Below, one piece after another: positions 1 to 64,000 of a stretch of DNA of 64,000 nt. Position 1 is the stretch's first letter; each line of letters opens with the position of its first letter. The stretch is from Lachnospiraceae bacterium M18-1. GTDB lineage: Bacteria; Bacillota; Clostridia; Lachnospirales; Lachnospiraceae. Made by a program: the position numbers and the translations under genes. The DNA lies in contig KE159611.1 of the NCBI GenBank assembly GCA_000403295.2, positions 681,645-745,644 on the forward strand, in the 5' to 3' direction. The notes under the pieces are model-generated. The model searched no databases. It had not been told where the DNA came from and was given only the letters and a program-made list of their open reading frames with translations.

Positions 1-204
1 AACCGGAATACCAAATATAGATATCAGGCGAATTTTTCAGAAGGGTTTAAAATCTGCAGAAATTTTTTGCGGATCCATAACAGGAAAAAGATCATGGATG
101 TGGAAGGTCTGATCGCCCAAAATATTGAGCCGATCAGACCGGGCAGAACCTTCACACGCCAGCAAAGATTTAAACTGCCAATCAGCTTTTGCTATCGTAA
201 TTAA
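1..204 (+). CDS. IS4-family transposase, C-terminal fragment cut by window edge
   Basis: This is the last 67 codons of a DDE transposase. It is identical to the end of the complete copy whose stop is at 14824. The start lies outside the window, so it is not known whether this copy is intact. It marks the left member of a pair of direct IS copies. Confidence 0.9.
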   Translation, partial: NRNTKYRYQANFSEGFKICRNFLRIHNRKKIMDVEGLIAQNIEPIRPGRTFTRQQRFKLPISFCYRN

Positions 205-470
205 ACGAAAAGGAAAGCTAACATCTTAAGTATACGACTTCTCCAGGCGGATTCAACCATTTTTTCAAAAATGGGCACATTCGTCTTATCGTCATGCCTT
301 CCCATCAAATTCAATCCGTAAGAATCTGTTTTTAAATCCCCTATGTTCCATTTTTCATCTTGTCTGACAGCATTTTCTCCTAATTTTTTCTCGGATTTCC
401 CTTAAGTTAACTGTTGTTTTGGCACCTCCTATGCATTTAATGGTAATTTTCCTTTAAGTTAATGACATTG
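1..470 (+). mobile_element. IS4-family insertion sequence, right part, copy 1
   Basis: Bases 1-470 match 14621-15090 with a single difference (g at 442, a at 15062). The right terminal inverted repeat ends at 470 in AATGACATTG. Just beyond it lies ATTCACAGCC, the start of a palindromic element that runs to 659, so this copy appears to have entered the left arm of that element. Confidence 0.9.
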
Positions 471-659
471 ATTCACAGCCATATAAAAATCAACAGACAG
501 ATTCGTCAAGCACAGCTTGTAAGAAGCTGTTTGATGATTTTTATATGACTGGAATCAGTCACTTCACCCACATAAGCAAAAAATCAAGATGCGAAGCATC
601 GGCAGACGGCTTTGCCGGCTGTTTTTGCGCATGTGTGTGAAGCGGCTGTGAATAGTAAC
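471..659. repeat. Palindromic element with GTTACTATTCACAGCC-type end
   Basis: The region begins ATTCACAGCC (471-480) and ends GGCTGTGAATAGTAAC (644-659), which are inverted repeats. The expected outer GTTACT of the left arm is missing because the IS ends there. Inside are further palindromes, including one with arms atataaaaatc and gatttttatat and one with a GCCGGC core near 610-622. No coding potential is seen. Bases 660-775 hold nothing recognisable. Confidence 0.6.
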
Positions 660-775
660 CGCTTCCTCCCCCTTCCTGATGTCTTTCTCTTGATACACCT
701 GGATCTAACCTTCCAGGCTCAGCAATTCCTTCGGCAGCCCCATCCTGTTCTTAACAGTTCTTTCCATATAGTTCC

Positions 776-2335
776 TTAGTCTTCATAAAACCTCAGTTCC
801 CCCCACACATCCATCAATTCTTTCCGGCGGACCAGTTTTGTTGTCGTCTTTCTGTCAAAGATCCGGATCTCACTGTTATACCCGTCATACTTCGGCCAGT
901 TCTCCGGATCCGGCTCTCCGGTTTTCGCAAATCTTACCCAGGGAGTATGCATCGCTTCGATCAGCGCGTTCTTCGTTTCTTCCGTCTCTCCTTCAAACAG
1001 GAACCGGCTGAATTTGAAGTCTTTATTTGCGAATACGCAGGGAATGTCAAATGCATGGGATGCTTTCCACCCTGTCTTTTCCCCATTAATGGAAACAAAT
1101 TCAAACCGGTACATCCACACGTCATTGTATTTTCTCTGGGCCTCCGCCACTTTCAGGGCCGGCATCTGGAACGCATAATCCGTAGCAAATTCGATAAACG
1201 GGTCGCCGCCTTCTGTGCGGAAATGGGACTGCACATCCGGAACTGCATTCTGGGTAAATTCCCCCTGCGCCCGAAACTCTTGAAACCGGTCTCTTGCCGA
1301 TGGATGATAGTAATTGATGATATCCGGGAGGGCGCTTGCATTGCCGTTTTTCTCAAACATTTCCGCAACCATGGCCCAGCTGTTCGGGAAGCCGGTCTTT
1401 TCCGGGTGTACGAACATGGTGCCCTCATCCTGATTCGTGCCGATGATAATCTTCACCCCCGCCGCGCTCCCGCCCCGGATGGCATCGATCGGACGGACCG
1501 GAAGCAGGTCGTCGATGACAGGCCCCGGCAGAAACATGCCTGGGTTTTTATATTGATGCTTTTCCGCCACATAGGTGTTGCCCTTCTGAAATTCATAGGG
1601 ATCTTCGGTCCTTAATTTGGGCAGGTCGTCTTCCGTCCAGCCCATTCCTTCCAAGAACAGGTCAATATTTTCCCGCGCGGTTTGGTGGGTGCAGACGCAG
1701 TTTGGCAGCGCACTCTGGATGACGGCCTGCCGGAACATGCCCTTCACCGCCGGAATCGCCAGCATATTGACTACCGATGCCCCGCCTGCGGATTCTCCCG
1801 CGATCGTCACCTGATCCGGGTCTCCGCCGAACGCCGCGATATTTTCATGGATCCAGGTAAGCGCCATGATCTGATCGGAAATCCCGCAGTTGCTGTCAAA
1901 GTCCCCGCAGCCCGGATAGGTTGTGAAATCGTAGAATCCCAGCACATTCATCCGGTACTGGAAGGATACGAATATCAGCCCGTCCCGTACAAACGCTTTT
2001 CCATTGTAAAGGGGCACTGACGCGGCTCCCGTGTTATAACCGCCGCCGTGGATCCATACGAATACCGGAAGGTTTCCGCCTTCTAAGGGGCGCTGTATGT
2101 TCAATGTCAGGCTGTCCTCGGAGCCTTTCAGTTCCCCCTCGTCCAGCTGGACGGATTCCGGGCCGTATTCTCTGGCCTCCAGGATTCCTTCCCAGGCGTC
2201 CATGGGAACCGCGCGCTTGAACCGCAGCTCCCCCACAGGCGGCTTTGCAAATGGGATACCCAGGTATTCGATCCGTCCTTCCCGCTCATAACCTCTGATC
2301 TTTCCGTTTTTTGTTTCTGCGATATATCCATCCAT
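776..2335 (-). CDS. Type-B carboxylesterase (alpha/beta hydrolase)
   Basis: This is a 519-residue serine esterase of the carboxylesterase type B family. It has the N-terminal YLGIPFAKPPVGELRF signature, an oxyanion-hole HGGGY near residue 96 and the nucleophile elbow GESAGG with Ser182. A SHAF segment near the C-terminus probably holds the catalytic His. The start at 2335 is chosen over upstream in-frame ATGs because GGGAG lies just before it and homology begins there. It is the last gene of a leftward cluster with a second esterase, GH3, HAD, GH2 and a GPH symporter, so removal of acyl groups from imported glycosides is a reasonable inference. No signal peptide is seen, so it is probably cytoplasmic. 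Confidence 0.88.
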   Translation of the reverse strand: MDGYIAETKNGKIRGYEREGRIEYLGIPFAKPPVGELRFKRAVPMDAWEGILEAREYGPESVQLDEGELKGSEDSLTLNIQRPLEGGNLPVFVWIHGGGYNTGAASVPLYNGKAFVRDGLIFVSFQYRMNVLGFYDFTTYPGCGDFDSNCGISDQIMALTWIHENIAAFGGDPDQVTIAGESAGGASVVNMLAIPAVKGMFRQAVIQSALPNCVCTHQTARENIDLFLEGMGWTEDDLPKLRTEDPYEFQKGNTYVAEKHQYKNPGMFLPGPVIDDLLPVRPIDAIRGGSAAGVKIIIGTNQDEGTMFVHPEKTGFPNSWAMVAEMFEKNGNASALPDIINYYHPSARDRFQEFRAQGEFTQNAVPDVQSHFRTEGGDPFIEFATDYAFQMPALKVAEAQRKYNDVWMYRFEFVSINGEKTGWKASHAFDIPCVFANKDFKFSRFLFEGETEETKNALIEAMHTPWVRFAKTGEPDPENWPKYDGYNSEIRIFDRKTTTKLVRRKELMDVWGELRFYED

Positions 2336-2470
2336 CTTTCTTCTCCCTTGAATCATACTCCGGACTGTTACCCACTGTTTACAGCACCGCTGCCCGCATG
2401 AAAACCGGTCAGCGATGCTGTCTGTATCATTCCTAAACGCAGCGGATAATGTCATACCCTATTCTTCCTG

Positions 2471-3814
2471 CTAAGACAGATATTCAACATATGGATTCTC
2501 TTTTACACATGGACGCCAGATCTTTGGGATACCATCATTTGGATCACCGTTTTTCATAAAATTACTCCAATAGCGAATCATTTTCTCCGACAGTGAAATA
2601 TCCGCCTCCTCCATGGGGCGCCAACAGAAATCAAAACTTCCAAAAACATACCAAAGCTCCGCAGAGTGGAATGCCCCCGCCTCATCTCCAGGCAGCTTGC
2701 GATCAAAATAGTAGACATAGACATTGGAATCTATCATCTTCGCATAGGCAAGATTGCCGGCGTGCATGGGGTTGTTGTCTGGATTTGGATTTTCTTTTGC
2801 GGACGTCAGATCGTCCCCGTTACAGCCGAGAATACAGGGAACGGATAGAACCTCTCCCTTCTCGATTCGGGCGTTGCCGTCCTCAGGAATCAGTTCTTCG
2901 TCAATTACCGGGACGTATGGCATCCCTTTGTGCTGAATAAAGGCCGTGCCAAGCGCTTTGCTCAGAGCTGTCATCAAATCTTCAATCGGTGTCTCCCACA
3001 GAGCCTTTTTGGCTTCTTCCCGTTTCTCCTTGTTCTCCTTCCAGCCCTGAGACGAAATCCCCAAAGCCTCCAGCACATCGTCGCCGAAAGTCTCCGCCTT
3101 TTCAATCGGACGATATTCACCCAGAGGATTATGATACCCTCCGCCACTTTGGAGAATCATTCGCTGAAACAGGCCGTGGCTGTGCGGCGACACTGCCAGT
3201 GCCTGCAAACTCATGGCTCCTGCAGACTGCCCGAAGACGGTAATATTTTCCCCATCTCCGCCGAAGGCTGCGATATTCTCCTTGACCCAGGTGATCGCCA
3301 TGAGCTGATCCCAAAGCCCCAAATTACCACCGGCCTTGTTCTCCCCCTCCACACCAAGCAGGGGATGGCAAAGAAAACCGAGGGCACCCAGGCGATAATT
3401 AATCGTCACAATAATCACGCCGGTCTTAGCCAATGCGTCGCATACAAAAGGTAAATTGCTTCCGGCGCCGCCCATAAAGGCGCCACCATGGACATAAACG
3501 GCGACAGGAAGCACCGTATCAAAACCGTCTGGCACCCAGATATTCAGGTACAGACAATCTTCGCTGACGGGCACCTCAAAGTCCGGATTATCATAAAACT
3601 CTTTCTTGTAAAAGGTATCCCGGGGATTACCGAACTGGATGCTTTTGTTGCCAAAGTGGTCAGCCATGAAAACGCCTTTCCAGGGCTTTGGTCTCTGTGG
3701 CTTACGCCAGCGAAGCTCTCCGACAGGCGGCTTGGCATAAGGAACGCCTTTGTAAACTGTACAACCGCGCTCTGAGACACCTTTGATTTGTCCATATTTA
3801 GTCTGAATAACCAT
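2471..3814 (-). CDS. Type-B carboxylesterase, second copy
   Basis: This 447-residue type-B carboxylesterase has YKGVPYAKPPVGELRW near its start, HGGAFMGG at the oxyanion hole and the nucleophile motif GQSAGA with Ser197. It is only distantly similar to the neighbouring esterase, so this is not a recent duplication. The start at 3814 follows GGAGG; a longer reading would overlap the GH3 gene upstream. It lies 19 bp after the GH3 stop, inside the same leftward operon. Substrate unknown; de-esterification of plant or host glycoconjugates is inferred from context. Confidence 0.88.
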   Translation of the reverse strand: MVIQTKYGQIKGVSERGCTVYKGVPYAKPPVGELRWRKPQRPKPWKGVFMADHFGNKSIQFGNPRDTFYKKEFYDNPDFEVPVSEDCLYLNIWVPDGFDTVLPVAVYVHGGAFMGGAGSNLPFVCDALAKTGVIIVTINYRLGALGFLCHPLLGVEGENKAGGNLGLWDQLMAITWVKENIAAFGGDGENITVFGQSAGAMSLQALAVSPHSHGLFQRMILQSGGGYHNPLGEYRPIEKAETFGDDVLEALGISSQGWKENKEKREEAKKALWETPIEDLMTALSKALGTAFIQHKGMPYVPVIDEELIPEDGNARIEKGEVLSVPCILGCNGDDLTSAKENPNPDNNPMHAGNLAYAKMIDSNVYVYYFDRKLPGDEAGAFHSAELWYVFGSFDFCWRPMEEADISLSEKMIRYWSNFMKNGDPNDGIPKIWRPCVKENPYVEYLS

Positions 3815-3833
3815 ATGTTTTCCTCCGTTTCTG

Positions 3834-5576
3834 TTATAAGCGTGTTTCCCAGCGGTCACAGAAGACATTATCCTCCGCTTTGCCGGTAAATGTACTCTTT
3901 CCGATCATCTTTTCAACTGCAGCGTGGATATTCTCCTGCTTGCTGCCGTAGGCATTGATAAAGGTCTTTGCCTGCGGCACGTCGATCAGATGATTGGTGA
4001 GGTTGAGACTGATTGCCACAGTAGGTACTTCAGCCAGATACCAGGGCTGATCGATCGAATGGTCGGTCGACCAAGTGATGCGAACTTCATTTGTCTGGGC
4101 GTAACCAGTAAAGTTCAGCACTAACAGCACTAAATCGTACTTGCTCTTAAAAGCCTCCCTGGAGCCCTTGTCCATCATTGTAAGAAAATTATGGAAACTG
4201 ACACCGTTTTCCACCTCTAAATCGTAAAAGGTGGGACAGATGTCAACAGCAAAACCTACAGCCTCCAGTTCCTCCTTTAACAAGTCTTTCGTCTTATCGC
4301 CCTGATAGGCACGTGAGTTGGGAATGTTGTGCTCATAAACCAAAAAGATGCGCTTGCCGACAGGATCAATCGGTAACAGCTCCTGCGTATCCTTCACCAG
4401 AGTGATACAGCGATCGGCAGCCTCTTTTCGGAATAAAAGATGCTCGGCACAGCCTATATATTTCTCCCTGATCTCGGGTGCAGGATAGTTATAACCTTCA
4501 TTCAACCCCAGCCTGGCCTTAAGTCCCAGAATCCGCATTAGTGCCTCATCGAGCCGTTCGGAAGTAATGATACCGTTCTCCACACCCGCACGAAGATAAG
4601 CCATATCCTCTGCAGTATCGTTGGTAAACAACAGCATATCGCATCCGGCGGCAATCGCGGCAGGAAGAGCTTTTTGGCGCGGCATAACTGCATTGAAGCC
4701 AATCATCTGTGTAGCATCCGTTACAATCAGACCATTAAATCCCAGTTCACCGCGCAACATCCCGATAAGCAATTCCGGTGAGAGTGTGGCCGGGAGAATC
4801 TCTTCATCCCGAATACCAGGCAGGAACTTACGGGAAAGAGCAGGCTGGCATATATGCCCCACCATGATACTCTCAATCCCATCTTCGATGAGTCCCCGGT
4901 AAACCTTCCCGAAGCTATTCTCCCAGTCCTCAGCGTTCAGATCGTTGCACCCCATAACCAAATGCTGATCTCGCTCTTCAGTACCATCTCCTGGGAAATG
5001 CTTGGCGGTACAAGCCATAGAAAACCCTGAATCACGCACCCCACGTATATAGGCACGGGCCATATCCAACACTGTATCAGGGTTTTCTCCGAAACTTCGG
5101 GTGTTAACAATGGTATTGCGCCAGTTTAAATAGATATCGCATACGGGGTTGAAGAGCCAATTGGCTCCAATACTGCCCGACTCGCGGGCACTGGTAAGAC
5201 CGATATGATACGCAGTAACCGGATCAGCGCCGGCCGCGGCCTGCGCTGCTGTGGCAACATAAGTCCCGTCCGGCACACATTCCGCCCCGCCGGTATCGCA
5301 GTTGGCAGCGATCAACAGGGGAATGCGGCTGTGTTTTTGATAAAGACGGTTTTGCTCATAGGTCTCGTCTGCAGTCTTGCGCTGCCAGCGCAGTCCACCC
5401 TGATGCCAGGTATCCAATTCGTTTTTAATGCCGCTCTCATCAACTCCCGGTAAGTAGGTCATAATGACAAACAGCTGCCCCAGCTTTTCCTCAAGGGACA
5501 TACTCTTAATACTTTGCTCGACCCAGCAGATCTGCTGATCATTCAGATAAAACGGCTTTGCCTTCAAATTGACCAT
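3834..5576 (-). CDS. Glycoside hydrolase family 3 protein (NagZ-like fold)
   Basis: This 580-residue GH3 enzyme has an N-terminal barrel with KHFPGDG at 192-198, followed by a D-x-H pair that matches the acid/base loop of beta-N-acetylhexosaminidase-type GH3 proteins. The nucleophile segment VTDAT contains Asp287. The last 200 residues form a GH3 C-terminal-like domain. It has no signal peptide, so it should act on imported oligosaccharides. The start follows GGGGAGAG. One base separates it from the HAD gene upstream and 19 bp from the esterase downstream, so the genes are co-transcribed. Hexosaminidase versus beta-glucosidase activity cannot be told from sequence. Confidence 0.9.
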   Translation of the reverse strand: MVNLKAKPFYLNDQQICWVEQSIKSMSLEEKLGQLFVIMTYLPGVDESGIKNELDTWHQGGLRWQRKTADETYEQNRLYQKHSRIPLLIAANCDTGGAECVPDGTYVATAAQAAAGADPVTAYHIGLTSARESGSIGANWLFNPVCDIYLNWRNTIVNTRSFGENPDTVLDMARAYIRGVRDSGFSMACTAKHFPGDGTEERDQHLVMGCNDLNAEDWENSFGKVYRGLIEDGIESIMVGHICQPALSRKFLPGIRDEEILPATLSPELLIGMLRGELGFNGLIVTDATQMIGFNAVMPRQKALPAAIAAGCDMLLFTNDTAEDMAYLRAGVENGIITSERLDEALMRILGLKARLGLNEGYNYPAPEIREKYIGCAEHLLFRKEAADRCITLVKDTQELLPIDPVGKRIFLVYEHNIPNSRAYQGDKTKDLLKEELEAVGFAVDICPTFYDLEVENGVSFHNFLTMMDKGSREAFKSKYDLVLLVLNFTGYAQTNEVRITWSTDHSIDQPWYLAEVPTVAISLNLTNHLIDVPQAKTFINAYGSKQENIHAAVEKMIGKSTFTGKAEDNVFCDRWETRL

Positions 5577-5577
5577 T

Positions 5578-6426
5578 TTATTTCTCTCCCCTCGATAGAT
5601 TGTCCAAAAATTCCTCTTCTTTCTGACGGCCGTAGTCCTGATACTGACCGTCTTTCAACAACTGGGCAGCATAGGGAAATTCCTGCCAGCTCTCTGTTTC
5701 CTTCCGAACCAGAATAGGATAGTAGAAAACGCTGTTTTGCTCTGCAGCTGCCTTGTCGCCGGGCGCATCACCCACCATAAGAATATGATTTTTTGCATAG
5801 CCTTTCTTTTTCAGTTCAGCAATACAATGCGCCTTGCTGCCCACATCCTGGCACAGCACCAGATCCACCCGTTCGAGCAGTCCGAATTTCATCCACTCTT
5901 CTTCCACTGCGTCCCGGTTGGCACTGGAAACAACAGCAATATCCGCGAAGGGTCGAACGGCTTCAAAGCCTTCTCTAACGCCTGCGAAGGCCTTTTTAAC
6001 TTCCCAGGGCAGCGCTGCAATTGCCTGGTTGACCGCATACGACCAGTTCAAAGCTTTCTTTAAGATTGGTGCATTGTTTTGGGCAATCTCGGCCTCCAGT
6101 GCGCTGTTGGAGAGTTCTTTGGACTCATCAACCCATTTACGCAGTTCCTTCACACCTTCAATAGGCATGAGGATCGAATCCACTTCCTCCAGCAGCATAA
6201 CCAGGCCTTTGAAACGGTTGATGCCTCGTGTCATACTGTAGAGATTGATTTCATCCCAGCGAGCCAGGAGCTTTTCCTGCCATTCCTCCAGTCCCCATTC
6301 CATGATGATACAGGGACCAAAGCAGCGTTTGTGTTTGATATCCATGGTATCCACTGCACAGCCATCCGAATCCACGCAGATTAGATACTCCTTTTTCTTT
6401 TTAAATTCTTTCAGCAATACTGCCAT
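5578..6426 (-). CDS. HAD-superfamily hydrolase
   Basis: This 282-residue protein has the HAD nucleophile motif DSDGCAVDT near residues 19-27 and a late MVGDAPGDKAAAE segment matching the metal-binding acidic motif. A helical cap lies between them. It is probably a sugar-phosphate phosphatase or related phosphotransferase in the cytoplasm. The start follows AGGAGGG. It sits between GH2 and GH3 in the leftward cluster, which suggests a role in processing the sugar released there. The substrate cannot be deduced. Confidence 0.85.
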   Translation of the reverse strand: MAVLLKEFKKKKEYLICVDSDGCAVDTMDIKHKRCFGPCIIMEWGLEEWQEKLLARWDEINLYSMTRGINRFKGLVMLLEEVDSILMPIEGVKELRKWVDESKELSNSALEAEIAQNNAPILKKALNWSYAVNQAIAALPWEVKKAFAGVREGFEAVRPFADIAVVSSANRDAVEEEWMKFGLLERVDLVLCQDVGSKAHCIAELKKKGYAKNHILMVGDAPGDKAAAEQNSVFYYPILVRKETESWQEFPYAAQLLKDGQYQDYGRQKEEEFLDNLSRGEK

Positions 6427-6445
6427 CTTTTTCCCTCCTGGTTAT

Positions 6446-6478
6446 AAAAAACAGGCACAGTTTTTACACTGTGTCCTG
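6446..6478 (-). terminator. Intercistronic hairpin with U-run
   Basis: On the minus strand a stem of CAGGACACAG against CTGTGCCTG, loop about 8 nt, is followed by six T. It lies 27 bp after the GH2 stop and just upstream of the HAD ribosome binding site. It probably attenuates transcription from GH2 into HAD, GH3 and the esterases. Confidence 0.6.
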
Positions 6479-6505
6479 AAAACAAAAGTACGTTCTTGTT
6501 TCGGT

Positions 6506-8716
6506 TTAATATTCTTTTGCGATCTCATGCAGTGCATCATTGATATGCAGCATAGTGTCTGTATCATCTTTTAAATCCCGGCTCAAGATACTCTTCATGC
6601 TTAGGCCCAATGGAATCAGATCCTGATCCATAGCTTTCACCAACTCAGGCACATACCGCATAAGAACCTCCCGCGCTTTTGTGCACTGCATTACATCATC
6701 TGCCGTGTCCATGATAGAATAGTACCCCTCTTTGACGGTGTCGTCATCACTCAAAAACCAGTTGCGGACAGTCCCCACGCCTTGATCGGGCAGGCAATAG
6801 CTCTCATCCTCGTACTCAACACGCTCAAAGACGCAGTGATCTTTCCACCCTCCCGCTACGGCGCGAACCGTGTTTTCTCCTGGCCGCAATGCCACCTTGC
6901 GAAATACAACGGTTCCGTTTCCATTGTTCTCCGCCCTTCCCCACTCATCTCCGTTAATAGTAAGCACAACAGAGGACTGGTTGGTGTAAACTTTGATATC
7001 AATGGCCTTGCGGGCACGCTTGATAAAGCGCTGGGAGCAGATGTGCACAAAGGGCTCTTTTGACCATACCGCCTTGTAGTAATAAAAGGCATCTTTCCGA
7101 AGAGACCGGTCGTGGCTTACCAGCCCTTTCGAATTGAGGAATTTCACGCCGCCCTCATTGCGCCGGTCGCTGGAAAAGTCAAACATATTCCACACAAAGC
7201 TGCCCCACAGATAGTCCTTTCCACGCAGAATTGGATAGACCGTCTCATGGAACAATGCCTGGTATTCCTCTGAGTAATCCTTGACCTTCGGCTCCTCGGA
7301 ATGCAGTGCGGGATTGCTGTCCACGCCGTATTCGCTGACCCCCAATGGCATTTCGGGCCTGGCCGCATGCAGCTTATCCAGATAGTTTCCATAGTCAGAC
7401 ATTTCTCCATAATACCAACCAAAGTAGATGTTATAACCAATCATATCTGTGATCTTATTCAACTCACTGGAGAATTTGACAGTATACAGGTTAGCAGCGC
7501 TGACCAAGCGGTTAGGATCCAATTCTTTGGCCAGCTTTGTCAGCATCCGACAACCCTCATGCATATATGGTGCGTCTTTGAACATCCCAATCTCGTTCTG
7601 AATTCCCCAACAGAAAATCGAGGGATGGTGGAGATTCTGGAGAATCAGCTCCCTGAGCTGATCCGCGGCATTTTCCAACAAGACCTGACTCTCCGTCATT
7701 TTCAGCATGGGGATTTCCGCCCAAACTAAAAGACCGGCCTCGTCGCAACAGCTGTAGGTGTGCTGTGCATGCTGATAGTGAGATAAGCGTACAGCGTTTG
7801 CGCCGATCTCGCGGATGAATGCGAAATCATCATCAATCTGTCTGTCTGATACAGCATTGAATACTCCGGCGCAATCCTGATGCTTGGCAACGCCGCAGAG
7901 TTTCACACGCTCTCCGTTAAGACGTAATCCTTCTTCTGGACTCATGGTAATATGCCGGAATCCCAGACGAAGGCTCACCTCATCATCTATCTCTCCCATG
8001 CCCGTCAAAAGACTTGCGCAAAGCGTGTAGAGATTTACGCCCGCCTTTCCATTCCAGAGCCGGGGCGCAGGGACTTCCAGTCTGACGATCTCGCAGGGAT
8101 CTGCCACATAGCTGGCGGTAAGTTCTCCGTCCGGTCCGGTCAGCATGTAGCGAATTTGCACACCAGGGTCTGTTATGCATACATGAGACGAAATACTGAC
8201 AATTCCCGTACCATCCTTTTCGATGTCAGCTGAGGCGATAACACCGTCGGTTCCATAATAAAGATAATCAAAATGATTTTCCTCGGTAATCAGAATATTC
8301 ACGTTGCGGTACAGGCCACCAAAAACGGTAAAATCACCGAAATTCGGCAATACTTCTGGATTGATACTGTTGTCCAGGTAAACATCAATGGAAAGGCTGC
8401 CGTTTAAAAGAGCCTCTTGTGGAATAGGAAACCGAAAACGGGCATAACCGCCCCGGTGTTCGCCCACAGGCCTGCCGTTCACGAAGACACGGCAGACCTG
8501 ATCAGCACCCTCAAACTCAAGGAAAGCTTTACACCACTTCGGATTGGTCGAAAGCTCCCTGTGATAGACCACAACGCCGTGATACGGATCCTCATCCGTA
8601 TACCATGTATGCGGCAGAGAGACATTCTCCCAGGCGATCCCTTCCAGAGTAAATGGAATCGTTCCATCCGGAATTTTGGCAAACTGCCAGGATTGATTCA
8701 ATGAAATTCGTTGCAT
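6506..8716 (-). CDS. Glycoside hydrolase family 2 beta-glycosidase
   Basis: This 736-residue GH2 enzyme has an N-terminal jelly-roll (about 1-145), an immunoglobulin-like domain (to about 250), a TIM barrel (about 260-545) and a C-terminal beta domain. The acid/base is Glu375 in WGIQNEIG and the nucleophile is Glu462 in VSEYG. The length fits beta-galactosidase or beta-glucuronidase relatives. There is no signal peptide, so it is cytoplasmic and fits uptake by the adjacent GPH symporter. The start follows AAGGAG. A terminator-like hairpin after the stop may set its level above that of the downstream genes. Sugar specificity is unresolved. Confidence 0.92.
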   Translation of the reverse strand: MQRISLNQSWQFAKIPDGTIPFTLEGIAWENVSLPHTWYTDEDPYHGVVVYHRELSTNPKWCKAFLEFEGADQVCRVFVNGRPVGEHRGGYARFRFPIPQEALLNGSLSIDVYLDNSINPEVLPNFGDFTVFGGLYRNVNILITEENHFDYLYYGTDGVIASADIEKDGTGIVSISSHVCITDPGVQIRYMLTGPDGELTASYVADPCEIVRLEVPAPRLWNGKAGVNLYTLCASLLTGMGEIDDEVSLRLGFRHITMSPEEGLRLNGERVKLCGVAKHQDCAGVFNAVSDRQIDDDFAFIREIGANAVRLSHYQHAQHTYSCCDEAGLLVWAEIPMLKMTESQVLLENAADQLRELILQNLHHPSIFCWGIQNEIGMFKDAPYMHEGCRMLTKLAKELDPNRLVSAANLYTVKFSSELNKITDMIGYNIYFGWYYGEMSDYGNYLDKLHAARPEMPLGVSEYGVDSNPALHSEEPKVKDYSEEYQALFHETVYPILRGKDYLWGSFVWNMFDFSSDRRNEGGVKFLNSKGLVSHDRSLRKDAFYYYKAVWSKEPFVHICSQRFIKRARKAIDIKVYTNQSSVVLTINGDEWGRAENNGNGTVVFRKVALRPGENTVRAVAGGWKDHCVFERVEYEDESYCLPDQGVGTVRNWFLSDDDTVKEGYYSIMDTADDVMQCTKAREVLMRYVPELVKAMDQDLIPLGLSMKSILSRDLKDDTDTMLHINDALHEIAKEY

Positions 8717-8776
8717 AAAAATCTCCTTTCCTGCGGTCTGATACTTTTTGTCTTATTGTTATTTGACATGTCTTGT

Positions 8777-10162
8777 TTATGCATCTGCCTCAGGCTGCGC
8801 ACGGCGAACCTCTAGTGTCTTTCGGATTTCTTCGCTCTGTGCGGGCGTGATATTATAGATGATCCCCACCCCCAGCAATTCAACGAGGCAGGACAGCACA
8901 GGCAGGCCAACTGCCAGCATACGGACATTAGGGCCGAATGCCGCAGCCTGCTCGGAAGCGCCGGAAACGAAGCCGATGAGCGGCAGCATAGCAGCAACCG
9001 TTGAGGACGCGACGGCAGTACCAATCTTGCGGCTGAATGTGTAGATTGAGTATAAAGTACCATCGGATCTCTCATTGCTCTTATACTCCTGATAGTCCAT
9101 ACATTGTGCCACCAGAGCCCAGGTCAGCATGATAAAGATGGTCTGGCCGATGTTGGCAACGGTATTGACAAACATGAAAACGTACACATTAGCAATGGGG
9201 AACATCACCAACAAGAGACTGCATACAATGTTGAGACATACTGCGGTGAGGATGGTCTTGCGGGGTCCAAACTTCTTGGAAAGCCTCGGAACCATGATGA
9301 AACAAAACACCATTACAGGTACACTCATAAAAGAGCTCATGGACATGGCTTTGGGTGCATGGTAGTACTCACGGTACATGTAGCTGGCCAAGGAGCCATT
9401 GGCTTGGTTGGAGAACATAGAACCCAGGGAAGCAATCATCATGCCAATCAGGGGACGGTTGGTCAAGGCGCCCTTGAGAACATGCCAGAAGCTATACTTT
9501 TTCTGTTTTGCCTTAACGCCATCCTCAAGCTGAATGTTCTCCTTGCACAGAGTGAGCAGCAGGGTGTAGAAAATAAGGGAACCGACTGACGCGATCATGG
9601 CCAGCGTAAAGTAACCGGAAGCCTTTGGGGTGTGATCCTCGTTCCAAATCAGCTGTGGGATCAGCGCCATAAATGTAACACCTACACCCATACCGCCAAT
9701 GGCCCGGGCACGGGAAAGCTTGGTGCGGCTTTCAGGATCATCAGTGATGACCGAGGCCATAGCTCCATAAGGCATGGAGGCTCCGGTATAACTCATGCCG
9801 TAAATAAGGTACAGGGCGGCAACCCAGGCCATCTTGGCGCCTTGACTCCATGCAGACACATCTGAAAAAATGAGCAGGCATGACAGCGCCAGCGGAATCA
9901 TGGCGATGCGGATGTAGGGCTTAAAGCGGTCACCGGACTTGCCGATTTTGAAACGGTCGGGCAACGAACCGATCAGTGGATCGTTGATACCATCCCAGAT
10001 ACGAGCCACCAGAAACAGGCCGGCCATCCACTTAGGATCAATACCAAGAACATAGGTCGCAAAGGTCAGAATCCACATATCAATGTAGAGATTGATAAGG
10101 CTTCCGCCGTAATCACCACAAAAGTAGCCGAATTGTTCTTTGAACTTTACCTTGTAATTCAT
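8777..10162 (-). CDS. GPH-family sugar:cation symporter
   Basis: This 461-residue polytopic membrane protein belongs to the glycoside-pentoside-hexuronide (MelB-like) branch of the MFS. The N-terminal GYFCGDYGGSLINLYIDMW region and the WDGINDPLIGSLPDR loop are typical, and about 12 membrane segments can be followed. It should import a glycoside or uronide with a cation. It heads a leftward unit with GH2, HAD, GH3 and two esterases. Upstream is a perfect 12-bp palindrome that may be a regulator site. The presence of a second GPH gene suggests two related substrates. Confidence 0.9.
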   Translation of the reverse strand: MNYKVKFKEQFGYFCGDYGGSLINLYIDMWILTFATYVLGIDPKWMAGLFLVARIWDGINDPLIGSLPDRFKIGKSGDRFKPYIRIAMIPLALSCLLIFSDVSAWSQGAKMAWVAALYLIYGMSYTGASMPYGAMASVITDDPESRTKLSRARAIGGMGVGVTFMALIPQLIWNEDHTPKASGYFTLAMIASVGSLIFYTLLLTLCKENIQLEDGVKAKQKKYSFWHVLKGALTNRPLIGMMIASLGSMFSNQANGSLASYMYREYYHAPKAMSMSSFMSVPVMVFCFIMVPRLSKKFGPRKTILTAVCLNIVCSLLLVMFPIANVYVFMFVNTVANIGQTIFIMLTWALVAQCMDYQEYKSNERSDGTLYSIYTFSRKIGTAVASSTVAAMLPLIGFVSGASEQAAAFGPNVRMLAVGLPVLSCLVELLGVGIIYNITPAQSEEIRKTLEVRRAQPEADA

Positions 10163-10240
10163 TTCATTTCCTCCTTGATTTGATAAAAATCCTGGCTGTA
10201 AATAATAACTGCTATTTCACAATTTATAATAGGATAAACT

Positions 10241-10252
10241 GTTTCATGAAAC
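10241..10252. promoter_or_regulatory. Perfect palindrome upstream of GPH-GH2 operon
   Basis: GTTTCATGAAAC is its own reverse complement and lies 79 bp upstream of the symporter start, in AT-rich sequence that contains TATAAT-like tracts. It is a plausible operator, but no regulator can be assigned. Confidence 0.35.
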
Positions 10253-10283
10253 TGCGCCTGAAATTCCTCCGGATAATCTTTGA

Positions 10284-11852
10284 TCAGAGGTTTTTCTCCA
10301 TGCAACCGGATTCCGAAGGCTGCTGCTCAGCATTTGTCATAAGATCCGCATTTTCTCTCATTTGATGTATTTTTGCTTCAACCTCTCTCATTTTTTCCGG
10401 TGTCAGGTCATAAAATTTCATGGCAATCAGGTTGAATACCGCACCAATAATTTCCAAGCCAAAATAGAAAAGCAGGCCAAAGATAAGCAGCTCTGTACTA
10501 TATGGCGTATCAAGATCCGGCAGTTTATCTGTAAACCCGATTAAAGTAAATCCAACGCCTACCAGCATAGGACCAAAGGAAGAAATCAATTTATCCATAA
10601 AACTGAACAGCGTTCCAACCATGCCCGGAATAAACTTTCCACTGCGGCTAGCTTCATAATCATTCACGTCTGCGATCATAGGCGGAATGATAGAACTTGT
10701 GATCATCTGGAACCCTCCGCCGACAACTGTAACTAAAAACAGTGCAATAGTAAAGGCGGAGAAACCACTGAATGCTTCCCCATAGCCATTAGCATATCCG
10801 GGCAGGCACAGTGTTTTCGGATTCAGCAAAAAAAAGATCAGGACACCAACCGTGTCAAAAATCAGAACGCCCCAGCTTCCGACCTGCATTGCTTTTTTCA
10901 TACCGAGTTTCCGACCAATGGTGCCAATCCCCAGAGTCATCATCACCAGACCACAGATTGTTGTATATAGCCCAAACCCACCATTTAATTCATAATTGCC
11001 AATAACAATACCAAAAATAACCAATGTAACTGCACTCGTCTTGCAAGTCGTAGCAAACATATCGGTAGATCTGGCTACAATCATCATCTGCAGCGGACGG
11101 TTTTTCTTTAGGACTTCCAAATAATCGCCAAAACTTACTTTTGGTGCTTTCGTCTCAGATGTCACACTGAAATGCGGGATATCTTTTGGCGCAATCGAAA
11201 TATAAGCTATCACAATGCCGATTGTTGCAGCTACTGCTGTAAGCAGCCAGTAATCATGAAAAAGATCCGCACTTGCCATAGCTCCATATTTCACCGCTAA
11301 ATAAGAAACATACATCTGCGTCAAAGCCCTTGCAATACGGACCAGAATTGTACCGACGATACTTAATACCGGACGTTGGGATGGATCATTTGTCAGGCAG
11401 ACATTGCCCACATGGTTGCTGATATTCAAAAATGTATAACCGATATAATATAACAATGTAAAAAAGATGAAAAATACCTGTCTAGCTATACCTTCCGGAA
11501 GCCGATGTGTCACATTAAACATCAAAAAGCTATTAATGAAAAGGAGTACACCGCCTGCTGCCAGACACAATCTTGTTTTTCCGATTTTTACGCAAAATTT
11601 ATCAACCAAAAATCCAACGATCGGATCTGTTATTCCGTCCCACAAACGCATAATGGTTGAAAAACTGGAAGCCAGAAATACCGCCATACCAACATAACCG
11701 TTCAAATAAAATGACATAATCATTGTCAGACCCATATAAAGGTTGACAGCCATATTCGCACCACTGAATCCGACAATCCGCCAGACTGGGACAAAATGAA
11801 TCCCATTCCCTTTCTCAAATTTAGCATAAGATACTGCGTTGTTCTTTTCCAT
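10284..11852 (-). CDS. GPH/MFS sugar transporter, second copy
   Basis: This 522-residue polytopic protein carries the RLWDGITDPIVGFLVDKF loop of the GPH symporter family and about 12 membrane segments. The hydrophilic C-terminus has TPEKMREVEAKIHQMRE. It is divergent from the 8777-10162 transporter. The start at 11852 follows AGGAGG. It is divergently transcribed from the AraC regulator at 11980, and two 12-bp direct repeats lie between them, so it is the likely target of that regulator. Readthrough across the 121-bp gap into the next cluster is possible. Confidence 0.88.
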   Translation of the reverse strand: MEKNNAVSYAKFEKGNGIHFVPVWRIVGFSGANMAVNLYMGLTMIMSFYLNGYVGMAVFLASSFSTIMRLWDGITDPIVGFLVDKFCVKIGKTRLCLAAGGVLLFINSFLMFNVTHRLPEGIARQVFFIFFTLLYYIGYTFLNISNHVGNVCLTNDPSQRPVLSIVGTILVRIARALTQMYVSYLAVKYGAMASADLFHDYWLLTAVAATIGIVIAYISIAPKDIPHFSVTSETKAPKVSFGDYLEVLKKNRPLQMMIVARSTDMFATTCKTSAVTLVIFGIVIGNYELNGGFGLYTTICGLVMMTLGIGTIGRKLGMKKAMQVGSWGVLIFDTVGVLIFFLLNPKTLCLPGYANGYGEAFSGFSAFTIALFLVTVVGGGFQMITSSIIPPMIADVNDYEASRSGKFIPGMVGTLFSFMDKLISSFGPMLVGVGFTLIGFTDKLPDLDTPYSTELLIFGLLFYFGLEIIGAVFNLIAMKFYDLTPEKMREVEAKIHQMRENADLMTNAEQQPSESGCMEKNL

Positions 11853-11928
11853 TTTTTCCTCCTATAATTTTGTAAGTGAATGTTTTTATGAGTAAACTAT
11901 AGCAAAACAACGCTTTGTGTGATAGAAT

Positions 11929-11960
11929 AATATAACACAATACAGAAGAATATAACACAA
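11929..11960. promoter_or_regulatory. Direct-repeat operator for the AraC regulator
   Basis: AATATAACACAA occurs at 11929-11940 and again at 11949-11960, a 20-bp period typical of AraC-family half-sites. The repeats sit in the divergent region between a GPH transporter and an AraC gene. A TATAGT -10 for the leftward gene lies about 30 bp away, consistent with activation. Assignment is inferred. Confidence 0.5.
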
Positions 11961-11979
11961 CAATAAAAAGGAGTTTACT

Positions 11980-13191
11980 ATGGATTTTGTACTTCCCCCA
12001 TTACAGCATTTTTTTCTCTTAAGCAGCCTGCTCCATGAACTATACCATTTAGAATTTACAGTCCTTCAAACAGAAGAAGATATTTCTGCTTTCTGCAGTC
12101 AGCATTGTTTTCATCCCCTGCAAAAAGAATTTACACCAGCAGGACTTGATGAAATAATTCTGCAGGCTGCTCCGGATACAATCGTACATACCATTGACTA
12201 TTTCCGCATTCATTTGATGCTTTTTACACTGGAACAAACATGTATCGCTATGGGTCCTTTCTGCCCGCTGCTTTTTTCACAAAAAGATGCATGTACCCTT
12301 CTTTCTGACAGCCGACTGCATGCAATAGGCACTATGGAGTTTTTATCTTATGCCAGTGCCTGCCCTTTCCTTTCTGAAAAACATGCAAGGAATATTGTCC
12401 GTTCCCTACTGCATTGTATTTATCCATATGAAGATGACCGCACCATTATTGACCTGACTGTTAATTCCATTCAGCCTGAAAAAATAGAAGAATCCGAATC
12501 AACAAGAGCCAATTATGCACTGTTACTGGAAAAACGCTATTCCTATGAACAAAATTTCCGAAAGAATATCATGGAAGGCAATCAACGGGCAGCGCTTTTA
12601 AACCTCGCCAATATGGAACAGGATGTCTCCTACTTAAAACGTATTGGAAGTACGCTTGAAAATGAAAAAATCGGTGCGGCAATTTCCAGGACAACTGCCC
12701 GCCTGGCCGCTATGGATGGCGGTCTTCCAGGAATAACAGCAGATCAGATTTCCAACCAGAATACAAAAGATACTCTTGCGGCCAGAACCGTAGATGATAT
12801 TCTGCGGGCAAAAGAGAAGATGATATGTTCCTACTGCGCCGCTGTCCGTGCCACAAAAGAAAGTCAGTACAGTGTACTTGTGCAAAGTGTTTTGTATGAA
12901 ATAGAACATAAATTTCATCAAGATATTTCTCTGTCAGACCTTGCTAATGAACTTGCCGTATCCAAAAATTATCTGATAAAACGTTTTAAAACAGAGGTTG
13001 GTATGACACCTATTCAATATCTGACAGATTTTCGTCTAAAACGAGCAGCTATGCTATTGGCGGAACACACGCTATCCATCCAGAATATTGCGAATGTTGT
13101 GGGGATCCCAGATTCGAATTATTTTACAAAGCTATTTAAAAAAAGTTTTCATATGACTCCACAACAATATCGAAAAACCAAGATTATATAA
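11980..13191 (+). CDS. AraC-family transcriptional regulator
   Basis: This is a 403-residue regulator with a poorly conserved N-terminal sensing region of about 290 residues and a C-terminal AraC/XylS double helix-turn-helix (about 305-400). The latter includes LSDLANELAVSKNYLIKRFK and NYFTKLFKKSFHMTPQQYR. The start follows AAGGAG. It is divergent from the GPH transporter, and the repeats between them are the obvious binding site. It probably senses the imported sugar and activates the transporter and possibly the glycosidase cluster. Downstream, 13192-13300 is noncoding and leads into the IS. Confidence 0.9.
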   Translation: MDFVLPPLQHFFLLSSLLHELYHLEFTVLQTEEDISAFCSQHCFHPLQKEFTPAGLDEIILQAAPDTIVHTIDYFRIHLMLFTLEQTCIAMGPFCPLLFSQKDACTLLSDSRLHAIGTMEFLSYASACPFLSEKHARNIVRSLLHCIYPYEDDRTIIDLTVNSIQPEKIEESESTRANYALLLEKRYSYEQNFRKNIMEGNQRAALLNLANMEQDVSYLKRIGSTLENEKIGAAISRTTARLAAMDGGLPGITADQISNQNTKDTLAARTVDDILRAKEKMICSYCAAVRATKESQYSVLVQSVLYEIEHKFHQDISLSDLANELAVSKNYLIKRFKTEVGMTPIQYLTDFRLKRAAMLLAEHTLSIQNIANVVGIPDSNYFTKLFKKSFHMTPQQYRKTKII

Positions 13192-13285
13192 CCCCATGTT
13201 GGTGAAAAGCGGCATGTTTTCATCGCTTCTCAATTCCGCATTTCCCCCACAATTTTATACCACTGTCGCATCCGTTCTTGCTGTT

Positions 13286-13300
13286 GTTACAGTTCACGGC
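13286..13300. repeat. Left half of palindrome split by IS4 copy 2
   Basis: GTTACAGTTCACGGC abuts the left IS end; ACTGTGAATAGTAAC (15091-15105) abuts the right end. Joined, they form a palindrome very like the uninterrupted one at 41119-41147. The IS is therefore placed at its centre. Confidence 0.6.
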
Positions 13301-13320
13301 CAATGTCATTTACTTAAGGA

Positions 13321-13355
13321 AGATTTCTGTACTATACGCAGAAATCTTCTTTTTT
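13321..13355 (+). terminator. Hairpin with T-run inside IS left end
   Basis: AGATTTCTG and CAGAAATCT pair across a short loop and are followed by a run of T. It lies just inside the left IS end, where many insertion sequences stop transcription entering from the host. Confidence 0.6.
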
Positions 13356-13507
13356 ACCCCTAACTCAAATCTTTATAATCTTTTTCTTTTTTTAAAAAAA
13401 CTATTGACAAACCTTTCAAAATGTGCGGCTTTTTTCTGATAAAATCAGAAAAAAGCCTATTAATCAGGAAGAATTGTTCACTTTTCAACTGATTAAGGAG
13501 GTACATT

Positions 13508-14824
13508 ATGAAATATTCATCTTCTGTAAAAGCAATCTTATTCGCTTCCATCCATGAACTCGCTGACAACCCTCATCTTTATGCCAAACATCCGGGCAGG
13601 GATTTCACTCGGAATAGAAAATTGGGCTTTCAGGATTTCCTCATTCTCTTTCTCACCATGGAGGCTGAGTGCATTAAAGAAGAACTTTACCATTACTTTG
13701 ATCGTGACATTTCTACTCCCTCTAACGCTGCTTTTTGCAAACAGAGGAGCAAGCTCCGACAGGATGCCCTCAGGAATCTCCTCTTTGCTTTTAACAGAAA
13801 GCTCAAAAAGAACCTTTACAACGGAAAATACCAGTTCATTGCCTGTGATGGCTCCGGGTGTGATATTTTTAGAAACCCGAACGATCCGGATACTTTTTTT
13901 GGACCTAACGGGAAATCCACTAGGGGATTCAACCAGATCCATATCAATGCTTTTTATTCGATTCTTGATCGAAGATTTACTGACCTTGTCATACAGCCTG
14001 GACGAAAACGTAATGAATTTGCCGCTTTCTGCCATATGGTCGATTCCGCAGGCTCGGCCGGCCCTAAAACAGTTTATTTTGCCGACATGGGCTATGCCTC
14101 CTATAATAGCTATGCCCATGTGATCGAAAACGGACAATACTTTCTCATCCGATGTGACCCCAAAAAAACGAAGGGAATCCTTGGCTATCCACTTGACGAT
14201 GTCAGGGAACTGGATTGCCGCGTTGATCGTATTCTCAGCAGATCGCAGGCAAAACGCAAACGGCTCCAGCCTGACAGAGCCGATGATTACAGACATGTCT
14301 GTAAAAATGTCGCTATGGATTTCCTTACGGACAAGCAAACCGAATACGAGATCTCACTCCGGGTCGTTCGGTTTGAAATCTCAGAAGGATGTTTTGAAAA
14401 TATCATTACAAACCTTCCGGATCTTGAGTTTGATATCGAAGATTTTAAAGATCTCTACCACCTTCGATGGAATGAGGAAAATTCCTTTCGGGATTTAAAA
14501 TATCCTCTCTGTCTCAAAGCGTTCCATTCGAAAAAATATGACTATATCGTTCAGGAAGTCTGGGCAAGGGCAATCCTCCATAACTTTTCTTCTGAGATCA
14601 TCCAGAACGTAGAGATTGAGAACCGGAATACCAAATATAGATATCAGGCGAATTTTTCAGAAGGGTTTAAAATCTGCAGAAATTTTTTGCGGATCCATAA
14701 CAGGAAAAAGATCATGGATGTGGAAGGTCTGATCGCCCAAAATATTGAGCCGATCAGACCGGGCAGAACCTTCACACGCCAGCAAAGATTTAAACTGCCA
14801 ATCAGCTTTTGCTATCGTAATTAA
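13508..14824 (+). CDS. IS4-family DDE transposase
   Basis: This 438-residue transposase has catalytic Asp114 (ACDGSG) and Asp193 (FADMG) and the diagnostic IS4 signature Y-(2)-R-(3)-E-(6)-K at Tyr317, Arg320, Glu324 and Lys331. The residue count matches that motif exactly, so the enzyme should be active. The start follows AAGGAGG. It carries out excision and insertion of the IS and could mobilise the interval between the two IS copies. Confidence 0.95.
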   Translation: MKYSSSVKAILFASIHELADNPHLYAKHPGRDFTRNRKLGFQDFLILFLTMEAECIKEELYHYFDRDISTPSNAAFCKQRSKLRQDALRNLLFAFNRKLKKNLYNGKYQFIACDGSGCDIFRNPNDPDTFFGPNGKSTRGFNQIHINAFYSILDRRFTDLVIQPGRKRNEFAAFCHMVDSAGSAGPKTVYFADMGYASYNSYAHVIENGQYFLIRCDPKKTKGILGYPLDDVRELDCRVDRILSRSQAKRKRLQPDRADDYRHVCKNVAMDFLTDKQTEYEISLRVVRFEISEGCFENIITNLPDLEFDIEDFKDLYHLRWNEENSFRDLKYPLCLKAFHSKKYDYIVQEVWARAILHNFSSEIIQNVEIENRNTKYRYQANFSEGFKICRNFLRIHNRKKIMDVEGLIAQNIEPIRPGRTFTRQQRFKLPISFCYRN

Positions 14825-15121
14825 ACGAAAAGGAAAGCTAACATCTTAAGTATACGACTTCTCCAGGCGGATTCAACCATTTTTTCAAAAATGGGCACAT
14901 TCGTCTTATCGTCATGCCTTCCCATCAAATTCAATCCGTAAGAATCTGTTTTTAAATCCCCTATGTTCCATTTTTCATCTTGTCTGACAGCATTTTCTCC
15001 TAATTTTTTCTCGGATTTCCCTTAAGTTAACTGTTGTTTTGGCACCTCCTATGCATTTAATAGTAATTTTCCTTTAAGTTAATGACATTGACTGTGAATA
15101 GTAACCAGGAAGGATGATACC

Positions 15122-16279
15122 ATGGCACGTAAAAAGAAATACCCCAAGCTCTCAAACGGCTGCGGCTCCATCAAAAAACTGTCCGGAAAGCGCCGGAATC
15201 CCTATGGCATCTATCCGCCTGCCACAGATCTGATCGCCCCCGGCCAGTACGCCCCTGTGAAAGCGATCTGCTACGTGGACGATTACATGAAGGGGTTCGC
15301 CGTACTGACTGCCTGGCATGCTGGAACCTATTACCCAGGATTTGAGCGTACCCTGAACGACTTCGATCAGAGCCGAACCCTGAACAGTGCCATGGACAAT
15401 ATCCTGTTGGATTACCTGCAGTCAGCAAGGGTTGAACAGAACAAGGAGAAAACCGCTACCTTTGCGGAAGTGTACGAGGGATTTTATAGAGATAAATATG
15501 AGGATTCGAAAAAGACATACTCCAAAGCGAGTATGGACTGTACCAGAGCGGCTTTTAAAAACTGCGCTGAATTACACGACAAGTCCTTTGCCGATCTACG
15601 GTACAATGACTTGCAGAACGTCATAGACAACTGCCCGAAAAAACATTCATCATTGGAACTGATACTGTCTCTCTTCCACCAGATGTACGCTTATGCGGAA
15701 AAATTTGAGCTTTGCGAAAAAGATTATTCCGTACATGTAAAGATAAAGAAAGCAGAAGATGATGAACATGGTGTTCCATTTTCTGATGACGAGCTTGCAA
15801 TACTCTGGCAGCACAAGGAGGATCCTGTCGTGGAATTTCTTTTGATCATGTGCTATTCCGGGTACAGGATAAAGGCATATGAAACCATTGAGGTAAATCT
15901 GAAAGAAAAATATTTCCGGGACGGTGTAAAGACTGATTCCGGGAAAGACCGTATTGTCCCGATACACTCCGGAATCTATGCGTTAGTGAAGCACCGTATA
16001 AAAAAGCAGGGTACAATTCTTGACATAACGCCAAACACATTTCGGAACAGGATGTATGAAACATTGGAACAGATCGGGATGCAAAGACATACTCCCCATG
16101 ATGCCAGGCACACCTTTTCCATGCTCTGTGAAAAATATCATGTAAATGAAAATGACCGGAAACGTATGCTTGGACATGCTTTCCAGGATATTACAAATAA
16201 GGTCTATGGGCACAGGACAGTTGAGGAGCTCCGAATAGAGATTGAAAAGATTAAAATTCCAGTGAAAAACAGTACATAA
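15122..16279 (+). CDS. Tyrosine recombinase / phage-type integrase
   Basis: This 385-residue integrase has a SAM-like core-binding domain (about 110-210) and a C-terminal catalytic domain with Arg249 (SGYR), His326 and Arg329 (HDAR), His352 (LGH) and nucleophile Tyr362. The set is complete, so it looks active. The N-terminal 100 residues are basic and aromatic, resembling arm-binding domains of Tn916-like integrases. The start follows AGGAAGG. The IS right end is only 31 bp upstream, so the native promoter has probably been displaced. No excisionase, relaxase or tRNA att site was found nearby, so it is orphaned or the last trace of an element. Confidence 0.9.
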   Translation: MARKKKYPKLSNGCGSIKKLSGKRRNPYGIYPPATDLIAPGQYAPVKAICYVDDYMKGFAVLTAWHAGTYYPGFERTLNDFDQSRTLNSAMDNILLDYLQSARVEQNKEKTATFAEVYEGFYRDKYEDSKKTYSKASMDCTRAAFKNCAELHDKSFADLRYNDLQNVIDNCPKKHSSLELILSLFHQMYAYAEKFELCEKDYSVHVKIKKAEDDEHGVPFSDDELAILWQHKEDPVVEFLLIMCYSGYRIKAYETIEVNLKEKYFRDGVKTDSGKDRIVPIHSGIYALVKHRIKKQGTILDITPNTFRNRMYETLEQIGMQRHTPHDARHTFSMLCEKYHVNENDRKRMLGHAFQDITNKVYGHRTVEELRIEIEKIKIPVKNST

Positions 16280-16320
16280 ATTCGTTTACGTTAGCGACAC
16301 GTTAGTGACAAAATTGTACA

Positions 16321-16345
16321 AAAACCCCTGTAAATATGGGGTTTT
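16321..16345 (+). terminator. Terminator-like hairpin after integrase
   Basis: AAAACCCC and GGGGTTTT pair across a 9-nt loop 41 bp after the integrase stop, followed by an AT-rich tract. It isolates the integrase from vanR. Confidence 0.7.
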
Positions 16346-16357
16346 GAAATTTTAATC

Positions 16358-16412
16358 TTAAGATATTCTTAATCAAAAAACAATAAAACCCCCTACTCTC
16401 GTGTGTTATAAT
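16358..16412 (+). promoter_or_regulatory. Promoter of vanR-like operon with candidate VanR box
   Basis: A TATAAT -10 lies at 16407-16412 with no good -35. Upstream, TCTTAA occurs at 16356 and 16367, an 11-bp period typical of OmpR/PhoB regulators. The block TTAAGATATTCTTA (16358-16371) recurs with two changes upstream of the vanY-like gene. Autoregulation by VanR is inferred. Confidence 0.5.
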
Positions 16413-16449
16413 GAATATAGTGAAAAGCCAAAGAAAGGAAGGTTTTCCC

Positions 16450-17148
16450 ATGTCTGACAAAATACTGATCGTTGACGATGAGGCCGAGATCGCTGATTTA
16501 ATTGAGGTGTATTTAAACAGTGAAGACTACACTGTTTTTAAATTTTACTCTGCAAAGGAAGCCCTCGAATGTATCAGCACCACTGAGCTTGATCTTGCGA
16601 TCCTGGATATCATGCTTCCGGAGATCGACGGATTTACATTGTGTCAAAAGATCCGGTCAAAGCATACGTATCCGATCATCATGCTGACCGCCAAGGATGA
16701 AGAGATCGATAAGGTCAAGGGGCTTACGCTCGGGGCAGACGATTATATTACAAAACCTTTCCGGCCCCTGGAATTGATCGCAAGAGTCAAGTCCCAGCTG
16801 CGCCGGTACAAAAAGTACAACCCGGCCCGTTCGCAGGATGAACAGGATCTGCTTACCCATTCCGGCCTGGTGATGAATCTTGGCACCTACGAATGCTTTC
16901 TAAATGAAAAGCCGCTCACACTGACCCCCACAGAATTTTCCATTCTACGCATACTCCTGGAAAACAAAGGGCGTGTGATCAGCGCGGAAGAGCTGTTCCA
17001 TCAGATCTGGCAGGACGAGTATTACAGCAAATCCAACAACACGATCACGGTTCATATCCGTCATCTTCGCGAAAAAATGAACGACACTTTGAGCAAACCA
17101 AAATATATCAAAACGATATGGGGAGTGGGGTATAAAATTGAAGGGTAA
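16450..17148 (+). CDS. vanR: VanR-like response regulator (OmpR family)
   Basis: This 232-residue protein has an N-terminal receiver domain with phospho-acceptor Asp53 (LAILDIMLP) and a C-terminal winged helix. Several stretches, such as MSDKILIVDDE and DDYITKPFRPLELIARVK, closely resemble VanR of glycopeptide-resistance operons. The start at 16450 follows GGAAGG and replaces an upstream in-frame ATG. The stop overlaps the vanS-like start by 11 bp. No vanHAX ligase genes are in the window, so it more likely controls vanY/vanZ-type cell wall functions. Confidence 0.88.
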   Translation: MSDKILIVDDEAEIADLIEVYLNSEDYTVFKFYSAKEALECISTTELDLAILDIMLPEIDGFTLCQKIRSKHTYPIIMLTAKDEEIDKVKGLTLGADDYITKPFRPLELIARVKSQLRRYKKYNPARSQDEQDLLTHSGLVMNLGTYECFLNEKPLTLTPTEFSILRILLENKGRVISAEELFHQIWQDEYYSKSNNTITVHIRHLREKMNDTLSKPKYIKTIWGVGYKIEG

Positions 17149-18274
17149 CAGCAAAGGCGAATATTCCGAATTTCAGTCGAAGCTCATGGAACGATTCTGC
17201 GGAAATGCCATTCTTTCCGTTGCGGCCGTGATCCTGCTGTATCTGTTCCTCTGGAAGCAGCGGGGCGGAGACCTGGTCATCACTCTTTTGGTGACATTTA
17301 CAAGACTCGAATATGAGCAGGCTTTTTATGTCTATCACAATTATTTCAGAGGCTACAAGGAAATCTTTTTCGCGGCGGCGATCCTGTTCATCTTTATCTT
17401 GCTGCTCTGGCGCTTATTCCGGTGGATCACCCGGTATTTTAAAGAAGTCAACCAGGGGATTGACGCCCTGCTGGCAGAAGATACGGCTCAGATCCATTTA
17501 TCGGCGGAAATGCTTCCTTTTGAACGCAAGCTGAACGCAGTCAAGCAGGCGCTGGTACGGCAGAAACAGGAAACTGCGCTTGCAGAACAGCGGAAAGACG
17601 AACTGGTGATGTATCTTGCCCATGACATCCGCACTCCCCTGACCTCCGTGATCGGATATCTGAGCCTTCTGGACGAAGATCCGGATATGCCCGCCGACAA
17701 ACGTGCGAAGAATGTACAGATCACACTCGACAAGGCTTATCGGCTGGAAGAAATGATCAATGAATTTTTTGAGATCACCCGCTATAATTCCAGGCAGATC
17801 CGGCTGGCAAAAGAAACCATTGACCTATACTATCTGCTGATCCAGCTGTCCGACGAGCTTTCACCAGTCTTTGCGTCCCACGGCAATTTCGTCGTGTTAG
17901 ATATGGATGAAGATCTGACCGTCTCTGCAGATCCGGACAAGCTGGTAAGGGTATTCAGTAATATTTTAAGAAATGCGGCGGCATACAGCGATCCGGAAAC
18001 CGAGATCACGATCTCAGCCGAAGAAACGGCTGAACAGATCAGCATCTCTTTCCAAAACCGGGGGGAGGACATCCCCAAAGATAAGCTGTCCTCTCTCTTT
18101 GATAAATTTTACCGGCTGGACAAGGCCCGTATCTCTGATACCGGCGGGACCGGCCTGGGGCTGGCCATCGCAAAGGAGATCATCCTTCTGCACGGAGGCA
18201 GCATACATGCGGAAAGCGGCGATCATACAGTCACGGTCACCGTCTGCCTGCCTAGTACAGCATTGCGTAATTAG
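17138..18274 (+). CDS. vanS: VanS-like sensor histidine kinase
   Basis: This 378-residue membrane kinase begins with TTG at 17138, preceded by a G-rich GGAGTGGGG. Two membrane helices (about 22-40 and 76-97) flank a short external loop. A HAMP-like linker, the DHp box LAHDIRTPL with His162, and an ATPase domain with NILRNAAAYSD and GGTGLGLAIAKEI follow. Sequence and context match VanS. It should phosphorylate VanR in response to a cell-envelope signal. The stop lies within the loop of a perfect 10-bp inverted repeat. Confidence 0.88.
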   Translation: MKGNSKGEYSEFQSKLMERFCGNAILSVAAVILLYLFLWKQRGGDLVITLLVTFTRLEYEQAFYVYHNYFRGYKEIFFAAAILFIFILLLWRLFRWITRYFKEVNQGIDALLAEDTAQIHLSAEMLPFERKLNAVKQALVRQKQETALAEQRKDELVMYLAHDIRTPLTSVIGYLSLLDEDPDMPADKRAKNVQITLDKAYRLEEMINEFFEITRYNSRQIRLAKETIDLYYLLIQLSDELSPVFASHGNFVVLDMDEDLTVSADPDKLVRVFSNILRNAAAYSDPETEITISAEETAEQISISFQNRGEDIPKDKLSSLFDKFYRLDKARISDTGGTGLGLAIAKEIILLHGGSIHAESGDHTVTVTVCLPSTALRN

Positions 18275-18285
18275 CGCTGTACTAG
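18252..18285. terminator. Inverted repeat spanning the vanS stop
   Basis: CTAGTACAGC at 18252-18261 pairs perfectly with GCTGTACTAG at 18276-18285, with the vanS stop codon in the loop. There is no T-run directly after it. It could be a factor-dependent stop, an RNA-stability element or the end of an inserted sequence. Confidence 0.4.
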
Positions 18286-18387
18286 TGTACTGAATTAGAA
18301 GTTTTCATGTTATTTTATAACAGATTTTATGATGTGTATAAAAAATTATAAAAAGCTATCTTGAATGGATGAAAAGAGGTGGAAAAA

Positions 18388-18993
18388 ATGCTTTTGATGT
18401 TAATTATTCCAATTATTTTAACCATAGCTCCAGTAATGGTATATCAAACAGTCATGTTATTAGGTAAGAAAAAGTCCACATCTACACATTATGTATGGAC
18501 GTATATTATGATGATTTATATATGGCTTGTTATTTCTGTTACCGGAATAGGCTCTATATGGGATATGATTTCAAAAGGTGGGCTGATAGCTGCTTTTCAA
18601 CAGGCTGATATTAGTTTGATACCTTTTCAATCAGAGGGTATGTTCACATATTGTATGAACGTAATCATGCTTATGCCTTTAGGATTTTTACTTCCCTATA
18701 TTTGGGAGAACTTTAGAAATCCTTTGAAAGTGACTTTAACTGGTTTCTTATTTTCTGTCTTTATTGAATTTGCACAGTTACCAACTAACAGATTAGTGGA
18801 TATTGATGATTTAATGATGAATACATTAGGTGCAATTTTAGGCTATGCAGTTTGGAGAATGATCGGAAAATATTTTTTCAATAAGAAAGAGAAACAACGT
18901 ACTATTTCATTAGGGAAATGTGAGCCTGCTATTTATCTGTCTTTAGCCTGTATCTGCAATTTCTTGTTATATAATTGGACATGGTTTTTATGA
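18388..18993 (+). CDS. vanZ: VanZ-family membrane protein
   Basis: This 201-residue protein has four to five membrane helices and the VanZ-like core with FQSEGMFTYCMNVIMLMPLGF, FIEFAQLPTNRLVDIDD and MMNTLGAILGY. VanZ proteins lower susceptibility to teicoplanin and related lipoglycopeptides by an unclear mechanism. ATG 18388 is preferred over GTG 18379 because GAGGTGG lies at good distance. Its DNA is visibly more AT-rich than vanRS, suggesting separate acquisition. It lies 113 bp after vanS in the same direction. Confidence 0.85.
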   Translation: MLLMLIIPIILTIAPVMVYQTVMLLGKKKSTSTHYVWTYIMMIYIWLVISVTGIGSIWDMISKGGLIAAFQQADISLIPFQSEGMFTYCMNVIMLMPLGFLLPYIWENFRNPLKVTLTGFLFSVFIEFAQLPTNRLVDIDDLMMNTLGAILGYAVWRMIGKYFFNKKEKQRTISLGKCEPAIYLSLACICNFLLYNWTWFL

Positions 18994-19283
18994 TTTTTTT
19001 GTATTCGGTATTTATATTAGTTTGGCGGGCATAGCGGAGCCTTATAAGCCCCCGTTATCTATACCCCCAACAAGCGAGCCGGAATATCCCAAAAGGATAT
19101 TCCGGCTCATTGCTTGCCTGCGCTTTTGATTTCCAGTTATCACACCTCTGTTTCTTGGTTTTTTTTAAAGCACATAAATGATTTTCGTCATCACGCTAAA
19201 AGTTTGATTCCGCAAACCGATTTAAGGATTATTTAATAACTTCTATGCTACAATAGGCTCACAAAGCGAAAGGAGCAGCTAAA
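18994..19283. other. Intergenic region with GC-rich hairpin
   Basis: GAGCCGGAATATCC (19076-19089) pairs with GGATATTCCGGCTC (19095-19108). The preceding sequence with runs of CCCCC resembles degenerate mobile-element DNA, but nothing in it can be identified. No gene is seen. The right 80 bp hold the promoter of the ABC operon. Confidence 0.4.
19221..19254 (+). promoter_or_regulatory. Promoter of ABC exporter operon with 11-bp direct repeat
   Basis: TTTAAG (19221) and TTTAAT (19232) are spaced 11 bp, the usual arrangement for OmpR-family regulators, and a TACAAT -10 lies at 19249-19254. Binding by the operon's own response regulator (22450-23115) is inferred. Confidence 0.45.
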
Positions 19284-21671
19284 ATGTATCTACGAATACT
19301 GAAAAAAGACCTTAAGCGCAAAAGAGCGATGAATGTGATATTGCTGGTATTTATTATACTCGCGTCGATGTTCATGTCCTCAGGCGTGAGCAACATCATC
19401 ACCGTGACGACTGCGCTGGACAGCTATTTTGAAATGGCGGACGTGCCCGATTACTTCGCGATGAGCGAAAACAAATCTGACCACAAGGATATTTGCGGGA
19501 CGCTTGAAAATGCCTCCGCGATAGACGAGTTCCGTATCGAGGAGTTCGTCTCAATGTCCCAGTCCAATATTACGCGGGTCGGCGAACCGCTTAACGCTTC
19601 CAACCTCAGTCAGAAATTAGTATTACAGAGCGACAGAAGTTTGGGGATAAATTATTTTCTGGACGACGAAAGTATTCTTAAAAGCGTACCAAAAGGGAAA
19701 ATTTATGCTGCCCGTTTCACAGAGAAAAACATGGGACTTAAGGCAGGCGACAAAATTACTGTTGAAATAGAGGGCGTAAACCGTGAATTTACCTTTGCGG
19801 GAGGCTTCAAGGACGCTGTCCTCGGTTCGGAATTGATGGGCATTAAAAGGTTTATTATAAACGCCGAGGACTTTGACGAATATATGTCCAACGAGACGAT
19901 AAAAAACATGTACGGCGGAAAATTCGTGGGCATACACACCGCCGACCTTGACAAGACCCTGTCCCAGATAGCGGATATATCCGACAGCTTTACTATTGCG
20001 AACGGCACGGAGATACTGGATCAAGCCTATATTTTTGATATGATAATCATGGGTCTTATCCTTGCGGTGAGCATTATTCTTATCATCATATCCTTTGCGG
20101 TGCTGCAGTTTACCATAGCCTTTACCCTCTCCGAAGAATTCCGCGACATAGGCGTTATGAAAGCAATAGGCATACGGAACATAAAAATTCGGGGACTGTA
20201 CCTTACAAAATACTTTGCTATTTCCGTTGTCGGCGCGGGCATTGGCTTGATACTCAGCTACCCGTTCGGAAAAATGCTTATAAATTATTCCTCGGAGTCT
20301 ATTATAATAGACATCAGCAATAACGGTTTTGTCAATGCTGCCTGCGCGGTTCTGGTAGCGGCTGTCATTCTCCTGTTCTGTCTCGGCTGTACGGGCAGGG
20401 TGAGCAAAATGTCCCCAATCGATGCTGTAAGAAACGGGCAGACGGGGGAACGCTTCCGCAAAAAGGGCGTTATGAGCCTTGGAAGATCGCGGCTTGGCAC
20501 GACGGCTTTCCTTGCCGCAAACGATATTGTAAGCAGTCCCAAACGCTACGCTGTCATTACCTTTACGTTTTTTCTGTGTATGTCGCTGCTGATCATGCTT
20601 TCCAATGTCACGGCATCTCTTAAAAGCGGAAAGCTGCTGAAATATTTCGGGATGGCGGACTGCCACGCCGTTACGGACATCGGTGACGAAGCTATGAAAT
20701 TTATGGCTGAGGACGGACATGAAAAGGTTGAAACATATCTTGAGGACATGGAGCAGACCCTTGCGGAAAACGGTATGCCCGCGGAATGTATGACGGAATA
20801 TTATATTTATACGATGATAAGATACGGCGAATATGAAAGCAAGACAGCTATACTTCAGGGTACGGGAACAACAATGGATATGTACGAATATTTAGAGGGT
20901 ACTCCTCCCCAAAACAGCGGCGAAATTGCAGTGACGACCCTTTTGGCAAAAAAGCTGGGTGCGGAAATAGGCGATACCGTTACCTTGTCCTACCCAACAG
21001 GTGAAACGGCGGAGTTCATCATAACCGCTCTGTATCAGTCAATGGTCAACCAGGGCATATCCGTAAGGGTTCATACCTACTGCGATATCAACTATATCGC
21101 AGCAAGCGGCTCCCCCGGTACACAGATAAAATTTACTGACGGCCCAGACGATAAGGAAGCATTAAGCAGAATTGAAAAGATCAAGGAGCTTTATCCTAAG
21201 TTTTCAAGCGTTAAAACAGCGGGCGAAACCGTAAAGGACAACACCGGAGTCGGCGACGCCATAGACGCTGTGAAAAAAATGTCCGCCGTCCTTACGGTAA
21301 TTTTAGCTGCGCTTATCACCGTGCTTATGGAGCGTTCCTTTATCGCGAAAGAGCAGGCGGAGATCGCCCTTATGAAAGCCATTGGCATCAGGAACGCCAA
21401 AATATACGGACAGTACACGTTAAGATTTTTCATTGCGGCATCGGCGGCTGTACTTCTTGCGGAGCTTTTGGGTATGCCCCTTACAAAGCTTTGCTTCGAT
21501 CCTGTTTTCAGGATGATGGGGCTTGAAATGGGCGTAGAATATATGCAAAACCCTGTGGAGATATACGCAGTATTCCCCGTTATCGTCCTTACCGCCACAG
21601 CCGTAAGCGCGTTTTTGACCTCTTTGTACACAAGAAAAATCAAATCCTCCGATACGGCAAGCATTGAATAA
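19284..21671 (+). CDS. FtsX-like ABC transporter permease
   Basis: This 795-residue permease has an N-terminal helix, a large extracellular domain (about 40-240), then two FtsX-type blocks of three to four helices (about 250-365 and 690-785) separated by a second external domain. The motif DIGVMKAIGIRN and its C-terminal echo ALMKAIGIRNAKIYG show an internal duplication typical of this family. It should work with the ATPase 18 bp downstream as an exporter or sensor for antimicrobial peptides or lipids. The start follows AAAGGAG. It is the first gene of a four-gene operon with a response regulator and a kinase. Confidence 0.9.
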   Translation: MYLRILKKDLKRKRAMNVILLVFIILASMFMSSGVSNIITVTTALDSYFEMADVPDYFAMSENKSDHKDICGTLENASAIDEFRIEEFVSMSQSNITRVGEPLNASNLSQKLVLQSDRSLGINYFLDDESILKSVPKGKIYAARFTEKNMGLKAGDKITVEIEGVNREFTFAGGFKDAVLGSELMGIKRFIINAEDFDEYMSNETIKNMYGGKFVGIHTADLDKTLSQIADISDSFTIANGTEILDQAYIFDMIIMGLILAVSIILIIISFAVLQFTIAFTLSEEFRDIGVMKAIGIRNIKIRGLYLTKYFAISVVGAGIGLILSYPFGKMLINYSSESIIIDISNNGFVNAACAVLVAAVILLFCLGCTGRVSKMSPIDAVRNGQTGERFRKKGVMSLGRSRLGTTAFLAANDIVSSPKRYAVITFTFFLCMSLLIMLSNVTASLKSGKLLKYFGMADCHAVTDIGDEAMKFMAEDGHEKVETYLEDMEQTLAENGMPAECMTEYYIYTMIRYGEYESKTAILQGTGTTMDMYEYLEGTPPQNSGEIAVTTLLAKKLGAEIGDTVTLSYPTGETAEFIITALYQSMVNQGISVRVHTYCDINYIAASGSPGTQIKFTDGPDDKEALSRIEKIKELYPKFSSVKTAGETVKDNTGVGDAIDAVKKMSAVLTVILAALITVLMERSFIAKEQAEIALMKAIGIRNAKIYGQYTLRFFIAASAAVLLAELLGMPLTKLCFDPVFRMMGLEMGVEYMQNPVEIYAVFPVIVLTATAVSAFLTSLYTRKIKSSDTASIE

Positions 21672-21689
21672 TGAAAGGAAGAATCAATT

Positions 21690-22448
21690 ATGAATATTCT
21701 CGAAGTAAAAGACCTCTGCAAAACGTATATCGTAAACAAGCGGCAGAATAATGTACTGAAAAATGTAAATTTCACGATTGGCGAGGGAGAAATGGTCGCC
21801 GTTATGGGTCCGTCAGGCTCTGGAAAATCCACACTGCTGTACGCAGTTTCGGGCATGGATAATTTTACCGCAGGAGAAGTGAGTTTCTGTGGGAAAAATA
21901 TCGCAGGGATAGGAGAAAGAGAACTTGCAGACCTGCGCCTTGACGAAATGGGTTTTATCTTTCAGCAAATGTATATGCTGAAAAACCTCACCATATTGGA
22001 TAATATCATACTTCCTGCAACGCAATCCAAAAAGCAGCGTGAACCCCGCAGGGAAACGGCGCGGCGCGGCCAGGATTTCATGCGCAGGCTCGGTATTATC
22101 GACATTGCCGACAACGACATCAATGAGGTTTCGGGCGGTCAGCTTCAGCGGGCGTGCATCTGCCGCAGTATGATAAACGACCCGAAAATGATTTTTGCCG
22201 ACGAGCCGACAGGGGCTTTGAACCGTGCTTCCTCCGACGAGGTAATGGAAGAGCTTGTAAAATTAAATTCTGAGGGAACAACGATCATGCTCGTTACTCA
22301 CGATGTTAAGGTCGCTGCAAAATGCACAAGGGTCCTGTACATTGTTGATGGGAACATAAAGGGAGAGTACGACTTAAGCGACTGTTCCACACAGATAAGA
22401 GAACGGGAGCGCGCATTGAATAACTGGCTTTTGGAATTAGGGTGGTAA
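21690..22448 (+). CDS. ABC transporter ATP-binding protein (MacB/LolD type)
   Basis: This 252-residue ATPase has Walker A GPSGSGKST (40-48), a Q-loop near FIFQQ, the signature SGGQLQRA (148-155), Walker B MIFADEP (167-173) and the H-loop VTHD. It powers the FtsX-like permease upstream. It is followed after a single base by the response regulator, so translation is tightly coupled. Confidence 0.93.
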   Translation: MNILEVKDLCKTYIVNKRQNNVLKNVNFTIGEGEMVAVMGPSGSGKSTLLYAVSGMDNFTAGEVSFCGKNIAGIGERELADLRLDEMGFIFQQMYMLKNLTILDNIILPATQSKKQREPRRETARRGQDFMRRLGIIDIADNDINEVSGGQLQRACICRSMINDPKMIFADEPTGALNRASSDEVMEELVKLNSEGTTIMLVTHDVKVAAKCTRVLYIVDGNIKGEYDLSDCSTQIRERERALNNWLLELGW

Positions 22449-22449
22449 T

Positions 22450-23115
22450 ATGGATATTCTCATTGTTGAGGACAACAAGGAGCTTGCCGATCTGCTGTGT
22501 GATTTTCTCCGTGCGGAAAATTATACGGTATCGGCGGTTCAAACAGCCGAAAAAGCCTTGCTGCTGTACGAAAGATACGGCGCAAGGCTTGTCGTGCTTG
22601 ATATCATGCTGCCCGACAAGGACGGATTTTATGTTCTGGAAAAAATCCGCAGGTCAAGCAACACGCCCGTATTGATTGTAAGTGCGAAAACGGAAAAGGA
22701 TGACAAGCTGAACGGACTGAATCTCGGCGCAGACGATTATATAGAAAAGCCATATGATATTGATATTATGCTCGCAAAAATAAGCGGGATTTTTAAGCGG
22801 CGGTACGCTCTTGACGAAATTACCGACGGCAACATACGCATAAATAAGGCAAGCCGTACCGTTTACAAAAATGAAAAAGAACTGGAAATGACCACGAAGG
22901 AATTTGATCTGCTTCTGCTTTTGATGGAGAATAAGGGCAGGGCTCTGAGCAAGGAATATATTTTCGGACAGGTCTGGGGCAACGACAGCTTTTCGGAACA
23001 GCAGACACTGACAGTACACATAAAATGGCTGCGGCGGAAAATAGAGGACATCCCCAAAAATCCTAAAAAAATCGTGACTGTATGGGGGGTAGGTTATAAA
23101 TATGAAGGCATTTAA
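22450..23115 (+). CDS. OmpR-family response regulator
   Basis: This 221-residue regulator has receiver Asp51 (VLDIMLPDKDGF), a conserved Lys in YIEKPYD and a C-terminal winged helix with LTVHIKWLRRKIE. It is paired with the kinase whose start overlaps its end by 14 bp. It probably controls the upstream ABC genes through the 11-bp repeats at 19221-19237. Confidence 0.92.
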   Translation: MDILIVEDNKELADLLCDFLRAENYTVSAVQTAEKALLLYERYGARLVVLDIMLPDKDGFYVLEKIRRSSNTPVLIVSAKTEKDDKLNGLNLGADDYIEKPYDIDIMLAKISGIFKRRYALDEITDGNIRINKASRTVYKNEKELEMTTKEFDLLLLLMENKGRALSKEYIFGQVWGNDSFSEQQTLTVHIKWLRRKIEDIPKNPKKIVTVWGVGYKYEGI

Positions 23116-24325
23116 CAGAATTTTCTCGGCAGTTACGGTTGCCATAATCCTATTGTTTGCTGTGGTGAATATGATTCTTGCCGCGGACAAAACCGATGGG
23201 AGCAGGCCATATCGAGTGGAGATAAGCCGTCTTGTTCGTGAAATAGAAACGAATGGTTCTGCTGACATGTCCGAATGTGTGTATGTAACAACTATTGAAC
23301 GATACGGAGAAAAATTTTACAGTACAGACAGTGACTATGTTATCTATGAGATAAACGGGGAACTTTATCGCTTCGATTACCGTACAAATGGTGATTCCAA
23401 CAAGGCATATCTTGCAGGAATTGTAAATGCCGTTCTCGGCGCTATGGCGATTTTATTTATCGCGGTTATGCTTTACATAAAATTCGCAATTCTTCTACCC
23501 TTTGAACGCTTGAGCAATATCCCCTATGAGCTTTCAAAGGGAAATCTCACCATGCCGATAAAGGAAACGAAAAACCATTTTTTCGGAAATTTCCTTTGGG
23601 GAATTGATATTCTCCGCGAAAACCTCGAACAGCAAAAGCAGCGCGAACTGGAAATGCAGAAAGAAAAGAAAACATTGCTGTTATCGCTCTCGCACGATAT
23701 TAAAACACCGCTTTCCGTGATAAAACTTTACTCAGCTGCACTGTCGAGAAATTTGTATTCGGACACGGAAAAACAGCAAAAAATCGCTGAGAACATCACC
23801 GAAAAAGCGGACGAGATTGAAGGCTATGTTTCGCAGATCATAACAGCTTCAAGAGAAGAATTCCTTAGCCTTGAAGTGAATATAGGAGAGTTTTATCTTT
23901 CGGAGCTTGTTGAAAAAATCACGGGATATTATAGGGAAAAACTGGCGCTTATCAAAACGGATTTTAACGTCGGGAAATATAAAAACTGTCTGCTTTCAGG
24001 GGACTTAAACAGGAGCGTTGAAGTGCTGCAAAACATTATGGAGAATGCCATCAAATACGGCGACGGCAGACGCATGGAATTGATTTTTTCCGAAGCCGAC
24101 GAATGCGTCCAAATTGCGATCATGAACGGCGGCTGTACGCTCGGCAGGGACGATTTGCCGCATATTTTCGAGAGCTTTTGGCGCGGCGCTAATACAGAAA
24201 ACATTCGCGGCAGCGGGCTGGGGCTTTACATTTGCAGACAGCTCATGCGCAAAATGAATGGCGAGATTTTTGCAGAGATTGCCGATGACATCATCACTGT
24301 CACAGCGGTTTTCGCAAAAGCATGA
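23102..24325 (+). CDS. Sensor histidine kinase of ABC exporter operon
   Basis: This 407-residue kinase has membrane helices at about 8-27 and 104-128 flanking an external domain of about 75 residues. A HAMP-like segment and coiled linker precede the DHp box LSHDIKTPL with His198. The ATPase domain has NIMENAIKYGDG and GSGLGLYICRQL. The external domain is larger than in BceS-type intramembrane kinases, so it may sense a ligand directly. It is the last gene of the operon. Confidence 0.9.
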   Translation: MKAFNRIFSAVTVAIILLFAVVNMILAADKTDGSRPYRVEISRLVREIETNGSADMSECVYVTTIERYGEKFYSTDSDYVIYEINGELYRFDYRTNGDSNKAYLAGIVNAVLGAMAILFIAVMLYIKFAILLPFERLSNIPYELSKGNLTMPIKETKNHFFGNFLWGIDILRENLEQQKQRELEMQKEKKTLLLSLSHDIKTPLSVIKLYSAALSRNLYSDTEKQQKIAENITEKADEIEGYVSQIITASREEFLSLEVNIGEFYLSELVEKITGYYREKLALIKTDFNVGKYKNCLLSGDLNRSVEVLQNIMENAIKYGDGRRMELIFSEADECVQIAIMNGGCTLGRDDLPHIFESFWRGANTENIRGSGLGLYICRQLMRKMNGEIFAEIADDIITVTAVFAKA

Positions 24326-24391
24326 ATGATTTAGAGATGCTTATTGATAAAAACTACACATAAAGTTTGCTTTTTCTCCCATATGCTATAT

Positions 24392-24425
24392 GTAGGTTGG
24401 ATGCTCCAAGGAGCATCCAACCTAC
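24392..24425. terminator. Palindromic repeat acting as convergent terminator
   Basis: GTAGGTTGGATGCTC pairs with GAGCATCCAACCTAC across a 4-nt loop. It lies between the convergent kinase and unknown gene. A near-identical palindrome occurs at 63764-63796, so this is a dispersed repeat. Confidence 0.7.
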
Positions 24426-24464
24426 TCATCTATGTGCAAAAACCGTTCGTACTAGAGTCAGAAT

Positions 24465-25097
24465 TTATTCTTCAAAGTAAATTTTATATAAACCCGGGAA
24501 ATCGTCTTTCCTGTCCTTAAGGGCATTCATCATGTTCTCAAGGATATCCTTCAGATTCTTATGATATTCTTCAAAAGTCAATTTGACCGGAACCTTCAGC
24601 TGTCCGTTTTCGTCATATACATCCGAATAAGAGATCACCTCTCCGGTCGCGTCTTCATCCATCGGAACAAATTCCATGGCAAGCGCAAGGGCTTCTTGAA
24701 AATGTCCGAATCGTTCATGTAGTTTTTCGTCGTATATCCTGGCGGCCTCATCTTTCGACATACCATTTTCTATACATTCGTCATACACGTCTCTTACGCT
24801 GTCCAAATCCAGGATCCCAAATACTGCATCGCTTAAATAACCGCCCTGCAGCCTGGAATAGTCTGCCATCAATTCATCCTTCTTGAAATCATCAATCCTG
24901 GAATCCGAAGGTGTCCTTGATGTCACACACCCTATCGCGGCAGCTTTCTTTGCCTGACTGCTCAGCTGTACCAGATCTTGTCTGATCTGTCCGTTTTTTG
25001 TCGGAAGTGAAAGACCTTTCTTTTGCTTTTGGGCAGAAAATACCGGGTTCGAAGATATTACTTTCGCGAGATTGTTGTTTGCTGATGGAATTGTCAT
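24465..25097 (-). CDS. Hypothetical protein with QDLVQLSSQA motif
   Basis: This protein of 210 residues was not recognised. The N-terminal 70 residues are rich in Ser, Asn and Lys and look disordered, with QDLVQLSSQAKKAA reminiscent of short motifs in regulatory or secreted proteins. The rest is acidic and helical (EEYHKNLKDILENMMNALKDRKD). There is no signal peptide. The start at 25097 follows GGGAGGG; an upstream start would run into a GTTAC-type repeat end. It is monocistronic, between the ABC operon and vanY. Confidence 0.65.
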   Translation of the reverse strand: MTIPSANNNLAKVISSNPVFSAQKQKKGLSLPTKNGQIRQDLVQLSSQAKKAAAIGCVTSRTPSDSRIDDFKKDELMADYSRLQGGYLSDAVFGILDLDSVRDVYDECIENGMSKDEAARIYDEKLHERFGHFQEALALAMEFVPMDEDATGEVISYSDVYDENGQLKVPVKLTFEEYHKNLKDILENMMNALKDRKDDFPGLYKIYFEE

Positions 25098-25116
25098 GAA
25101 CTTGCCCTCCCTTGAT

Positions 25117-25130
25117 CCGTGAACAGTAAC
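25117..25130. repeat. Solitary GTTAC-type repeat end
   Basis: CCGTGAACAGTAAC matches the right end of the 147-bp MITE-like elements. No partner arm is visible nearby. It lies just upstream of the hypothetical gene and may be a decayed element. Confidence 0.4.
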
Positions 25131-25186
25131 GTAAGTCATTTTTTCTATTTGCATATAAAAGATATCGGCCGGTTCACCCTAAGGCA

Positions 25187-25251
25187 TTAGGATTTTCTTA
25201 GGAATTAAACAATCTCATATTAAAGTTTCCGATCCCTTTGTTTCGTATAAT
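25187..25251 (+). promoter_or_regulatory. vanY promoter with candidate VanR box
   Basis: TTAGGA is repeated at 25187 and 25198 (11-bp period), and TTAGGATTTTCTTA matches the vanR upstream block at 12 of 14 positions. TATAAT lies at 25246-25251. Box to -10 distance is 59 bp here and 49 bp at vanR, one helical turn apart. Confidence 0.5.
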
Positions 25252-25301
25252 AGATACTGAACAGAGGGATTAGCCAGCACATGCGGAAAGGAATTTTTAT
25301 T

Positions 25302-26042
25302 ATGAGCAAAAAGTATATTCTATATGGATCAAAAAGCAATGTTTATCGGAACACCAGGCGCAGGCGTTCTGGGAACATACGGATCGCAGGACTGACCGCT
25401 TTACTTTTTCTGTGTTTATGTTCCATTGTAGTTTTGGGATTTTCCTGGAAATCAAGCCTGAAAAAAGGAAGCCCCTTAATACAGGGAGGAGAACTGCAGG
25501 ATACGGATACTCCTTGGCAGCTTACTTTAGTAAATCAATGGAATCCTGTTCCTGGTAATTATGAGCCGGAATTGGTCAAGGTACAGGGCGGCGAATCTGT
25601 TGACAAACGCATTTATGAACCGCTGATGCAGATGCTGGAAGCCGCAAGGGAGGGGAACCTGGGGGAACTGCCGCTTGTAGTATCCGGCTACCGCACAGCG
25701 GATACGCAGCAGAAGCTTTATGATGAAAAAATCAGAGAATTTAAAAATGAAGGCTATTCCGAGAGCGAAGCAGCCGAGCTTGCTGAGCAATGGGTTGCTG
25801 TACCGGGCTACAGCGAGCACCAGCTTGGATTTGCGGTAGATATTAACGGAGCGACCTATGATGTTTATTTATGGCTGCAGGAGAACAGCTATAAATATGG
25901 CTTTATTTTCCGCTATCCCGGAAATAAAACTGATATTACCGGGGTGGCGGAAGAGGTCTGGCACTATCGGTATGTCGGGGTGGAAGCGGCGTCCGAAATG
26001 TATGAGCGCGGGCTCTGTCTGGAAGAGTATCTTGGAGAATAA
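25302..26042 (+). CDS. vanY: VanY-like D-alanyl-D-alanine carboxypeptidase (M15B)
   Basis: This 246-residue membrane-anchored peptidase has a basic N-terminus followed by one helix (about 25-45) and an external catalytic domain. The zinc motifs are present: SEHQLGFAVDI with His and Asp ligands, and EVWHYRYVG with the catalytic Glu and the third ligand. VanY enzymes remove the terminal D-Ala of peptidoglycan precursors. ATG 25302 follows GGAAAGGA at good spacing. The upstream box suggests control by the vanRS-like pair 8 kb away. Confidence 0.9.
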   Translation: MSKKYILYGSKSNVYRNTRRRRSGNIRIAGLTALLFLCLCSIVVLGFSWKSSLKKGSPLIQGGELQDTDTPWQLTLVNQWNPVPGNYEPELVKVQGGESVDKRIYEPLMQMLEAAREGNLGELPLVVSGYRTADTQQKLYDEKIREFKNEGYSESEAAELAEQWVAVPGYSEHQLGFAVDINGATYDVYLWLQENSYKYGFIFRYPGNKTDITGVAEEVWHYRYVGVEAASEMYERGLCLEEYLGE

Positions 26043-26050
26043 CTGAAAAG

Positions 26051-26105
26051 AGCAGGCCCCGGGGGATATCAGATGATCTGACACTCCTGCGGCCTGCTGT
26101 TTTTG
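26051..26105 (+). terminator. Terminator after vanY
   Basis: AGCAGGCC (26051-26058) pairs with GGCCTGCT (26091-26098) and is followed by GTTTTTGG. The loop of about 32 nt itself contains a small inverted repeat. Confidence 0.65.
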
Positions 26106-26135
26106 GTCCTTGCCTTCCTGAAAATATATCCTATT

Positions 26136-26340
26136 CTAGAGCATTACGTAATTAACGGTTAATTCTGCGCCTGCTATTTCAGCCAGTTCTTCGTTGTCGT
26201 CAATCAACGATGCCACCGGATCATCCCAGGATTTCCCGCACCTTCTCAGCCGTGATATTACATTTTGACATAATCTCGTGCTCTGTCTTTCCCTGTCCTT
26301 GCAGTTGAAATACCTTCCTGGCTAAGCTCGAACTCATCAT
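26136..26340 (-). pseudogene. Frameshifted small helix-turn-helix-like remnant
   Basis: On the minus strand an ATG overlapping the DUF3795 stop opens a 39-codon frame ending KVREILG. A second frame resumes at once with DDPVASLIDDNEELAEIAG and stops at 26136. Together they read like one about 68-residue helical protein broken by a frameshift near 26224. The first half resembles a homeodomain-like helix-turn-helix, but the family is not recognised. Confidence 0.4.
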
Positions 26341-26771
26341 CTCTTTTTATATACAATGATCTCAGGCTCTGCACCATTGCATCCATATTCACATACAAGT
26401 AAATAATCGTTATCTGCAGCAAGCCCATAGCACCTGTCACTGTCTGCTTTTTCAACCTGATAGCCGAGATATATTTTTGTATCATCAAGCAATTTCATTT
26501 TTTCACCGTTTGGAAGAGTATATTCCAGATTAATGTATGCACCGCATAACTGACTGAGAGTTGTTATCGTGGGCATACCGGAAATTCCAAGAGCATTAAA
26601 CTCTTCAATCAAGCGCTTCTTGTATGCAGTAAAGCAGTTTTCGCCGCCTGATCTATAACACTCGGCAGCAATACAATCACCGCCAAAAGGATGTCCGTTT
26701 GTTTCTGTACATCCTTTACAGCTGCCTTTGAAGCCGCATCCGCTGCAATCAATTCCACAAATTGTATTCAT
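26337..26771 (-). CDS. DUF3795-like cysteine-rich protein
   Basis: This 144-residue protein has a dense N-terminal cysteine cluster in CGIDCSGCGFKGSCKGC followed by CIAAEC, typical of DUF3795 and probably metal binding. The start at 26771 overlaps the stop of the GH95 gene by 4 bp (ATGA), so the two are translationally coupled. Function is unknown. It ends the long leftward glycan operon. Confidence 0.7.
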   Translation of the reverse strand: MNTICGIDCSGCGFKGSCKGCTETNGHPFGGDCIAAECYRSGGENCFTAYKKRLIEEFNALGISGMPTITTLSQLCGAYINLEYTLPNGEKMKLLDDTKIYLGYQVEKADSDRCYGLAADNDYLLVCEYGCNGAEPEIIVYKKR

Positions 26772-29464
26772 TTTGCATGACCCCCATTGAAAACAGATCC
26801 AATCCGATAAACGTCCCCGGCCTGCGTCTCCCATACATAACGTCCCTTTTCATCCACAGAAACCGGAACTTCCTTCCCTGCTGCCGACACCGTAAGCTTC
26901 TCCTTGCAGCGGAGCACAGCCCTTCCGCCCTTCTTCGCATAGAGAATTGCTTCCTTCAGTTTGCCGTCCTGCCAGCAGATATCCACTTCAAATCCGCCTT
27001 CTGCGCAAAGTCCCGTCACACGTCCCTCTTTCCAGGAGGAAGGCAGCGCCGGGAGCAGATGGATCTCGTCCAGATGGCTCTGCAGCAGCATCTGCGCGAT
27101 CCCGCAGGCTCCGCCCAGATTGCCGTCGATCTGGAATACCCACGGAATCCCCGGGATCCGGTCCAGCGGCGGATGCATATCGAACATGTTCGGCGCAGTC
27201 AGCTTTCCTAACAGGTCATGGATGTATTTTACCGCGCTGTCCCCGTCGCCGAACCGTGCGTACAGGTTGATCAGCCACGCGCAGCTCCATCCCGTATGCC
27301 CGCCGCCGTATTCCATCCGCCGCTCCAGCGCCTTTTTTCCGGCCTCCAGCAGTTCCGAATTTTCATATTCGTTGATCTGGTTTGAGGGAAAAATGGGATA
27401 GAGGTGGGAAAAATGCCGATGTCCGATCTCCCATTCCTCATAATCCTCCCGCCATTCCATCAGCTGTCCATGCCTGCCGACGCCGAAATCGGGCAGCCTT
27501 TCCAAAATCCGGACTGCCTGCTCACCCAGCTCGGACTGTTTGCCGAGGATCCGTTCACTTTCCAAAAACTGGATCAGGATATCCCGCAGGATCGCCGTAT
27601 CCATAGTGGAGCTCATGCAGAGCCGCCCGATCTTTCCATTTTCCATAATATATGTATTTTCCGGGGAAACGGACGGGCAGATCACCAGCTCTTCCCCATC
27701 CTCTATCAGGAAATCCCCGAAAAACTGCACGCATTCAAACAGGATAGGATACATCCGTTCCAGAAAATCCTGATCCATAGTATACCGGAAATGCTTCCAG
27801 ATGTGGGTCGCCAGCCATGCGCCGCCCATGACCCAATATGTTGCTGGAATGGCCAGATCCTGAGGCGCTGTATCTGCCCACACGTCGGTATTGTGATGGG
27901 CTACAAACCCGCGGCAGCCGTACATTTCCCGGGCCGTGCGCTTTCCGTTTTCCAGCATCCGCTCCAGATGCTCAAACAGAGGCTGATGGCATTCCGGAAG
28001 ATTGCAGATCTCAGCAGGCCAGTAATTCATCTGGGTATTGATATTGATGGTATACTTGGAATCCCAGATGGGTTCCAGTTTTTCACACCATACTCCCTGG
28101 AGATTGGCCGGAAGCCCTCCCGGCTGGCTGCAGGACATCAGCAGGTAACGCCCGTATGCATAGTAAAGCGCCGCCATTCCATGATCCGTACCGCCCTCCG
28201 CGATCCGGCGCAGGCGTTCATCCGTAGGAAGCTGATCCAGTTCCGCGATCGGCTCCAGATGCACTTCCTCCGGCCCGGATGCGCGGCCCGGCTCCCCGAT
28301 CGCCTCCAGATGCACTTCCTCCGGCCCGGATGCGCGGCCCGGCTCCGCGATCGGCTCCAGATGCACTTCCTCCGGCCCGGATGCGCGGCCCGGCTCCCCG
28401 ATCGCCTCCAGATGCACTTCCTCCGGCCCGGATGCGCGGCCCGGCTCCCCGATCGCCTCCAGATGCACTTCCTCCGGCCCGGATGCGCGGCCCGGCTCCG
28501 CGATCGGCTCCAGATGCACTTCCTCCGGCCCGGACGCGCGGCCCGGCTCCCCGATCGCCTCCAGATGCGCTTCCTCCGGCCCAGGTACATCCCCTGTCTC
28601 CGCCGCCCCGGCTCCCAGCACCAGGACCGAACGGCCGAACATTTCACTATGCCTGCGGATATGTGCCTCCCGAACCTCCCCGAAGCCTTCCCACGTCAGT
28701 CCGGACAATTGCTCCTGCAGATATGCATAACAGTCGGAGATCTTCTTCTCCCGCAGAGGGTAGGTGGTGACGCCGTTCACATAGATCACCGCCCGGTCCG
28801 CCTCTTTGATCACCAGATGCTCCCCGATCGTCTGGACACTGCCGCCCTGCACGCAGGCCTTCGCCTGTATGCAGAACTCGCTTCCGCCTTTTCCCAGGTC
28901 CCCGTCTATATAGATCGTATCCTCTCCCGCGCTTCCCGCACAATTATAGTATCTCCCTCTCGTCAGCAGCCCCGACATGGAAATACATCCCGGCCTGTCC
29001 GCCGAAAATTCCACCGCCAGGACATCTGCTTCGAGGGAAATGAAAGCCTTCATCGTATATGCGATCCCGTCTTGCCGACAGCATACTGTCACAATCCCCT
29101 TTTCCAGGTCCAGCTCGCGCCTGTAATCAGAAATCTCACCGCCGCTGTTTTGAATCCGATAGGAAAACTCCCCCAATGTCTGGAACGGCCTCTGACTCTG
29201 CGGTGTTCCGGACAACGCGTAAACACTCAGTTCTTCGGCTTCCTCGATTTTTCCTTCCTTTATCAGGCGTCGGATCTCCGGAAAATGCTTCGGCGCGTCC
29301 GGATTGATCCGGTCGATCGGACCGCCGTAAACGACGCTTTCTTCGTTCATCTGAATCCTGCCTGTAAAGGGTTCGCCGTAGACCATGGCACCCAGCCGTC
29401 CATTGCCGAGAGGGAGGGCTTCCAGCCATTCCTTCGCATGATCCGTATAAAATATTTTGTTCAT
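26768..29464 (-). CDS. GH95 alpha-L-fucosidase/galactosidase with internal repeat array
   Basis: This 898-residue enzyme is somewhat longer than usual for GH95. It has an N-terminal beta-sandwich (about 1-240), a linker, an (alpha/alpha)6 barrel and a C-terminal beta domain. Conserved sites are NINTQMNYWPAE, SVSPENTY (catalytic Glu) and DGNLGG (catalytic Asp). Residues about 294-406 are a 17-residue tandem repeat (EEVHLEPIAEPGRASGP type) inserted just before LPTDERLRR, where family members normally have a short loop. There is no signal peptide. The start follows GGAGG. It should remove terminal L-fucose or L-galactose from imported oligosaccharides. It lies 16 bp after GH31. Confidence 0.92.
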   Translation of the reverse strand: MNKIFYTDHAKEWLEALPLGNGRLGAMVYGEPFTGRIQMNEESVVYGGPIDRINPDAPKHFPEIRRLIKEGKIEEAEELSVYALSGTPQSQRPFQTLGEFSYRIQNSGGEISDYRRELDLEKGIVTVCCRQDGIAYTMKAFISLEADVLAVEFSADRPGCISMSGLLTRGRYYNCAGSAGEDTIYIDGDLGKGGSEFCIQAKACVQGGSVQTIGEHLVIKEADRAVIYVNGVTTYPLREKKISDCYAYLQEQLSGLTWEGFGEVREAHIRRHSEMFGRSVLVLGAGAAETGDVPGPEEAHLEAIGEPGRASGPEEVHLEPIAEPGRASGPEEVHLEAIGEPGRASGPEEVHLEAIGEPGRASGPEEVHLEPIAEPGRASGPEEVHLEAIGEPGRASGPEEVHLEPIAELDQLPTDERLRRIAEGGTDHGMAALYYAYGRYLLMSCSQPGGLPANLQGVWCEKLEPIWDSKYTININTQMNYWPAEICNLPECHQPLFEHLERMLENGKRTAREMYGCRGFVAHHNTDVWADTAPQDLAIPATYWVMGGAWLATHIWKHFRYTMDQDFLERMYPILFECVQFFGDFLIEDGEELVICPSVSPENTYIMENGKIGRLCMSSTMDTAILRDILIQFLESERILGKQSELGEQAVRILERLPDFGVGRHGQLMEWREDYEEWEIGHRHFSHLYPIFPSNQINEYENSELLEAGKKALERRMEYGGGHTGWSCAWLINLYARFGDGDSAVKYIHDLLGKLTAPNMFDMHPPLDRIPGIPWVFQIDGNLGGACGIAQMLLQSHLDEIHLLPALPSSWKEGRVTGLCAEGGFEVDICWQDGKLKEAILYAKKGGRAVLRCKEKLTVSAAGKEVPVSVDEKGRYVWETQAGDVYRIGSVFNGGHAK
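28247..28583 (-). repeat. 51-bp in-frame tandem repeat array in GH95
   Basis: Six complete 51-bp units start at 28247, 28298, 28349, 28400, 28451 and 28502, followed by a partial seventh from 28553. Two unit types alternate irregularly, coding LEPIAEPGR and LEAIGEPGR. The units are otherwise almost identical, so expansion is recent and copy number is likely to vary between strains. Confidence 0.95.
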
Positions 29465-29480
29465 TATAAATGATTCCTCC

Positions 29481-31862
29481 TCAGTGGATGCACAATTTCA
29501 GATTCTCTCTCCAATCATTGTCCATCCCGTCAAATTCACCCGCGGTATCGCCGATCGTCAGCTTCCGCTCCGTTTCACTCCAAATAAATTCCGTAAGCGC
29601 ATAGTTTCCATCCTCATAATGGTAATTATTCCCTTCGTCCTCATACAAGGTAAATGCTGCATCTTTTCCCGGATACACATGGATCTCCAGCGGATTTTCA
29701 TTTTTCTCATCCGCATAGGTCAGCCCTTTTTTCATCGGAATGATAGAGCCTGCCTTTACAAAAACCGGCATCTCATCCAGCGGCGCGTCCACGGTCACAA
29801 ACTGTCCGCCCCCGTATTTCCGGTCCGTCCAGTAATGATACCAGTCATCCCCCGCCGGCAGGTAGCATGTCCACACCTTTTCCGACTGCAGTTCCGTATG
29901 ATCCTTCCCATAATACATCGGCTCCGTCACCGGACAGATGAGCAGGCTCTTCCCGAACATAAATTCCTGATCCACTTTCCGCGCCTGCGGATCCGCCATA
30001 TAATCAAACAAGAGACTGCGCATCATCGTCCCGTGGTTCCGGCAGACATCCCCTGCCAGCGAATAAATATACGGCATCAGGTCATACCGGAGACGGATAT
30101 ATTTCTCAATGGCATCATAAAACGGCTCGCCCTTCTTTCCGAAATTCCAGATTTCCCGCGGAGTGTCGGTGCCGTGAGAACGGAACATAGGAAGAAACGC
30201 CCCCATCTCCAGCCATCTGACGTACAGCTCCCGATAGCCGTAATCTGCCGTGCCTTCATTGTAGTCTCCCTGCCAGAACCATTTCGGCGTAGGATCCCCG
30301 CTGCAGCCGCAGCCCCGGTTCTGCCATTTACTGCCCACCGTGAAAAATCCGCCGATGTCCAGCGTCCAATAGGGATATCCGGACAGGCCCATGTTCAGTC
30401 CTTCCGCAATCTGCTTCTTCAGCGTTTCCCAGGACGCAAAAGTATCGCCCGACCAGAGCACCGCGCCGTATTTCTGCCCCGACGCATACCCGGAGCGGGT
30501 CAGGTTCAGCACCCGGATATCCTCCGTTTCCTTCCGCTGGTTTTCATAGATTCCTTTCGCATGCATCAAGGCAAACAGATTGGCCTGCTCCGGCGGCAGA
30601 TATTTTTTATGCTCGTTTCCTACCAGCATGTAACGCTCCCAGGGCTCCCGCTTCATCTCTCCGCCCCAGTCCGGGCCGCTGAAGGGCTCCGTAGAATCGC
30701 ACCACCAGGAGTCGAAGCCTCCGTCGAACAGCTCCTTTTTCGCCTGCTGCCAGTACATTTCCCGTGCCTCTTCGGAAAATGCGTCGTAAGTGGCATAGTC
30801 ATTGAGAAGATGGCCCGCCTGGAACAATTCCGTATGATTCCTGCCCCCCGTATTCATGTTAGGCCACACGGACACCATGGAATGGGCGTGCATGCCGTGG
30901 ATCTCCTCCATACGCTCCTTTAAGTCCCCGTAGCGTGACTTGTCCACCAGCTTTTCGCCCCAGTTCCCCGGATCCCAGGTGTTCCAGTCCTGCACCACGC
31001 AGTCCAGCGGCACCCCAAGCTCCCGGTATTTTTTCACCACATCGGCCAGCTCCTTTGCCGTATAATACTGCTCCTTGGACTGGATATAGCCAAACGCCCA
31101 TTTCGGCAGCATGGCCGCGCGCCCGGTCAGGGAACGGATCGTCCCGATGATCTCATCGGGCGTCTGTTTTGCGATAAAATAATAATCCATCTGGGAAATG
31201 GTATCAAAAAACAGGTAGGAATCGTCCGGGCCGTCGTGGAAGGTCATGAGGCTGCCGCAGTCAAACAGCATCCCATACCCCTGGTCCGACAGGAGTACGG
31301 GCATGGGGATCCGCATGTTGTGCTGGTACAGGTACTGGTCATGCCCTCTGTAATTGCAGACGCCTTCCTCTGCCTGCCCCAGGCCATAGATCCCTTCCTC
31401 CGCCTTCCACCGGAAATGCAGCCGGCCCTTGTATGCCTGGTGATCCGCGGTCTGTTTTAAATTCTGGATAAAATTACGTTCTCCGTCCACGGTCTTCACC
31501 CGGTTGATGACAGGCGCCTCGTCTCCTGTAGTATAACGCATCACGTCGATTTTTTCCAGTTCCTTTCTGCCCTCTTCCAGAAGAATGCCGCCCTCTGCCT
31601 GCCTTTTCCAGATGATCCTTCCATCCTCTTTCAAAATCTCGGCCAGTACGCAGCTTGTACGCAGCCGAAAGCTATGTTCTGTTTCTTCTATATAATACGG
31701 CGCCGGAGAAAATCCCGTCGGGTCGATAAAATCCGAATCAGTGTCCGTGATCGGTTCCTGGCTGAATACACACCGGAACACCTCTTCCTCCAATGGAATC
31801 AGACGCAGGTAAAACTTCTCCCGGGTCAATTCCGCATACTGCTCTGTCTGTATACATTTCAT
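29481..31862 (-). CDS. GH31 alpha-glycosidase (alpha-xylosidase/alpha-glucosidase type)
   Basis: This 793-residue GH31 enzyme has an N-terminal beta-sandwich (to about 220), a TIM barrel with nucleophile Asp389 in WWCDSTEPF, a downstream CSGDPTPKWFW segment near the expected acid/base Asp, and C-terminal beta domains. The start at 31862 follows GGAAGAGG. There is no signal peptide. Together with GH95 it could trim fucosylated or xylosylated oligosaccharides such as xyloglucan fragments or host glycans; this is inferred from the pairing. Specificity cannot be settled from sequence. Confidence 0.9.
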   Translation of the reverse strand: MKCIQTEQYAELTREKFYLRLIPLEEEVFRCVFSQEPITDTDSDFIDPTGFSPAPYYIEETEHSFRLRTSCVLAEILKEDGRIIWKRQAEGGILLEEGRKELEKIDVMRYTTGDEAPVINRVKTVDGERNFIQNLKQTADHQAYKGRLHFRWKAEEGIYGLGQAEEGVCNYRGHDQYLYQHNMRIPMPVLLSDQGYGMLFDCGSLMTFHDGPDDSYLFFDTISQMDYYFIAKQTPDEIIGTIRSLTGRAAMLPKWAFGYIQSKEQYYTAKELADVVKKYRELGVPLDCVVQDWNTWDPGNWGEKLVDKSRYGDLKERMEEIHGMHAHSMVSVWPNMNTGGRNHTELFQAGHLLNDYATYDAFSEEAREMYWQQAKKELFDGGFDSWWCDSTEPFSGPDWGGEMKREPWERYMLVGNEHKKYLPPEQANLFALMHAKGIYENQRKETEDIRVLNLTRSGYASGQKYGAVLWSGDTFASWETLKKQIAEGLNMGLSGYPYWTLDIGGFFTVGSKWQNRGCGCSGDPTPKWFWQGDYNEGTADYGYRELYVRWLEMGAFLPMFRSHGTDTPREIWNFGKKGEPFYDAIEKYIRLRYDLMPYIYSLAGDVCRNHGTMMRSLLFDYMADPQARKVDQEFMFGKSLLICPVTEPMYYGKDHTELQSEKVWTCYLPAGDDWYHYWTDRKYGGGQFVTVDAPLDEMPVFVKAGSIIPMKKGLTYADEKNENPLEIHVYPGKDAAFTLYEDEGNNYHYEDGNYALTEFIWSETERKLTIGDTAGEFDGMDNDWRENLKLCIH

Positions 31863-31885
31863 ATTAAAATCCTCTTCCTTCCTGC

Positions 31886-32170
31886 TCATATAGTCAAAAT
31901 CATGTTCTCTACATTTTTCAGTTCATCCCGATAGTCCCCATGGACCGCCATCCGGAAAAAATCATCCCCCCGGATCCCTTTCAGTAAATAATGCTCCGAT
32001 TCTATTTTGAAAAATGGTTTTTTCAGCATCTGCATGTACAAAAAGCTCCCCAGCGGGCGCAGTGACTTGATAAACTCATCGTCCATGGGATGCTCCAGTA
32101 TAAAATCATACGCGTGCCATCCCGCCTCCGCGCAGCGCTCCCGGGATGGAATGATCTCCAATATCTTCAT
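31886..32170 (-). CDS. Small conserved protein next to class V aminotransferase
   Basis: This 94-residue soluble protein contains LRPLGSFLYMQMLKKPFFKIE and FFRMAVHGDY. I recall similar proteins beside cysteine-desulfurase-like genes in Clostridia, but their function is unknown to me. It lies between GH31 and the aminotransferase in the leftward operon. Confidence 0.7.
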   Translation of the reverse strand: MKILEIIPSRERCAEAGWHAYDFILEHPMDDEFIKSLRPLGSFLYMQMLKKPFFKIESEHYLLKGIRGDDFFRMAVHGDYRDELKNVENMILTI

Positions 32171-32242
32171 TTTTTTAACCTCACGTTCAAAACTGCGCCG
32201 GCATCCGGACCGTCTTCCTCATCGCCCGGCGTACCGTTCCAT

Positions 32243-33388
32243 TCATTCAGCCGCCGCTGCCGCCGCGATCTCCCGCACGATCCCCAGAAATTCCTTTGCT
32301 TCCCGCTCCTGTGTCAGCGCCGAAATACTGATCCGCACCGTCCCGGTCTCCTGCGTCCCCATCGCCTGGTGGATGAGCGGCGCGCAGTGCAGTCCTGCCC
32401 GGACCACCGTTTCATATCCGTTCTGCAGGATATAGGCCAGCTCCGACGGCCAGAGACCTTCCAGGTTCATACTCAGCGCCGGCCCCAGATTCCACCCCTT
32501 CTTCCCGTAGACCGTTACGCCCTGTATTTCCGAGAGTCCGTCATACAAAAGCTCCATGAGCCTTTGTTCCTCCTCGGCAATACTCCTGACGCCCCGCTCC
32601 AGGATATATTCCGCCCCTGCATTCAGCGCAGGAACCCCGTGTCCGTTCTGTGTGCCTGTCTCATACTCATAATCCCCGTCCTCATAGGTGAGCCTGCTGC
32701 TGTCCTTTCCTGTCCCGCCGAATCGGCAAGGCCGCAGCCTGACGCCTTCCCGCAGGAAATATCCTCCCGTACCCTGGGGGCCGAACAGACCTTTGTGTCC
32801 GGTAAATACCAGCGCATCCACATGCCAGGCATCACAGTCTATGGGAATGCATCCCGCACTCTGGGAGGCGTCCAGCAGAAACAAAATCCCATGCTTTTCC
32901 GCGATCTCCCCGAACCGGGCCGCATCCTGGATCATGCCCGTCACGTTGGAGCAGTGGTTCAGGACAAATAAACCCACATCCGGCGTCAGCCGCTTTTCAA
33001 ATTCTTCCGGGCTGACGTACCCGTATGGATCACAAGGTACGATCTCCACCTCTGCCCCCTCCGCGATCCCGTTATATAAAGGCCGCAATACGCTGTTGTG
33101 CTCAGTCTGTGTCGTGAGGATCTTCCTCCCCTTTCTTTCCAGACCATAGAAAAGCTGGTTCAGAGAGTCCGTTGCCCCCGATGTAAAATAAATCCGCTCC
33201 GGGCCGGAAATCCCAAACAGCCTGCCAAGATTTTCCCGGCAGCGTGTAAAAATATCCTTCTCCACGCCCTGCCCGCTGCTCCGGAACTGTCCGGCGGGAG
33301 GTGCAGAGAAAGCCGCAGTGTATGCGTCTGTCACACACTGCGGCTTCGGATATGTAGTTGCTGCGTTATTCAGATAAATCATATCCAT
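32243..33388 (-). CDS. Class V aminotransferase, cysteine-desulfurase-like
   Basis: This 381-residue PLP enzyme has YLNNAATTYPKP at the start, the PLP lysine in FTGHKGLFGPQGTG and a C-terminal RAGLHCAPLIHQ with the persulfide-forming Cys position of group II desulfurases. It may be a cysteine desulfurase or selenocysteine lyase. The first ATG follows GGAGG inside the tail of the isomerase gene, and the genes are directly adjacent. Its place in a sugar operon is unusual. Confidence 0.88.
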   Translation of the reverse strand: MDMIYLNNAATTYPKPQCVTDAYTAAFSAPPAGQFRSSGQGVEKDIFTRCRENLGRLFGISGPERIYFTSGATDSLNQLFYGLERKGRKILTTQTEHNSVLRPLYNGIAEGAEVEIVPCDPYGYVSPEEFEKRLTPDVGLFVLNHCSNVTGMIQDAARFGEIAEKHGILFLLDASQSAGCIPIDCDAWHVDALVFTGHKGLFGPQGTGGYFLREGVRLRPCRFGGTGKDSSRLTYEDGDYEYETGTQNGHGVPALNAGAEYILERGVRSIAEEEQRLMELLYDGLSEIQGVTVYGKKGWNLGPALSMNLEGLWPSELAYILQNGYETVVRAGLHCAPLIHQAMGTQETGTVRISISALTQEREAKEFLGIVREIAAAAAAE

Positions 33389-34756
33389 TTATCCCTCCAG
33401 AACCTTGAAGTTCATGATCTCTGCCAGATCCTTCAATTCCTGCATATAATCCCCGAATACCAGTACCTGGTGATGTCCGAAGCCTGCAAGATGATGCATA
33501 TATCTTCTCGCATCGTCCATCTGGATATAATAATACGGGCTGCAGTAAACCTCGTCATATTCCGAGCGGAGCACCTGTCCCACCTTCACGCAGATCGTAT
33601 CCCCTGCCGGGTTGAACCGCGCCAGCGTCACATGATCCTGCTCATTTTCCGTAAAGTCTACCTGCAGCTTGCCGCCGAAGCCCTGCCCGGTAAATGCCCA
33701 CAGCTTGTATTCCAGCGGTTTTGTGCCGTAACCGTTCATGCACAGCGCCGGAACCGCATGGTGGATGCGCAGCAGCTCGTCCGTCTCGTGGTTCGGATTG
33801 CCCATAAATGCCGGGCGGTGCGCCGCATACTGCAGGATCGTCATTGCCAGCAATGCGTTCAGATCCTCCTCACATCCGCTGGGGATCCCCTCGTCCTTCA
33901 TCAGAGAATGGCACATACAGGGCGTAAACTTCCGTTCCTGCGGAATCTCTGACGTACAGAGCTCATGGCACGCCGTAGAAAATGCGTTGCAGTCGTAGAT
34001 GTCCATCATTTTCTTCGCCGCCAGATAATATTTCACATCATTGATAAACCAGTCCGTATTCACCTTCGTCTCCTTGGAGCCGTTGATGATCCGGTCCGCG
34101 ATCGGCTTCGCCTCCTCGTCGGTGATCTGGTCCATATATTTGAAAATCTCACGGAAGGGAAGCTTGATCACTTCGAAGCCATATCTCTGGCGCAGCACTT
34201 CCGGATCCCGGATCAGGCTCTGGATTCCGAATGTAGGCTGTCCGCCTGCGGTCAGCACCAGGGCTCTTGTCTCGGACACCGCCTTCTTTACCCATAATAA
34301 GTGTGCGATCTCATTCAGGTCCCTGATATCCATTGCCACATACGCCTCAACACCGATATTTCTGCAGTACGCCGCAAAGTCGATCCCTTCATTTCCATTC
34401 TGTAAGATCACGATGGGCTTTTTGTACCGTTCCAGCTTCGGGATCCGCCAGTTCATGCAGAGGAAGAAATCCACCTGGTCCATGTCCTCTTCGATCTTCG
34501 CAAATACGTCCTTTCCTACGATAAACTTTTCATCATAACGGGCGTCCACCGCTTCCAGGAAATGGATCTCCTCCGTGGCTCCTTCCAGCACCTTTTTCGC
34601 CGCTTCAAATGCCTGGTCAGCCGCAGCGGACTCCGCCTCCACGGTCATGTCCTCCCTGTACCCCGCACGGCACGGGCCCTCCCAGAAATGGGAATGGGTC
34701 AGGCAGCCGACGATGGGACGCACGATTAATTTTGTGTTCATTGCTAATTCCTTCAT
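33389..34756 (-). CDS. L-fucose/L-arabinose isomerase family protein
   Basis: This 455-residue soluble protein belongs to the fucose/arabinose isomerase superfamily. Features are the N-terminal RPIVGCLTHSHFWEG, the central QNGNEGIDFAAYCRN, EEDLNALLAM with an acidic ligand, and the late HHLAGFGHHQVLVFGD. It should isomerise an aldose, plausibly the L-fucose released by GH95. Confidence in the exact sugar is low. The start follows GGAGG. It sits between the ABC permeases and the aminotransferase. Confidence 0.83.
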   Translation of the reverse strand: MKELAMNTKLIVRPIVGCLTHSHFWEGPCRAGYREDMTVEAESAAADQAFEAAKKVLEGATEEIHFLEAVDARYDEKFIVGKDVFAKIEEDMDQVDFFLCMNWRIPKLERYKKPIVILQNGNEGIDFAAYCRNIGVEAYVAMDIRDLNEIAHLLWVKKAVSETRALVLTAGGQPTFGIQSLIRDPEVLRQRYGFEVIKLPFREIFKYMDQITDEEAKPIADRIINGSKETKVNTDWFINDVKYYLAAKKMMDIYDCNAFSTACHELCTSEIPQERKFTPCMCHSLMKDEGIPSGCEEDLNALLAMTILQYAAHRPAFMGNPNHETDELLRIHHAVPALCMNGYGTKPLEYKLWAFTGQGFGGKLQVDFTENEQDHVTLARFNPAGDTICVKVGQVLRSEYDEVYCSPYYYIQMDDARRYMHHLAGFGHHQVLVFGDYMQELKDLAEIMNFKVLEG

Positions 34757-34792
34757 GATATGTTTCCTCCATTTTTTGAATCCATATTTTTA

Positions 34793-35614
34793 TCACTCTT
34801 TCACCGCTCCGGAGGTCAGCCCTCCGATGATATATTTCTGTCCGAACAGATACACAAGGATGACCGGGATACAGGTCAGCACAATATCTGCAAAAATATA
34901 ATTCCAGTAGTTCGTATTTTTTCCAAAGAACTGATACACCGCCATAGTCATCGGGAAGAGCTTGCTCTTGGACGACAGATACAGCGGAGTCAGAAAGTCG
35001 CTCCACACTCCCATGAACTGCAGGATGAAGCAGGTAAACAGCACCGGCTTGAGCATGGGCATGATCACCCGGAAAAACAGGGACAGCGATCCTGCTCCGT
35101 CCAATACCGCCGCCTCATCCAGCTCCACCGGCACGGACGAGATGAAGTTCCGGATCGTAAATACGCAGAACGGAATCATTGCGCTGGTAAATACGATCAC
35201 GATCCCCGTCTTGGTGTTGGTCAGCTGGAAGGCGCTCAGCACTCTTGACAGGGTTACATAGTTCACAGGGAAGAACAGCCCGCAGAGCACGAAATAGTAC
35301 AAAAAGGAGTTGACCTTTGTCCGTCTCCGGCTCATCACGAAGGATGCCATGGCCGAGCTGATCACGCCGACCAGGGTGGAAACACCGGCATAGACCAGGC
35401 TGTTGAAAAATCCCTGGATCAGTTTTCCTTTCTGGATGACTTCGGTATAATTGGAAAACTGCCATTCTGTCGGAAGGGACAGGCTCATCCTGGCCGCTTC
35501 CCCCTTTGTCTTAAAGGAGTTGATCACCACAAGGTAAAACGGGAGCACTACCGCAAGGCACAGCAGGATCATCAGCACATGCTTCAAAACCGCAAGGATT
35601 CTTTTTTTCATCAT
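34793..35614 (-). CDS. Carbohydrate ABC permease, MalG type
   Basis: This 273-residue inner-membrane permease has about six helices and the EAA-like loop ELDEAAVLDGAGSLSLFFRVIMPMLKP. It pairs with the MalF-type permease, whose stop overlaps its start by 4 bp. Together with the lipoprotein at 36672-38051 they import an oligosaccharide. No ATPase is encoded here, so a shared MsmX-like ATPase is expected elsewhere. Confidence 0.93.
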   Translation of the reverse strand: MMKKRILAVLKHVLMILLCLAVVLPFYLVVINSFKTKGEAARMSLSLPTEWQFSNYTEVIQKGKLIQGFFNSLVYAGVSTLVGVISSAMASFVMSRRRTKVNSFLYYFVLCGLFFPVNYVTLSRVLSAFQLTNTKTGIVIVFTSAMIPFCVFTIRNFISSVPVELDEAAVLDGAGSLSLFFRVIMPMLKPVLFTCFILQFMGVWSDFLTPLYLSSKSKLFPMTMAVYQFFGKNTNYWNYIFADIVLTCIPVILVYLFGQKYIIGGLTSGAVKE

Positions 35615-36489
35615 TGCTGCACCTCCTGTTTACTCATATTTTTCACGATCAGGACACCAACCACCGCGGTGATCAGCAGCAGGATCGTATTCAGCGCCGT
35701 AGACATTCCATAATGTCCGGATGAATACAGCTGATAGGAGTAGGTCGTGATCACTTCTGTCGCATGTCCCGGACCTCCGTTGGTCAGCACGTAGATAATA
35801 TCAAATACCTTCAATCCATAGGTAATGCCGAATACCAGGTTGATCATGACGGAGCCTGAGATCATGGGCAGCGTCACGTACCGGAGCCTCTGCCAGAAAT
35901 TGGCACCGTCGATCTGTGCCGCCTCGTAGTAGGATCTTGGGATGGTGCTCAGGCCCGCAATGAAGATCGTCATGACATAGCCGACTCCTCTCCAGGCGTC
36001 TACCCCGAAAATAGATTTCCATACGACATTCAGGTCAGAAAGCCATTTCTGTTTCAGAAAATCCAGATGCAGAAATTCCAGCACCATGTTGAGCATACCG
36101 TTGTTGTAATTCAGGATCGAGGTAAATAAAATACCGATGATCACATACGGCAGGATGGAAGGCAGGTACAGAAGCGTCCTGTACAGTCCTTTTCCCCGGA
36201 TGCTCTCATTCAGCATGATCGCCAGAAACAGGGCCGGGATCAGCTTCACGATATTGGAAATGACTGTAAACATGAGGGTATGCCCGATTCCTGACAGGTA
36301 ATCTTTGTCTGAGGTAAAGATTTCGATATAATTCTGAAGTCCCACAAAATTGACTTCTCCCATGCTCCGGGAATTCCAGTCCGTGAAGGAGTATCCGATT
36401 CCCAGGATACTTGGCAGAAGGAAAAATACACTGTAAAGCGCAAGCGGAACAAGCAGGAACCACATTGGATAAATTTTGTTTTTTTTCAA
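35611..36489 (-). CDS. Carbohydrate ABC permease, MalF type
   Basis: This 292-residue permease has six helices and the EAA loop SYYEAAQIDGANFWQRLRYVTLPM. The start is placed at TTG 36489, seven bases after a GTGGTG site, because an upstream ATG would begin within a terminator hairpin and add no conserved residues. It overlaps the MalG-type gene by 4 bp. It partners the solute-binding protein upstream, from which it is separated by an attenuator-like hairpin. Confidence 0.88.
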   Translation of the reverse strand: MKKNKIYPMWFLLVPLALYSVFFLLPSILGIGYSFTDWNSRSMGEVNFVGLQNYIEIFTSDKDYLSGIGHTLMFTVISNIVKLIPALFLAIMLNESIRGKGLYRTLLYLPSILPYVIIGILFTSILNYNNGMLNMVLEFLHLDFLKQKWLSDLNVVWKSIFGVDAWRGVGYVMTIFIAGLSTIPRSYYEAAQIDGANFWQRLRYVTLPMISGSVMINLVFGITYGLKVFDIIYVLTNGGPGHATEVITTYSYQLYSSGHYGMSTALNTILLLITAVVGVLIVKNMSKQEVQQ

Positions 36490-36511
36490 AAAATCACCAC
36501 TTTCCAGTTTT

Positions 36512-36556
36512 AAAAAAGTGCCGGGGGGATTGCCGCGCGCTTCCCCTCCCGGCACC
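36512..36556 (-). terminator. Attenuator between solute-binding protein and permeases
   Basis: On the minus strand GTGCCGGG and CCCGGCAC pair, with more G-C pairing inside, followed by six T. It lies between the binding-protein stop and the permease start, a common way to make more binding protein than permease. Confidence 0.75.
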
Positions 36557-36582
36557 TTACATCTTCTCTGCTTCTCTTTTGC

Positions 36583-36655
36583 TGTGGTTCACAGTATCTT
36601 TGCAGACTGCGCCTGATCCGTCTGCCGCCGCTGATCTGTCCGGCTGTGAACCACA
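36583..36655. repeat. Inverted repeat with TGTGGTTCACAG ends
   Basis: TGTGGTTCACAG (36583-36594) and CTGTGAACCACA (36644-36655) are perfect inverted repeats around 49 bp of GC-rich spacer, between the binding-protein gene and the terminator. The core TTCAC recalls the GTTAC-type repeats. Confidence 0.5.
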
Positions 36656-36671
36656 AGTTTTACAGTTCTAT

Positions 36672-38051
36672 TTACTCCCAGGCACTGTCGCCGGCGATCT
36701 TCGCTGCTTCCGCCCGGTTGGAATCCATATTTTTCAGGACGTCATTTGCTTCGCTCTGACCCTGGCAGTAAGAGATCATATCCGCGCCAAAGTCTCCCCA
36801 GTAGTCGTTGGTGTACTTGGTTCCGGTCTGGAGCACTGCTGTGCCCATCTTATCCTCATTCACGGTACCCATGAACTCTTCTTCCTCCGGCAGCCAGTGC
36901 TGTTCCAGTCCGTCGTCGTTCATGTCCAGGTTGGTATAAGCCGGTGAATTGTCCAGGATCTCCTGCAGGCTTTCTGTCGTTGTTACGAAATCAAAGAATG
37001 CCTTTACAAGCTCTTCATGCTCTGTTCCCTTATAGCCAAACATGGTCGGGCCTGCCGGGTTCGTCGGGAAGCTGGTGTTATCGCCCAGCGGGATGAGGAA
37101 CAATCCGAACTCATCCTCTGTTCCTGTCTCTTCCTGGATCTGTTTGATGTAGCTGGAATTTGCCATCGCCATCGCACAGTTTCTGTCGCCAAATTCATTT
37201 GCCATGTTGGTGCTGTCGGTTCCGATCCAGTCCTCACCGAAATATCCTTTATCCGATAATTCCTTGAACTGCTCCAGCACTTCCAGCATCTTTTCGTTGT
37301 CCGCAAATGTAGCCGTATTGTCATTCAGCGCTTCATACAGTCCCGGCTCCGCCTCTTCATATACGCCGCCGATCTGGAAAAATGCCAGCTGATGCTGCCA
37401 TCCGTCGGCGCCGGGCAGGAACCACGGTGTGATATCCTCTGCCGCGATCTTTTCACAGACCTTGAGCATCTCATCATAATCAGCAGGAATTTCCAGCTTT
37501 AATTCGTCAAATAAAGTCTTGTTGTAGACCATCACATATTCCGGTGAATTATGCCAGATCTGCAGTCCATACAGCTTGCCGTCATACTCACAGGAAGAAA
37601 GCCTTGCTTCCGGCATAAGGTCTTTCCAGCCTGCATCAGAAAAGTCTATACAATACTTTTCCGGATCCACGATCACGGAACTGATCGCAAACGGATTGGA
37701 CTGGATCCAGAAGATATCCGCACAGGAGTCGGTAGAAAGCTTGGACTGCAGGATATCGCTGTACTGATCCGCCGGGATCGTCTGCAGGTCTACCGTCACA
37801 TCATAGGTCTCTTCAAATCTGGCGATCGTATCGTCATACCGATTGTCCATCCATCCCGCGGACACCAGGATACTCAATTCCTCTCCCGCGAAATCTGCAC
37901 TGCCGGCTTCCTCTCCTTCATCGCCGCCGCTCTCGGTACTCTCCTGGGCATCGTCCTGGCTCCCGCCGTCAGAAGATCCTCCTGAACATCCGGCCGCCAT
38001 CGAAACCACCATCGCCGTACACAACAACGCACTGATTATTTTTTTCTTCAT
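36672..38051 (-). CDS. Extracellular sugar-binding lipoprotein
   Basis: This 459-residue protein begins with a lipoprotein signal, a KKK n-region, hydrophobic core and lipobox MAAGC with Cys22. An acidic linker rich in Ser, Gly, Asp and Glu follows. The rest is a type I solute-binding protein with EFGDRNCAMAMANSSY. It captures oligosaccharides for the two permeases. It is the first gene of the leftward operon and is divergent from the YesM-type kinase at 38478, which probably controls it. Confidence 0.93.
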   Translation of the reverse strand: MKKKIISALLCTAMVVSMAAGCSGGSSDGGSQDDAQESTESGGDEGEEAGSADFAGEELSILVSAGWMDNRYDDTIARFEETYDVTVDLQTIPADQYSDILQSKLSTDSCADIFWIQSNPFAISSVIVDPEKYCIDFSDAGWKDLMPEARLSSCEYDGKLYGLQIWHNSPEYVMVYNKTLFDELKLEIPADYDEMLKVCEKIAAEDITPWFLPGADGWQHQLAFFQIGGVYEEAEPGLYEALNDNTATFADNEKMLEVLEQFKELSDKGYFGEDWIGTDSTNMANEFGDRNCAMAMANSSYIKQIQEETGTEDEFGLFLIPLGDNTSFPTNPAGPTMFGYKGTEHEELVKAFFDFVTTTESLQEILDNSPAYTNLDMNDDGLEQHWLPEEEEFMGTVNEDKMGTAVLQTGTKYTNDYWGDFGADMISYCQGQSEANDVLKNMDSNRAEAAKIAGDSAWE

Positions 38052-38477
38052 ATCTTTTCATCCTCCCAGTTTTATTACACCCGTTTCCTCTTTCTGCAGC
38101 CCTGCGAAGATCTGCTTCTCCTCCGCCCTCTCCATCACGCCCCTGCGCCATGTCTCAGGCCGGCCGCTGCTCCCGGAACCCTGTGTTTTTTGTTACTTTT
38201 ATCCTATCCCTTTTCCTTCATTCCGTCTATGTATTTTCCGCTTATAAATTAGGACATTTTTTACACTTTTCACAATTTTCTATACACTTCCCTCTTTTCC
38301 CTATGCACTTTATACATACCCTTTCTCCTCCCCGCCTGTTCAGATTGTACATAATCACTTCAATCCTTTTATTATATTTGCATTTTCCAACATTCTGTTG
38401 TACCATAAAACCAGTTGCCGCCAAAAAATTTCCACCTGTACGGTTGAAAAATCTCTTCTGAAAGGCCCACGATCTAC
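38052..38477. promoter_or_regulatory. Divergent control region, binding-protein operon and kinase
   Basis: The 426-bp region is pyrimidine-rich on the plus strand. A minus-strand TATAAT lies at 38371-38376, giving a long leader of about 310 nt for the binding-protein operon; no good -35 is seen, as expected for an activated promoter. The ribosome binding site for the kinase at 38478 is weak. No other gene is seen. Confidence 0.4.
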
Positions 38478-40292
38478 ATGATGAAGCACAAACTGCAGAC
38501 CCATTTTTTCCTGACTTATTTTTTTATGGCCCTGATCATTGTCCTCCTCTACTCGATCTTTTTTTACCACTACACCTCCGACATCCTGATCGAGCGGGAG
38601 ACAAAAAATCTCCGGGAGCTCAACAACTCCTTTCTGACCCAGACGGATTCCGAGATCCGGGAGCTGGACAATGTATCCATCAACATTTCCTACGGCAGTC
38701 TGATCAAAGAGCAGCTCTCCGGATGGACCAGCACCTCGCCTGCCTCCGATGAGTTCCGAAACCTGGCCCAGCTCTTCATGTCCATCAACGGCACGAACCT
38801 GAACGCGGACCAGATCAACCTCTATGATTATAACGGCTACCTCCTGCGGGTGGGTACAAAGACCAATATCTATCCCATTGATCTGGAGACCCTGGACTGG
38901 ATAGACACGGTATCGGAAAATGCCGGAAAGAAGACTGTCAGCCTGCCCTATGCCACAAATGACCTGAAAACAAGCGGCACCTCCAGCACGCCGCCCACCT
39001 GGTACATTTCCCTCTATCGGACGCTCCGGAACGGATCCAAGGAGGAGATCGGCGTGATCGAGACTATGAAAAAATGCTCCTCTGTTTTCAAGAGCATCAC
39101 GACCTACAGAAGGAGGACAGAGCATGCGCCTGCCGTATATATCTATGATACCGGCGGAAATCTGGTCTACCCCTATGAAGTGCCGGAGGATGGCTGCGAG
39201 CCTGCGGATTATTATTCCCTGGCAGGGAAACACCCGGAAAATGATGCCGTGAAAACCTGGGGAGCTGGCGGTGAGCGGGAGCTGCTCATCCACAATACTT
39301 CCTCCTACACCGGCTGGACCTATGTTATCGTACAGGATGAAGCCCAGGTCCTTCTTCCGGTCAGAAATATGCTCCATTTTATGATCATGGTGGCTGTTCT
39401 GATGGTGGGGCTCTGCCTGGTCTTTTCCTATATGACCTCCCGCCGGCTCATCAGGCCGATCCGGAAGCTGAAACAGGTCATTCATAAGACTGTGCTGGAT
39501 TCTCTGGATGAAAATAACAAGGCGGAGCTGAGCAATTCTTTCGTGGAGCTGGAAGAACTGAACCAGGAATTTGCCGATATGAATGTGAACCTGAAAAAGT
39601 CCATGAATGAACTGCTGGATTCCCGCGCCCAGGAATTGAAGTCCCGGAATCTGGCGCTCCAGTCCCAGATCAATCCGCATTTCTATTATAATACACTTGC
39701 GAGCATCATCGTACTGGCGGAAAAGGAGCGCAACGACGAGGTCATCACCATCTGCCGCAATCTGACCCGGATGATGCGCTATATCACAGGCTCCTCCAAC
39801 ATGCCTGTCGCCCTCCGGCAGGAAATGGATTACGTGCGGAAATATCTGTACTGCATGAAGGTGCGTTTTCAGGATGATCTGAATTATACGGTTGAGGCGG
39901 ACGAATCCATCCTGGATGTGCCTGTACCCAAGCTTATCGTCCAGCCTATCGTGGAAAATGCTTTGAAATACGGCACAAACTGCAAACCGCCCTGGCATAT
40001 TTCCATCCGGAGCGTGATCACGGAAGATTCCTGGCGGATCGAAGTCGAGGATACGGGCAGCGGATTCTCGGACGAAGCCCTGAAGCAGATCCGGGAGCGC
40101 ATCCGCACCGCAGACGAGCAGCCAGGACTGCCGGAGCTCAATATCGACGGGCTCGGACTGCTCAATGTGTACATCCGCTGGCATCTGCACTGCGGGGAGC
40201 AGGCCATTTTTGATTATGGAAATACCGAAAAGCATCACGGGATCGTGGCCATCGGCAGAAAGTCAGAAAAAGCCGGAAACAGTGCTGAATGA
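38478..40292 (+). CDS. YesM-type sensor histidine kinase
   Basis: This 604-residue kinase has an N-terminal helix (about 8-30), a large extracellular Cache-like domain (to about 300), a second helix (about 305-325), HAMP and a coiled segment. The His_kinase domain follows with His401 in QINPHFYYNT, then an ATPase domain with IVENALKYG and GLGLLNVYIR. It senses a sugar or bound binding protein outside the cell and phosphorylates the AraC-type regulator downstream. The start is ATG 38478 or 38481. Confidence 0.92.
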   Translation: MMKHKLQTHFFLTYFFMALIIVLLYSIFFYHYTSDILIERETKNLRELNNSFLTQTDSEIRELDNVSINISYGSLIKEQLSGWTSTSPASDEFRNLAQLFMSINGTNLNADQINLYDYNGYLLRVGTKTNIYPIDLETLDWIDTVSENAGKKTVSLPYATNDLKTSGTSSTPPTWYISLYRTLRNGSKEEIGVIETMKKCSSVFKSITTYRRRTEHAPAVYIYDTGGNLVYPYEVPEDGCEPADYYSLAGKHPENDAVKTWGAGGERELLIHNTSSYTGWTYVIVQDEAQVLLPVRNMLHFMIMVAVLMVGLCLVFSYMTSRRLIRPIRKLKQVIHKTVLDSLDENNKAELSNSFVELEELNQEFADMNVNLKKSMNELLDSRAQELKSRNLALQSQINPHFYYNTLASIIVLAEKERNDEVITICRNLTRMMRYITGSSNMPVALRQEMDYVRKYLYCMKVRFQDDLNYTVEADESILDVPVPKLIVQPIVENALKYGTNCKPPWHISIRSVITEDSWRIEVEDTGSGFSDEALKQIRERIRTADEQPGLPELNIDGLGLLNVYIRWHLHCGEQAIFDYGNTEKHHGIVAIGRKSEKAGNSAE

Positions 40293-40359
40293 TCCGCTGC
40301 AGCGTTACGATTCACATTCATTTCACACACATGCAAAGTGTTACATAGGAGAACGTATC

Positions 40360-41118
40360 ATGGGAACTACAAAATATTCAGTAATCATAGCGGAAGATGA
40401 AATCCTGCTCTTGGATCATCTGGCGGAAAAAATCGAACAGTGCGCCCCGGATTTTGAAGTGGCGGGGAAGGCGCAGACCGGAGACGAGGCCTACCGTCTT
40501 GTGAAGGAGTACAGCCCCGACCTTCTGATCACGGATATCCGGATGCCTGTCATGAACGGGATCGAGCTTCTGGAAAAAGTCTACAACCACTGCCCTTTGA
40601 CAAAATTTATCATTATCAGCGGATATTCCGATTTTGAATACGCCCAGAGCGCCATCCGGCTGAAAGTATCCGAATATCTGTTAAAGCCGGTGGATCCGGA
40701 GGAACTGACCACGGCCCTCGGGAACATCCGGAAGCAGTACCAGATCGAACAGAAAGCTTACGAAGACATTTTCAACGAATCCATGACCCGGAACTCCCCG
40801 GAGCAGATCGCCGCCACCCTGCGGGATTACCTGGTCCAAAACTACAATATGGATATCAATCTGAACCTGATCGCAGGCAGCATGCATTACAGCCCCGGCT
40901 ACTTAACGAAGATCTTCCAGCAGCAGTACCAGGTATCCCCGCTGAAATTCATCACGCAGATACGGCTGTCCCAGGCGAAGCATTACCTGTCTCACAACCC
41001 GGAACTGTCCGTGAAGCAGGTCGGCGAGATGATCGGGTATCAGGATCAGGGGTATTTCAGCAGGCTGTTCAAGAAGAATACCGGGATAAGTCCGCTGGAT
41101 TGGCGGAATCAGGAGTAA
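40360..41118 (+). CDS. AraC-type response regulator (YesN-like)
   Basis: This 252-residue protein has a receiver domain with Asp59 (LLITDIRMP) and a C-terminal AraC double helix-turn-helix ending YFSRLFKKNTGISPLDWR. It is shorter than many YesN proteins because the middle domain is reduced. The start follows AGGAG; a longer frame reaches back into the kinase gene. It should activate the divergent glycan operon. A short palindrome follows its stop directly. Confidence 0.92.
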   Translation: MGTTKYSVIIAEDEILLLDHLAEKIEQCAPDFEVAGKAQTGDEAYRLVKEYSPDLLITDIRMPVMNGIELLEKVYNHCPLTKFIIISGYSDFEYAQSAIRLKVSEYLLKPVDPEELTTALGNIRKQYQIEQKAYEDIFNESMTRNSPEQIAATLRDYLVQNYNMDINLNLIAGSMHYSPGYLTKIFQQQYQVSPLKFITQIRLSQAKHYLSHNPELSVKQVGEMIGYQDQGYFSRLFKKNTGISPLDWRNQE

Positions 41119-41147
41119 TTTACAGTTCACGGCCTGTGAACTGTAAC
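41119..41147. repeat. Short GTTAC-type palindrome
   Basis: TTACAGTTCACGGC is followed directly by its near-perfect complement CTGTGAACTGTAA. It begins right after the response-regulator stop and could act as a terminator. It is the uninterrupted counterpart of the palindrome split by the IS at 13301-15090. Confidence 0.65.
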
Positions 41148-41185
41148 CATCCAGCCTATACCAGATAAATTTTCTTCCGGATGAA

Positions 41186-41214
41186 TTGTAAGTATTTTTA
41201 AAATGTGCTAAAAT
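41186..41214 (+). promoter_or_regulatory. Promoter of diguanylate cyclase
   Basis: TTGTAA (41186-41191) and TAAAAT (41209-41214) are 17 bp apart in AT-rich sequence, 40 bp upstream of the start codon. Confidence 0.6.
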
Positions 41215-41253
41215 AAATAATTATAAAAAATCAAAAATGGGAGGGAATTGATT

Positions 41254-42288
41254 GTGGATGATAAAACTTTTATGAACACCCAGCCTGATCCGAAGCCGGA
41301 AGAGCCTTATCGTTCCCTGGAACACGACTATCAATTACTGCAAATGGAAGTAGAAGAGCTTCGGGCACGTGAAGCCCGGCTGAAAGCCGAGCTGGAAGAG
41401 ATGCGGGCGCATGAAGCCGAATTAAAAGAGGAAGTCATAAGATCCCAGAACCGCGCCGAAATGATCGAGGGCTATAATGAGCTCATGATCGAGATGCTCA
41501 GCAAGCGGAAAGAATGGCTTCTTGTCATTGATGTAAATACAAAAGAAATTTTATACTGCAATAAGAAAAAGCAGGAAGGGATCGTCGCTACGGAAGTCTG
41601 TACTGTCTGCAAAAAGCGCCTTCCGTTCCACGGCGATATCCTCAAATGGAACAGCGAGGAGCAGTATAAAGTCTGGGAGATGGCCGGGGATGCCGATACC
41701 TATTACCGTATCACTTCATTTCCGATCGAATGGAAGGAACACGATTCCAATGTGCACATCATCGTTGACATTACAGACGAGAAGCGCGCTGCCCATAACC
41801 TTACCAGCAAAGCATACCATGATCCCGGCACCGGGATCAAGAACCGTCTCTTTTTTGAAGAATATATGGAAATGGTCCTCCGGGAGGAGCAGGACACCAC
41901 ACTCTGCTATCTCGACCTGGACGGACTCAAATATGTAAATGATAAGTACGGACATCTGGAGGGCGATACCTACATCCAGAATTTTGTAGAGCTGATCAAA
42001 ATGAATTTCCGGAGCGAGGATACGTTTGCCCGGATCGGCGGAGATGAATTTTGCCTTGTACTCAGCGGCAGCATCGGGGAGCTGATCGAACGGAAGATGG
42101 CGGAAATCCTGCGGGATTTCCAGACCGGAGGATTTGCCGAGTATCAGTGCAGCTTCAGTTACGGCGTCGTGGATATCGACGGGGCGGAGAATCATCTGTC
42201 CTATGACGAGATCCTCCAGAAGGCAGATGAGATCATGTATGAATGCAAGCGCAGGAATAAGGAGAAGTATCCGCAGCTTGTCAGATGA
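41254..42288 (+). CDS. Diguanylate cyclase with coiled coil and PAS-like domain
   Basis: This 344-residue protein has an N-terminal coiled coil (about 20-75) of EELRAREARLKAELEE type, a PAS-like domain containing CNKKKQEG and a CTVC pair (about 85-170), and a GGDEF domain with intact active site ARIGGDEFC. An RSED motif five residues before GGDEF matches the inhibitory RxxD I-site. GTG 41254 is chosen because GGGAGGG is at proper distance; a TTG at 41248 would be too close. It should make c-di-GMP, limited by product inhibition. Confidence 0.88.
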   Translation: MDDKTFMNTQPDPKPEEPYRSLEHDYQLLQMEVEELRAREARLKAELEEMRAHEAELKEEVIRSQNRAEMIEGYNELMIEMLSKRKEWLLVIDVNTKEILYCNKKKQEGIVATEVCTVCKKRLPFHGDILKWNSEEQYKVWEMAGDADTYYRITSFPIEWKEHDSNVHIIVDITDEKRAAHNLTSKAYHDPGTGIKNRLFFEEYMEMVLREEQDTTLCYLDLDGLKYVNDKYGHLEGDTYIQNFVELIKMNFRSEDTFARIGGDEFCLVLSGSIGELIERKMAEILRDFQTGGFAEYQCSFSYGVVDIDGAENHLSYDEILQKADEIMYECKRRNKEKYPQLVR

Positions 42289-43575
42289 AAATCTATGCAG
42301 GCACAATACCGATTCATGGGGATTCAGAGGAGGAAGAGCTCGTACTGCGTTCTGTTTCCGCGGCAGGGAAAACGGAGACAATGACATTTTCTCAGGTCGC
42401 AGTGGGCGAAGTCTGGGTCGCCGGCGGACAATCCAATATGGAATTTCACATGCGTTATGAAAAGCACCTGACGGAAGCCCTGAAGGTCTGCGTCAATCCG
42501 AGAGTCCGTTTTTTTGATGTGCCGGAGGTCAGTTATGACGGACAGGACGAAGAATTTGATTACAGCAGAATGGGAATCTGGCGGAAAGCAGATCCGGAAA
42601 ATCTGGAATATTTCAGCGCGGTCGGATATTATTTTGAACGAGAGCTCGAGCGCGTATTGGATGTCCCTGTAGGGATCATCGGATGTAATTGGGGCGGGAC
42701 AAGATCCTGCGCCTGGATGTCTGTGGAAAGCGTGGAACGCGCGGGGAAACCGTGGATGCAGATGTACGAAGACCGGATTGCTGAAATGGATATGGATGAA
42801 TACTGGGAAACGCAGCACGGCAATCCGATGAACCACAGAGGTGACCCCTTTGCCGATCCTTTCGAGGAAACAGTACTCCCAAGGACACTCAGCACCGAAG
42901 AACTGACAGATTTTTTTCAGAAGATGCCGGCCGGCACGGAGGAATACCGGGAATGTATGCTGCCGTGTGAAATTCCGGGATCTTTGTATGAACATATGCT
43001 GAAGACGGTCGCCCCCTATGGGATCCGCGGATTCCTCTGGTATCAGGTCGAAAGCGACGATGAGCCCGGAAAGCAATGCATATTTATGTTCCATTTCCGA
43101 TGCGGGAGAACAGATGGACATTCATCCGAAGGACAAAAAGGTCGTGGGGGAACGCCTTGCGCTTCTGGCAAGAGGGCATGTATACGGAGAAACGCTGTTG
43201 TGCGACGCGCCCGTGGCAGAGCGTATCCGGCGGGACGGCAGCCGCATAGAGATTACATTTCAGAACGCGGAAGGCGGGCTGAAGGTCAAGGGCGGTGCGA
43301 TAGAGGCGCTGCACGTCTATCCGGTGCAAATGTCCGGCGCAGAGAAGTCTGTTTGTAAAGGAGATGGAGTCCAGGCTGCGGCTGATACGGAAGGCGGAGC
43401 AGACCTCAGAGAGGAAATTCCGGTTACCGCTGATGTGGAAGAAATGAAACTGGTGATCCTGCTTCCAGAAGGGACCGGGGAAGTCGCCGTTAAATTTGCG
43501 CGGACCCGGTGGTATCTGGTCAACCTGTACAACCAGGCAGATATACCGGCTATTCCCTTTGAATTTGTATGTTAA
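42285..43575 (+). pseudogene. Broken sialate O-acetylesterase
   Basis: The first frame (42285 to about 43080) has the SGNH block VAGGQSNMEF, IIGCNWGGTRSCAWM and IRGFLWYQVESD of sialate O-acetylesterases. It then shifts to another frame, which carries the C-terminal DAGEQMDIHPKDKKVVGERLALLA block with the catalytic Asp-x-His. About 90 residues expected between them are missing, as is most of the usual N-terminal domain. The start overlaps the diguanylate cyclase stop by 4 bp. This is a deletion and frameshift remnant that is probably inactive. Confidence 0.8.
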
Positions 43576-43589
43576 AGGATCGCCGCAAA

Positions 43590-43670
43590 GTGAAACGGCC
43601 GCATAGCCATATGTGATGCCCTTGGGATATACCCCAAGGGCATCACATTATGGCCATCCGGCCGTTTCAC
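43590..43670. repeat. 81-bp nested palindrome
   Basis: GTGAAACGGCC (43590-43600) pairs with GGCCGTTTCAC (43660-43670), and inside TGTGATGCCCTTGGG pairs with CCCAAGGGCATCACA. The element lies between the convergent esterase remnant and kinase gene, where it can end transcription from both sides. It is likely a dispersed palindromic repeat. Confidence 0.65.
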
Positions 43671-43739
43671 CTGCATAAGCAAAATAGTAAGCTGCGCAGC
43701 AGCGGACTTCTGAATAAATATCCATAGGCCAGAAATATT

Positions 43740-44540
43740 TCACGCTCCTTTATACTGCAAGGTAATGCTGCTGTTCCACGCGCCTGACTTCATAGACTCC
43801 AGAACCGATTTTCCCTGCAGCCTTGCATATAGAAAGCCTGCGATAAAACTATCCCCAGCCCCCATAGTATCTACCACCCTGCAGGGCACGATCCCGCATC
43901 TTACAAAATCAGTTCCGTCATAGGCCATGCTTCCCGCACTTCCCATCGTTACGATCACAAGCCCCTCGCACAGCTCCTTCCTTTTTTTCAGGAAGGCTTC
44001 CGCATTATCTTCCTCTTTCTCTTCCAGAGAAAAGAACGCATAATCTACATATGGAAGGACCTCCTCTACCGCCGGATCCTGATGTTCATCCGAAAAGTCA
44101 AACGCGATCTGCAGGTCCTTGTCCCTTTCGCGCAGCCTTTGTATCTCCACTTCCATAGATCCATAGATTCCGGAGACCGCCATTGCATGCCCGCAGATAA
44201 ACTCCAGGTCCTCTTCATCAAGAGCAAAATCCTTCAGCACTCCCTTTTCATATTCTCCAAACTTCCGGTCCCCATTTTCCAGAAGGACATGGGTTACGGC
44301 CGTCCGGCCCGGAAGAATGTGGAGGTGCGAAACATCCACGCCTCTTTCTTCCAGCTTTTCCCTGACCAGCGCTCCATACGCGTCGTCCCCTGCCGCCCCC
44401 ACATAAGCGCTCTCTCCCCCAAGGCGCCGAATATAGGAAGCTACGTTCACCGGATTTCCTCCTACGTAACATTCTCCTGTTTCATCATATATATCAATAC
44501 AGTTATCTCCCAATGCTGCGATCCGCATTTTCTTTTGCAT
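43740..44540 (-). CDS. frlD: PfkB-family kinase, FrlD-like (fructoselysine 6-kinase type)
   Basis: This 266-residue ribokinase-family enzyme has GDNCIDIYDETGECYVGGNP near the start and the C-terminal anion-hole motif VDTMGAGDSFIAGF with the catalytic Asp. The short length and the GDNCID and YVGGNPVNVA segments are characteristic of fructoselysine 6-kinases. It is the last gene of a unit with two GntR regulators, and a deglycase and epimerase lie upstream, which supports Amadori-compound metabolism. The substrate could be another 6-phosphorylatable sugar amine. Confidence 0.8.
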   Translation of the reverse strand: MQKKMRIAALGDNCIDIYDETGECYVGGNPVNVASYIRRLGGESAYVGAAGDDAYGALVREKLEERGVDVSHLHILPGRTAVTHVLLENGDRKFGEYEKGVLKDFALDEEDLEFICGHAMAVSGIYGSMEVEIQRLRERDKDLQIAFDFSDEHQDPAVEEVLPYVDYAFFSLEEKEEDNAEAFLKKRKELCEGLVIVTMGSAGSMAYDGTDFVRCGIVPCRVVDTMGAGDSFIAGFLYARLQGKSVLESMKSGAWNSSITLQYKGA

Positions 44541-44620
44541 TTTTTATCATTCCTTTCATCAAAATATATCTCTGGACTGATCTGGAATGATATACGGAAG
44601 ATCACACATTCCTCGCAGGA

Positions 44621-45358
44621 TCACTGAACGGCCTCTGTCTGATAATGAAATTCGATCAATTCCGGATTCACATAAGCTTCTGTATATTCTACGATCGTGT
44701 AGTTTTTGTCCGCGCCTATATATATTACCCGGAATATGGTACTTCCTTTTTCGACCTGAAGCAGCCCCGCTTCTTTTTCTCCCGCTTCCACCGCCTGCAG
44801 TTCCTGGTTAAAATGCCGCGGAAGATGATCTCTCGCATCCATGTAATCATATAAAGACACCTTTTCAAAGTCAATCTGATCGATGTCTTCAAAATACTTT
44901 TTAGGCACATAGGTATATTCAACCGCGATCGGTTTTTCTTTACTCAAGCGCACTCTGTGCAGTCCCCAGACGATATCCTCTTTCCGGATCCCCAGATAAT
45001 ACGCATAATAATCACTGGGTTCCAGGTCTCCTTGTCCCAGCACGATATTACGCCCCTGCATCCCGGATTTTTTCAGCATGGCTGTGATACCGGTATTTCG
45101 GTCCTCCGTGGAAAGTTCCATGTTCAGCTTGGTACGCCTTGGTTTATCCACATAAGTCCCGCTTCCCTGTACCCGGTGCAGATACCCCTTTTCAACGAGC
45201 TGGTTAATGGCACGCTTGACTGTCATCCTGTTCACGCCATAGGTTTCCGCAAGCTCCCGTTCGCTCGGGATCTTTTCCCCCGGCAGGAACACCTGCTCCT
45301 CTATTTTTTTCGTAATGATATCCTGGAGCTGAATATACAATGGCATCCTATAATCCAT
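44621..45358 (-). CDS. GntR-family regulator with UTRA domain (1)
   Basis: This 245-residue regulator has an N-terminal winged helix (KIPSERELAETYGVNRMTVKR) and a C-terminal UTRA ligand-binding domain. The start overlaps the second GntR gene by 11 bp, so both are made together. It lies upstream of the FrlD-like kinase. It probably represses the Amadori-product genes and is released by a phosphorylated intermediate. Confidence 0.92.
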   Translation of the reverse strand: MDYRMPLYIQLQDIITKKIEEQVFLPGEKIPSERELAETYGVNRMTVKRAINQLVEKGYLHRVQGSGTYVDKPRRTKLNMELSTEDRNTGITAMLKKSGMQGRNIVLGQGDLEPSDYYAYYLGIRKEDIVWGLHRVRLSKEKPIAVEYTYVPKKYFEDIDQIDFEKVSLYDYMDARDHLPRHFNQELQAVEAGEKEAGLLQVEKGSTIFRVIYIGADKNYTIVEYTEAYVNPELIEFHYQTEAVQ

Positions 45359-46109
45359 ACTGCTCCCCTCCCAATTTCTGATCGATCAGCGGGTTACACT
45401 GCTTAAATACGACCCAGTCTTTTCTTTTAATAGAAAAGATATATTCTATCAGCTGTTCATCCGCATCGTAAGTGATCCCTGTTTTCTTGACTAAGGGCGT
45501 CATATTCGATACCTGGAGCACCTTTGCTTCTTCCTGGTTCGCATAAACAATTTCCACGATCTGCTCCCCCCGCGCCGGCGCCGCCTGATATTCCGCCTTC
45601 AGGATTTCAAGCAGGGAACGCTCCTCCAGGTTATATTTCATCAGCTTCGGTGCGATCTGTTCCGGAATAAAGGAATAATCCAGAGCCACCGGCAGTCGGA
45701 TCCCTTCATTTATCAGATAACGGACACGCGTGATCTTATACATACGGAATCCGATGGGCTGTCTGATCTTTGCAGAAAACCCTTTGTCTGTCTCGATCCG
45801 CTCAAATGCAAGCAGTTCATTGCTTAACTGCTTTCCGCATTCAAGCGCCTTTTGGGAAAAGGAACTGATCCCTCTCAGTCCTTCTTCTATCTTCTGCGGT
45901 CTTATATAGTAACCGCTCCGTTTTCTTGCCTCAATTACCCCCTCTGTCACCAGCATCTGCAGCGCAGAGCGGACCGTCGCCCTCTGCACCTGGAAATGCT
46001 CCGCCAGTTCTCGTTCCGCCGGAAGCTTCATATATTCTGTCAGCTTTTCCTTCATGATAAAATACTTGATCTCCCGGGCAATGAATGCATCCTTATTCAA
46101 TAGCTTCAC
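45348..46109 (-). CDS. GntR-family regulator with UTRA domain (2)
   Basis: This 253-residue regulator has a winged helix with LPAERELAEHFQVQRATVRSAL and a UTRA domain. It is only moderately similar to its neighbour, so the pair probably reads different ligands or operators. It is the first gene of a three-gene unit ending in the FrlD-like kinase. Its own promoter region carries a TTTGTATACCAAA palindrome. Confidence 0.92.
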   Translation of the reverse strand: MKLLNKDAFIAREIKYFIMKEKLTEYMKLPAERELAEHFQVQRATVRSALQMLVTEGVIEARKRSGYYIRPQKIEEGLRGISSFSQKALECGKQLSNELLAFERIETDKGFSAKIRQPIGFRMYKITRVRYLINEGIRLPVALDYSFIPEQIAPKLMKYNLEERSLLEILKAEYQAAPARGEQIVEIVYANQEEAKVLQVSNMTPLVKKTGITYDADEQLIEYIFSIKRKDWVVFKQCNPLIDQKLGGEQYGL

Positions 46110-46156
46110 GATCTTATCTCCTGTTTTTGTTGGTATCTCACAAATTAACTTCTTTG

Positions 46157-46190
46157 ATTATACTCCTTTTCATAAAATTTGTATACCAAA
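46157..46190 (-). promoter_or_regulatory. gntR promoter and palindromic operator
   Basis: A minus-strand TATAAT lies at 46157-46162. TTTGTATACCAAA (46178-46190) is palindromic around GTATAC and sits in the -35 area. Related TATACCAAA or TATACCAGA sequences overlap the -10 of the two other promoters in this cluster. A GntR autoregulatory site is inferred. Confidence 0.45.
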
Positions 46191-46241
46191 TTCAGGGGTT
46201 TCTTTTTCCCTGTTCAACAGAAAAAAGTCAAATCAGACCGT

Positions 46242-47582
46242 TCATTTCCCCTCTGTCAGGTTTTTCAGCCATGCACCCTGTTTCAGCAGGCAAGTTGCAA
46301 TGACCACTTTCAATATATTAGAGGCCTCTGTCAAAAAATATATCTTCTCCAGAGAAAACCCGCTGAATGTTACCAGAATCGTGCTCACCAGGAGCGGTCC
46401 AAAAACAACGCATAGTCCATCCACCATCAATACTGCCTTCGTATCGCCTCCTGCCCTGAGAATGTAATAAATCGTCTCCCCATAACCATACATCCAGCAG
46501 AACAGCGCTCTGATCCGCAGAAGCCCTGACGCCGCCAGAAGTGAATTTCCCGCCAGGGAAAAGATTCCCGGGATCAAGGGCGCTGTCAGAATCACCAGGA
46601 TACTGCTGCCAATAGTCACGGCAAGATTGATTTTGATCATCCTTCCGGAAGCTTTCCCCGCCTCCTCCAGCCTTCCTGCTCCTAGTATTTTCCCCATCAT
46701 TACCCCTGCGGCCGTGGAGCAGCCCGCAAAAGCTACATTGACCAGGTCAAACACATTATCCGCCACTGTAATGGCCGGAATAGCTTCCTCATGAATCCTG
46801 CAGTAATTCCGAAAAACCATTGTCAGGGCGACCGCCCATATCGTCTCATTGCAGATCAGGGGTATGATCTTCTGTACCATAAACCATTTTGTTTCTATCG
46901 TAAGACGTTCGATTCCCCTTTCACTTTTTCGGAAAACAGCCCAAAAAGCAGCCGCCACCGCTGCCATTTCCATACACCGGGAAAGCAGTGTCGCTATCGC
47001 CGCTCCGGTCACTCCCATGGCCGGAAAACCCAAATGTCCATAGATCAGGGCATAATTCAGAAACACATTCATAAACATGGAGGCAAAACCTGTCAGCATA
47101 GGAATCTGCGCTTTCTGCATGATCCGCAGATAGACGGCGCAGACCGCGCTTACGGCCGCCGGTATATAGGAAAATCTCACGACCTGGATATAGGAAAGGC
47201 TGACCGCTATGGTTTCCGGTGCTTTCACGTATAATCCCACCGCCGCAGAAGGCGCTGCAGAAAGGAATACAAAAAACGCCGCTCCGATCCCCACGCACAT
47301 CAATATACCAAACCGGAATATCCCGTTGCAGACCTTGATCTTTCCTGATCCGCAGTACTGTGCCATAAAGATGCTGATCCCGCTGCTGGCTCCGTATATG
47401 ACCAGCGTATATATGAAATATGTTTTATTTGCTACTGTTACCCCGCTTATGGCAATTTCCGATATTCTTCCCACCATCATGGTATCGCAGATATTCAGTA
47501 TATTTCCTGACAATGACTGCAGCATGACCGGTACGGCCAGGAAGAAAAACTCTTTTAGGAATGCCGTTTTACGGCTCTGCAT
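46242..47582 (-). CDS. MATE-family efflux transporter
   Basis: This 446-residue protein has about twelve helices in the MATE fold, with FFFLAVPVMLQSLSGNILNI at the start and GFPAMGVTGAAIATLLSR in the middle. Such proteins export organic cations or other small molecules with Na+ or H+. It lies 16 bp after the HAD gene and is co-transcribed with the deglycase, perhaps exporting an amine by-product; that role is only a guess. Confidence 0.9.
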   Translation of the reverse strand: MQSRKTAFLKEFFFLAVPVMLQSLSGNILNICDTMMVGRISEIAISGVTVANKTYFIYTLVIYGASSGISIFMAQYCGSGKIKVCNGIFRFGILMCVGIGAAFFVFLSAAPSAAVGLYVKAPETIAVSLSYIQVVRFSYIPAAVSAVCAVYLRIMQKAQIPMLTGFASMFMNVFLNYALIYGHLGFPAMGVTGAAIATLLSRCMEMAAVAAAFWAVFRKSERGIERLTIETKWFMVQKIIPLICNETIWAVALTMVFRNYCRIHEEAIPAITVADNVFDLVNVAFAGCSTAAGVMMGKILGAGRLEEAGKASGRMIKINLAVTIGSSILVILTAPLIPGIFSLAGNSLLAASGLLRIRALFCWMYGYGETIYYILRAGGDTKAVLMVDGLCVVFGPLLVSTILVTFSGFSLEKIYFLTEASNILKVVIATCLLKQGAWLKNLTEGK

Positions 47583-47598
47583 AATTTCAACTCCTTAC

Positions 47599-48255
47599 TT
47601 ATATTCTTTTTATGATCTCTAATGACTCGATCAGATGATCGATCTGATGGTCCGCCTCGGACAGGTCAAAATCAAATTTGGGATCCCGTTTCGCAATGAC
47701 GGTCATACCCGCCCTTTTTCCCGCGCGGACGCCATATTCCGAATCCTCCACCGCTATGCAGGATTCTCCGGACAGTCCAAGCTGTCTCATTGTGTAAAGG
47801 TAGATTTCCGGATCCGGTTTGCTCTCCGGGAACATATTTCCGCTGACAAACGTATCAAAATATTGCTTCAGTCCGGTTTCTTCCAGCGCATTCCTGATGG
47901 CGCGCATCGGGGAAGACGAGGCCACTGCTGTTTTGATCCCGTTTTCTTTCAGATACTGCAGCACCTCCTTTGCCCCCGGATTGATAATTTCCGCATAGGA
48001 AAAAGGCTGCGCCTCACAATATGCGTTATACAGGCCGAGAACCGCTTCCTTACTCTTTCCGTCATGCTTCGCATCCTCCCACCATTCATAAATCTTCTGC
48101 TCTGTGTATTTTTCAGAGGAACCGGCCAGGCTCACGATGTCTTCCCGGGATACCAGGATCCCGTTCTCCTCAAAAAATTCTTTGGTCCAGGTAAAATAGA
48201 TTCCTTCACTGTCTATCAATACCCCGTCCAGGTCAAAAATCACCGCACGCTTCAT
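47599..48255 (-). CDS. HAD-family phosphatase/phosphoglucomutase-like
   Basis: This 218-residue protein has FDLDGVLIDSEG (nucleophile Asp8, acid/base Asp10), AVASSSPMRAI and the late IAVEDSEYGVRAGKRAGM. It matches the beta-phosphoglucomutase-like HAD subgroup, most of which are sugar phosphatases. It sits between the FrlB-like deglycase and the MATE exporter and may dephosphorylate a surplus sugar phosphate. Confidence 0.9.
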   Translation of the reverse strand: MKRAVIFDLDGVLIDSEGIYFTWTKEFFEENGILVSREDIVSLAGSSEKYTEQKIYEWWEDAKHDGKSKEAVLGLYNAYCEAQPFSYAEIINPGAKEVLQYLKENGIKTAVASSSPMRAIRNALEETGLKQYFDTFVSGNMFPESKPDPEIYLYTMRQLGLSGESCIAVEDSEYGVRAGKRAGMTVIAKRDPKFDFDLSEADHQIDHLIESLEIIKRI

Positions 48256-48276
48256 TTTCTTCTCCTTTTTATGGCA

Positions 48277-48316
48277 AAAGGCCCCTCCTGTACGATACGG
48301 TTTAGGAGAGGCCTTT
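48277..48316 (-). terminator. Hairpin between deglycase and HAD gene
   Basis: AAAGGCCCCTCCT and AGGAGAGGCCTTT pair imperfectly across a 14-nt loop. The T-run after it on the minus strand is short, so it is probably only a partial terminator or RNA-stability element. Confidence 0.45.
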
Positions 48317-48346
48317 CTCTTTTTCAGAAACTGTTCCGACAGCTTT

Positions 48347-49363
48347 TTAATAGTCGAACTGACGATAATAACGGCGGAACTGCAGGCTGTGTCCGGTTAC
48401 CAGTTCATAATGTACTGCCAGACGTTCTGTCAGGATTGCCGTAATGATCATCGGGGAACAGATCACACGGAAGTCATCATCTATTCCTTCCAGGTCAAAC
48501 GCTTTCGTATCAAATACTTCCAGCTTATCCGTAACTGTCTTTGCAAAGCGTTCTACTCTTTCGTCCAATTCCCGGTACTCATCTTCTCCTTTTACCAGGA
48601 ACAGCGGTACATCTTTCTCAACCAGCTCCAGCGGTCCGTGGAAAAAGTCTGCGGATGTAACGGATTTTGTCCGAACCCACTGCATCTCTTCCAGGATGCA
48701 CATGGAGAAGAGATAGGTCTCGCCCCAGAGTACGCCGGAGCCTACAAACATGGTATAGGGCTCTTTCGCATATTTCTGTGCCAGTTCTTTTGCCCTCGGC
48801 TCAAATTCCTCACGGATACGCACCAGGTTCTGATGTACATTCTTCATCTGGTCCGCCCATCTCGGATAGTCCTCGTATTCCCCACGGTTGCAGAGCAGGC
48901 GGAGCGCAAACATGAAATACATCAGGTAAGAATCTTCGCAGTCTCCGCACGGATTGTAAACAGCTTCTGTCAGGAGCTTCGCAAGAGGAGTCTCCGCATT
49001 TTTAGTAAATCCGTATACCGGAATCCCCATCTCTTTTACCATCTTCACCGCCTGCAGGATCTCTTTTGTATCCCCGGATGCAGAGGCCGTTACCACACAG
49101 GATTTCTCAGTGAGAAAATCTTTGTCAGTCTTCACCATGATCTCCGCCGCGTTTTCCAGGTGTACCGGAAGCTTTGTGTAATGCTCCATCACCTTGACTA
49201 CCGGGTACCACTCAGCCCAGGTCCCTCCGATCCCAAGGATCACCAGATTGTCAAATCCTTTTTCTGACACATGGTCCGCCATTGCCTCAATATTGGCGCG
49301 CTGTGCATATGTATTCGCCCCGTCCTTCAAATATTTTTCCAGATTAAAATTTCTCAATGCCAT
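48347..49363 (-). CDS. frlB: SIS-domain sugar-amine 6-phosphate deglycase, FrlB-like
   Basis: This 338-residue protein contains two SIS domains. Key segments are VILGIGGTWAEWYPV, TASASGDTKEIL and SADFFHGPLELVE, typical of FrlB/GfrE-type deglycases. These split fructoselysine or glucoselysine 6-phosphate into a hexose 6-phosphate and the amino acid. It has its own strong promoter with a candidate GntR site. The partner PTS, kinase and epimerase support the assignment, but the exact amine is unknown. Confidence 0.82.
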   Translation of the reverse strand: MALRNFNLEKYLKDGANTYAQRANIEAMADHVSEKGFDNLVILGIGGTWAEWYPVVKVMEHYTKLPVHLENAAEIMVKTDKDFLTEKSCVVTASASGDTKEILQAVKMVKEMGIPVYGFTKNAETPLAKLLTEAVYNPCGDCEDSYLMYFMFALRLLCNRGEYEDYPRWADQMKNVHQNLVRIREEFEPRAKELAQKYAKEPYTMFVGSGVLWGETYLFSMCILEEMQWVRTKSVTSADFFHGPLELVEKDVPLFLVKGEDEYRELDERVERFAKTVTDKLEVFDTKAFDLEGIDDDFRVICSPMIITAILTERLAVHYELVTGHSLQFRRYYRQFDY

Positions 49364-49408
49364 TTTGATCTCTTCCTTTCCCTTCTTTTGATCTTCTTAA
49401 TATCCATT

Positions 49409-49468
49409 GTGGTTCGTCGACTAATCCACTTGATATTATTAATATACCAAATAAAATTTATTTGTCAA
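49409..49468 (-). promoter_or_regulatory. Promoter and operator of frlB unit
   Basis: On the minus strand TTGACA (49463-49468) and TATATT (49441-49446) are spaced 16 bp. Just downstream lies ACTAATCCACTT (49420-49431), preceded by GTGGTTC (49409-49415) with four bases between. The same pair at the same spacing occurs in the frlC promoter, which suggests one repressor. Confidence 0.65.
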
Positions 49469-49503
49469 TAGTTTTGAACCATTTTTTTATTTTTGTGTAC
49501 CAA

Positions 49504-50160
49504 TCATTCTTTCCCGGAACACCCTTTCACAATCGCAATCCCGGCAGTCGCACCAAGAATGGAGGCGCCTGCTTCTATAAACGCACGGGCGGTTTCATAA
49601 TCCCGTATACCGCCTGCAGCTTTGATCTTTACCGAATCTCCCAAAACTTCCTTCATCAGCTTTACGTCCGAAAGTTTTGCTCCGCCAAAGCTTCTTCCGG
49701 TGGAAGTTTTTAAGCAGGCAGGGCTCACTTTTTTGGCAATCTCACAGATTTTTTGCTTTGCTCCGTCATCCCCGTCCAGTTTGCACATCTCAACGATTAC
49801 TTTGTCCATGATGCCGTGCGCCCTGCAGTATTCGGCAATCCGGCTCATTTCCTCACCGATTCCATCATAATCCCGTTCTTCCACCATTTTCTGGTTCAGC
49901 ACATAGTCGATCTCCCGGAAACCTGCAGCCTCATATGCCCGAAATACTTCCAGCTTTTCTTCCGTCCCAAGGACGCCGTCTGGAAAGTCTACAGCCCCTG
50001 CAATGATGATATCTGTGTCTTTCAGCACTTCTTTTGCATGTCCGAAGGTATCAATATCCGCGAAAACACACCGGAAATCATACGCCTTTGCTTTTTCCAG
50101 ATATTGGTCAAAGCTATCATTTGGATCATCAATATAGTCTATATATTTTGCCGTCTTCAT
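49504..50160 (-). CDS. deoC: DeoC-family aldolase
   Basis: This 218-residue protein is a class I aldolase of the deoxyribose-phosphate aldolase family. The Schiff-base lysine is in CLKTSTGRSFGGAK, with the second active-site Lys in VKIKAAGGIRD. It is the last gene of the PTS operon. In this setting it may act on a sugar phosphate other than deoxyribose 5-phosphate, so the symbol reflects the family only. Confidence 0.85.
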   Translation of the reverse strand: MKTAKYIDYIDDPNDSFDQYLEKAKAYDFRCVFADIDTFGHAKEVLKDTDIIIAGAVDFPDGVLGTEEKLEVFRAYEAAGFREIDYVLNQKMVEERDYDGIGEEMSRIAEYCRAHGIMDKVIVEMCKLDGDDGAKQKICEIAKKVSPACLKTSTGRSFGGAKLSDVKLMKEVLGDSVKIKAAGGIRDYETARAFIEAGASILGATAGIAIVKGCSGKE

Positions 50161-50210
50161 TAAAAATCCACCTGCTTTCTTTTAAAAATCACCGTATATC
50201 CCCGGTCCTT

Positions 50211-51053
50211 TTAAGCCAGAAGTCCGATCCATGCCCCCAATACTCCCAATGCGATACTTACAGCGATCAGCACCATCGGAGAGATCTTCTTTTTCAGCGC
50301 CCAGTAATAGGCCCAGGTTGCTCCCATCCCCAGCATTCCCGGCAGAATGCTGTCACACACCTCCTGCAGAGTCGTGGCGTAGTCTCCGGAACCGATCTGC
50401 AGGGGCATGGTTGCATAGACCATATCCTTTGACATAGCGCCGATCACCATGATACCCAATATTCCCGCGCCGTACATAAACGTGTCCATCAGACCGCTCT
50501 TCTGTGCTTTCGCAAGGTAAGTGAATCCCAGGTCATACCCCTTTTCCGCCCCTGCAAAACGGAGCAGGAACGCAGGAATATTATAGATCAGGAAATATAA
50601 GATCGGCCCCAGTATATTTCCATTCATGGCAAGGGAAACCCCGACTGCAACTGCGATCACGCGGATGCATCCCAGGAAAATGGAGTCGCCTACGCCGGAA
50701 AGAGGCCCCATCAATGCTGCCTTCACATTGTCGATTGCTTCTCCTTCCATCTCTCCCTTAGCGACTTTTTCCTCCATTGATACTGCCACGCCGCCTACAA
50801 ACGGCGCAAGCTGCGGCGTAATATTAAAAAATGCCATATGCCGGGTCAGTGCTTTCGCATATCCATCGGGATCGTTTCTATAAATCTTGCGCAGGATCGG
50901 CTCGATCATCAGACAGAACGCCACATTCATCTGCCTTGGATAATTCCAGCTGTATTCCATTCCCAACGCGCCTGTATTTACAGCCATTTTCCGCAGATCC
51001 TTCCTTGTTACCAGTCCCTGTTCCTGTCCCATTGTTTCTTTAGAAGTCATCAT
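50211..51053 (-). CDS. PTS mannose-family IID component
   Basis: This 280-residue IID subunit has MTSKETMGQEQGLVTRKDLRK-type N-terminal region (shortened here), MAFFNITPQLAPFVGGVAVSMEE and LMGPLSGVGDSIFLG, all diagnostic for EIID of the mannose family. It forms the membrane channel with IIC, whose stop overlaps its start by 14 bp. Confidence 0.94.
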   Translation of the reverse strand: MMTSKETMGQEQGLVTRKDLRKMAVNTGALGMEYSWNYPRQMNVAFCLMIEPILRKIYRNDPDGYAKALTRHMAFFNITPQLAPFVGGVAVSMEEKVAKGEMEGEAIDNVKAALMGPLSGVGDSIFLGCIRVIAVAVGVSLAMNGNILGPILYFLIYNIPAFLLRFAGAEKGYDLGFTYLAKAQKSGLMDTFMYGAGILGIMVIGAMSKDMVYATMPLQIGSGDYATTLQEVCDSILPGMLGMGATWAYYWALKKKISPMVLIAVSIALGVLGAWIGLLA

Positions 51054-51828
51054 CGTCTACCTCCTCTGCCGTTTCTGCGCCTGCCGTTGCTGCCGCCGGC
51101 CTCGGCTCTAATAAACCAAACTTTTCAATCACGATTATAACACCCACGATCGCCACTCCCAGTACCGGAAGATTCAGATACGCGCTCAGGACAAATCCCA
51201 GAAAATAGAACGGGATCAGTTTTTTATTCAGGATCATACGCATGAGCATCGCAAATCCCATGGCCGGCAGAAGCCCTGCGGCCACGCCCATTCCGTCTAT
51301 GATCACCTGGGGGATCATATCCAGTACTTTCTGCATGGCATCTGCTCCCAGATAAAAGGCGAGGAATACCACTACAAATTTAATTGCCGTGCCAACCAGG
51401 CCGTATGCCCAGTGGATCATGCGTATCTTTTTCGGATTTCCTTCCGCAGCTCCGTTATCCGCAATCTTTAAGATCAGCGGAAGCAGCGCATTTACAAAGT
51501 TATCCAGCGCCAGCACCAAAAGTGCGATCGGCATAGCCAGCGTGATCGCTGCATCCACTCCTTTGTCAAGGCTGATCGCATATGCGGTTGCCAGCACGCC
51601 CCCGGCGATCACATCCGGCGGAATATATGCGCCCACGGATATCGCTCCCATAAAGAACAATTCCAGGCTGGCCCCGATCGTAAGTCCCGCACCCAGATCT
51701 CCCAGTACCAGCCCTACCAGAGGCCCCAGCACGATCGGACGGAACGTATACAAGGTCCCCAGCTGATAATCCAGCACGCCGTATGCCGCGATCAAACCAA
51801 TCAATAAAGCCTGTATCAATGTATTCAT
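51040..51828 (-). CDS. PTS mannose/sorbose-family IIC component
   Basis: This 262-residue polytopic subunit has GPLVGLVLGDLGAGLTIGASLELFF-type sequence and PPDVIAGGVLATAYAIS, typical of EIIC. It ends in a charged tail. Together with IID it transports the sugar while IIA and IIB supply phosphate. It lies 15 bp after IIB. Confidence 0.94.
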   Translation of the reverse strand: MNTLIQALLIGLIAAYGVLDYQLGTLYTFRPIVLGPLVGLVLGDLGAGLTIGASLELFFMGAISVGAYIPPDVIAGGVLATAYAISLDKGVDAAITLAMPIALLVLALDNFVNALLPLILKIADNGAAEGNPKKIRMIHWAYGLVGTAIKFVVVFLAFYLGADAMQKVLDMIPQVIIDGMGVAAGLLPAMGFAMLMRMILNKKLIPFYFLGFVLSAYLNLPVLGVAIVGVIIVIEKFGLLEPRPAAATAGAETAEEVDDDDF

Positions 51829-51843
51829 AACTCGTTCCTCCTC

Positions 51844-52314
51844 CTAAAGCACCTTTGATGCCAATATTTTGCTGTCATCCACCAGCGCCCGTATCTCCAC
51901 TTCGATTCCTTTTCCGATCAGTTCCTTCACGATCTTCTGTTCTTCTTCTGTAACAAAGACCTGCTTGCTGATCTGTTTCGTAACGCTGCTTTCTTTTGTA
52001 TTTCCCAGATTGATACTTTTGATTTCTGTATACCCTTCTGCCAGACGCTTTGCATCTGCAATCGTCTGTACAACAATGATCAGGTTATATTTATCCGTCA
52101 CTCCGCTGTTCAATGCTTTTATGGAATCCTCCATATTTTTGATCACCAGCTTCACCCCGCTTGGTTTTCCCAGCTTCAATGTGGTTTTCCATACTTCGTC
52201 GTTCACGACCGAATCGCTTGCCACCAGAATGCAGTCCGCGTTTAATCCATTTGTCCACGAAAACGCTACCTGTCCATGCAGGAGCCTGTGGTCTACCCGT
52301 ACCAGTTTGATCAT
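51844..52314 (-). CDS. PTS mannose/sorbose-family IIB component
   Basis: This 156-residue protein has RVDHRLLHGQVAFSW near the N-terminus; His13 is the expected phosphorylation site. It passes phosphate from IIA to the incoming substrate. A 96-bp gap to IIA contains a small GC hairpin without a T-run. Confidence 0.94.
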   Translation of the reverse strand: MIKLVRVDHRLLHGQVAFSWTNGLNADCILVASDSVVNDEVWKTTLKLGKPSGVKLVIKNMEDSIKALNSGVTDKYNLIIVVQTIADAKRLAEGYTEIKSINLGNTKESSVTKQISKQVFVTEEEQKIVKELIGKGIEVEIRALVDDSKILASKVL

Positions 52315-52410
52315 AAAAGTCTCTCCTTTTTTTGACTATCCTTTTTCTGCCGTCCGGCAGTAAAACCCGTCATGCTTCTTCTTTCCGCCTCTTTACACAG
52401 GATCGCTCTG

Positions 52411-52824
52411 TCAGAACTCTTCATCTTCTGCCTGCTCTGATCTCTCATTGCAGTAAACCGGCGCAGCCTCCGGACTGTGTACCAGTTCCTTTATCGCGCC
52501 GTCAATGTCGTCGCCTTCTCCGACTGTCAGAGACAGCTGGACCAGCAGCGGCAGATTCATTCCCGCGATCAGATAAAATCGTTCCCTGGACAGGTAATTC
52601 ATAAACTCGTTGTTTACACTCCCGCCCAGAATATCTGTAACTGCGATGACTGTATCCTCTGCCGGAATAGAATCCATCTCACTGCATACCATGCCCTTGA
52701 TATCATTGTTGTCCACAAACGCAGTGATAATATGTATATTCTCTATCTCTCCCGCGATCAGCTTCACACTTTCGTACATTCCTTTTGCGAGTGTCCCGTG
52801 AGAAGCCAGAATAAAATGTATCAT
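52411..52824 (-). CDS. PTS mannose-family IIA component
   Basis: This 137-residue protein has ILASHGTLAKGMYES with phospho-acceptor His9 and DILGGSVNNEF typical of EIIA-Man. It takes phosphate from HPr. The start overlaps the FrlC-like gene stop by 4 bp. Confidence 0.94.
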   Translation of the reverse strand: MIHFILASHGTLAKGMYESVKLIAGEIENIHIITAFVDNNDIKGMVCSEMDSIPAEDTVIAVTDILGGSVNNEFMNYLSRERFYLIAGMNLPLLVQLSLTVGEGDDIDGAIKELVHSPEAAPVYCNERSEQAEDEEF

Positions 52825-53654
52825 ATGCCCTTTTCCCCCTGATTCTTCATAAATAATTCCATTGTTTTCCGATCTGCCAGATATGGCTCTTCATAATACC
52901 TGTCATTTACGCTTTCCAGAGAAAGCAGTCCTTCATAGCCATTCCGGCTGAATGCCTCCAGGTCTTCTTTCATGCTCCGTTTTCCGTCTCCCCAGGCCAG
53001 ATGTCCCACCGGGGCCCCGTCGACAAAATGACAATGTATGACGTCCTTTTCAAATACATTAAAATAATCGTCTATGGATTCTCCCATCCTTGCCATTGCC
53101 CCCAGATCCAGGCAGATCTTCAGGCTGTCATTTCCAACCAGCTGCTTCAGCGCTTTCAATTCTGCAGCCGTATTCGCGATCTTCGACTCATCGGGCTGAA
53201 GCGCTTCCATGACAAGCAGCATCTGATTTTGGGCTGCATATTCGCTTACCCTGGAAAGCATTTCCACACTCCTTTTTGTTGCTTCTTCCACGGGTTCGCT
53301 GTAATACGCCCATCCCGGTGTGATCAGCACCTTATCAGCCCCTGCGGCTTTTGCAGCGTCGATGATATTTCTGTAATACGCATACACCCGTTCTCTTGCA
53401 TTCTTTCCTTTTACCGCAACATTATTGGGCTTTGGATTCGTCTGCTCCGGACAGATACATCTGATTTTCACCTGATGGGACTCTGCAAGCTGTCTCAGCT
53501 TGACCGGATCCTCGTACTGCTGATAATCCACAAAAAAATGATGGGGCGAAGTCCACAATTCTGCATTTACAAACCCGGCTTTTTGAATCTCCTCAAAAAA
53601 CACAACCAGCTCATAAAATCTGTAATGCCCATTCATCGCACATAACTGATACAT
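52821..53654 (-). CDS. TIM-barrel sugar epimerase/isomerase, FrlC-like
   Basis: This 277-residue protein belongs to the AP-endonuclease-2/sugar epimerase family. It has metal-ligand segments such as LLVMEALQPDESKIANT, CLDLGAMARMGE, CHFVDGAPVGHLAWGDG and LLSLESVNDRYYEEP. In the frl context it may interconvert fructoselysine and psicoselysine as FrlC does. The start at 53654 follows AGGAGGG. It heads the PTS operon, behind a strong promoter. Confidence 0.82.
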   Translation of the reverse strand: MYQLCAMNGHYRFYELVVFFEEIQKAGFVNAELWTSPHHFFVDYQQYEDPVKLRQLAESHQVKIRCICPEQTNPKPNNVAVKGKNARERVYAYYRNIIDAAKAAGADKVLITPGWAYYSEPVEEATKRSVEMLSRVSEYAAQNQMLLVMEALQPDESKIANTAAELKALKQLVGNDSLKICLDLGAMARMGESIDDYFNVFEKDVIHCHFVDGAPVGHLAWGDGKRSMKEDLEAFSRNGYEGLLSLESVNDRYYEEPYLADRKTMELFMKNQGEKGI

Positions 53655-53670
53655 CTTTTCCCTCCTTTCC

Positions 53671-53732
53671 GTGGTTCTATTACTAATCCACTTATTTGCA
53701 TCAAATATACCAGATTGTTTTTTATATTTCAA
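53671..53732 (-). promoter_or_regulatory. Promoter and operator of frlC-PTS operon
   Basis: On the minus strand TTGAAA (53727-53732) and TATATT (53704-53709) are exactly 17 bp apart. Downstream lie ACTAATCCACTT (53682-53693) and GTGGTTC (53671-53677), the same spaced pair as at the frlB promoter. The sites overlap the transcribed start, as expected for repression. Confidence 0.7.
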
Positions 53733-53978
53733 CCATATTTATTTTTTTCTACATTTTTAACATTTTATATAGTCAAATTTTGTTAAATTTAACTTATATA
53801 TTTTTTATCCCATGTACTATTTATACAAAAATTTATTTATTTTTTAGTGGTTTTTAATATAATCCAATTTGTAATTATATTAAACCAATATATGTGTTCA
53901 TCATCGTTTTTTACCGGAAGCATATACCAGGATGTCCGACGAAAGCAAAGGATACTTTGGAATTTTTGAAGAAGAATT

Positions 53979-54125
53979 GTTACTATTCACGGTGCCTTGC
54001 ACCCTGCTGCAAGGCATCCGGCCAGTAAAATAGCAGTTGCATGCATCCAGCCCCTCGCCGTCAGGCGACTTTTCAATGGGCTGGATGCGTTACAGTTCGC
54101 GGCCGGTTGGGCCGTGAACTGTAAC
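53979..54125. mobile_element. 147-bp MITE-like element, copy 1
   Basis: The element starts GTTACTATTCACGG and ends CCGTGAACTGTAAC, and is flanked by the direct repeat GAAGAATT (53971-53978 and 54126-54133). Inside are two stems, one with TGCACCCTGCTGCA and one with CCAGCCC...GGGCTGG. A second 147-bp copy lies inverted at 56634. It encodes no protein. The region 53733-53970 is AT-rich and holds no gene. Confidence 0.88.
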
Positions 54126-54169
54126 GAAGAATTGGAAATAACAGATCAGAAAAGCCGGCACAAATACAT

Positions 54170-54226
54170 TGCAGGCGGCAATTCACAGTCTGATCGACCG
54201 TGAATTGCCGCCTGCAGCATTTTTTG
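54170..54226. terminator. Strong 17-bp hairpin with T-run
   Basis: TGCAGGCGGCAATTCAC (54170-54186) pairs with GTGAATTGCCGCCTGCA (54200-54216) and is followed on the plus strand by GCATTTTTT. No plus-strand gene precedes it, so it may end transcription from the MITE side or be another palindromic repeat. Confidence 0.6.
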
Positions 54227-54260
54227 GCTCATGGGCAGACAGCCTTTTTTTAATTTTTTA

Positions 54261-54593
54261 CTATGCAATAATCCTTTTTTCTAATTCGCCAATAAAATAT
54301 TGATAGCTGGGAGAACTATTTTCATGCAAATGTAAACATTTCCCTATTTTATCAGCCCATTCACATTTTGCATTTCCAATCTCTGAATACTTTCCAACAG
54401 CCCTTTTTTTCAGTTTTAAATATCCCTGCGGATAGACGATATCCGCCAGTGTGCTTTTTCCATTCCCGCTTGGCCCAATGACCGCAACCAGATTACCAAG
54501 AGCCTTCGCATTCTGATTTGTTCTTGTCTTTCCGAGTACAATATCTTTTAACGCCCCATAATTTTGAATCTTTATTCCTTCTATCTTTCCCAT
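54261..54593 (-). pseudogene. AAA-ATPase remnant with internal deletion
   Basis: The 110-codon frame begins like an AAA15/RloA-type ATPase with KIEGIKIQNYGALKDI and Walker A AVIGPSGNGKST. After TLADIV it jumps to an unrelated C-terminal tail, GNAKCEWADKIGKCL and SPSYQYFIGELEKR. The Walker B, sensor and most of the core are absent. It looks like a deletion that fused the start of an ATPase to the end of a downstream partner gene, possibly a former defence pair. Confidence 0.6.
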
Positions 54594-54683
54594 GTTTCTC
54601 TCCGATCTCAAAACATTTATACCGAGCGTCAGATAAATCCGCCGCTCAGTATAATAAGATACACACCGCAGCATGTGTACACC

Positions 54684-55409
54684 TTATACCTGTGCTCCAC
54701 GCTGTTTGCGCCGTTCCGCAAGCTGGGCCGCAAATATGTTCTGGGTGATCTTGTCCTGGTCCTCTTCGTTCAATTCTAAGAACCTGCATCCATATTCATA
54801 CTTTGAGTCTTCTCTCTCGAAGATACGCAGCACCTCGCAGAACATCACGGACATCGGCCTGTCCTCCAGCAATTTCACTTGCAGAAGGAATTTGTCCCCT
54901 TCCTGGTAGATCTCCTCTGAGAGGATCCGGGCGCCCCCGACACTGATATTCAGCATTTTACAGTCATGCTCCCTGGCCGAAAATCCACCGAAGGTAGTAA
55001 CCGCCGCATCCAGATTTGTTTCCAGACGGAAAAAAGCGCGGTCATTTCCGATCCGGGCAACCGTTAATTCCTCAACCTTCCATGTATGTTTTTCCTCGAG
55101 CGTGATGACTCCCTCCATATAAACTGCTTTTCTTTCATGGTCGCTGTATCCGCGGATCCTGACATGGAGCGGTTCCTCCTCCTCTTTCTCCTCGGACAGC
55201 TCTGATTCCGAATACTGCTCCAGTCTTGCCTGATCCTTCCACAGGTTCGTAAGCTTTGCGACAAAAAGCAAGGTTCCGTCAAAAGTCGTGACCTCTACGC
55301 GCATTCCGGAATAGGCCGTAAGCTCTGCCAGCTCGTTTTCTTCCGCCTTTTTTTCCGTTTCCTGCGGCTGCTCCTTGCCGCCCTTTCCAAATAGATCAAA
55401 TAGCCGCAT
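54684..55409 (-). CDS. PilZ-domain c-di-GMP receptor (YcgR-like)
   Basis: This 241-residue protein has an N-terminal YcgR-like beta domain (about 30-125) and a C-terminal PilZ domain. Binding motifs are RAFFR and NISVGG, both matching the RxxxR and N/DxSxxG pattern. It should bind c-di-GMP and change motility, adhesion or secretion. It lies 23 bp after a diguanylate cyclase, so maker and receptor are co-transcribed. Confidence 0.85.
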   Translation of the reverse strand: MRLFDLFGKGGKEQPQETEKKAEENELAELTAYSGMRVEVTTFDGTLLFVAKLTNLWKDQARLEQYSESELSEEKEEEEPLHVRIRGYSDHERKAVYMEGVITLEEKHTWKVEELTVARIGNDRAFFRLETNLDAAVTTFGGFSAREHDCKMLNISVGGARILSEEIYQEGDKFLLQVKLLEDRPMSVMFCEVLRIFEREDSKYEYGCRFLELNEEDQDKITQNIFAAQLAERRKQRGAQV

Positions 55410-55432
55410 CTTCCTACCTCCTGACTATAGCA

Positions 55433-56350
55433 TCACTTTTCATACAGCTGTTTCATCTTCTCGTCAGCCCATATCACCCTGTTGCGTCCATTCTTTTTTG
55501 CGTCATACAGCATTGTATCCGCAATTTTCAGATAAGAGGCGTAAGAACTTCCCCACTGCGGAATGACGGTCACGCCTCCGATGCTGACCGTGACCCATTG
55601 GGATACGGAAGGATCATGAGGAATATGTAGATTCTCTATTTCCTGCCGGATTTTTTTCAGATGCGCAAATGCTTTGTCTGAACTGTCGCCCATAAGGATC
55701 CCTACAAATTCTTCTCCCCCATAGCGCGCCAGAAAATCCGTACTGCGGTTTAAATGGGCAGACGCTTTTCTTGCTACCGCGGAAATGACCTTATCTCCGG
55801 CCGGATGGCCGAATGTGTCGTTATATACTTTGAAACGGTCAATGTCAAACATACAGATCGTAAACGGAACCTGCAGACGTACCGCTTCGCTCCATTTCGT
55901 AAGGCAGTAGTTCTCATACTGCCGCCTGTTGGCTATTCCGGTCAGCTGGTCGGTCATGGATTGGCGCTCAATCTGCCGCCGATATTGATACAGCTTGACG
56001 TGTGTATTGACCCTCGCCTTAATGATCAATGGGTGAAACGGCTTTGTAACATAGTCCACCGCCCCCAGGATCAGCCCGTACTGCTCATTCTCTATATCAG
56101 TAAGACTGGTGATCAGGATGACCGGAACATTTTGGGTAATAATCTCCTCCTGCAGTTTTTTCAGCAGCGTAAAACCATCCATCCCCGGCATCACTACGTC
56201 CAGCAGGATCAGGGAATAACTTTCGGCGCTGGCGAGACTGAGTCCCTCTTCCGCCGTATGCGCGGTAGTCACCTCATACTCATCCTCCAGAATGGATTTT
56301 AACTGCGCTGCCTGTAAGATACTATCATCAACGATCAAAATTTTTTCCAT
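55433..56350 (-). CDS. Response regulator diguanylate cyclase (PleD/WspR-like)
   Basis: This 305-residue protein has a receiver domain with Asp51 (LILLDVVMPGMDGF) and a GGDEF domain with ARYGGEEFVG (211-215). RSTD (202-205) sits five residues before the active site and forms an I-site. Phosphorylation should drive dimerisation and c-di-GMP synthesis, limited by product. No kinase is adjacent. A long leader with a terminator precedes it, suggesting attenuation. Confidence 0.93.
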   Translation of the reverse strand: MEKILIVDDSILQAAQLKSILEDEYEVTTAHTAEEGLSLASAESYSLILLDVVMPGMDGFTLLKKLQEEIITQNVPVILITSLTDIENEQYGLILGAVDYVTKPFHPLIIKARVNTHVKLYQYRRQIERQSMTDQLTGIANRRQYENYCLTKWSEAVRLQVPFTICMFDIDRFKVYNDTFGHPAGDKVISAVARKASAHLNRSTDFLARYGGEEFVGILMGDSSDKAFAHLKKIRQEIENLHIPHDPSVSQWVTVSIGGVTVIPQWGSSYASYLKIADTMLYDAKKNGRNRVIWADEKMKQLYEK

Positions 56351-56409
56351 AAAGATTCTTTCCTTCCTTATAACTTTTTGTAAGCAAATGTCTCTTTACT
56401 GTACATGTC

Positions 56410-56437
56410 AAAAAAACCCCTCCGCACTCAGAAGGGC
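56410..56437 (-). terminator. Leader terminator upstream of diguanylate cyclase
   Basis: On the minus strand CCCTTC pairs with GAGGGG around TGAGTGCG, followed by seven T. It lies about 60 bp before the start codon but after the promoter at 56555-56583, so transcription must read through it. Confidence 0.7.
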
Positions 56438-56548
56438 ATATTTTGATTTTTCAATTCTTCTTCCCTTTGCTGTCCCGAAACCGATGATAGAATACCGCCT
56501 CATCTAGATGGACAGCCAAAAAAATGCTTCTGTATCATGCCAATTTCT
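56438..56548 (-). ncRNA. Candidate structured leader RNA (attenuator)
   Basis: Between the promoter and the terminator the minus-strand transcript can form a stem from GGCTGTCC with GGGACAGC, enclosing the perfect palindrome CATCTAGATG. A 12-codon frame (MIQKHFFGCPSR) also fits inside. It does not match a riboswitch class I can name. A c-di-GMP or other ligand sensor is possible, as is a small RNA. Confidence 0.4.
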
Positions 56549-56554
56549 GTTGAA

Positions 56555-56583
56555 ATTATACACTGTTCTAGTGTCGTTGACAA
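56555..56583 (-). promoter_or_regulatory. Promoter of diguanylate cyclase-PilZ operon
   Basis: On the minus strand TTGTCA (56578-56583) and TATAAT (56555-56560) are separated by exactly 17 bp. It lies about 205 bp upstream of the start codon. Confidence 0.7.
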
Positions 56584-56633
56584 TACTTATTCAGTAATAT
56601 TTTCCATCGTTTCTGTAATATTGGGAAAACAAT

Positions 56634-56780
56634 TTTACTGTTCACACCCTTTGGGTGCTCCAGTAACAGTATCCAGCCCATTTTAAGTCGCCTTCGGCGA
56701 GGGGCTGGATATTATGGCAAATGTTACTTCATTGGCCGGACGCCGTGCAGCAGGGTGCACGACGCCGTGTGAACTGTAAC
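56634..56780. mobile_element. 147-bp MITE-like element, copy 2 (inverted)
   Basis: It starts TTTACTGTTCACAC, ends GTGTGAACTGTAAC, and is flanked by the direct repeat AAAACAAT (56626-56633 and 56781-56788). In reverse it matches copy 1 along most of its length, including TGCACCCTGCTGCA, GGCCA, ATCCAGCCCCTCGCCG and AATGGGCTGGAT. Length is identical to copy 1. No coding capacity. Confidence 0.88.
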
Positions 56781-56809
56781 AAAACAATATCTCTATTACT
56801 ATTTTCCAC

Positions 56810-56838
56810 TTGACTTCATTTCCCATCAGTGATATGGT
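56810..56838 (+). promoter_or_regulatory. Promoter of T-box-proS
   Basis: TTGACT (56810-56815) and TATGGT (56833-56838) are 17 bp apart, starting 21 bp after the target duplication of MITE copy 2. The distance to the T-box start is short, as expected. Confidence 0.6.
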
Positions 56839-56861
56839 TTATTAAAATTGAACACAACAGC

Positions 56862-57190
56862 TATGACAGGAAATAGTAGGTACTGCGGATCATCAGAGAG
56901 AAGGCGGCTGGTGCGAGCCTTTGTGAAAGAGATACTGAACCGGTCCTGGAGCTGTGGCCTGAACGAACCGCGTTTTAGTAGGCGTCACCGGGATTCTCCC
57001 GTTACAGAGATACAGTATCGGCATTTCTGTGCCCGTACTGATGAGCGCGGAATTAAGGAACTGCGGAAAAATACAGAAACCATCCTTCGCAATCTGAACC
57101 ATTCTACAGTTCTTCATCCGAATTTAGGTGGTACCGCGGACGCGTGATCGTCCGCCCTAAGCTGATCATTTTCAGCTTGGGGCTTTTTTT
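56862..57190 (+). promoter_or_regulatory. T-box leader of proS
   Basis: The leader contains AGAGAG near the base of Stem I, the T-box core TTTAGGTGGTACCGCGG (57123-57139) and a terminator with arms GCCCTAAGCTGA and TCAGCTTGGGGC followed by seven T (to 57190). It should bind uncharged tRNA-Pro and allow readthrough into proS. The specifier codon could not be fixed with confidence by eye. Confidence 0.92.
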
Positions 57191-57250
57191 GTGTTCAGGT
57201 GCGCGTCGGCCTGCTGCGCCGATCTATTACAAAACAGGAGGTTATCATTT

Positions 57251-58966
57251 ATGAAGTTAGAAAAGCTTGCAGGGGAACGCTTCCGGGAGCGTCCCTCGGA
57301 TTGTATCGCTGACAGCCATGCCCTGATGCTCCGGGGCGGCTATATGAAATATGTGGCAAACGGGATTTTTTCGTCTTATATGCCGCTGAAACGGATCCTC
57401 CGGAAGATCGAGCAGATCATCCGGGAAGAAATGGATGCCATTGACGGGCAGGAGGTCCAGTTTCCGGTAGTCATGCCGGCGTCCCTGTGGCAGGAATCCG
57501 GAAGGTATGAAAGTATCGGCAGGGAGATGGCCCGTTTCCAGGACCGGAGCGGAAACCCGCTTGTGCTCGGCATGACCCACGAAGAAGCCGCGGTCCAGCT
57601 GGTGCGGGAATACGGCAAAAGCTACCTGAAGTATCCGTTTATGGTGTACCAGATCCAGACCAAATTCCGGGACGAAGCAAGGCCCAGGGCCGGATTGATC
57701 CGGGTCCGGGAGTTCACCATGAAGGACGCCTATTCCTTTCATACAAGCCAGGAGGATCTGGAAGCGTATTACGAGAAATGCCGCAGCGCCTACGAACGGA
57801 TCTACAAACGGGTCGGCCTGCCGGAGGTCATCTCCGTTGCATCCGATTCCGGTATGATGGGCGGAAGCATTTCCCATGAATTTATGCTCCTGACGCCTGT
57901 CGGCGAGGATTCCATCGCCATCTGCCCGGAATGCGGTTACCGTTCCAATATGGAAGCGGCGGAACATATCATCGAAATGCAGAGGGACGGAGAATCCGCT
58001 CCGCTCACCAGAGTACACACGCCGAATATCCATTCCATTGAAGATGTATGTAGTTTCCTCGGCGCCAGTCCGAAGGATTCCTGCAAAGCGGTAGTTTACC
58101 AGCGCAATTCTGACGATCGGTATATTGTTATTTTTATCCGCGGGGACCTGGAGGTGAACGAGACAAAGCTGACCAATCATCTGGGATACGAAATCCATCC
58201 GGCCGTCATTACCGAAGACTGCGGACTGCATGCGGGATATATCGGGCCGGTCTGCCCGGGCGGCGATCCGATCGTGCTCTATGACCGTTCCCTGGAGGGC
58301 CGAAACAATCTTTCCTGCGGCGCGAACATCAGCGAGTATCATTATACCGGACTGGATATGGAGCGGGATGTCCCGGACGCAGAATATGTGGATCTGGCAA
58401 AAATCCAGGAGGGCGGTATCTGTCCGTGCTGTAAAAAGCCGGGGATCACTATTTCCCACGGCATTGAGGTAGGCAATATTTTTCAGCTCGGGACCAAATA
58501 TACGAAGACCATGCATATGACTTATGTTGACCGGGACGGGGCGTCTGAGCATCCGGTCATGGGCTGCTATGGGATCGGCGTGGGCAGGCTTGCGGCGGCC
58601 ATCTGTGAAGCCCGTCATGACGACCGCGGCCCCATCTGGCCTGCTGCTGTAGCGCCCTGGCAGATCCACCTGTGCGCCGTCCGCTCTGATAACGCAGAAG
58701 TCAGGGAATATGCGGATCGGCTGTATGGGGAGCTGCAAAGCAGAGGAATCGAGGTGATCTATGACGACCGAAATGTCAGTGCGGGAGTCATGTTTGCGGA
58801 TGCCGACCTGCTCGGGGTGCCCTGCAGGGTCATCGTAAGCCCCAGGAATATGAAGAAACAGGTGGTTGAGATCACTTCCAGAGATCAGACATTTTCCAGA
58901 GAATCCGCTTTGGATTCGGCGGCAGAGGAGCTGTGCAGGATAGTCAAAGACCCCGCGGCAAGCTGA
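57251..58966 (+). CDS. proS: Prolyl-tRNA synthetase
   Basis: This 571-residue class II synthetase of the bacterial type has motif 2 TKFRDEARPRAGLIRVREF, an editing-type insertion (about 220-400) and motif 3 CYGIGVGRL. It charges tRNA-Pro. ATG 57251 follows AGGAGG; an upstream start would lie in the T-box terminator. Expression is set by the T-box leader. It is monocistronic. Confidence 0.96.
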   Translation: MKLEKLAGERFRERPSDCIADSHALMLRGGYMKYVANGIFSSYMPLKRILRKIEQIIREEMDAIDGQEVQFPVVMPASLWQESGRYESIGREMARFQDRSGNPLVLGMTHEEAAVQLVREYGKSYLKYPFMVYQIQTKFRDEARPRAGLIRVREFTMKDAYSFHTSQEDLEAYYEKCRSAYERIYKRVGLPEVISVASDSGMMGGSISHEFMLLTPVGEDSIAICPECGYRSNMEAAEHIIEMQRDGESAPLTRVHTPNIHSIEDVCSFLGASPKDSCKAVVYQRNSDDRYIVIFIRGDLEVNETKLTNHLGYEIHPAVITEDCGLHAGYIGPVCPGGDPIVLYDRSLEGRNNLSCGANISEYHYTGLDMERDVPDAEYVDLAKIQEGGICPCCKKPGITISHGIEVGNIFQLGTKYTKTMHMTYVDRDGASEHPVMGCYGIGVGRLAAAICEARHDDRGPIWPAAVAPWQIHLCAVRSDNAEVREYADRLYGELQSRGIEVIYDDRNVSAGVMFADADLLGVPCRVIVSPRNMKKQVVEITSRDQTFSRESALDSAAEELCRIVKDPAAS

Positions 58967-59210
58967 CCGGAGATCAAAATTCTATCGCAGCAAGCTGCGG
59001 GGTATTTGGTCTACACTCCGTTTCGGTCGTTGCTGAACAAGTGCCACTGGCACTTAGCAACCCTCGCGGCAGTCGCCAAATATCCATGCAAGCATGGCTG
59101 CCTGGCTCGTTGCTTCGCGGGAAGAAAGGGACTGGTACACCCATGCGGTGTCTCAGTCCCGATCATCCTGTCCTTAATATCAGCTAAAAAACAGCCCTTT
59201 TAGTTTTTGC
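58967..59210. other. Structured noncoding region after proS
   Basis: The 244 bp contain several short hairpins, such as AGTGCC/GGCACT and GGGACT/AGTCCC around 59040-59160, and GCAGCAAGCTGC near the start. No protein frame or known RNA is recognised. It may be a terminator plus a decayed repeat. Confidence 0.4.
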
Positions 59211-59777
59211 TTAAATGCCTTCTCTGGCGCTAAAAATCTTTACCATCCTGTATTCATCCCGATAGCTGCCGTCATCATACTTGAGGGATCGATGATTTTT
59301 TCCTGTTTCCTGAAAACCAAATCGTTCATAAAGACTTTTCGCCCTGTCATTTCCGTCAACCACTTCCAGCTCCATCTGCTCATAGCCCATTTCTTCCGCC
59401 AGAAAAAATGCATAATCCATCATCGCCGAAGCAATGCCGAGTCCCCAAAAAGCCTTTTTCAGCGCGATCGCAAATCTGCATCGGTGATAGGTACGGCGCA
59501 GATCACCAACGGACAGAACGGCGCAGTTTCCCGAAATCTCACCGTCCACTTCTGCTATCATCATGAGCTCTCTCGGATGCATGCTTTCCGCTTTTAAGAA
59601 TTGTTCTTCTGCTTCCACAGTAAATGTAACCTCATCCGCATTTCTGAGGAGAAAAGGTGTTTCTGACGAGACGGTCCGAAGGCATTCGATCATAGCTTCT
59701 GAATCCTCAGCCTCCGCAGGACGCAGCGTACATGTGCGTCCATCCTTCAGGTCTATCCGTTTCCGTTCAAATCTCAT
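59211..59777 (-). CDS. GNAT-family N-acetyltransferase
   Basis: This 188-residue protein has the GNAT fold with LRPAEAEDSEAM at the start, the acetyl-CoA loop region IALKKAFWGLGIASAMMDYAF and the C-terminal DGNDRAKSLYERFGFQETG. The acceptor is unknown. The start at 59777 follows AAGGAGG. It is divergent from the hydrogenase operon, and the 233-bp region between them holds the Rex-like boxes, so shared control is possible. Confidence 0.9.
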   Translation of the reverse strand: MRFERKRIDLKDGRTCTLRPAEAEDSEAMIECLRTVSSETPFLLRNADEVTFTVEAEEQFLKAESMHPRELMMIAEVDGEISGNCAVLSVGDLRRTYHRCRFAIALKKAFWGLGIASAMMDYAFFLAEEMGYEQMELEVVDGNDRAKSLYERFGFQETGKNHRSLKYDDGSYRDEYRMVKIFSAREGI

Positions 59778-59872
59778 GTTACTGTTCCTCCTTAAAACTT
59801 TGATCCTGACAATGAATGCATTATACCACAACGGCTATACAAATGGAACTTTTGGTTATTTTTTTATCAGCT

Positions 59873-59930
59873 TTGTCTTAAATATAACAGTATTGTCCTA
59901 AAAATAACAAAATTGTCTTTATAATAACAA
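59873..59930. promoter_or_regulatory. Three Rex-like boxes at 20-bp period
   Basis: TTGTCTTAAATATAACAG (59873-59890), TTGTCCTAAAAATAACAA (59893-59910) and TTGTCTTTATAATAACAA (59913-59930) are each 18 bp and start exactly 20 bp apart. Each resembles the clostridial Rex operator TTGTTAA-N4-TTAACAA with a weaker left half. They lie directly upstream of a TTGACA before the hydrogenase operon. Confidence 0.55.
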
Positions 59931-59933
59931 ATA

Positions 59934-59975
59934 TTGACAGAAAATTTCTTGTATGATAATTTATTATTACAAGAA
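59934..59975 (+). promoter_or_regulatory. Hydrogenase promoter region with inverted repeat
   Basis: TTGACA lies at 59934-59939, and TATGAT or TAATTT downstream may serve as -10. TTCTTGTA and TACAAGAA form an inverted repeat over 59946-59975, overlapping the likely start of transcription, a second candidate operator. Confidence 0.45.
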
Positions 59976-60010
59976 AAATTTATCTGCATACGAAAGGATG
60001 AGTAAATAGA

Positions 60011-61843
60011 ATGAGCAGACTAGAAATCGCTTCGCCTAAGAGAGCAAGGATCGTCATGGAAGAGCTTTACAAGGATCTGGAGCGGAGAATCGAATCAAGC
60101 CCTCCGGGGCTGTGCCCGGTGGATATGGCCAGGGCATTTCTGGAATTGTGCTATGCGCAGACCTGCGGAAAATGTACCCCCTGCCGGATCGGACTCGGGC
60201 AGCTGAACCAATTTATCAAAGATGTGCTGGACGGCAATGCCACGATGGACACATTGGACATCATGGAACAGACCGCTCTTTCCATCATGGAATCCGCGGA
60301 CTGCGCCATCGGTTATGAAGCCGCCAATATGGTATACAAGGGATTGATCGGCTACCGGGATGATTATGTGGGGCACATCCAGAACGGCCGATGCACCTGC
60401 ACCTATAACCAGCCTGTTCCCTGCGTTTCCCTTTGTCCCGCACACGTAGACATCCCCGGCTACATTGCGCTGGTAGGCGAGGGAAGATACGCGGACGCGG
60501 TCCGGCTGATCCGAAAGGACAATCCTTTCCCGGCCACCTGCGGCTTTATCTGCGAACACCCCTGCGAAGCAAGATGCCGCCGGAACATGATGGATGATTC
60601 CGTCAACATCCGCGGGCTGAAACGGGTTGCTGCGGATTTTGCGGGAGAGGTGGAGCCGCCGCAATGTGCTCCTTCCACAGGAAAACGGATCGCCATCCTT
60701 GGCGGCGGTCCGGGCGGTTTAAGCGCTGCCTATTATCTGCAGCTCATGGGTCATCAGACCGTGATCTATGAAATGCTTCCCCAGCTGGGCGGTATGCTCC
60801 GTTACGGAATCCCCAACTACCGCCTTCCGAAAGACCGTCTGGACGAGGATATCCAAGCTATCTTGAAGACCGGGGCAGAGGTCCGGCACGGCTTGAAGAT
60901 CGGACAGGATATCACGATCCAGCAGCTGCAGCAGGAATATGACGCGGTACTCATTACCATCGGAGCAAGCACAGACAAAAAGCTTGGTCTGGAGGGTGAG
61001 GATGCCGAAGGCGTATTATCCGCAGTCCAGTTCCTCCGGAATGTAGGAAGCAGCAAGATCATGGACCTGACCGGAAAGGAGGTAGCCGTGATCGGCGGAG
61101 GAAATGTCTCCATGGACGCGGTCCGCACTGCCAAGCGGCTGGGCGCAAAAAAAGTCAGCATTGTCTACCGGAGAAGAGTGGCGGATATGACGGCCCTTCC
61201 CGGCGAGATCGAAGGCGCAGTCGCAGAAGGCGTGGAGCTGCAGACCTTAAAGGCCCCCGCCTCTCTGGACATTGACAGCCAGAACCACATCAGGGGGATC
61301 TACGTAACGCCCCAGATGGTCAGCTCCATCAAAGGTGGACGCGCCGGCATCCGCCCCACCGGAGAACCGGATGTGTACATACCCTGCGACGTCCTGGTGG
61401 TCGCCATCGGCCAGAACATCGAGACCGGGCATTTCGAGGAAGCCGGAATCCCGGTAGAACGTGGAAAGATCGTGACCAAGAGTACGGGAGCCTTTGAGCA
61501 TATGCCCGGCGTCTTTGCAGGCGGGGACTGTGCCAGCGGCCCGGCATCCGTGATCAAGGCCATCGCTGCCGCAAAAGTTGTTGCCGCGAATATCGATGAA
61601 TACCTGGGCTTTCACCATCAGATATCCTGCGATGTGGAAATCCCGGAAGCAAACCTTCAGGACCGGACGCCCTGCGGCCGCGTAAACCTTACAGAAAGGG
61701 AAGCCTGCGTTCGGAGCTGTGATTTTGAGGGCGTGGAAAACTGCATGACAGAAACGGAAGCAAAGCAGGAGGCGTCCCGGTGTCTGCGGTGCGACCATTT
61801 CGGATATGGAATCTTCAAAGGAGGCAGAGAAAAAATATGGTAA
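60011..61843 (+). CDS. NuoF-tail/GltD-type FAD oxidoreductase, hydrogenase partner
   Basis: This 610-residue iron-sulfur flavoprotein starts with a NuoF-like [4Fe-4S] domain (CGKCTPCRIG, later ADCAIG, about 45-120) without the FMN and NADH part of NuoF. A GltD-type segment follows, with Cys clusters CVSLCPAHVD and CGFICEHPCEARC, an FAD site ILGGGPGGLSAAYYL, a second nucleotide site VIGGGNVSMDAVR and a C-terminal SRCLRCD. It should pass electrons between NAD(P)H and the hydrogenase encoded next. Its stop overlaps the hydrogenase start by 7 bp. Physiological direction is not clear. Confidence 0.88.
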   Translation: MSRLEIASPKRARIVMEELYKDLERRIESSPPGLCPVDMARAFLELCYAQTCGKCTPCRIGLGQLNQFIKDVLDGNATMDTLDIMEQTALSIMESADCAIGYEAANMVYKGLIGYRDDYVGHIQNGRCTCTYNQPVPCVSLCPAHVDIPGYIALVGEGRYADAVRLIRKDNPFPATCGFICEHPCEARCRRNMMDDSVNIRGLKRVAADFAGEVEPPQCAPSTGKRIAILGGGPGGLSAAYYLQLMGHQTVIYEMLPQLGGMLRYGIPNYRLPKDRLDEDIQAILKTGAEVRHGLKIGQDITIQQLQQEYDAVLITIGASTDKKLGLEGEDAEGVLSAVQFLRNVGSSKIMDLTGKEVAVIGGGNVSMDAVRTAKRLGAKKVSIVYRRRVADMTALPGEIEGAVAEGVELQTLKAPASLDIDSQNHIRGIYVTPQMVSSIKGGRAGIRPTGEPDVYIPCDVLVVAIGQNIETGHFEEAGIPVERGKIVTKSTGAFEHMPGVFAGGDCASGPASVIKAIAAAKVVAANIDEYLGFHHQISCDVEIPEANLQDRTPCGRVNLTEREACVRSCDFEGVENCMTETEAKQEASRCLRCDHFGYGIFKGGREKIW

Positions 61844-63579
61844 ATCTTACAATTGACGGAAAGCAGATTTCGGTACAGGAGAATACGACCATTATGGACG
61901 CTGCCGCGCAGAACGGAATCCATATCCCGAAGCTGTGTTATTTAAAAGATATCAATGAGATCGCGGCATGCCGCGTGTGTGTGGTGGAACTGCAGGGAAA
62001 GGAAAAGCTGATCACATCCTGCAACAATGTGGCGGAGGAGGGCATGGTTATTTTCACCAACAGCCCAAAGGTCCGGAAGCACCGGAAGACCACCGTGGAA
62101 CTGATCCTCTCCCAGCACGACTGCCAGTGCGTGACCTGTGCAAGGAGCGGGAACTGCAGCCTGCAGAAAACGGCCAACGACCTGAACATTTTACAGATTC
62201 CGTACAGGCAGACGCTGGAGCGCCAGAAATGGAACCAGTCTTTCCCGCTCATCCGTGATTCTGCAAAGTGTATCAAATGTATGCGCTGCGTGCAGATCTG
62301 CGACAAAGTACAGGGGCTTGGCGTCTGGGATGTGGAAGGGACCGGCTCACGGACCACGGTCAATGTGTCCCGGCTCCGCAGCATCGAAGAGGCGGACTGC
62401 GCCCTGTGCGGACAGTGTATCACCCACTGCCCGGTGGGCGCGCTGCGTGAAAGAGACGATACGGAAAATGTCTGGGACGCTATTGCCGATCCCGATAAGA
62501 TCGTTGTAGCCCAGGTGGCTCCCGCCGTGCGTGCGGCATGGGGAGAACAATTGGGATTGAAGAGCGAAGAGGCCACCATCGGAAAGATCCTGGATGCTTT
62601 GAAAAAAATGGGCGTGGACTATGCGTTTGACACCACATTTTCCGCAGACCTGACGATCATGGAGGAAGGAACGGAATTTCTCAAACGCTTTACCTCCGGA
62701 GAGTTGAAACAGCGCCCCATGTTTACCTCCTGCTGCCCGGGCTGGATCCGGTTTATCAAAACCCAGTATCCGGACCTGGTCAGATATCTTTCCACCGCAA
62801 AATCTCCTCAGCAGATGTTCGGCGCCGTGATGAAAACGTATTTTGCAGAACAGCTTAAGGTGGCTCCGGAACAGATCTACACTGTCTCCATGATGCCCTG
62901 CGTTGCGAAAAAGGCGGAATGCGAGATGGAGCTGTTCTATGAGGAATACGCGGGACACGATGTAGACACGGTCATTACCACTAGGGAACTGGTAAAAATG
63001 ATCCGTTCGGCCCACATCAGCCCGGATACCCTGGAGGACATCCGCGGGGACCGGCCCATGCAGGAAGGCACCGGCGCAGGCGTCATCTTCGGGGCTACCG
63101 GCGGCGTGATGGAAGCAGCTCTCCGAAGCGCTTATTTCCTCCTCAAAGGAAGCAATCCTCCGGCAGAGGCATTTACCAGTGTCCGAAGCCAGGGCTTCAA
63201 TCAAAACAACGGCGTACAGGAGGCTGATTTTCAGATCGACGACATCACCGTCCGGACTGCCGTGGTCAGCGGGCTCGGCAATACAAGGGCACTGCTGGAT
63301 AAGATCCGGTGCGGAGAAGTGCAGTATGATTTTGTAGAGGTCATGGCCTGTCCGGGCGGATGCGTGGGCGGCGGCGGACAGCCTATCCATGACGGGGAAG
63401 AACGTGCCTTTGAGCGCGGAAAAAATCTGTACTATCTGGATCAGAATGCGGCCTTACGTTTTTCACACGAAAATCCAGATGTACAGACAATGTATGAACG
63501 TTATTTCGAAAATCCAAATTCGCATAAAGCACATATGCTGCTGCATACGGTTCACGAAAAACCGGCGGAACAGCTGTAA
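61837..63579 (+). CDS. [FeFe] hydrogenase, M3-type catalytic subunit
   Basis: This 580-residue enzyme has an N-terminal [2Fe-2S] domain (CYLKDINEIAACRVC), a His-Cys cluster (HDCQCVTCARSGNC), two [4Fe-4S] clusters (CIKCMRCVQIC and CALCGQCITHC) and the H-cluster motifs TSCCPGW, MPCVAKKAE and MACPGGCVGGGGQP, all intact. It produces or consumes H2. The start at 61837 follows GGAGG; the longer frame lacks homology. The maturases HydEFG are not in the window. Confidence 0.96.
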   Translation: MVNLTIDGKQISVQENTTIMDAAAQNGIHIPKLCYLKDINEIAACRVCVVELQGKEKLITSCNNVAEEGMVIFTNSPKVRKHRKTTVELILSQHDCQCVTCARSGNCSLQKTANDLNILQIPYRQTLERQKWNQSFPLIRDSAKCIKCMRCVQICDKVQGLGVWDVEGTGSRTTVNVSRLRSIEEADCALCGQCITHCPVGALRERDDTENVWDAIADPDKIVVAQVAPAVRAAWGEQLGLKSEEATIGKILDALKKMGVDYAFDTTFSADLTIMEEGTEFLKRFTSGELKQRPMFTSCCPGWIRFIKTQYPDLVRYLSTAKSPQQMFGAVMKTYFAEQLKVAPEQIYTVSMMPCVAKKAECEMELFYEEYAGHDVDTVITTRELVKMIRSAHISPDTLEDIRGDRPMQEGTGAGVIFGATGGVMEAALRSAYFLLKGSNPPAEAFTSVRSQGFNQNNGVQEADFQIDDITVRTAVVSGLGNTRALLDKIRCGEVQYDFVEVMACPGGCVGGGGQPIHDGEERAFERGKNLYYLDQNAALRFSHENPDVQTMYERYFENPNSHKAHMLLHTVHEKPAEQL

Positions 63580-63763
63580 ATCTCAGACATAAGCTGCTTT
63601 CGCAGCGGATGGGGCTGTACGGTTGCAATCCGAAGTCACATTTTTATGCAATTTATTGCAACGAAAATGCGACTTCGGATTAGCAGCCTACCTCATTAAT
63701 GAGTAAAATGTGACTGCGTTAGCAGCCACAAAAGTGCGAAGCACGGATTTTACGAATGAATGA
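63580..63763. repeat. Palindrome-rich repeat region after hydrogenase
   Basis: Sequence around AATCCGAAGTC (near 63628) and GACTTCGGATT (near 63672) is inverted, with TGCAATTTATTGCA inside, and shorter arms follow. It has no coding capacity. It probably ends the hydrogenase transcript and belongs to a dispersed repeat family together with the palindrome at 63764. Confidence 0.5.
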
Positions 63764-63796
63764 GGTAGGTTGGATGCTCAAAGAGCATCCAACCGT
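63764..63796. repeat. Second copy of TAGGTTGGATGCTC palindrome
   Basis: TAGGTTGGATGCTC and GAGCATCCAACC pair across AAA. The sequence matches the palindrome at 24392-24425 apart from the loop and one end. A run of T follows at 63807, so it can act as terminator. Confidence 0.65.
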
Positions 63797-63847
63797 ATAG
63801 GTGGCATTTTTTTATCTCTTACCGCTCTCCTTTCCGTAGATTTCTTG

Positions 63848-63876
63848 TTGAAACCCTTTTTTCCATGTGCTACTAT
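63848..63876 (+). promoter_or_regulatory. Promoter for a gene beyond the right edge
   Basis: TTGAAA (63848-63853) and TACTAT (63871-63876) are separated by 17 bp. A weak hairpin with ACAGG and CCTGT arms follows, then GGAGGG at 63981-63986 and a TTG at 63995 that could be the start of a coding region cut by the window edge. Confidence 0.55.
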
Positions 63877-64000
63877 ATTTTTATTACAGGTCACACCCAC
63901 CAGTGCCTGTAACTCAGACCGCATTTTCAGTAGAAGTAAATAATGGCCTATTTATCTCAAAGGGCTGAATCTAAACACAAGGAGGGCTTGAGAATTGAAG

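Follow-up and report, generated by a model that had tools for sequence, protein, structure and literature searches.

The two 147-bp elements E1 and E2, found in the window (the whole 64-kb stretch of DNA that was analysed), belong to a large family of nonautonomous transposons (MITEs). The transposases that move them in trans are probably those of a divergent IS66-like clade, whose larger elements in relatives have matching ends. Their length, coordinates and opposite orientation are exactly as given in the first-pass annotation, and so are the perfect 8-bp direct repeats that it placed around them:

53971..53978: left 8-bp target duplication of E1, GAAGAATT
53979..54125, plus strand: E1, 147-bp MITE, scoring 142.8 bits to model R1, which has E1 among its members
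54126..54133: right 8-bp target duplication of E1, GAAGAATT
56626..56633: target duplication of E2, AAAACAAT
56634..56780, minus strand: E2, 147-bp MITE
56781..56788: target duplication of E2, AAAACAAT

The terminal inverted repeats described as common to both copies are likewise present in the form GTTAC..TTCAC: E1 has GTTACTATTCAC on the left and GTTACAGTTCAC (reverse complement) on the right, and E2 has GTTACAGTTCAC/TTTACTGTTCAC, one outer base being T, not G. Given fixed ends and the local base composition, two exact duplications would arise by chance with a probability of about 3e-10. An ORF of at least 80 aa is found in neither element, leaving them no transposase coding capacity. The MITE-like nature proposed for them is upheld by the ends common to IS66-like elements, the exact target-site duplications (TSDs), the short length and the dispersed copies. 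To call their transposition recent also seems fair, as a copy in genome G006 is identical to E1 but for 2 of 147 bases. E2 is 96% identical over 162 bases to a copy in Schaedlerella arabinosiphila (G001) and looks like a member of a second MITE subfamily.

Among 299 genomes of Lachnospiraceae, the host family, a structure-aware search that scored at most 10 candidates per genome recovered the MITE in 47, about one in six. The ends of the family are of the type GTAACTGTTCAG, and a 12-bp end motif has 101+96 matches in S. arabinosiphila vs 0+1 for the reversed pattern. In the loci that we fetched, 117 end pairs have an exact 8-bp TSD, against 6 in five shifted controls together. These loci hold exact 8-bp duplications at 111 distinct sites, 87 of them with elements of 130-165 bp; a count of 30/40 in one set, for which ends were allowed to shift by up to 6 bases to find a TSD, is generous. 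Palindromes of 35-40 bp with a TSD are also seen in relatives. No description of this MITE family was found in the literature, including searches for MITE with IS66 and Lachnospiraceae and for Schaedlerella with transposable element. E1 has no match at E 0.1 in phage and plasmid collections, and viral contigs yielded 0 matches to the MITE core pattern.

Larger elements with the same ends, which the annotation had proposed to look for, do occur in relatives and encode a transposase. This IS66-like clade with MITE-type ends consists of elements of 1.8-2.5 kb, and its transposases include forms of 530 and 590 aa. Among the nine copies in S. arabinosiphila, defined by a weak IS66 match, seven are bounded on both sides by GTTACTATTCACAGT and by an exact 8-bp TSD; four of these measure 2458 bp and three 2176 bp. 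The remaining two, L157 and L159, have lost their ends. The IS66-like transposases match PF03050 at 4e-15, 1.3e-10 and 1e-14, with DDE_Tnp_IS66 above the curated cut-off, and the canonical IS66 copies of S. arabinosiphila do so at 7e-92 to 2e-80. The MITE-type ends recur in relatives of the IS66-like elements from other species. In 12 further loci, a choice from the profile hits and not all of them, such ends lie on both sides of the transposase match in eight, on one side in three (two of them cut off by the end of the contig on the opposite side) and as a weak end only in one. In the seven two-ended loci that allow a TSD to be assessed, all but L335, it is exact in two (L324 and L332) and absent in five. 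The two-ended loci begin with GTTAC, not with the GTAA start used as a criterion for IS66, the exception being L331 (GTAAC/GTATC). The four ends of E1 and E2 agree with the IS66-like ends at 16, 18, 16 and 17 of 20 bases, and a match of at least 16/20 was reached by 2 of 20,000 random 20-mers from the window; one canonical IS66 end of S. arabinosiphila agreed at 3-8 of 20 bases. The MITE and the IS66-like element have the ends alone in common.

With the IS66 family the partner elements share the DDE_Tnp_IS66 domain, 8-bp duplications, which are typical of IS66, and ends beginning with GT. With a single short ORF upstream of the transposase, they are here called IS66-like. Classic IS66 elements, in contrast, encode TnpA and TnpB in addition to the DDE transposase and have ends such as GTAAGCG or GTAACCG (PMC12888890), whereas the partner elements have GTTAC/GTAAC followed by TTCAC/TTCAG. 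The canonical IS66 element of S. arabinosiphila begins with GTAAGCAAG, as judged at one end from the point at which three copies start to agree.

The MITE and the transposase subgroup are not distributed in step: they occur in 47 and 27 of the 299 genomes, respectively, and their overlap is weak (7 vs 4.2 expected, p 0.11). When 12 MITE-bearing genomes were searched with the transposase profile at E<=1, eight had no match, two only matches at E 0.05-0.18 and two clear ones, and PF03050 had no match in 9 of 15 MITE-bearing genomes, including G278, which is nearly one contig. Genome G268 carries near-identical copies with exact TSDs (L265 and L276, 1 difference), and therefore an enzyme was active there recently; searches of it with PF03050 and the transposase profile did not find this enzyme, and 13 stretches of G268 and G158 held no TSD-bearing unit above 133 bp. 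The annotation had also held that the enzyme is not encoded in the window, in agreement with which a two-row transposase profile found nothing at E<=10 in its 1,403 six-frame stretches of at least 25 residues. One candidate for an autonomous partner, a 1992-bp unit with a TSD in S. arabinosiphila (L121), was rejected, as it consists of two MITE copies around a PDDEXK_2 gene and is a single case.

The body of the MITE is made up of three hairpins whose stems covary:

53980..54028, plus strand: E1 left hairpin, an end-closed stem with an inner stem and the loop CACCCTGCTG (fold; stem covariation)
54043..54088, plus strand: E1 central hairpin, GCATCCAGCCC/GGGCTGGATGC with an inner TCGCC/GGCGA stem (fold and covariation)
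54089..54125, plus strand: E1 right hairpin, in which the right terminal repeat pairs with an inner copy of the end
56668..56713, minus strand: E2 central hairpin (fold)

The CCAGCCC/GGGCTGG stem that had been noted is present. Against 200 shuffles each, folding gave z values of -8.7 (plus strand) and -8.5 (minus strand) for E1, and of -4.6 and -6.1 for E2. In the covariation test of the stems, 91.6% of cells were paired vs 82.0% in shuffles, and 92 were doubly changed vs 33.5, with two of five measures close to the shuffled values. The alignment (A3) joins E1 and E2 to 27 representatives more than 8% apart, taken from 76 distinct sequences in 83 copies; a pattern in which much of the central hairpin is fixed served to find its members, and the model used for later additions gives credit for pairing. 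Pair counts were made on 77 rows, the 8 lowest of the 85 model matches (E > 1e-7) being excluded, and take no account of relatedness. In the outer central stem, 663 of 683 cells are Watson-Crick, with all four pairs at seven of nine positions.

These properties bear on the suggestion that the transcript may fold, which stands as far as folding energy goes. Strong folding and covariation would fit hairpins that are a functional RNA, be it a regulatory RNA or a terminator, riding on the transposon, as would the excess of G-U over A-C in the right (51 to 6) and left (32 to 16) hairpins, which favours one strand. However, 37 of the 51 G-U in the right hairpin are confined to two positions that face the terminal repeat, the alignment of the left stem is poorer, and the central hairpin, where pairing is tightest, has G-U and A-C in equal measure (6 and 7 of 1,133 cells). 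The near absence of G-U pairs there suggests a role of the central hairpin as DNA rather than RNA. Moreover, an Rfam scan of the window gave no family at gathering score on E1 or E2, the only match to reach it being a T-box at 56854-57162; a permissive scan around E1 gave three matches, all far below that score. By a simple scan, E1 and E2 both lack an internal sigma-70-like promoter, and the one terminator-like stem seen, weak and of 5 pairs, is in E1. We therefore consider an RNA function unlikely.

A second alternative is that the MITEs are spread, as REPINs are, by a resident single-copy domesticated transposase in place of a mobile IS; this would account for their persistence where the IS is missing. 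MITEs are indeed found in genomes with no detectable IS66-like gene. They resemble the REPIN/RAYT system in being dispersed palindromic miniature elements with hairpins and compensatory stem changes (PMC3116915), and REPIN populations are described as long-lived (PMC8049555). REPINs are, however, associated with tyrosine transposases (RAYTs; PMC3116915), whereas the MITE ends match a DDE IS clade. Further, the family differs from REPINs in its 8-bp TSD, DDE-type partner, three hairpins and size of 130-160 bp. The tyrosine transposases of REPINs are not known to produce 8-bp TSDs, and hence those of the MITEs are a poor fit to this system, which we regard as a distinctly improbable model for their spread. 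Another similar system is MITEPsy1 of Pseudomonas syringae with its likely helper ISPsy2, also short, noncoding, TSD-flanked and sharing terminal repeats with an IS, which differs in its length of 100 nt and 4-nt TSD (PMC3189936); the passages on it mention neither an IS66-derived MITE nor a three-hairpin body.

Under movement by IS66-like enzymes, the transposase would recognise ends of roughly 12-20 bp, join them to a staggered 8-bp cut and accept whatever lies between them. Insertion itself does not depend on the three hairpins, because forms of 35-61 bp carry 8-bp duplications too. The hairpins are probably retained because they favour the persistence or spread of the element. Most likely they either act as DNA hairpins or cruciforms, aiding end pairing or excision coupled to replication, or insulate neighbouring genes.

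The window also has an IS4-type element lying between two of the same end motifs:

13286..13300, plus strand: interrupted IS66-type end GTTACAGTTCACGGC, left of the IS4-type element
13301..15090, plus strand: IS4-type element with both ends, 1790 bp, ends CAATGTCATTTACTTAAGG, between two MITE/IS66-type ends
13508..14824, plus strand: IS4-type transposase ORF, 438 aa, DDE_Tnp_1, IS4 family
15091..15105, minus strand: interrupted IS66-type end GTTACTATTCACAGT (reverse complement), right of the IS4-type element

Its presence in the same window between such motifs might mark this transposase as the one that moves the MITEs. This is very improbable, and we reject it as a helper: its element has different ends, nonautonomous 189-bp forms with the IS4-type ends give 9-10-bp duplications (5/5), and the adjoining GTTAC motifs are its target. 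The ends in the window are thus broken because the IS4-type element inserts inside them. This type of element occupies one register inside MITE/IS66-type ends in 22 of 25 flanks, which come from loci fetched for MITE content, a choice that enriches for such neighbours and not for the exact register. The out-of-register flanks are L020 7809, L157 2811 and L162 161; with the two ends of one insertion merged by hand, about 15 of 18 insertions are in register. Loose patterns were used to assign the flank classes; L020 6235 falls in the first class by script and in the second by eye. Among the longer two-ended units, two lack a TSD: L070 (1907 bp) and the copy in the window.

The element resembles the IS4 subgroup, with its -AATR..WTW ends and 10-13-bp duplications, some members of which have strong insertion specificity (PMC2266710), and ISPpu9 is located in REP sequences (PMC8450116). 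It differs in that its target is one register within the terminal repeats of another transposon clade. A choice of transposon ends as target has a precedent in IS231A, which reportedly inserts into the ends of Tn4430; a work on the association of these two is cited in PMC6542083. Together, these observations would be compatible with a two-tier ecology, a DDE counterpart of REPINs, which we put forward tentatively as a possibility short of even likelihood: DDE-moved mini-elements across the Lachnospiraceae, with hairpins kept by selection or arm-to-arm DNA correction, outlive their helper IS in many genomes and offer a single-register landing site to an IS4-type element.

The empty-site check raised with the annotation was borne out in part, and on related copies. 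For E1 and E2 themselves, the flanks gave no alignment in G006, G009 or G001. Of four G006 copies, three have joined flanks that match element-free DNA, in other species, with a clean single 8-mer in one; among the fetched loci there are no clear paralogous empty sites. Chance repeats or an ancestral fixed repeat without transposition have a negligible probability, since one copy does lie at the same place in two relatives (L204/L211) but the TSD statistics, the many different sites and the element-free sites contradict this.

The kind of element is already known; the MITE family and the two-tier system appear to be new. The family, for all its 47 genomes, has no threshold-reaching Rfam model, and its copies, which also occur at contig ends in a short-read assembly, could pass wrongly for terminators or regulatory RNAs. 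Its covarying three-hairpin body with few central wobble pairs makes the selection of bacterial MITEs as DNA structures testable, and the IS4-type landing in one register shows, in a natural setting, how strictly one transposon can choose another, unrelated one as its target.

Two other features of the window have the same kind of ends:

41119..41147: 29-bp palindrome of two abutting ends (TTTACAGTTCAC..GTGAACTGTAAC), absent from the window end pairs having a TSD
471..659, minus strand: second MITE type with the same ends, 189/195 bp, six end bases replaced by an IS4-type element end

The latter is 98.4% identical to a 195-bp element of S. arabinosiphila.

Elements E1 and E2 belong to a new MITE family of a kind already known, which has an unusual three-hairpin body, a probable helper in a clade of IS66-like transposons whose ends are distinct, and a further element that parasitizes these ends. 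The first-pass annotation had described two 147-bp elements in opposite orientation, flanked by perfect 8-bp direct repeats, and both the elements and their exact flanking 8-mers are found in the window just as described; with the ends fixed and the local base composition, the chance of both exact 8-mers is about 3e-10. Their setting is as follows:

52821-53732 and 54261-54674, minus strand: ORFs bracketing E1
53979-54125, plus strand: E1
54170-54216: nearly perfect inverted repeat of 21 bp (GCAGGCGGCAATTCAC..), some 45 bp past E1 and outside it, terminator-like on the minus strand
55433-56350, minus strand: response-regulator/GGDEF-like gene (name read from the translation), its start on the side of E2
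56634-56780, minus strand: E2, between that gene start and the T-box leader
56854-57162: T-box leader, 74 bp past E2, ahead of a proS-like (prolyl-tRNA synthetase-like) gene (name read from the translation)

E1 differs from a copy in a relative (genome G006) at 2 of 147 bases, and E2 is 96% identical across 162 bases to a copy in Schaedlerella arabinosiphila (G001); from these comparisons the two look like separate subfamilies.

The central-hairpin pattern recovered at least 120 matching stretches from a species-level genome collection. Among the 120 matches listed, 101 come, going by their record titles, from Lachnospiraceae, Clostridia or kindred genera (Schaedlerella, Mediterraneibacter, Blautia, Faecalicatena, Robinsoniella and others). 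The other 19 are from unrelated organisms; those of them that were inspected have no family-type ends and are taken as chance. From the loci of this search, 83 copies were collected whose 8-bp duplications have no more than one mismatch, 64 of them being exact. These copies were condensed to 27 representatives, and a covariance model was built on the representatives plus E1 and E2 (29 sequences). At E<=0.001 it matches 47 of the 299 genomes of the S. arabinosiphila family, which we take to be Lachnospiraceae; 30 of 40 copies drawn from positive genomes show the duplication with at most one mismatch, a generous count as the ends were free to shift by up to 6 bases. With the ends fixed, the fetched loci contain 117 exact duplications versus 6 summed over five shifted controls, and the distinct sites with an exact duplication number 111. 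The duplications are rich in A+T. Element sizes concentrate at 132-133, 136, 142-149 and 159 bp, and exact duplications also occur on forms of 35, 40, 50, 55 and 61 bp. Short forms and a second MITE type are located as follows:

L128, L129, L132; L308, 1942-1991; L310, 492-552; L315, 10715-10754: 35-61 bp forms with little beyond the two ends and exact 8-bp target site duplications (TSDs)
Window 471-659; L123, 181-375 (S. arabinosiphila): second MITE type, 195 bp long, sharing the GTTACTATTCAC ends

Since the short forms carry exact duplications, the ends alone seem to be enough for insertion. The 195-bp type has an 8-bp TSD in S. arabinosiphila, and its window copy is interrupted by an IS4-type end. 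Tandem MITE pairs with a gap of exactly 8 bp (L257, 301-598; G296:C4:214163-214434) look as though the target duplication of one copy had served as the insertion site of its neighbour. In a 1992-bp unit of S. arabinosiphila with an exact 8-bp TSD (L121, 770-2761), two MITE copies surround a gene for a PDDEXK_2 (Rpn-like) nuclease; here MITEs may have formed a composite transposon. Three contigs of another genome (G003; C7, C26, C30) start 76-77 bases within the right end of family elements, which suggests that short-read assembly tends to break at these repeats.

Four of 15 fetched G006 loci hold a MITE copy with a recognizable duplication. One is also filled in a further genome, G009 (L204/L211); for each of the remaining three, the two flanks joined together align to element-free DNA. 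The L202 site is element-free in G009 (93% match), with a single TATCTGGC where the filled copy has TATCTGGA/TATCTGGC. The joined flanks of L200 and L218 match element-free S. arabinosiphila DNA at 90% and 81%, with a differing 8-mer in each that leaves an exact single copy unproved; the L218 site in G009 has about 40 other additional bases.

A search for a larger transposase-coding element with the same ends, as proposed earlier, found two kinds in S. arabinosiphila, of 2458 bp (four copies) and 2176 bp (three copies), with GTTACTATTCACAGT ends and exact 8-bp duplications. Besides a short ORF, each carries an open frame (590 or 530 codons) with a match to DDE_Tnp_IS66, the two proteins being 49% identical; two further copies (L157, L159) are without ends, and in both an IS4-type end adjoins the transposase frame. 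At a cut-off of E<=0.001, a profile of the two proteins is positive in 27 of the 299 family genomes, and many of the matches are fragments. Among 12 loci selected from profile matches of this kind, GTTAC- or GTAAC-type ends flank both sides in eight (1824-2358 bp) and one side in three (the contig stops at the other side in two), and one has a weak end only. Of the two-ended loci, L324 and L332 (its transposase itself broken) have exact TSDs, five have none, and L335 begins at a contig end. The ends of E1 and E2 agree with those of the IS66-like elements at 16-18 of 20 bases, versus 3-8 of 20 for one canonical IS66 end. No such IS66-like transposase is encoded in the window. The earlier reading was right on both the element and the absent enzyme. 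Judged from sequence, E1 and E2 are MITEs that were probably moved in trans by transposases of this IS66-like clade.

The MITE-positive and transposase-positive sets overlap in 7 of the 299 family genomes versus 4.2 expected (p 0.11), and in many of the MITE-bearing genomes searched no IS66-like gene was detectable. One of the compared genomes, G268, has near-identical MITE copies with exact duplications, and the partner transposon was not found in the sequence searched or fetched. Either helpers turn over faster than MITEs, or draft assemblies drop them, or another enzyme exists; our confidence in the helper link is for this reason high but short of near-certainty.

Three hairpins are common to the aligned members: a left one with a loop that in most cases is CA(C/T)...CTG, a central one whose inner stem often resembles ATCGCCGAAGGCGAT, and a right one in which an inner copy of the end pairs with the terminal repeat. 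In the 29-sequence alignment 91.6% of cells pair versus 82.0% when shuffled, cells changed on both sides number 92 versus 33.5, and sliding the partners lowers pairing to 30-40%; weaker measures are doubly changed pairs (14 versus 11.4) and pair types (32 versus 32.6), and the left stem pairs in just 76.1% of cells. A larger alignment of 77 rows, fitted to the structure and so biased upward in its pairing values, has 663 of 683 outer central stem cells as Watson-Crick pairs, with all four such pairs at 7 of 9 positions. In its central hairpin G-U (6) and A-C (7) are equally rare. RNA under selection normally has many G-U intermediates; their scarcity suggests that this hairpin is held by DNA-level constraint or by arm-to-arm correction. 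Counter to a DNA-level reading, the right hairpin has more G-U than A-C pairs (51 versus 6), 37 of these G-U pairs falling at two positions that face the terminal repeat, and the left hairpin has more as well (32 versus 16); this could mean that in these two hairpins one strand matters.

The parasite of the ends is an IS4-type element, found as follows:

13301-15090 (window): IS4-type element with CAATGTCATTNANTTAA ends, transposase at 13508-14824
L003, 3461-3649; L020, 6235-6423; L075, 59-247; L085, 125-313; L090, 7670-7858: 189-bp nonautonomous forms in relatives

The 25 distinct IS4-type end flanks all come from the window or from loci picked for MITE content. For 22 of them the IS66-type terminal repeat, in one sense or the other, is entered in a single register; a script sorted these 22 into classes of 13 and 9, and one member of the larger class belongs by eye to the smaller. 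Merging the ends by hand gives about 15 of 18 insertions in register. All five complete 189-bp units have 9-10-bp duplications formed of terminal repeat positions 7-16. The window copy and L070 have IS66-type ends as flanks without a duplication, an absence that would be explained by recombination between copies. In its ends and in the length of its duplications, the element agrees with the IS4 subgroup of De Palmenaer et al. (PMC2266710). At window 470/471 another IS4-type end takes the place of six bases of a 195-bp MITE.
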